Source: a virus. Taken from it: 21,020 bases of DNA. The notes under the pieces were generated by a model that was not told the origin of the DNA, did no database searches, and saw nothing but the letters and a program-made list of their open reading frames with translations. Positions 1 to 21,020 of the stretch are shown piece after piece. The translations under genes and the position numbers were made by a program. Every line of letters begins with the position of its first letter. The first letter of the stretch is position 1. The DNA lies in the IMG/VR virus record IMGVR_UViG_3300025646_000461, positions 1 through 21,020 of that record. One strand, given 5' to 3'.

Positions 1-1
1 A

Positions 2-1009
2 GGTAAGGAGATGAAAGAAACTATGAAATCAGAAATGGAAGAAGCAATGTCCGATGAAATGGAAGAGGCTTATGACATGGATGAAGAAATGGATCTTGAT
101 GAAATCCTTGCTGAACTCGAGAAAGAACTTGAGGAAACTAATATTGATCCAGGTGTTGAACCTAAATCATTCCTTAAGAAAAAACCAGATGTAGCACAAC
201 TTGAAGAAGAAGAACTTACTGAAGGTGAAGACATGACTGAACAGGAAGATGAAATGGAAATGGATTCTGAAATGGAAGGTGATGAAGAAATTGATTTAGA
301 AGATATGTCTGAAGAAGATCTTAAGTCTTTTATCGAGGATGTAATTAAAAGCATGGTTGAAGCTGGTGAATTAGAAGCTGGAGATGAATTTGAAACTGAA
401 GGTGAAGAAGCTGAAGGTGAAGAAGAAATCGAAATGGAAGATGAAGCAGAAGAAATCATGGAAGGTGAAGAAGAAATGGAAGAAGCTCTTGATTTGGGCA
501 TAACAGATGCTGAATTTATAGCGTCATTGCTAGGAGGAGTTGCTTTAGTAGGTGGTATTGCTGCTGCTGAAGCAAGAAAAGAACTAGCTGCTGCTGCTAA
601 AAAAGGAAAAGATGCTGTTGCTGCTACAATGAAAAAGCTTTTAGGTAAAGGTGATGTTGCTGAAATGGAAGAAATAACAACTGAAGTTGAATCATTGAAA
701 AATGAAATCAATGAAGTGAATCTTTTAAATGCTAAATTACTTTACTTAAACAAAATCTTCAGAATCAAAAATCTAACAGAAAGCCAAAAAGCAAAAATTA
801 TTCCTGCTTTTGATAAAGCTACTACTGTAAAAGAAGCAAAACTTATCTTTGAAACAATTTCTGAAAATCTCTCAGATTCAAGAAACCCAATCAAAGAAAA
901 TCGTTCATTAGCTTCTAAGCCTGTAGGAGTTGCTCCTAAAAAGGAAATGATTTTAGAAGTTGATTCTCAAGTTGCTAGATGGCAAAAGTTAGCTGGAATT
1001 AAAAATTAA
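2..1009 (+). CDS. 22: Prohead core scaffolding protein, gp22-like (5' end outside window)
   Basis: Forms the internal core on which the T4-like capsid shell assembles and which the prohead protease later degrades. From the first ATG (position 11), residues 1-160 are extremely acidic and rich in Glu and Met. Residues 170-187 are an unusual Gly/Ala/Val hydrophobic stretch. Residues 225-285 hold the most recognisable part, a helical segment with NLLNAKLLYLNKIF followed by a TTVKEAKL motif, which I know from T4-type scaffold proteins. The C-terminus reads QVARWQKLAGI, a usual scaffold ending. The frame is open to the window edge: three sense codons precede the ATG, and the AAGGAG there abuts the ATG too closely to act as a ribosome site. 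The real start is therefore probably upstream and the gene is partial. Its place directly before the capsid gene matches T4 order 22-23. Confidence 0.85.
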   Translation, partial: GKEMKETMKSEMEEAMSDEMEEAYDMDEEMDLDEILAELEKELEETNIDPGVEPKSFLKKKPDVAQLEEEELTEGEDMTEQEDEMEMDSEMEGDEEIDLEDMSEEDLKSFIEDVIKSMVEAGELEAGDEFETEGEEAEGEEEIEMEDEAEEIMEGEEEMEEALDLGITDAEFIASLLGGVALVGGIAAAEARKELAAAAKKGKDAVAATMKKLLGKGDVAEMEEITTEVESLKNEINEVNLLNAKLLYLNKIFRIKNLTESQKAKIIPAFDKATTVKEAKLIFETISENLSDSRNPIKENRSLASKPVGVAPKKEMILEVDSQVARWQKLAGIKN

Positions 1010-1032
1010 ATTAATCTAAAAACAAACAAACA

Positions 1033-2658
1033 ATGTCACAATTAAATTCTCTTTTAGAAAGCGCTGCTGGTTCATGGAAGAGCCTTCAGAGCGATGCTGC
1101 TAGATTAGCTAGCAAATGGGAAAAGACAGGTTTACTAGAAGGTCTTGGAAACGAGACTGAAAAGAATAACATGTCTATGATCCTTGAAAACCAAGCAAAA
1201 CAATTAGTAGTTGAATCTTCACTTTCAGGTGGAGGTACTGCTGGTGGTACTTTTACTGCTGGTACAGGTGAACAATGGGCTGGTGTAGCTCTTCCACTTG
1301 TACGTAAGGTATTTGGTCAGATTGCTGCTCAGGAATTCGTTTCTGTACAGCCTATGAACCTACCTTCAGGTCTAGTATTCTACTTAGACTTCCAGTACGG
1401 TACTGCTAAAAATCCATTCTCTGCAGGTGGTGATGTATATAGTTCAGGATCTATGTATGGTTTAACTGAAGGTACTTCTGCTCCATCAGAAGGTATCTAT
1501 GGTGGTGGTAGATTCGGTTATTCTATCAATAACACTGCTTCAGTATTTACTGCTACTGTAGCTACAGCTTCTTGGGCTGATTTGAATTTCGATTCAAACT
1601 TCTCAGCTTCTGCTGCTGCTGAGGCTTACAAGAAAGTAACTATTGATATGTCAGGTACTAATGCTGATCTTAAAGCTGCTCGTGCTTTCGTATTAACTTC
1701 AGGTTCATTAGTAACTGTTAGTCCTAACTTTACTTCAGTAAGTGGTAATAGTGTAACATTTATTACTGATGGTGGTAATGAAACTGCTGCTTATGCTAAC
1801 ACTGCTGTTACATATTCACTTCAACCAGTAGATAATGCTCGTGGTGATTTCGAAGATGGTAACACTACATTGAATGGTCTTAACTCAACTATCTCAATTC
1901 CTGAGGTAAATGTTAAGTTAAAATCTGAATCAATCGTTGCTAAAACTCGTAAATTAAAGGCTGTTTGGACTCCTGAGTTCGCTCAAGATCTTAACGCTTA
2001 CCAATCATTAGATGCTGAAGCAGAATTAACTTCTATCATGAGCGAGTACATCTCATTAGAGATCGACCTTGAAATTCTTGATATGTTGATTACTTCAGTA
2101 CCTGGTGGTAGTGTTGAGTACTGGTCAGCTGAAAACAACCAAGCTATCAACGCTGGTGCAACTGCATTCTCTACTTTAACTTCAGGTTTCTATAACACAC
2201 AAGGTCAATGGTTCCAAACTCTTGGTACTAAAGTACAGAAATTGTCTAACAGAATTCACCAATTAACTCTTAGAGGTGGTGCTAACTTCATGGTTGTTTC
2301 TCCAACTGTAGCTACAGTTATTGAATCAATCCCTGGATATGCTGCTGATTCTAATGGTGATGCTGCTCAAATGAAGTATGCATTTGGTGTACAGAAAGTT
2401 GGTCAATTAAACGGTAGATACCAAGTTTACAAGAACCCATACATGACTGAAAACCAGATCTTAATGGGCTTTAGAGGAACTCAATTCCTTGAAACTGGTG
2501 CTGTATTTGCTCCATATATTCCATTAATCATGACTCCTCTTGTATACGATCCAGATACATTTACTCCACGTAAAGGTCTCTTAACTCGTTATGCTAAGAA
2601 GATGATTCGTCCGGAATTTTATGGTTTGATTAAGGTTGCTGGATTGAACACTATCTAA
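1033..2658 (+). CDS. 23: Major capsid protein, gp23-like
   Basis: Main hexamer-forming shell protein of the head (541 aa; T4 gp23 is 521 aa). Residues 301-346 contain the gp23 core signature: a basic KTRKLKA segment, then EFAQDL, DAEAEL and a conserved helix. Residues 85-125 carry the VQPMNLPSGLVF block of the N-arm. The first ~60 residues look like a removable propeptide. Candidate prohead-protease sites of the (I/L)-x-E type lie after E9, E36 and E52; the ILE/NQ site at 50-54 looks best because the following region resembles other T4-like capsid proteins. Residues ~200-280 are Ser/Thr/Gly-rich and probably form a surface insertion. The start follows an A-rich leader without a Shine-Dalgarno sequence, 23 nt after the scaffold stop. 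The gene uses more CGT and C-ending codons than its neighbours, as expected for very high expression. A strong terminator follows. Confidence 0.95.
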   Translation: MSQLNSLLESAAGSWKSLQSDAARLASKWEKTGLLEGLGNETEKNNMSMILENQAKQLVVESSLSGGGTAGGTFTAGTGEQWAGVALPLVRKVFGQIAAQEFVSVQPMNLPSGLVFYLDFQYGTAKNPFSAGGDVYSSGSMYGLTEGTSAPSEGIYGGGRFGYSINNTASVFTATVATASWADLNFDSNFSASAAAEAYKKVTIDMSGTNADLKAARAFVLTSGSLVTVSPNFTSVSGNSVTFITDGGNETAAYANTAVTYSLQPVDNARGDFEDGNTTLNGLNSTISIPEVNVKLKSESIVAKTRKLKAVWTPEFAQDLNAYQSLDAEAELTSIMSEYISLEIDLEILDMLITSVPGGSVEYWSAENNQAINAGATAFSTLTSGFYNTQGQWFQTLGTKVQKLSNRIHQLTLRGGANFMVVSPTVATVIESIPGYAADSNGDAAQMKYAFGVQKVGQLNGRYQVYKNPYMTENQILMGFRGTQFLETGAVFAPYIPLIMTPLVYDPDTFTPRKGLLTRYAKKMIRPEFYGLIKVAGLNTI

Positions 2659-2686
2659 GTCATTGACTTAGTTCATCCATAAAAAG

Positions 2687-2714
2687 AAAGAGGCGCGTTT
2701 TGCGCCTCTTTTTT
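2687..2714 (+). terminator. Rho-independent terminator after the capsid gene
   Basis: A perfect 10-bp stem (2687-2696 with 2702-2711) contains the GC-rich core GAGGCGC/GCGCCTC. It encloses a 5-nt loop and runs into a T tract ending at 2714. It lies 28 nt after the capsid stop codon and separates the head genes from the following island. Confidence 0.95.
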
Positions 2715-2745
2715 ATATGTATAACCGACCCGAAAATTCTGGACT

Positions 2746-3327
2746 ATGAAACAATGTAAAAAATGTAATGTAGAAAAATCTTTAGATCAATTCTATAATA
2801 AAAAAGGAGAACCTGATGGGAAGCATAGATATTGTAATACTTGTATGAGGCAAGAAAAAAAAGAATATTATAATCGTACTAAAGATGAACGTATCGACTA
2901 CTACAAAAAATATAGAGCAGAAAATAAAGAATATTTTAATAAGTATTCTAATAACCATTACCATACCAAAAAAGAACTTTATAGAGAATGGAATAGAGAA
3001 CAATATAAATCAAACCCAGAATTTAAACTAAAACATTTAGTTATAGGAAGAATTTATTCAGCTTTACAATCTTATCAAACTTTAAAAAATGATAAGACTG
3101 TTGAGTATTTAGGATGTTCAATAGGTGAATATTATGAGTATTTAAAAGGTATGTTTAATGAAAATATGAATTGGGATAATCATGGGGAATATTGGGAAAT
3201 AGATCATATTAAACCAATTGATGCTTTTGATTTAAATGATGAAAAACAGTTATATGAGGCCTTTCATTATACCAATACTCAACCTTTAGAAAAAACTCTA
3301 AATAGAGAAAAAAGTAACAACTTTTAA
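2746..3327 (+). CDS. HNH endonuclease, free-standing homing type
   Basis: Probable DNA-cutting enzyme of the kind that inserts between phage genes and spreads by homing. The N-terminus carries a zinc-knuckle pattern, C4-x2-C7 and C30-x2-C33. Residues 35-95 are highly charged and rich in Lys, Tyr and Asn, suiting DNA contact. The catalytic HNH/ββα module lies at the C-terminus: WEIDHIKP (D153, H154) followed by N177 and N186 with typical spacing. Length (193 aa) fits phage HNH proteins that pair an N-terminal zinc finger with a C-terminal nuclease. The gene sits alone between the capsid terminator and the first early-type promoter, and I see no good promoter of its own. It is more AT-rich than the capsid gene, consistent with a separate origin. 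Its target site and whether it is active are unknown. Confidence 0.88.
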   Translation: MKQCKKCNVEKSLDQFYNKKGEPDGKHRYCNTCMRQEKKEYYNRTKDERIDYYKKYRAENKEYFNKYSNNHYHTKKELYREWNREQYKSNPEFKLKHLVIGRIYSALQSYQTLKNDKTVEYLGCSIGEYYEYLKGMFNENMNWDNHGEYWEIDHIKPIDAFDLNDEKQLYEAFHYTNTQPLEKTLNREKSNNF

Positions 3328-3334
3328 CATTCTA

Positions 3335-3366
3335 TTTGGTTACCTGAGGAATTGTTTGTATATTTA
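3335..3366 (+). promoter_or_regulatory. Early-type promoter P1 (TTTGG / TATATTTA)
   Basis: TTTGG at 3335 and TATATTTA at 3359-3366, 24 nt apart start to start. This resembles the Bacteroidetes -33 TTTG and -7 TAnnTTTG pattern. It ends 24 nt before the ATG of the 49-codon gene. Two further copies with identical spacing lie downstream. Confidence 0.7.
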
Positions 3367-3390
3367 CACAAATAAGAAAAAATAAAGGTT

Positions 3391-3540
3391 ATGAAAGTAG
3401 GAGATAAAGTTTATACATTAGAACGTCCTGGTCAACTTTTTACATTAGTTTGGTATAAAAAAGGTGATAATACTTGTGCTGTTGCAAACGAGCGTTCAAG
3501 ATTTGTTGTAAAAACTTCTACTTTAAGTTTGGCTATTTAA
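3391..3540 (+). CDS. Small protein of unknown function (49 aa)
   Basis: ATG at 3391 and TAA at 3538-3540 give 49 codons with no Shine-Dalgarno sequence; the leader is AAATAAAGGTT, shared with the next gene. The protein begins MKVGDKVYTL and then alternates short hydrophobic and polar runs (LFTLVW, RFVVKTS). This suggests a small β-barrel of SH3/KOW type, but that is only a guess from the pattern. Its dedicated promoter and conserved leader argue that it is real. The last codons overlap the -33 box of the next promoter. I do not recognise a family. Confidence 0.65.
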   Translation: MKVGDKVYTLERPGQLFTLVWYKKGDNTCAVANERSRFVVKTSTLSLAI

Positions 3541-3559
3541 AATATTATTCGTACATTTA
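3528..3559 (+). promoter_or_regulatory. Early-type promoter P2 (TTTGG / TACATTTA)
   Basis: TTTGG at 3528-3532, inside the end of the preceding small gene, and TACATTTA at 3552-3559. The 24-nt spacing equals that of P1 and P3. It faces the 105-aa gene starting at 3587. Confidence 0.68.
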
Positions 3560-3586
3560 CATATAAAGAAATAAAAAATAAAGGTT

Positions 3587-3904
3587 ATGAAAACAATTAT
3601 TAGATTTTACGAAGGAAGTAATAAATACAGTGAAAAGGAATTAGCTGATAAATCTATTGATAATCTTACTCGATTAGCATCTGGTATATTGAATGAATTG
3701 AACCATCAATATAATTACAGACCAACCAATGAATGGTTATGGGCTGAATGTATTGTTACTGTTGATGATAAGGTTATAGAACAATACAGAATTAGTCGTA
3801 TAACCAAAAATCAATTAAGGTTACTTGATGTATTAGAAGGAATGGATGAAATTAAAATCCCAGTCTACCCTGATATTAATTTAACTTTTATTGCAAAAAG
3901 CTAA
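3587..3904 (+). CDS. Hypothetical protein (105 aa)
   Basis: I do not recognise this protein. It is soluble-looking with no membrane segment or signal peptide and has mixed α/β character. A helical stretch around residues 20-45 (SIDNLTRLASGILNEL) precedes a probable strand region, WAECIVTVDDKVIEQY, and the C-terminal half ends in hydrophobic residues. The ATG follows the leader AAATAAAGGTT, nearly identical to that of the preceding small gene, downstream of promoter P2. Its position in the early-promoter island suggests an early host-takeover or nucleic-acid-related role, but nothing in the sequence proves this. Confidence 0.75.
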   Translation: MKTIIRFYEGSNKYSEKELADKSIDNLTRLASGILNELNHQYNYRPTNEWLWAECIVTVDDKVIEQYRISRITKNQLRLLDVLEGMDEIKIPVYPDINLTFIAKS

Positions 3905-3910
3905 AAAAAA

Positions 3911-3942
3911 TTTGGTTATCCAAGGAATCATTCGTATATTTA
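3911..3942 (+). promoter_or_regulatory. Early-type promoter P3 (TTTGG / TATATTTA)
   Basis: TTTGG at 3911-3915 and TATATTTA at 3935-3942, again 24 nt apart. It matches P1 almost throughout, including a shared AGGAAT in the spacer. It lies between the 105-aa gene and the RadA-like ATPase, whose ATG is 21 nt downstream. Confidence 0.7.
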
Positions 3943-3963
3943 TGTTTTAAAGAAATAAAAGTT

Positions 3964-4752
3964 ATGAAAAATCAAATTAAAAGAGGTCGTCCACGTAAAA
4001 CTCAAATAGTAAAAACATTTAATCCTTCATCTGTTAAATTATTTAGGGGTTCGGATTTAAGCTTTAATACTAGTTTATTCATCCCTTTAAAAACCAATCG
4101 TGAGATTGATGTTATACTTTCAACTGAAGGTGGATTAATGCCAGGTACTAATATGGTATTTGTTGGTGGTCCAGGTTCAGGTAAAAGTACTGTTACTTTA
4201 GATATGTTATCAGATTTTACTAATAAAGGTTATAAATGTTTATTTGTAAGTGGTGAAATGGATGAAATTGCTCATTACAAGTATTGTAAGCGTTTACCTA
4301 AATTTCAAAATGTTCAAACTTTATTTTTGAAAAACTATGCTGAAACTGTAAAGGAAACTTTAGAGTATGTTTTTGATCAAGGTTATGATGTAATTGCAAT
4401 TGATTCCCTTGCTGAAGTAATTGAAATGGTTAAAGATAATTACCGAACTACTGAAAGTGCAGCTGAAAGTTGGTTGCTTAACTTACAAGATAAGCATAAA
4501 AAAGGTGAAAATAAGTGTTCATATTATACTACTTTCATTAATATTCAACAAGTTACTAAAGCTGGTGATTTTGCAGGATCTAACCGCCTTAAACACATGA
4601 CTGATGCAATGTGCCACATTGAACGTAGTAAAGATGGTTTAGAGCGTTCAATTCATTTTAGTAAAAATAGGGATTGTGATAAGGATTTTAAAATGTATTT
4701 TTCAATCCATCGAGATACAGTTCATTATTCATACGAGTTTACTAATGACTAA
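3964..4752 (+). CDS. RadA/RecA-fold ATPase with AT-hook-like N-terminus
   Basis: ATPase of the RecA/RadA superfamily, probably acting on single-stranded or branched DNA in recombination or replication. The Walker A motif is GGPGSGKST at residues 68-76. Walker B is VIAID at 143-147. The segment FVSGEMD (94-100) matches the RadA/Sms region after Walker A. Residues 209-220 (LKHMTDAMCHIE) resemble the RadA stretch that precedes its KNRFG motif, and KNR is present at 234-236, but followed by Asp-Cys instead of Phe-Gly. The RadA N-terminal zinc finger and C-terminal Lon-like domain are both missing (262 aa against about 450 for RadA). In their place residues 6-12, KRGRPRK, look like an AT-hook, which could favour AT-rich DNA. 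A DnaB-like or UvsX-like role remains possible. The next gene begins 11 nt after the stop, so the two are probably co-transcribed from P3. Confidence 0.8.
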   Translation: MKNQIKRGRPRKTQIVKTFNPSSVKLFRGSDLSFNTSLFIPLKTNREIDVILSTEGGLMPGTNMVFVGGPGSGKSTVTLDMLSDFTNKGYKCLFVSGEMDEIAHYKYCKRLPKFQNVQTLFLKNYAETVKETLEYVFDQGYDVIAIDSLAEVIEMVKDNYRTTESAAESWLLNLQDKHKKGENKCSYYTTFINIQQVTKAGDFAGSNRLKHMTDAMCHIERSKDGLERSIHFSKNRDCDKDFKMYFSIHRDTVHYSYEFTND

Positions 4753-4763
4753 AATTAAATAAA

Positions 4764-5549
4764 ATGAAAAATTTAAATCTAATACCACTAAATAACGACC
4801 TTAATAAGTTACAAGGTTTTATTCCTTCACTTGATAAAAATTGGAGGAATTCACAACGAATTAAATCAAACCCATATCAAATTGAAACGCTTGATGCTAT
4901 CTCAGATTTACAAAAATATGGATGGAAGATCTCAGGAGCAAGAGAGGTTAGAGATAAACGTTCCTATAAAGTTTCAAACCATCTAATTAAATTAGATCAT
5001 CCTGATTTTCAAATTAAAAATAAATCAGGTAACTCTGAAGCTATAGCTTCAATGAGATTATATAATAGTTGTGATGGTTCTTCACCATTAGAGATGGATT
5101 TTGGTGTTTTTCGTCAAATATGTTCAAATGGCATGGTAGCTAATACTTCCTATAGCAATTATAAAATTCAACATACTGAAAAAGGGAATAGTAAAGTTCA
5201 TGAAATTTTAATGGATGCTAATATTCAAGCTAATTTAGTAATAGATGAATTTAATAAACTTAAAAATGTTGAATTAGATCATATTAAAGCTATAAAATTA
5301 GCTTCAGATGCTGCTCGTATTAGATTTGGTAATATATCTAATTTTGATGTAAATCAACTATTGGAACCTGTTAGAGTTGAAGATACTGATAATGATGTTT
5401 GGACTGTATTCAATCGAATCCAGGAAAATTTAACACAATCTAATAGATTGATAGATAGAGATGGATACGCTATTTCAGGTGTTAATTCAGTTAAGGAAGA
5501 TACTCGAATTAATAAAGCATTATTTGAAAAAGCTTATGCGTTAGTTTAA
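4764..5549 (+). CDS. DUF932 family protein
   Basis: Belongs to the DUF932 (phage/plasmid-like) family, whose role is not settled; members occur on plasmids and phages, often near DNA-metabolism or anti-restriction genes. The family hallmark RQICSNGM lies at residues 117-124, preceded by a strand-rich region with GSSPLEMDFG. The C-terminal third carries the usual helical part with a Trp (VWTVFNRIQENL) and a final INKALFEKAY segment. The 261-aa length is usual for the family. It sits 11 nt behind the RadA-like gene and ahead of a terminator, so it is the last gene of the island. Confidence 0.8.
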   Translation: MKNLNLIPLNNDLNKLQGFIPSLDKNWRNSQRIKSNPYQIETLDAISDLQKYGWKISGAREVRDKRSYKVSNHLIKLDHPDFQIKNKSGNSEAIASMRLYNSCDGSSPLEMDFGVFRQICSNGMVANTSYSNYKIQHTEKGNSKVHEILMDANIQANLVIDEFNKLKNVELDHIKAIKLASDAARIRFGNISNFDVNQLLEPVRVEDTDNDVWTVFNRIQENLTQSNRLIDRDGYAISGVNSVKEDTRINKALFEKAYALV

Positions 5550-5575
5550 AATACTTTATTTTTATTTCTTTAATT

Positions 5576-5606
5576 AAGGGCTTAGATTTTATATCTAAGC
5601 CTTTTT
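5576..5606 (+). terminator. Rho-independent terminator closing the early-type island
   Basis: A 9-bp perfect stem, GGCTTAGAT with ATCTAAGCC (5579-5587 with 5593-5601), and a 5-nt loop, followed by a T-rich tract. It lies about 25 nt after the DUF932 stop codon. Flanking A and T residues could extend the stem. Confidence 0.9.
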
Positions 5607-5610
5607 ATTC

Positions 5611-5620
5611 AATATTTATT
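5611..5620 (+). promoter_or_regulatory. Late-type promoter box upstream of phoH
   Basis: AATATTTATT, a one-base variant of the recurrent AATATTTATA box. It starts directly after the terminator and ends 24 nt before the phoH ATG. No TTTGG box sits at the early-promoter spacing. Confidence 0.5.
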
Positions 5621-5644
5621 AGAAATAAATAAATTTAGTTCTTT

Positions 5645-6358
5645 ATGGCTTCTAATCATCATACCGATGAGGTATTTAAACAAAAGAGGATACCTAAAAA
5701 CCCTATTAAATTTAAAATTCAATTAAATGAAGAACAAAAATTAGCAAAAGAAGAAATAATATCAAATACTCTTACTTTATTAGCTGGTTCTGCAGGTTCA
5801 GGTAAAACCCTATTAGCATGTCAAATTGCATTAGATGGTCTCTTTAGAAGACAATACGAAAAAATTATAATCACCCGTCCTACCGTTTCAAAAGAGGACA
5901 TTGGTTTTTTACCGGGAGATTTACGTGAAAAAATGGACCCTTGGGTACAACCTATCTATCAAAATATGTATGCTTTGTATGATAAGGAAAAAATTGAAAA
6001 GTACATTGAAAATGGTCAAATAGAAATTGTACCTGTTTCATTTATGCGAGGTAGAACATTTTTAGATTCTTGTATTATTGTAGATGAAGCCCAAAATGTT
6101 ACTCATGAACAAATGGAAATGATTGTAACACGATTAGGTTTACGTTCTAAAATGATTATTTGTGGAGATGATCATCAAGTTGATTTAAAATCTAGAAAAG
6201 ATTCTGGTTTTAGATTTTTATACTCAGCTGCTCGCAAAATTAAAAATATGTGTGCTATTACTTTAAAACAAAATCATAGAGATCCTATAGTAAGTGAGTT
6301 AATTGAATTTTATGAAGAGGCATCTGAGATAGGAATAATATCAGGTAGTAAAAAATAA
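5645..6358 (+). CDS. phoH: PhoH-like P-loop ATPase
   Basis: A PhoH-family nucleotide-binding protein (237 aa), common in marine phages; its role in infection is unknown, though the fold resembles helicase-type ATPases and RNA-linked functions have been proposed. The PhoH landmarks are in order: NEEQKLA (28-34), Walker A GSAGSGKT (48-55), ITRPTV (76-81), GFLPGDLREKMDPW (87-100), the MRGRTF element (134-139), Walker B IIVDEAQN (144-151) and CGDDHQVDL. This is the bare core domain, without the extra PIN or RNA-binding domains of longer PhoH2 types. It lies between the early-type island and the neck genes, with its own upstream late-type box, so its timing cannot be settled from sequence. Confidence 0.92.
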   Translation: MASNHHTDEVFKQKRIPKNPIKFKIQLNEEQKLAKEEIISNTLTLLAGSAGSGKTLLACQIALDGLFRRQYEKIIITRPTVSKEDIGFLPGDLREKMDPWVQPIYQNMYALYDKEKIEKYIENGQIEIVPVSFMRGRTFLDSCIIVDEAQNVTHEQMEMIVTRLGLRSKMIICGDDHQVDLKSRKDSGFRFLYSAARKIKNMCAITLKQNHRDPIVSELIEFYEEASEIGIISGSKK

Positions 6359-6377
6359 AAGGGAAACCATCTTTTTT

Positions 6378-6387
6378 AATATTTATA
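6378..6387 (+). promoter_or_regulatory. Late-type promoter box upstream of gp13
   Basis: AATATTTATA, preceded by a T-run and only 12 nt before the ATG. It is the one copy that also contains TATAAATA, the T4 late consensus, on the coding strand. A transcript from it would have a very short leader. Confidence 0.6.
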
Positions 6388-6399
6388 AATAAAACTACG

Positions 6400-7551
6400 A
6401 TGGCTAATATCTCAATTTATAATGGTAATCCTATTTTTACATCAGGTTCAATTACACCTTTTGGATTTTATGATAGTGATACCGATTTCCAAATTGATGC
6501 TGTACGAGTAGCTAAATTTTGTGCTAATAGATTAGGTTATCCTATAGTTGACATTGAATTAGATTCAGGTTCATTTTTTACAGCGTTTGAAGAAGCTGTA
6601 ACTGTATATGGGAACGAAGTTTATGCTTATAAGTTAAAAGAAAATTATTTATCAATAGAAGGAGTTAGTACAGGTTCAAACTTAAATGATAAAATTATAA
6701 ATGATACTCTAAGTAGAATTATAGCTACTTCTCAACAGTATGGGATTGAAGCTATGTCTGGGGGTAATATTGAACTTTATGAAGGTTTAATTAATTTAAC
6801 TGAGAGTATTCAAAACTATGATTTAGATGCATGGGCTGTTGAACAAGGTCACACTACTGGGGATATAGAAATTAAAAGAGTATTTTATGAAGCTCCTCCT
6901 GCAATTGTAAGATATTTTGACCCTTATGCAGGTACAGGAACAGATTTACAAGGTTTATTGCAAACTTTTGGATTTGGTAATTATTCTCCTGGTATTAACT
7001 TTTTATTAATGCCTGTAAGTTATGATATTGCTAAATTTCAAGCAATAGAATTTAATGATCAGATTAGAAAATCTAATTATTCATTTGAAGTTCATAATAA
7101 TAAACTAAAAATATTCCCTATACCTACAAGTAATATTGATACATTAAAAATTCAATATATCCTAAAATCAGAAAGAGCAGCTGCCGCTATTCAATCTGGT
7201 AGTGGTTTAGTAACTAATGTAGGTAATGCCCCATACACAAACCCAACCTATTCTGAAATCAATTCAGTAGGTAGAAGTTGGATTTTTGAATATACTTTAG
7301 CTTTAGTTAAAGAAATGTTAGGATATGTTAGAGGTAAATACAGCTCAGTACCTATACCAGGTGATGCTGTTACTTTAAATCAATCAGATTTAATAGCATC
7401 TGCTAATACTACAAAAGAAACTCTAATAAATAAATTAAGAGATTATTTAGATCAAACTTCTAGGGAAAAATTATTAGAATCAAGAACAAAAGAAACGGAA
7501 TATAGAAAAAAAGAATTATCTGAAGTTCCATTTACAATTTATATAGGATAA
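6400..7551 (+). CDS. 13: Neck protein, gp13-like
   Basis: Head-completion/neck protein that closes the portal and connects head to tail. Its N-terminal region (about residues 30-75) pairs an NRLGYPIVDIEL segment with an AVTVYGNEVY helix. This matches the T4 gp13 arrangement of RLGAPIINVEL followed by a helix ending in LELYGEY. The C-terminus also fits: a WIFEYTLALVKEMLG helix, a proline/glycine turn with PIPGDAV, a long charged helix and a final FTIYIG, parallel to the FGILVG ending of T4 gp13. At 383 aa it is longer than T4 gp13 (309 aa), the extra length being in the middle. The gp14-like gene follows after one base, and the order 13-14-15 is conserved as in T4. Confidence 0.82.
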   Translation: MANISIYNGNPIFTSGSITPFGFYDSDTDFQIDAVRVAKFCANRLGYPIVDIELDSGSFFTAFEEAVTVYGNEVYAYKLKENYLSIEGVSTGSNLNDKIINDTLSRIIATSQQYGIEAMSGGNIELYEGLINLTESIQNYDLDAWAVEQGHTTGDIEIKRVFYEAPPAIVRYFDPYAGTGTDLQGLLQTFGFGNYSPGINFLLMPVSYDIAKFQAIEFNDQIRKSNYSFEVHNNKLKIFPIPTSNIDTLKIQYILKSERAAAAIQSGSGLVTNVGNAPYTNPTYSEINSVGRSWIFEYTLALVKEMLGYVRGKYSSVPIPGDAVTLNQSDLIASANTTKETLINKLRDYLDQTSREKLLESRTKETEYRKKELSEVPFTIYIG

Positions 7552-7552
7552 A

Positions 7553-8068
7553 ATGGCTTTATTTGGAGGTGCCAGAGATATTAGTTTATTTAGAGGTTTA
7601 AACAGAGAACTTATGGGGGATATTATTTCTCAACAGTGTGCTGTTTATAAACCTCAATTAGCAGAAACTAAAGTTAACATTTATGGTGAAACTCCGGGTG
7701 TTAGATATTTTACTGAACCTGTATTATTAAATTGTTTAATTTCTAGGGATAATCAAAATTACCCTGAAAGTGATTTAGGTATTGATTTTAATTGGGGTAT
7801 TGAATTTAGATTTTTAAGAGATGATTTAGTAGATGCTAATCTTGTAGTTGAAGTAGGAGACATTATCCTATACCAAGAATCATATTATGAAATAGATTCT
7901 ACTATTTCAAACCAGTATATAGTAGGTAAAAACCCAGATTACCCAAATGCTCCTAATCCTTTAGAAACCGGATTAGATCAGTTTGGTAGCAACTGGTCAG
8001 TTTTAGCTAAAACTCATATTATTCCTGCTGATAAATTAGGAATATCACCAAGAAAAGAAAGATTCTAA
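7553..8068 (+). CDS. 14: Neck protein, gp14-like
   Basis: Probable second neck protein, which joins gp13 in capping the filled head. The best match to T4 gp14 is the strand-rich segment EVGDIILYQESYYEID followed by NQYIVGKNPDY, parallel to the T4 stretch with GDLIYFP and a YDPFYQLGQ turn. The N-terminal helix LNRELMGDIISQQ fits the helical N-terminal part. At 171 aa it is clearly shorter than T4 gp14 (256 aa). Position between gp13-like and gp15-like genes is the strongest support. The ATG lies one base after the gp13 stop, and the stop overlaps the next start in TAATG, so all three are translationally linked. Confidence 0.7.
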   Translation: MALFGGARDISLFRGLNRELMGDIISQQCAVYKPQLAETKVNIYGETPGVRYFTEPVLLNCLISRDNQNYPESDLGIDFNWGIEFRFLRDDLVDANLVVEVGDIILYQESYYEIDSTISNQYIVGKNPDYPNAPNPLETGLDQFGSNWSVLAKTHIIPADKLGISPRKERF

Positions 8069-9036
8069 TGAACGACAACCAAGCATCATATAATAGAAAA
8101 CCTGTTCCTAAATCACAGAAGGAAATAAGTAATGGGTTTGTAGATCCTTATGATCAAAATTTAGGTAATCCTAATAATTTTGGCTCAAAAAATAGGGGTC
8201 ATGAACAGTCTTTTAGAAACGATACTGTAAAACCTTTTGCTTTAGGTATTCAAGATATTGATGAATCTATAATGTATTACTTTAAAAATGTTATTAAACC
8301 ATTTGTAATACAAAATGGAGAAAGAATTAATGTTCCTATTATATATGGTGCTCCCGAAAGATGGAAATCATTTCAAAAAGATGGATATTATAGAGATAAA
8401 AATGGTAAAGTAATGTCTCCTATAATTCTATTTAAAAGAAATAGTATTCAAAAAGTAAGAAATATTGGTAATAAATTAGATGCTAATAATCCACTTAATT
8501 TTGGAGTATTTCAAAAAAGGTATACTAGTGGAAATGCTTATGGTCCTTTTGAAGTACTAAATAACAGAATCCCAGAAAAAACTTATTACCCCGTTATTGT
8601 ACCTGATTATGTAACCTTACAATATTCTTGTACTATACAAACTTATTATATAGAACAATTGAATAAAATTATAGAGGCAGTAAATTATGCTTCTGATAGT
8701 TATTGGGGTAATCCTGAAAGGTTTAAATTTAACGCACGTATAGATTCATTTAATACTATAAATGAATTAAATGAGGGGCAAGATAGAATTGTAAAATCAA
8801 CATTTGATTTAACTCTTAATGGGTATATTATACCTGATACTATTCAAAAGAATTTAAATGCTATTCACAAGTTTACTGATAAAGCTAAAATTATATTCTC
8901 AGTTGAAGCTACTTCAGATGCAAGTATATTTGAAAAAGGTGAAGTTGAAACAAGAGGAAATAGAACAGTTGTTACTAATTCTTCTACAAGTGGTAGAAAT
9001 AAAGAGGCACAAAATAGATCAAATACAATAGGATAA
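8068..9036 (+). CDS. 15: Tail completion / sheath stabiliser protein, gp15-like
   Basis: Tail terminator that caps the tube and sheath and joins the neck. The core resembles T4 gp15: VPIIYGAPERW early on (T4 has VPITYASKEHF), then PIILFKRNSI, then VTLQYSCTIQTYYIEQLNKI (T4 has a similar IYELSIFTRYEDDMFQI). It closes with a strand pattern ending TFDLTLNGYIIPD (T4: LTFEVNGWMYPP). Length is 322 aa against 272 in T4, with additional polar tails: about 60 Asn/Ser/Lys-rich residues at the N-terminus and about 40 at the C-terminus. Its ATG overlaps the gp14 stop by one base. It completes the conserved 13-14-15 block. Confidence 0.82.
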   Translation: MNDNQASYNRKPVPKSQKEISNGFVDPYDQNLGNPNNFGSKNRGHEQSFRNDTVKPFALGIQDIDESIMYYFKNVIKPFVIQNGERINVPIIYGAPERWKSFQKDGYYRDKNGKVMSPIILFKRNSIQKVRNIGNKLDANNPLNFGVFQKRYTSGNAYGPFEVLNNRIPEKTYYPVIVPDYVTLQYSCTIQTYYIEQLNKIIEAVNYASDSYWGNPERFKFNARIDSFNTINELNEGQDRIVKSTFDLTLNGYIIPDTIQKNLNAIHKFTDKAKIIFSVEATSDASIFEKGEVETRGNRTVVTNSSTSGRNKEAQNRSNTIG

Positions 9037-9039
9037 TAA

Positions 9040-9432
9040 ATGGCTAGAGGAGCACGTGTAAGATTTTTAGATCAAGTTAGTATTTCTTCACCTCAAACTA
9101 CAACAGGGGGTGGAAGTGGTGTTACTATTACTAACAATGATGTTTCTGGAAGAATCCTTACAACTTCTGGTGAAGATAATACTATTAATGGTAACACAGA
9201 TATAATATTTGTAGGGGGTAAATTGGGTATAGGAACCTCAGGAGCAACCCCTCAAGCAGTAATTGAAGTAAATGGTGTTAATACAGATTTACTTTTAATA
9301 AGAAACGAAGATGGTAATGGTATAAAATTTACATCTGAAGGAGTTTTACAACTTTTACCTTATACGGGTTCTGCTACTCCTATTGAAGGAGGAATTATAT
9401 ATAGTGGAAGTGAATTTTATATAGGAATTTAA
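9040..9432 (+). CDS. Small fibre-like structural protein (130 aa)
   Basis: Probable virion accessory protein. A Thr/Gly-rich linker (residues 20-30) leads into a fibre-type β motif, GKLGIGTSGATPQAVIEVNG (60-79). This is the same kind of GxxGIGTTSP..KLxV motif that trimeric phage fibre shafts and knobs use, and a clearer copy occurs in the 292-aa protein. The C-terminal half is short and strand-rich, ending in EFYIGI. It begins three bases after the gp15 stop and must be co-transcribed. It is too short for a full fibre, so it may be a tip, collar whisker or decoration component. Confidence 0.6.
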   Translation: MARGARVRFLDQVSISSPQTTTGGGSGVTITNNDVSGRILTTSGEDNTINGNTDIIFVGGKLGIGTSGATPQAVIEVNGVNTDLLLIRNEDGNGIKFTSEGVLQLLPYTGSATPIEGGIIYSGSEFYIGI

Positions 9433-9440
9433 TATTTATA
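9431..9440 (+). promoter_or_regulatory. Late-type promoter box upstream of the 321-aa fibre gene
   Basis: AATATTTATA overlapping the stop codon of the preceding gene, 29 nt before the next ATG. The leader after it is almost free of G and very A-rich. Confidence 0.6.
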
Positions 9441-9469
9441 ACAAAACAACAATTTTAAAATAAAATAAA

Positions 9470-10435
9470 ATGCCAAGTTGGAAAAAAATTATAGTCTCAG
9501 GTAGTGCTGCTGAGTTAGCTCAATTAAACGTTGGAAGTAATCAACAAATTTCCAGTTCAGCTGAAGACACATTCTTAAGTGGATCTTTTAGTGGTTCATT
9601 CCAGGGTGATGGTTCAGGGTTATCTGGAGTATCAGCTACATTCCCTGTTACTGAAAAAACAGATTTAGCAAATACTGATAAATTTTTTATTAATGATGGT
9701 ACTAGTAAATTTGTTACTTATGGTAATTTATTAACAGATTTAGCTGGTACTAATTTAGCAGTAGAGGGAACAGATAGTTTAACATTAGCTGCTGAATTAA
9801 CAGGATTATCAGCCTCAGGTTCATTTTCAGGTTCATTCCAAGGTGATGGTTCAGGTTTAACAGGTATAGCCACTACTTTAAACATTTCAGGTTCTACAGG
9901 AGGTGGTTCGGTTGATTTAAAAACTCAAATTTTAACTATTGCTGGTACTACTAATGAAATTGAATCAGTTGCTTCTGGTCAAACTATTACAATAGGTTTA
10001 CCTGATGATGTTACTATAGGGAATGATTTAACTGTAACTAATGATTTAACAGTTTTTGGTAATACTACAATTGAAGGAAATTTAAATGTAAATGGTACTA
10101 CAACTACTATTTCATCCTCAAATTTATTAATAGCTGATAAGTTTGCATTATTTGCCTCAGGTTCAACTTCAGCTGTTGATGGAGGTATTATTGTTCAAAG
10201 TAATGTAGCAGGTACAGGTTTAGCTTTAGGATATGATGCTTCTGCTGACAGATGGTCATTACAAGATGGGTTAGCTAATGATGCTACTTCAATTACCCCA
10301 GATGCTTATTTAGTATCAGTAACTTCAAGTGAAGCTTCAAACATTCCTGCTAATCCTAGTTATGGTGGTGAAACCACAGGATATGGTAATATGTTTATAG
10401 CTAGTGATACAGGAGATATTTATATTTACTCTTAA
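9470..10435 (+). CDS. Tail-fibre-like structural protein with repeated fibre motif (321 aa)
   Basis: Probable fibre or fibre-associated virion protein. It begins MPSWKKIIVSGSAAEL, almost the same N-terminus as the 292-aa protein encoded downstream, which suggests a shared attachment or assembly signal. The motif SGSFSGSFQGDGSGLxGx occurs twice, at residues 37-54 and 116-133. Residues 175-210 consist of strand repeats (VTIGNDLTVTNDLTVFGN, then TIEGNLNVNGTT) typical of β-helical or triple-β shafts. The C-terminal ~100 residues (from ADKFALFASGS) resemble a knob with DGGIIVQSN and a final GDIYIYS. The amino-acid bias is strongly Ser/Thr/Gly. A terminator follows directly. Confidence 0.72.
   Translation: MPSWKKIIVSGSAAELAQLNVGSNQQISSSAEDTFLSGSFSGSFQGDGSGLSGVSATFPVTEKTDLANTDKFFINDGTSKFVTYGNLLTDLAGTNLAVEGTDSLTLAAELTGLSASGSFSGSFQGDGSGLTGIATTLNISGSTGGGSVDLKTQILTIAGTTNEIESVASGQTITIGLPDDVTIGNDLTVTNDLTVFGNTTIEGNLNVNGTTTTISSSNLLIADKFALFASGSTSAVDGGIIVQSNVAGTGLALGYDASADRWSLQDGLANDATSITPDAYLVSVTSSEASNIPANPSYGGETTGYGNMFIASDTGDIYIYS
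9578..9631 (+). repeat. Fibre motif repeat, copy 1
   Basis: Encodes SGSFSGSFQGDGSGLSGV (residues 37-54 of the 321-aa protein). The nucleotide sequence is similar to the copy at 9815-9868, which suggests internal duplication. Confidence 0.8.
9815..9868 (+). repeat. Fibre motif repeat, copy 2
   Basis: Encodes SGSFSGSFQGDGSGLTGI (residues 116-133), 16 of 18 residues identical to copy 1. A diverged third copy (SGSFVGNGSGLIGI, residues 144-157) occurs in the 292-aa fibre protein. Confidence 0.8.
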
Positions 10436-10441
10436 TAAAAT

Positions 10442-10471
10442 ATAACCCCCTTAATTGGGGGTTTTGTTTTT
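10442..10471 (+). terminator. Rho-independent terminator after the 321-aa fibre gene
   Basis: A 7-bp stem AACCCCC/GGGGGTT (10444-10450 with 10457-10463), a TTAATT loop and a T-rich tail ending at 10471. It starts 7 nt after the stop codon. Confidence 0.88.
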
Positions 10472-10495
10472 ATGTTAAAATGTTTTAGAAAAATT

Positions 10496-10705
10496 ATGGG
10501 TTTATTAGATCAATCAAATCCCAAAATCATCAATGATGATGAGGTTAAAGTAAGTTTAACTAAACAAGAATTAGAAATACTTTTAGGCACTTTAAAAAAT
10601 AGTAATTTTAAAGGAGAAGTAGTTGAAATTCTTTATAATTTAGTTTTGAAATTACAAAATGGATATTTATCATTTCCCTCTACTAATCTTAAAAATGATA
10701 AATAA
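10496..10705 (+). CDS. Small hypothetical protein, paralogue A (69 aa)
   Basis: I do not recognise a named family. The start at 10496 (MGLLDQSN) is preferred over the in-frame ATG at 10472, which would put the start codon against the T tract of the terminator and add eight basic residues. The core, LTKQELEILLGTLKNSNFKG followed by LYNLVLKLQNGY, is helical with a heptad-like spacing of Leu. It shares the pattern (L..xEL..IL..L....KG......NL..KL) with the product of the next gene, so the two are probably an old tandem duplication. Such short helical proteins are common in T4-like phages, with no known role. Confidence 0.7.
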   Translation: MGLLDQSNPKIINDDEVKVSLTKQELEILLGTLKNSNFKGEVVEILYNLVLKLQNGYLSFPSTNLKNDK

Positions 10706-10708
10706 CCT

Positions 10709-10909
10709 ATGGAACATAAATTAGAAAATCTTAGTATTTTAGAATTAAATACAATTCTTCAGTCTTTAAATAGTATAACTATTAAAGGATCTGATGCTCC
10801 TTTTTTAGCTAACCTTTTAAATAAAGTCAATTCTACTATTTTAAAAGCAGCTGATATTGAAAAAACACCATCCCCTTCTAAACTATCTACTCCTAAACCC
10901 AAATCCTAA
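10709..10909 (+). CDS. Small hypothetical protein, paralogue B (66 aa)
   Basis: Begins three bases after the stop of paralogue A and probably shares its transcript. Residues 5-45 (LENLSILELNTILQSLNS, then IKG, then LANLLNKVN) follow the same helical pattern as paralogue A. The last 15 residues are a Pro/Ser/Lys tail (TPSPSKLSTPKPKS), likely disordered. No membrane segment and no catalytic motif are visible. The stop codon overlaps the next late-type promoter box. Confidence 0.65.
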   Translation: MEHKLENLSILELNTILQSLNSITIKGSDAPFLANLLNKVNSTILKAADIEKTPSPSKLSTPKPKS

Positions 10910-10917
10910 TATTTATA
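10908..10917 (+). promoter_or_regulatory. Late-type promoter box upstream of the 292-aa fibre gene
   Basis: AATATTTATA overlapping the stop of the preceding small gene. The start codon is 74 nt further on, the longest leader in the window, and that leader can fold. Confidence 0.6.
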
Positions 10918-10921
10918 ATAA

Positions 10922-10982
10922 ATTATTGGCCCTACAATTATAGGGAAGTGGGCACAGCCATATCTGTGTAACCAACCATAAT
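10922..10982 (+). promoter_or_regulatory. Structured mRNA leader: three-stem junction
   Basis: Three helices can form between the late-type box and the fibre ATG. P1 is 7 bp with one bulged T (10922-10929 with 10976-10982). P2 is CCCTA/TAGGG (10930-10934 with 10941-10945, 6-nt loop). P3 is CACAG/CTGTG (10953-10957 with 10964-10968, 6-nt loop). The joining segments are AAGTGGG and TAACCAA. The structure ends nine bases before the ATG at 10992. I do not recognise a known riboswitch or ribozyme core. It contains the only G/C-rich stretch in an otherwise AT-rich leader, and the stretch is non-coding. Confidence 0.5.
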
Positions 10983-10991
10983 AAGATAAAT

Positions 10992-11870
10992 ATGCCGAAT
11001 TGGAAAAAAGTAATAGTATCGGGCAGTGATGCTGAATTAAATAATTTAATCGTAACTGATATAACCGCATCTGGAAATATCGGTATTGGAACTCCTGATT
11101 CACAATATGATTTAACTATAAACCCAACAACAGGTAATGCATCTTTAATGTTAAAATCTGAAAACTCATTTACTTCAGAATTATTAATGCATTTTCAGGG
11201 TTATAACAATAATAATGAAATATGGAAATTATATGGGTCATCAGCTGAATCAACAGCAGGACTTTCATTTAATACAAATGCCTTTGGTGATGTAATGACA
11301 TTACGAGGTAATGGTAATGTTGGTATCGGAACTACATCACCATCCACTAAACTTCAAGTAAATGGAACTGTAAGTGCTAGTAAATTTGAAACAGAAGGTC
11401 AAATATCAGCCTCATTATTTTCAGGTTCATTTGTAGGTAATGGTTCTGGTTTAATTGGAATTGTAAGTTCATCTTATGCTCTTACATCTTCATTTGCTGA
11501 ATCAGTACCTGATAACTTAAAAACATATAGATTAGAATTAGGGGTTTCAAGTACATCCCCTATAACAACAGGCGAAAAAGGAAGAAAAGTTGTTCCATAT
11601 AAAGGTGTAATTATAGGATGGAAATTGATAGCAGACCAATCAACTACTACAGAATTAGATGTTTGGAAAGCAAATAATAGTATCCCAACTGTGTCAGGTA
11701 CAATTGTAGGTTCAGCTTATCCCTCATTAACCGCTGCAGAATTAGCAACATCTACTACATTAACAGGATGGACAACAACTGTTAATCCAGATGATGTATT
11801 TGTATTGAATGTAAACTCTAATGATAATGCTACATACATTTTATTAGAATTAGATATATTATTAACTTAA
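10992..11870 (+). CDS. Tail-fibre-like protein with C-terminal adhesin-type domain (292 aa)
   Basis: Probable fibre or receptor-contact protein. Residues 1-20, MPNWKKVIVSGSDAELNNLI, match the N-terminus of the 321-aa protein. GNVGIGTTSPSTKLQVNGTV (108-127) is the classic phage fibre motif, and GNIGIGT (28-34) is a weaker copy. Residues 144-157 carry the SGSFVGNGSGLIGI repeat, followed by SSSYALTSSFA. The C-terminal ~115 residues form a separate domain with a GWKLIADQSTTTELDVWK segment, then TAAELATSTTLTGW and NPDDVFVLNV. I associate this pattern with phage virion proteins that carry a β-sandwich head. It could be the host-binding tip. The folded leader and long 5' UTR suggest post-transcriptional control. 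Confidence 0.75.
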   Translation: MPNWKKVIVSGSDAELNNLIVTDITASGNIGIGTPDSQYDLTINPTTGNASLMLKSENSFTSELLMHFQGYNNNNEIWKLYGSSAESTAGLSFNTNAFGDVMTLRGNGNVGIGTTSPSTKLQVNGTVSASKFETEGQISASLFSGSFVGNGSGLIGIVSSSYALTSSFAESVPDNLKTYRLELGVSSTSPITTGEKGRKVVPYKGVIIGWKLIADQSTTTELDVWKANNSIPTVSGTIVGSAYPSLTAAELATSTTLTGWTTTVNPDDVFVLNVNSNDNATYILLELDILLT

Positions 11871-11881
11871 AAGAGATTGTT

Positions 11882-12133
11882 ATGAGAAAATTAGATACTG
11901 AACCATCTTTAGTAGAAGGTAATATTATTGAAAAAGTAGGAGCTAGAGTATTATTATATGATTTAGATTCACAACGATGTGAAGTTTTATTTAAATTATT
12001 TAATAGTGAAGGTATGGTATTTTGTATGGAAATGTGGGATGTTCCCCCTACAGCTTTAGAAAATTGGGGGTATGATGATACAGTAATTTTCCAAGCAATT
12101 GCGGATTATAAAGGTTTTACATTAAAAAAATAA
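11882..12133 (+). CDS. Hypothetical protein (83 aa)
   Basis: I do not recognise it. It is a compact acidic protein with strand-like N-terminal part (NIIEKVGARVLLYDL), a helix-like middle (RCEVLFKLFNSEG) and a C-terminal portion with WDVPPTALENWGYDD. There is no signal peptide or membrane segment. The ATG lies 11 nt after the stop of the 292-aa fibre gene and the stop lies 9 nt before the next gene, with no promoter box on either side, so it belongs to the fibre transcript. A chaperone or small virion component for the neighbouring fibres is possible, but only by position. Confidence 0.7.
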   Translation: MRKLDTEPSLVEGNIIEKVGARVLLYDLDSQRCEVLFKLFNSEGMVFCMEMWDVPPTALENWGYDDTVIFQAIADYKGFTLKK

Positions 12134-12142
12134 AGATAAAAT

Positions 12143-14164
12143 ATGTCTACTAAACAAAAATCAATAAGAGTACCTGTAAATTTTGGAAACCCGTCTGATG
12201 TTACTAATAATACATTAACTACAATTGGTTCACCAACTATTTACATACCAGAAAATAGTGGAAGTAATGTAACATTTACAAGTGTAATGTTATATTATGG
12301 TTGGGAAGATTTAGCGGCTGGTGCAAGTGTTAATATAACTGGAATACAAGGTCAACTTAGTTTATCAAATACAGGTAGTATTTCTAACACAACAGTAACC
12401 GTTACTTCAAACGGATTACTTAGTACAGCTGAAAATATGGGTGGTGTATTTGGACCTTTTGATTTTACCTCATATTTTAATGGAGGTGCTTGGTCAGGCG
12501 GTATATTATCTCAATCATGTGATGTTGATATTTTGATTAATAATACTGGAGCTACTTCTACAAATTTTAGAAATACAATTGGATGGTTAGATATTACATA
12601 TGATTTTGATAGTACATCTACAACCTCAAGAATTCAAACAGTTTGTATTCCATATGAATCTTATATCACATATATTCCTACCACTGCTACTACAGTAGCA
12701 ACTTTACAACAATTAACAGGTGCCGGAGGTATATTAGATGGTTATGATTCTCCTGTTTTAAGACATCGTTGGGTTGAGATAAAAGTACATGATTTTACAG
12801 GTCAAGATAATCAAACATTATCATATTCATTTGATGGAGGTGCTACAAGTAGTTTTCCTCAAATTGGAGGAACATTACAAACTGGTAGATTCCATACATA
12901 TTTTGCAGATGCATCTGGATTAAATGGTGGTGGAACTCATTCATTTCAATTAGTATCGGATACTGCTAATAGATTTCAAACACCCGTAGTTAATGAATGG
13001 ATTACTTTTGAATATACTACTACAGCAACTACTAAATCTATAAATTATATAGAAATGCCTGTAGAATTTGAATCATTTCCTTATGCTACTGAAGCATTAA
13101 ATAGTTCATTTTTAAGAGAAATACTTTTACCCGAACAAAATATTGAAGTTATTAGTGCAGGTGTAGAAATAAATTATGTTTGTGCTTCAGGCGCAACTCT
13201 AGTACTTTTTAAAGTAGGAAATCAAGCATCATATAGGCAATATTCTGGACAATGTGTTGTAAATGCTGGTCAGAATTTATTTCAACATAGATTCGATACA
13301 GGTTCGGCTTTAGGTGAAGGCGTTGCATTAACTTCTGGATTAAATACAATACCAATATTTTTGTATATGACAACTGCACCCACTCGTACTATATCAAATG
13401 TAAGTGGTGTAGCAAAAATAGCATATTTATCTGATGTTTCTTCTACGGGTATCGACAATCATACTCAAACTGTTCGCAAAATTTTATCTCCTGCAAAATA
13501 TGGAATTACTAACTTTTTTCAAAATAACAGAACAACAAATACTGGGTCATTATCTATTCCTAATAGTGATTATTACTTACAAACTGCAGGATTAAATTAC
13601 CACATATTTTCATCTGCTGCGGGTAGTGCTATAACTTGTAAAGCAAGTTTATTATCAGGAGAAGGTGCAGGTGAAGGATATAGAGTTCTTTACACAGACC
13701 AATATTTTGGTGATAGTGAAGTAATGTATAGTTATATGCATGTTAGAGCAAGAGATGAATTTAAAAGATATCCTGCAGATATTGATACAAATAGAATGGA
13801 TATTGAATCTAACAGAGATTATGATGTTTTAGTAGTTAATGCATTTCGTGGTATATCTGGTAATTTTGTAGCTACATATTCAGGTATTACTCATACCATA
13901 TCAGGTAGTATTTCTAATAGTAGTAATAATACTTCAAGTTTACAGTTACTACAAGAAATAGATAATGAATATATTTTATTAAAAACTGGTAGTGTTGAGG
14001 GAGATGGTCAATTTGAATTTACAGCATATGATGATACTACAAATTACATAGTAACAGCTTATGTAACATCATCTTTAAAAGGTGTATCTAAATTAGATTT
14101 ACCAGGAGAAGGATTCGATATAGATTTATCACCTGCTGGTGCTGGTGGAGAATTTTTCTTTTAA
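12143..14164 (+). CDS. Large virion structural protein with C-terminal β-sandwich domain (673 aa)
   Basis: Probable accessory tail or fibre protein. The first ~560 residues are strand-rich, Thr/Ser/Gly/Asn-rich and almost cysteine-poor, with several similar-looking segments: the phrases IPYESYITYIP, IEMPVEFESFPYA and LSPAKYGITNFF each open a new section. This hints at three or more related domains. Residues ~577-655 look like a transthyretin/carboxypeptidase-regulatory type β-sandwich (TISGSISN, then LQLLQEIDNEYILLKTGSVE, then GDGQFEFTAY and YIVTAYV). The extreme C-terminus is a short Gly-rich linker ending GGEFFF. Such an end could be an anchoring tag, though this is a guess. It may form the long adhesin or a whisker; no enzymatic motif is visible. 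It follows the 83-aa gene by nine bases. Confidence 0.65.
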   Translation: MSTKQKSIRVPVNFGNPSDVTNNTLTTIGSPTIYIPENSGSNVTFTSVMLYYGWEDLAAGASVNITGIQGQLSLSNTGSISNTTVTVTSNGLLSTAENMGGVFGPFDFTSYFNGGAWSGGILSQSCDVDILINNTGATSTNFRNTIGWLDITYDFDSTSTTSRIQTVCIPYESYITYIPTTATTVATLQQLTGAGGILDGYDSPVLRHRWVEIKVHDFTGQDNQTLSYSFDGGATSSFPQIGGTLQTGRFHTYFADASGLNGGGTHSFQLVSDTANRFQTPVVNEWITFEYTTTATTKSINYIEMPVEFESFPYATEALNSSFLREILLPEQNIEVISAGVEINYVCASGATLVLFKVGNQASYRQYSGQCVVNAGQNLFQHRFDTGSALGEGVALTSGLNTIPIFLYMTTAPTRTISNVSGVAKIAYLSDVSSTGIDNHTQTVRKILSPAKYGITNFFQNNRTTNTGSLSIPNSDYYLQTAGLNYHIFSSAAGSAITCKASLLSGEGAGEGYRVLYTDQYFGDSEVMYSYMHVRARDEFKRYPADIDTNRMDIESNRDYDVLVVNAFRGISGNFVATYSGITHTISGSISNSSNNTSSLQLLQEIDNEYILLKTGSVEGDGQFEFTAYDDTTNYIVTAYVTSSLKGVSKLDLPGEGFDIDLSPAGAGGEFFF

Positions 14165-14172
14165 GAAAATAT

Positions 14173-14182
14173 AATATTTATA
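14173..14182 (+). promoter_or_regulatory. Late-type promoter box upstream of the 82-aa coiled-coil gene
   Basis: AATATTTATA beginning nine bases after the stop of the 673-aa gene and ending 17 nt before the next ATG. Confidence 0.6.
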
Positions 14183-14199
14183 ATTACAAAAATAAAATA

Positions 14200-14448
14200 A
14201 TGGAAAAAAAAGTTTTAACACAAGAAGAATTGCAAGAAATTAAGTTAATTCAAACTGAAAATACTAGTTTAATATCTCAATTTGGTGAATTAGAAGTTGT
14301 ATTACAAAATTTAGCTTTAAGAAAAGAAGAATTAATAAAAAAATTTAAAGAACTTAAGGATAGAGAAGTAAAAATTGGTCAAACTCTTCAAGAAAAATAT
14401 GGAGACGGAAACATTGATTTAGAAACAGGAGAATTTAGAGCTAATTAG
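14200..14448 (+). CDS. Small coiled-coil protein (82 aa)
   Basis: Nearly all helix: residues 5-68 form a heptad-patterned segment rich in Leu, Glu and Lys (QEELQEIKLIQTENTSL, then LALRKEELIKKFKELKDRE). The C-terminus is short and polar with GDGNIDLETGEF. This resembles small prefoldin-like coiled-coil proteins encoded beside structural genes in other T4-like phages; their role is unknown. It has its own late-type box and is followed by another before the sheath gene, so it may be expressed as a short separate message. No membrane segment. Confidence 0.75.
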   Translation: MEKKVLTQEELQEIKLIQTENTSLISQFGELEVVLQNLALRKEELIKKFKELKDREVKIGQTLQEKYGDGNIDLETGEFRAN

Positions 14449-14466
14449 TTTTTTTATAGAAAATAT

Positions 14467-14476
14467 AATATTTATA
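14467..14476 (+). promoter_or_regulatory. Late-type promoter box upstream of the tail sheath gene
   Basis: AATATTTATA, 29 nt before the sheath ATG, followed by an A/C-rich leader. Confidence 0.65.
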
Positions 14477-14505
14477 ACAAAACAAAATACCAAATATAAA
14501 TTAAG

Positions 14506-16233
14506 ATGGCAGAAACTTTAGTCTCACCAGGCGTTTTAGCAAGAGAAAATGATCAATCTTTTATAACAAGACAACCAACTCAAGCAGGAACTGCTATTAT
14601 AGGACCAACTGTAAAAGGTCCTGTTAATATTCCTACTTTGACTACTTCATATAGTGATTATGTAAGTAAATTTGGAGAAACTTTTGTTAGTGGAGGAAGT
14701 ACTTACTCATACCTAACCTCATATTCAGCATATAATTACTTTACTGAAGGAGGTACTACTTTATTAGTTACAAGAGTAGTAACTGGTTCATTCACATCAG
14801 CAACATCTTCAACAATTGCTACAGGTTCAAGTGGACCAACTTCAGGTTTATCTCCTTTCGTATTAGCTACCTTATCTGAAGGTACTGTTATGAATAGTAA
14901 TTCTACTGAGGCAAGTACAGGTGCTTTAGAAAGTGGCTCTATTGATAATGTAAGATGGGAAATTCCATTTGTAAATACTTCTTCAGGTCAGTTTACTTTA
15001 GTAGTTAGAAGAGGTGATGATACTCAAAGAGAAAAATCAATCCTAGAAACATTTACTAATTTATCACTAGACCCATTCTCAGAAAACTATATTACTAAAG
15101 TAATAGGTGATACTAGAAAAACTGTAGCAGGTAGTGTTACTGATGGTTACTATATACAAGAAACAGGAAGTTATCCAAACAGATCAAATTACATTAGAGT
15201 AGAAGCTGTTAATTTTAACACTCCACGTTATTTAGATAACTCAGGAAATGCTAAGAGTGAATTTACAGGTTCTTTACCTGCAATTCAAAGTGGTTCATTT
15301 GGTGGTGCTACAGGTGATTTATTTGTAGGAGGTCCTGCTTTATTTAATGAAAATATTAGTTCAACTAACGTTCAAGGTATAAACCCAGATAACTATACAC
15401 AATCAATTAGTTTATTAGCAAATCAGGATGAATTCCAATTTAATGTAATTACAATGCCTGGTTTGAATCAAAACCAACATTCAACTGAAATAGCTCAATT
15501 GATTAATATGTGTCAAGAAAGAGGAGATGCTATTGCAGTAGTTGATTTAGCTCCTTATAACTCTACAATTTTAACTTATACTGGTGAAGCAGCTGAGTTA
15601 AATTCAAGCTATGCTGCAGCTTATGCTCCATGGTTAAGAGTATCAGACCCAGGAACAGGTCAATTAATTTGGGTTCCTGCTTCAACAGTAATCCCAGGTG
15701 TTTATGCTTTTAATGATAGAGTAGCTGAGCCTTGGTTTGCACCTGCTGGTTTAAATAGAGGTGGTCTATCTACAGTAATTAAACCTGAAAGAAAATATAC
15801 TCAAGCTAATCGTGATTCACTTTATGAAGGTAAAGTAAACCCAATTGCATCATTCCCTAATGCTGGAACTGTAGTATTTGGTCAGAAAACTTTACAAACT
15901 AAAGCAAGTGCATTAGATAGAGTAAATGTTAGAAGATTGTTAATCCAACTTAAAGGATTTATTTCTCAAGTAGCTGATAACTTAGTATTCGAACAAAATA
16001 CTGCAGCAACAAGAAACCAATTCTTAAGTACAGTTAACCCATACTTAGAAAGTGTACAACAAAGACAAGGTTTGTATGCCTTTAAAGTAGTGATGGATGA
16101 TTCAAATAACACACCAGATGTTATAGATAGAAATCAGTTAGTAGGTGCTATTTACTTACAACCAACTAAAACAGCTGAATTTATTATCTTGGATTTCAAC
16201 GTACTACCAACAGGAGCAACGTTCCCATCATAA
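14506..16233 (+). CDS. 18: Tail sheath protein, gp18-like
   Basis: Contractile sheath subunit (575 aa; T4 gp18 is 659 aa). The start MAETLVSPGVLARENDQS matches the family N-terminus (T4: LLSPGIELKE). AAIIGP-type strand AGTAIIGPTVKGPV and the FGETF turn follow, then TLLVTRVV. The C-terminal domain, which contacts the tube, contains VNVRRLLIQLKGFISQVADNLVFE, then NPYLESVQQRQGLYAFKVVMDD and a final LQPTKTAEFIILDFNVLPTGA, all characteristic of gp18-type sheaths. Thr/Ser-rich residues ~95-260 form the more variable outer domain and are shorter than in T4, which accounts for the length difference. The tube gene follows with its own late-type box, the same 18-19 order as in T4. Confidence 0.95.
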   Translation: MAETLVSPGVLARENDQSFITRQPTQAGTAIIGPTVKGPVNIPTLTTSYSDYVSKFGETFVSGGSTYSYLTSYSAYNYFTEGGTTLLVTRVVTGSFTSATSSTIATGSSGPTSGLSPFVLATLSEGTVMNSNSTEASTGALESGSIDNVRWEIPFVNTSSGQFTLVVRRGDDTQREKSILETFTNLSLDPFSENYITKVIGDTRKTVAGSVTDGYYIQETGSYPNRSNYIRVEAVNFNTPRYLDNSGNAKSEFTGSLPAIQSGSFGGATGDLFVGGPALFNENISSTNVQGINPDNYTQSISLLANQDEFQFNVITMPGLNQNQHSTEIAQLINMCQERGDAIAVVDLAPYNSTILTYTGEAAELNSSYAAAYAPWLRVSDPGTGQLIWVPASTVIPGVYAFNDRVAEPWFAPAGLNRGGLSTVIKPERKYTQANRDSLYEGKVNPIASFPNAGTVVFGQKTLQTKASALDRVNVRRLLIQLKGFISQVADNLVFEQNTAATRNQFLSTVNPYLESVQQRQGLYAFKVVMDDSNNTPDVIDRNQLVGAIYLQPTKTAEFIILDFNVLPTGATFPS

Positions 16234-16247
16234 AAACAGAGATAGCA

Positions 16248-16257
16248 AATATTTATA
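16248..16257 (+). promoter_or_regulatory. Late-type promoter box upstream of the tail tube gene
   Basis: AATATTTATA, 27 nt before the tube ATG; the leader ends AAAATAAAATG. Confidence 0.6.
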
Positions 16258-16284
16258 CGTGAATATCAAATAATATAAAATAAA

Positions 16285-16773
16285 ATGGCAGTATTAGATC
16301 CAAACGAAATTTTTTATACAGCTTTTGAACCAAAGCAAGCAAACAGATTTATCCTTTATGTAGATGGTTTTCCTTCTTACATAATAAAAGGAATAAGTGG
16401 ATTCAACATTGATAACGGTGAAGTTGTTCTTAACCACATCAATGTTTTAAGAAAGATTAAAGGTAAATCAGTATGGAGTGATGTTTCATTAACTCTATTT
16501 GACCCTATTACTCCTTCAGGAGCACAAGCTGTAATGGAATGGGTTCGTTTACACCACGAATCTGTAACAGGTAGAGATGGTTACTCTGATTTCTATAAAA
16601 AAGATGTAACAGTAAACGTAATTGGACCTGTAGGTGATATAGTTTCAGAATGGATATTAAAAGGTGCCTTTATCAAAACTGCTACTTTCCCTGAATTTAA
16701 CTGGGATACTACAAATACTGCTGTTCAAATTGAAATGACATTAGGTATAGATTATGCTGTGTTAAATTTCTAA
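16285..16773 (+). CDS. 19: Tail tube protein, gp19-like
   Basis: Inner tail tube subunit (162 aa; T4 gp19 is 163 aa). Family features in order: an N-terminal AFEPKQANRFILYVDG strand with FPSYIIKGISGFNI, then the HINVLRKIKGKSVWSDVSLTLFDPI stretch containing the usual basic loop, then a helix AQAVMEWVRLHHE, and a closing strand region ending AVQIEMTLGIDYAVL. The length and position after the sheath gene are exactly as expected. A strong terminator follows, so sheath and tube form one late unit. Confidence 0.95.
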   Translation: MAVLDPNEIFYTAFEPKQANRFILYVDGFPSYIIKGISGFNIDNGEVVLNHINVLRKIKGKSVWSDVSLTLFDPITPSGAQAVMEWVRLHHESVTGRDGYSDFYKKDVTVNVIGPVGDIVSEWILKGAFIKTATFPEFNWDTTNTAVQIEMTLGIDYAVLNF

Positions 16774-16793
16774 AAAGTATTTTTAAATATTTT

Positions 16794-16827
16794 AAGAAGA
16801 GCTTGGTTACCCCAAGCTCTTTTTTTA
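16794..16827 (+). terminator. Rho-independent terminator after the tail tube gene
   Basis: A 10-bp stem AAGAGCTTGG/CCAAGCTCTT (16797-16806 with 16812-16821), a 5-nt loop and a run of T. It lies about 20 nt after the tube stop codon. Confidence 0.95.
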
Positions 16828-16857
16828 TCATGTGGTATAACTAAAAATTAATTTATT

Positions 16858-17007
16858 ATGTCATCACTTAAAGAATACGAAGTAGAATTTATTAAAGAAG
16901 GAGTAGCAAGAAAAGATCGATTTTATTCATACTCCCCTACAGATGCTCAAAGACAATGTCGTGAAAAATATTCACTAGCAGGAACTGGTAGAGTTAGAGA
17001 GATTTAA
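16858..17007 (+). CDS. Small hypothetical protein (49 aa)
   Basis: ATG at 16858 and TAA at 17005-17007. It encodes a charged protein (MSSLKEYEVEFIKEG, then RFYSYSPTDAQRQCREKYS, ending TGRVREI). It resembles small phage proteins with a short strand followed by a helix, but I cannot name a family. It starts just after the terminator, with no late-type box in between, so it may depend on read-through or an unseen promoter. The next ATG is two bases beyond the stop, suggesting translational coupling. Confidence 0.6.
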   Translation: MSSLKEYEVEFIKEGVARKDRFYSYSPTDAQRQCREKYSLAGTGRVREI

Positions 17008-17008
17008 T

Positions 17009-17341
17009 ATGGAAACAGTTTTATTGGCTTGGGGTTTAGGGATTATTACTGTGTTTACAACAGCAATGATTTTAGCAATTTTTTGGTTAGTAAGAATGTA
17101 TCAAGACCAAAGAGATGAATTAATTGATTTGGAAAAAAAGATTTATTCATCAATGGAAGATATAGATACTGATCATCTAACAAATAGAAATTCATTATCA
17201 TCAAAAATTCATGCATTGAGTAATTCACTTACAGAAATGCATAAATTTCAAAATGAACAGTTAGACCAAAAAGTAAAACAAATTTATGCTGATCTTGAAG
17301 TATTAAAAGCAGAAGTAAATCGTTTAATTAGATCATATTAA
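17009..17341 (+). CDS. Membrane-anchored coiled-coil protein (110 aa)
   Basis: One strong membrane segment at residues 4-29 (VLLAWGLGIITVFTTAMILAI, then FWLV) is followed by RMYQDQRDE, so the N-terminus is likely outside and the rest cytoplasmic. Residues 35-107 form a long helix with coiled-coil character (LIDLEKKIYSSMEDI; later LDQKVKQIYADLEVLKAEVNRL). There is no catalytic motif. Topology is reminiscent of spanin or holin-associated proteins, but the position between tube and hub genes is not a lysis cassette. The start overlaps the preceding unit so closely that the two are probably co-translated. Function unknown. Confidence 0.65.
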   Translation: METVLLAWGLGIITVFTTAMILAIFWLVRMYQDQRDELIDLEKKIYSSMEDIDTDHLTNRNSLSSKIHALSNSLTEMHKFQNEQLDQKVKQIYADLEVLKAEVNRLIRSY

Positions 17342-17355
17342 AAATTTATTCTTAA

Positions 17356-17365
17356 TATATTTATA
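17356..17365 (+). promoter_or_regulatory. Late-type promoter box upstream of the gp26-like gene
   Basis: TATATTTATA, a one-base variant of the recurrent box, 31 nt before the ATG. Confidence 0.55.
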
Positions 17366-17396
17366 CTTGAATATAAAGTTATATTAAATAAAATTT

Positions 17397-18116
17397 ATGG
17401 AAAATACACTAAAATTCCCTACTGAAATTATTGACTTACCCTCTAAAGGTTTAGTTTACTCACCAGGAAATCCTTTATCTGAAGGTAAAGTTGAAATGAA
17501 ATACATGACAGCACGTGAGGAAGATATTCTTACTAACCAGTCATATATTGAAAAAGGTATTGTTTTAGATAAACTACTTGAATCTCTAATAGTAACTAAA
17601 ATTAATATTAAAGATCTAATTGTAGGGGATAAAAATGCACTTTTAATTGCAGCTCGTGTTTTGGGTTATGGTAAAGATTATAAATTTACCTTAAAAGGAG
17701 AAGAACATACTGTTGATTTATCTACTTTAGAAAATAAAGAATTTGACACTAATCCAGGTACTAATGAATTTAATTTTACTTTACCTCATAGTGGTAATGA
17801 AATTACTTATAAAATTCTAACAGGTCATGATGAAAGTTTAATTGACCAGGAAATTAAAGGTCTTAAAAAATTAAATAAAAATGCTTCACCTGAATTATCA
17901 ACTCGTTTAAAATATATTATTACTTCTGTGGGTGGTAATAGAGATATTAAAACTATTAGAGAATTTGTTGATAATTATTTATTAGCTAGGGATTCAAGAG
18001 CTTTAAGGGAACATATTAAAGAAACTCAACCTGATGTTAATTTAAATTATGTTTTAGAAGGTGGTGAGGAGGTCACTATTCCAATTAACCTTAACTTTTT
18101 TTGGCCTGACCTCTAA
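17397..18116 (+). CDS. 26: Baseplate hub protein, gp26-like (T4_baseplate family)
   Basis: Hub-assembly protein of the T4 gp26 type (239 aa; T4 gp26 is 208 aa). Signature elements: IDLPSKGLVYSPGNPL near the start, then KYMTAREEDILTNQSYIEKG (35-54), then IVGDKNALLIAARVLGYG and, in the C-terminal half, FVDNYLLARDSRALREHI. These are typical of the T4_baseplate family as I know it from marine T4-like phages. It lies directly upstream of the tape measure gene, where unrelated tailed phages encode tail-assembly chaperones. The reading frame ends FFWPDL at 18116, and a second frame overlaps its last 56 bases. A run of seven T (18096-18102) just before the stop could allow a +1 or -2 shift into that frame. 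Confidence 0.8.
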   Translation: MENTLKFPTEIIDLPSKGLVYSPGNPLSEGKVEMKYMTAREEDILTNQSYIEKGIVLDKLLESLIVTKINIKDLIVGDKNALLIAARVLGYGKDYKFTLKGEEHTVDLSTLENKEFDTNPGTNEFNFTLPHSGNEITYKILTGHDESLIDQEIKGLKKLNKNASPELSTRLKYIITSVGGNRDIKTIREFVDNYLLARDSRALREHIKETQPDVNLNYVLEGGEEVTIPINLNFFWPDL

Positions 18117-18408
18117 AATAATCCCAGAAGTAAGAAGAAATTTATTTAAACAAATTCACGAAATCGTCTTTCATGGTAAAGGTGGTTATGATTATGAGAC
18201 TGTTTATAACTTACCTATTTGGTTAAGGAAATATACATTTTCTGAAATTCAAAAATATTATGAAGCAGAAGCTGAGGCCTCTAAGTCAAAGAGTTCTACT
18301 ACTACCGAATTAATAGATAGTAAGGGTAATATAAATGTTCCGGCATTTGCTAAAGCTTCCAAAGAATTTTCTCCACCTACATATTCAACTAGAGCTAGCA
18401 AAAAATAA
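18061..18408 (+). CDS. gp51-like hub-assembly protein, overlapping frame, possibly made by frameshift
   Basis: A +1 frame relative to the gp26-like gene. The part that looks like protein starts after the overlap: VRRNLFKQIHEIVFHGKGGYDYETVYNLPIWLRKYTFSEIQKYYEAE. This resembles the short gp51-type hub proteins I associate with marine T4-like phages. There is no ATG anywhere before it in this frame. The only conventional candidates are two adjacent GTG codons at 18061 and 18064, deep inside the gp26 gene, and an AGGAGGT at 18067-18073 lies after them, where it cannot serve them. A shift at the T7 run would give a 336-aa fusion (235 residues from gp26, 101 from this frame). A homopolymer sequencing error is the competing explanation. 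The C-terminal 40 residues are Ser/Lys/Thr-rich and probably flexible. Confidence 0.6.
   Translation: MVRRSLFQLTLTFFGLTSKIIPEVRRNLFKQIHEIVFHGKGGYDYETVYNLPIWLRKYTFSEIQKYYEAEAEASKSKSSTTTELIDSKGNINVPAFAKASKEFSPPTYSTRASKK
18096..18104 (+). other. Candidate programmed frameshift site
   Basis: In the gp26 frame the codons are TTT TTT TGG. A +1 slip of the Phe tRNA re-pairs perfectly (TTT to TTT) while the Trp codon waits; a -2 slip on the T run reaches the same frame. A -1 slip meets TGA at 18107. The downstream frame then runs 101 codons without a stop. Confidence 0.55.
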
Positions 18409-18416
18409 TATTTTTT

Positions 18417-18426
18417 AATATTTATA
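18417..18426 (+). promoter_or_regulatory. Late-type promoter box upstream of the tape measure gene
   Basis: AATATTTATA after a T-run, nine bases beyond the preceding stop and 16 nt before the ATG. Confidence 0.6.
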
Positions 18427-18442
18427 ACAAAATATTTTTTAG

Positions 18443-20878
18443 ATGGCTACTGAAGAAGAATTAAATAGACAACGGGAATTAAATAGACTTTTACGTGAAG
18501 AAGCAACTTTAAGAGGAGAAAGTTTTGATATATCTTCCTCATTAGTTGATTCTTTAAAAGAAACTCTAGGTATTAATTCTAGGAGAACTACTTTTGATTC
18601 CAACTTATTAGGAATAAATAAAAATATTAATAAAGCTATTTTAGATCAAAAATCAGGTCTAATAGGGATTAATGAATTAAGCAAGCAAATATCTAAAAAT
18701 AATTCTCTTATAGAAAAATCTCAACTAACTCAGGAGAGTTTAGGAAGATCTTTAGGAGAAACAAGAAAAAAAGAAGCTGATGAATTTGTTAAACAAGTTA
18801 ACTTAGTTAGTAGTTTAAATAAAAAAATTGATGAAGAATTAGCTAAAGCTGAAAAAGGGGAACAAATTAATAAACAAAGATTAGCAGGATTAAAAGGAAG
18901 ATTATCTCAAGCAGAAGCTGTTGTAGAAAATGAAGGTAAATCTTTAAACAATATCCAACAGCAATATGCTTTTAATATTCTTAATACTAAAGAATTAGAA
19001 AAACAAAATCAAAAAAGAAAAGAGGAATTAAAACTAGAGGAACAAATCCAAAAAAATTTAGGAGTAGCTGGAGATATAACAAAAGCTCTAGGACAAATCC
19101 CAGGAATAGGAAGTTTTGCAGCTAGTGCTTTATCTGAAGTTACTGATGAAGCTAGAAATATAACTGAAGAAACCGGAAAAGTACCTGGTAAATTTAGTTT
19201 AATGAATAGTCTTGTTGGTAAAGTGGGTAAAAATATAGTTACTAAAATGTTAGATCCTTTTACCCTTATAGGATCTGCTGTTGCATTTTTAATTAAAACT
19301 ATAAAAGAAGTAGATAAATCAACCGAAGAAACTGCTAGAAATTTAAATTTAAGTTACCAAGAAGCAAATGCTTTTAGACAAGAATTATCTCAAGCCTCAA
19401 TTATTAATGGTAACTTATTTGTTACCTCAAAAGGTTTATTAGAAACTAATTTAGCAATTAATTCTGCATTAGGAACTAGTGTAAAATTAAATAATGAAAA
19501 TGTAGCCCTTTTTACCGAATTAAGAACAGTTGCAGGGTTAACAAATGAAGAATTATTAGGAGTATATAAACTTACTATAGGCACTAATAAAGAATTAGAA
19601 GGGGTTACAAGTGAAATATTAATGCAAGCTAAAATATCTTCTAATAGGTTGGGTGTTTCATTAAATGAAAAAGAAGTATTAAAGGGTATTAAAGATGTAT
19701 CTGCTGCTACTACTTTATCATTAGGTAAGAATCCTAAATTAATAGCGGATGCTGTAGCTACAGCAAAATCTTTAGGTTTTGAATTAAGTCAAGTAGAACA
19801 AATATCAAATTCACTATTGCAATTTGAATCTTCTATTGAAGCTGAACTAGAAGCTGAATTATTATTAGGTAGAAATATTAATTTAGAAAAAGCAAGACAA
19901 TTTGCATTAGAAAATGATATTGCAGGAGTTGCTAAAGAAATAGCAGAACAAGTAGGGAGTGCTGCCGAATTTGGAGAATTAAATAGGATTCAACAAGAAG
20001 CAATAGCTAAATCTGTAGGGTTGAATAGAGAAGAATTAGCAAAATCTTTATTTATTCAAGATCAATTAGTGGGGTTAACAGGTGATAAAGCTAAAGAAGA
20101 AGAAAGAAATCTTAATGCTTTAATTGAACAAAAAGGTTTAGCTGAAGCCCAAAGAATATTACAAGATGAAGGATTAGATACTTTAAGAGATCAAGCAGGA
20201 ATGGCTACTCAGTTTAACCAAACTGTGGAAAAATTACAAGAAAATTTTACATTAGTTGCAACTGCTTTAATGCCTGTATTTGATATGGTAGCAGGTATAG
20301 TAGGATTTTTTGCAGAGATGCCGGGAGCACTTGGAGCAGTATTAGGTTTATTAGTTGCAATGAAAACAATTTCAGCATTCCTGGCAGTTAAGGCTATGAT
20401 ACAAGCAGTTGCTGCAATATTTACAGGAAATGCTAAATTTGGACCATTAGGAATTGCAGCAAGTATAGCGGGGATTGCGGCATTAGGAGCTGGTGTAGCA
20501 ACTGCTGTGTCTGTAGCAACAAGTGCAGGTGATTTAATATCTCCTGCCCAAGGTAAAACTACTATCTCAACTAAAGAAGGAGGATTATTTGAATTAAGTG
20601 ATAATGATGATGTTATGGCTGCCCCAGGTTTAGCTTCCTATATGGATTCTAAAAATAGTATAAATCCTTCCTCAGAAATAAAACCCCAAAATATAAATTT
20701 AAATAATTCTGAACTTATAGCTGAAATTAAAGCTTTAAGATCAGATCTTAAAACCCGACCTATTGAAGTAAAATCTACAATTACTATGGATGGGAAAATT
20801 GTAGCAGAACAAATTGGAAGGAATAATTCAGATGAATTAGGTAATGGTCTTAATACAAGTAACTATAACATCCAATAA
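18443..20878 (+). CDS. Tail tape measure protein (811 aa)
   Basis: Sets tail length and is carried inside the tube; it is the counterpart of T4 gp29. Residues 1-215 are almost entirely charged helix (coiled coil). Residues 272-288 are a first hydrophobic segment. Residues 300-600 are helical with repeated short segments. Residues 602-660 and 666-700 are strongly hydrophobic, Gly/Ala-rich (LGAVLGLLVAM; then IAASIAGIAALGAGVATAVS), the usual membrane-active region. The C-terminus carries TTISTKEGGLFELSDNDDV (706-724), a domain found near the end of many tape measure proteins, and KSTITMDGKIVAEQIGR (777-793). By the common estimate of about 0.15 nm per residue the tail would be near 120 nm, somewhat longer than that of T4. 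It follows the gp26/gp51 pair, the usual place after the assembly chaperones. Confidence 0.9.
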   Translation: MATEEELNRQRELNRLLREEATLRGESFDISSSLVDSLKETLGINSRRTTFDSNLLGINKNINKAILDQKSGLIGINELSKQISKNNSLIEKSQLTQESLGRSLGETRKKEADEFVKQVNLVSSLNKKIDEELAKAEKGEQINKQRLAGLKGRLSQAEAVVENEGKSLNNIQQQYAFNILNTKELEKQNQKRKEELKLEEQIQKNLGVAGDITKALGQIPGIGSFAASALSEVTDEARNITEETGKVPGKFSLMNSLVGKVGKNIVTKMLDPFTLIGSAVAFLIKTIKEVDKSTEETARNLNLSYQEANAFRQELSQASIINGNLFVTSKGLLETNLAINSALGTSVKLNNENVALFTELRTVAGLTNEELLGVYKLTIGTNKELEGVTSEILMQAKISSNRLGVSLNEKEVLKGIKDVSAATTLSLGKNPKLIADAVATAKSLGFELSQVEQISNSLLQFESSIEAELEAELLLGRNINLEKARQFALENDIAGVAKEIAEQVGSAAEFGELNRIQQEAIAKSVGLNREELAKSLFIQDQLVGLTGDKAKEEERNLNALIEQKGLAEAQRILQDEGLDTLRDQAGMATQFNQTVEKLQENFTLVATALMPVFDMVAGIVGFFAEMPGALGAVLGLLVAMKTISAFLAVKAMIQAVAAIFTGNAKFGPLGIAASIAGIAALGAGVATAVSVATSAGDLISPAQGKTTISTKEGGLFELSDNDDVMAAPGLASYMDSKNSINPSSEIKPQNINLNNSELIAEIKALRSDLKTRPIEVKSTITMDGKIVAEQIGRNNSDELGNGLNTSNYNIQ

Positions 20879-20883
20879 TATTT

Positions 20884-20893
20884 AATATTTATA
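20884..20893 (+). promoter_or_regulatory. Late-type promoter box upstream of the last gene
   Basis: AATATTTATA, five bases after the tape measure stop and 24 nt before the next ATG. Confidence 0.6.
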
Positions 20894-20917
20894 ATAAAAC
20901 CTAAAACTTAACAAACC

Positions 20918-21020
20918 ATGGCTTTAAAAGATAGTTTAAATTCAACAAATTTAAGTTTAGGTGGTGTAACACCTCCTAAATTTGGAGATACAGCTAAACA
21001 ATCTGTATTACATAATGAGT
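20918..21020 (+). CDS. N-terminus of a probable tail or baseplate protein (partial)
   Basis: Only 34 codons lie in the window: MALKDSLNSTNLSL, then GGVTPPKFGDTAKQS and VLHNE. It starts with a good late-type box and an A-rich leader, directly after the tape measure gene, where T4-like phages encode hub or baseplate proteins. Too little sequence is present to name it. Confidence 0.6.
   Translation, partial: MALKDSLNSTNLSLGGVTPPKFGDTAKQSVLHNE

Follow-up and report, generated by a model that had tools for sequence, protein, structure and literature searches.

Evidence for a programmed +1 frameshift joining gp26-like and gp51-like sequences ahead of the tape-measure gene in a T4-like virus

The 21,020-base IMG/VR virus record analysed here over its whole length (the window), whose head and tail genes are T4-like, carries two overlapping reading frames between its tail tube and probable tape-measure genes. 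Comparison with homologous loci, in which both the site and the offset are conserved, strongly supports the programmed frameshift proposed in the initial annotation, which would fuse a gp26-like protein (ORF A) to a gp51-like extension (ORF B). Judged from sequence, the locus very probably yields two proteins from one start, i.e. a chaperone pair of the lambda gpG/gpGT type serving a T4-like contractile tail. It thus appears to supply the pair of helper proteins for tail building that T4-type phages were thought to be without.

Reading frames in the window

In addition to a gp23-type capsid gene (PF07068, 3e-73), the window encodes sheath, tube and probable tape-measure proteins. Gene order is tube, A, B, probable tape measure (Table 1), which places the A/B pair (17397-18408) between tube and tape measure as first annotated, with a 110-aa ORF lying between tube and A. 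This small ORF (17009-17341) has a hydrophobic N-terminal stretch and no convincing family match. Another ORF (2746-3327), directly 3' of the capsid gene, looks HNH-endonuclease-like by eye and is perhaps a homing gene.

The two frames of the locus join at a run of seven T (18096-18102), read in frame 0 as TTT TTT TGG CCT GAC CTC TAA. ORF B is in the +1 frame and has no ATG, its only listed GTG codons being at 18061 and 18064; measured from 18061, it overlaps ORF A by 56 nt, and it ends at 18408. Each of these features (both ORFs, the T run, the offset, the overlap, two GTG and no ATG) had been described beforehand and was reproduced, as was the TGA that blocks a -1 slip.

Table 1. Features of the locus and its neighbours, in window coordinates.
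Feature	Position	Strand	Remarks
Tail tube protein gene	16285-16773	+	phrog_4542, E 1.5e-15; upstream of ORF A
ORF A, gp26-like short form, 239 aa, ATG start, end FFWPDL-stop	17397-18116	+	phrog_150 baseplate hub, E 2.2e-8
Shine-Dalgarno-like AGGAGGT	18067-18073	+	about 23 nt before first slip codon; offset conserved in +1 groups
Place of upstream hairpin	18072-18095	+	hairpin in most +1 relatives; window 0.0 kcal/mol, none stable
Slip site TTT TTT TGG	18096-18104	+	invariant island in three +1 groups
ORF B, +1-frame extension GLTSK..., 101 aa post-slip, putative gp51-like C-terminal (T) part	18103-18408	+	pN/pS 0.55 in own frame, other frames with stops; helical core model
TGA closing -1 frame just 3' of slip site	18107-18109	+	
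ORF A stop TAA	18114-18116	+	
Probable tape-measure protein gene, 811 aa	18443-20878	+	phrog_167, E 1.1e-3

Conservation of the slip site and upstream signals

A search of viral contigs with ORF A recovered at least 600 relatives, of which the best 80 were taken for comparison (the match list of every query being its best 80). The site was then compared across about 175 homologous loci forming three +1 groups, which are related to each other, so that counts overstate their independence. The extension is in the +1 register in all 79 readable close homologues (65-74% amino acid identity; from the best 80 of at least 600), and the +1 frame stays open for about 250-310 nt past the stop, except at contig ends and in one locus with an early stop (L032). 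In the window group (n=80), 73 loci have TTT TTT TGG CCT, four TTT CTT TAC CCT and three TTT TTT TTC CCT. The group of Microcystis phage Mel-JY01 (79 loci) keeps the +1 offset with 74 TTT TTT TGG CCT, three CTT TTT TGG CCT and two TTT TTT TAC CCT, and so does the group of uncultured phage LR756508 (16 loci) with 14 TTC TTT TGG CCT and two TTT TTT TGG CCT. The comparison of homologous overlaps suggested with the initial annotation therefore gives a T run that is mostly kept and a +1 offset conserved in about 175 loci.

The offset is also kept in distant isolates, namely SP-15 (TTT TTT CAC), LIS04 (TTT TTT AGT), Streptococcus phage GXN1 (TTC TTT CGT), RM378 (TTT TTT TGG) and Flavobacterium phage immuto (TTT CTT TGG); a search of viral contigs with SP-15 recovered no relative besides SP-15 itself. 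Rhodothermus phage RM378, whose gp26-like gene with TTT TTT TGG and a +1 extension spans 3998-4880 (L084), has a rearranged gene order, since this gene precedes the annotated tube gene, which is on the other strand.

Codons just outside the island vary freely; at an invariant Pro five codons upstream, for instance, all four Pro codons occur. Across the three +1 groups, almost every locus has YUU followed by U as its second slip codon, the exceptions being LR756508 and three Firmicute phages (next base C or A). In the window and Mel-JY01 groups, CCT is the sole codon for the Pro that follows TGG, which may partly reflect coding in both frames, an explanation that does not account for the third base of the slip codon. 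The slip site is not tied to the frame-0 stop codon, dependence on which was considered and rejected, since the stop lies at a variable distance from the site in relatives. In two loci, L281 (TTC TTG TAT) and L287 (TTC CTT TGG CCA), the slip site or its context has been lost, and the extension has become a separate gene in another frame (L281/L292 and L287/L293) with its own ATG 5-8 nt past the stop; as a single lineage, sister to immuto, they count as one natural control.

The extension is under selection as coding sequence. Past the frame-0 stop, its pN/pS in its own frame is 0.55 and 0.47 in the window and Mel-JY01 groups, where the other two frames contain several stops, and 0.34 in the third group.

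The Shine-Dalgarno-like motif upstream of the slip site is under selection too. In the window group, the Glu codons at offsets -30 and -27 have GAG:GAA ratios of 46:2 and 38:1, against 160:936 in the gene body, and the energy profile versus the 16S 3' end has a single sharp peak at -30/-31 in the window and LR756508 groups, whose counterpart in the Mel-JY01 group is broader and lies near -32 to -42. Compared with synonymous randomisation, the motif at -36..-21 gives z-values of -19.7 (window group), -14.0 (Mel-JY01) and -5.0 (LR756508), and a hairpin at -24..0 gives -13.0, -7.7 and -7.6, respectively, most control windows falling within about 3; these values, for which the control windows and the cyanophage group (see below) serve as calibration, overstate significance because the loci share ancestry. 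When hairpin arms were swapped between loci, none of 200 swaps was as low as the native pairing in each +1 group, compared with 152 of 200 in the cyanophage group. Arm pairing is strongest at -24 or -21 among about 70 offsets tried, and pair counts in a fixed register reveal moderate covariation, with an alternative register being weaker. The linear distance from motif to first slip codon has a median of 23-27 nt, of which about 7-9 nt are left outside the hairpin.

Motif and hairpin are best seen as auxiliary, since the window is without the hairpin and one Mel-JY01 subgroup is without both. On the 3' side of the site, no conserved structure was found in the +1 groups (mean z -0.24 and -0.31). 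A perfect complement that flanks the slip site in the window, GAGGTCA (18069-18075) with TGACCTC (18107-18113), was discarded as a candidate signal, its native pairing being no better than swapped pairing in relatives.

Links to T4 gp26 and gp51 through the cyanophages

In T4, phrog_150 covers most of gp26 and most of gp51, phrog_634 matches only the C-terminal part of gp51, and the two proteins align directly with an E value of 2e-6. They are paralogues, gp51 being gp26 plus a C-terminal extension, and their genes are, as the initial annotation had it, separate (adjacent but divergent).

Of the identities first proposed at our locus, that of ORF A as gp26-like holds (phrog_150; Table 1), but that of the extension as gp51-like is not seen directly and is reached only via intermediate groups. 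Direct profile comparison of the window-group fused protein with T4 gp51 or gp26 was not significant, and no direct match was found between the window-group extension and gp51 (no phrog_634 hit; hhalign probability 0.9% from the window and 9.5% for the window group). In stepwise hhalign comparisons, the window group leads to a fused form in Firmicute phages (99.6%), and this form to the fused form of cyanophages (97.2%), which in turn aligns across the junction with T4-like gp51 (98.7%, E 2e-16), and with gp26 only as far as the terminal FF (99.2%); gp51 itself matches gp26 at 99.5%. With extensions only, that of the Mel-JY01 group matches that of cyanophages (86.5%), which matches gp51 (96.7%).

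In cyanophage KBS-M-1A, the gene after gp26 has its own annotation, as a 45-aa 'baseplate hub assembly catalyst'. In all 81 cyanophage loci, gp26 ends with xxT TTT TTC, in which T_TTT_TTC is a standard -1 heptamer, and an extension follows in the -1 frame that on its own matches phrog_634 'baseplate hub assembly catalyst' (9e-30). A Shine-Dalgarno-like motif lies 9 or 11 nt before the TTT in 79 of the 81 loci, which fits -1 shifting, for which a spacing of 9-14 nt upstream has been described (PMC5009743); a weak structure signal is present downstream. At some of these loci, reinitiation may add to the shift or replace it, since many have an ATG 5 nt past the stop. Cyanophage gp51 was reported in 2010 to have only about 20% of its normal length and to be without its first ~200 residues (PMC3037559), and no explanation of this by frameshifting was found in the available portion of that text.

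Sites of the -1 type also occur in Atu_ph07, PA5oct, LR756511, MED4-213, S-SSM7, BUCT608, C48C1 and RHph_I9. In Salmonella phage Det7 (L325, about 2300-2490), the Kuttervirus gp26-like gene ends with ATT TTC ATT TAA and a gp51-like extension follows in the -1 frame, the junction having neither a clear -1 heptamer nor a start codon close by. In Pseudomonas phage Cygsa01 (L107, 5309) and Vibrio phage K357 (L326, about 2170), the gp26-like stop overlaps the ATG of a short gp51-like ORF (TAATG), which suggests stop-start coupling rather than a shift.

A tree of 62 sequences places all +1 loci in a single group, which includes L281 and L287. Some -1 loci are just outside this group and the others make up the cyanophage group, which joins Straboviridae gp26 and gp51 (100/99). 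The tree is unrooted and several of its branches are long. Separate structure models were made for the short form and for the extension. The ORF A model (pLDDT 92) matches predicted folds of gp26-type proteins from phages P4-3 and Aeromonas 25 (E 8e-4), and the extension model has a helical core. Searches of solved structures gave no significant match, the HK97 tail assembly chaperone 2ob9 scoring E 1.7, probability 0.35 and TM 0.46 by target length (not significant).

The initial annotation had linked the gp26/gp51 pair to the G/GT system, a link that these comparisons support and extend, gp26 and gp51 being paralogues whose counterparts are joined at a -1 site in cyanophages. The pair looks like a system of the G/GT type, encoded with a +1 shift here, a -1 shift in cyanophages and two genes in T4.

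Proposed mechanism, alternatives and known systems

We infer that a shift does occur in a minority of ribosomes, that it happens in the P site and that its products act as chaperones. The majority of ribosomes would terminate at 18114, releasing the gp26-like short form, while a minority would slip +1 at UUU_UUU_UGG with UGG waiting in the A site. In these, the P-site tRNA-Phe would move from UUU 18099-18101 to the overlapping UUU 18100-18102, and translation would continue in the +1 frame to 18408, giving a gp26-gp51-like fusion. As counterparts of lambda gpG and gpGT, the short form would coat the tape measure and the end of the fused form would recruit tube subunits; in T4, two paralogous genes, 26 and 51, would encode these two forms separately.

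It is unlikely that the shift is real and its products are parts of the baseplate hub rather than chaperones of the tape measure. The family is annotated as baseplate hub and gp26 has been reported in the T4 hub (PMC3004832). However, the same review counts both proteins among the hub assembly chaperones, gives the function of gp51 as unknown and says that gp51 is not in the particle, and both gene position and the G/GT-like layout fit chaperones. In Acinetobacter phage Lazarus, gp26 and gp51 are annotated as tape measure protein assembly chaperones, so this role has already been proposed by others.

As for direction, a T7 run lets a +1 and a -2 slip both re-pair fully, and the initial annotation had offered either; in the latter, the peptidyl-tRNA would move back two bases and reach the same frame with an additional Phe, by a -2 shift like that known for the tail genes of phage Mu (PMC5009743). 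The +1 slip is favoured by the sites TTC TTT TGG (14 loci) and TTC TTT CGT (GXN1), where tRNA-Phe would land on UCU after a -2 slip, whereas a +1 slip re-pairs the P-site tRNA fully on UUU (or on UUC in SP-15 and GXN1). The +1 part of the original proposal is thus retained, and its -2 part appears quite improbable. Slow A-site codons are known to matter for +1 shifts, and UUU_U is found in a small minority of release-factor-2 genes (PMC5009743).

There is a similarly slim chance that the extension is a separate protein with its own start within gp26 or just past it, reached by internal initiation or by stop-start coupling. The upstream AGGAGGT could serve such a start, the overlap of some +1 loci contains a TTG or ATG as a candidate start, many -1-group loci have the ATG 5 nt past the stop mentioned above, and L281/L287, Cygsa01 and K357 look like true separate genes. 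However, when the three +1 groups were scanned from the last upstream +1-frame stop to residue 12 of the extension, no ATG, GTG or TTG able to start it was present in 19/81, 27/79 and 9/17 of their loci, so that 55 of 177 loci have no start near the junction; moreover, the candidates are inconsistently placed, and separate initiation would give no reason for the invariance of the slip codon.

Slippage of RNA polymerase on the T7 run, which most window-group and Mel-JY01-group loci possess, could yield mRNAs of altered T number that encode the fusion, yet this is very improbable since the extension is likewise in the +1 frame at sites without such a run (TTT CTT TAC, TTT CTT TGG, TTC TTT TGG, TTC TTT CGT). 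A sequencing or assembly error, a worry raised at the outset because the frames join at seven T, can be dismissed, the same offset being found in about 170 further loci from many metagenomes (independent assemblies, some without a long T run) and shared by the isolates immuto, Mel-JY01, SP-15 and RM378.

The kind of system described here is known; what appears new is its protein family, the occurrence of both directions at one site and the signal upstream of the +1 shift. Searches of the open-licence literature (where absence is not proof) turned up no account of frameshifting in the gp26/gp51 family of T4. We are about equally ready to accept or to doubt, as a joint proposal, a wider scheme in which (i) a gp26-gp51 chaperone gene expressed by frameshifting is common to the T4-like phages as a whole, (ii) the direction of its shift has changed between -1 (T_TTT_TTC) and +1 (YUU_UGG) while the two Phe codons involved stayed the same, and the gene turned into two paralogues, 26 and 51, in Straboviridae, and (iii) the +1 signal is of a new type (a Shine-Dalgarno motif, a 15-20 nt hairpin and a slip codon), in which the hairpin shortens the path from motif to P site and the motif pushes the mRNA forward as in release factor 2. 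One model, with gp26 and gp26-gp51 as the short and long tail-assembly chaperones, joined by a frameshift in several lineages and encoded by two genes in T4, would cover both the statement in a review of recoding that long-tailed phages 'except T4' conserve G-T frameshifting (PMC5009743) and the short cyanophage gp51 (PMC3037559). Annotations of hundreds of phage genomes would change. The family would also offer a series seldom met in nature, in which one and the same protein fusion is achieved by a +1 shift or a -1 shift, or replaced by separate genes or paralogues, which lets one ask which cis signals set the direction of a shift.

The closest parallel in layout is lambda gpG/gpGT, which has counterparts in many tailed phages and with which the locus shares two overlapping ORFs between tube and tape-measure genes, and a predicted short major form alongside a long fused minor form. 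It differs from lambda in shifting +1 at UUU_UUU_UGG rather than -1, in belonging to the T4 gp26/gp51 family (family searches found no sequence similarity to lambda gpG) and in its larger short form (239 aa). Homology to T4 gp26/gp51 runs via the intermediates, with gp26 ending at the same FF where the frames join here and gp51 possessing the extension, but T4 has two separate divergent genes and no frameshift, whereas the window has one gene plus a shifted extension. In cyanophages (Kyanoviridae), which have gp26 and a very short gp51, fusion would likewise complete a gp51-like protein by a shift at the homologous FF codons, but there the direction is -1, the site T_TTT_TTC, and the Shine-Dalgarno-like motif lies 9-11 nt away.

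Among other +1 systems, the release factor 2 gene (prfB, CUU_UGA) has in common with our locus a YUU_U slip codon, a +1 direction and an upstream Shine-Dalgarno-like motif. In contrast to prfB, the A-site codon here is a sense codon (UGG, UAC or UUC) instead of a stop, no autoregulation is expected, and the motif is about 23 nt away, usually with a hairpin in between, compared with 3 nt for release-factor-2 shifting (PMC5009743). Listeria phage PSA also has a +1 shift in a phage tail gene, but it shifts on CCC, and does so in its capsid and major tail protein genes rather than in tail assembly chaperones (PMC5009743).
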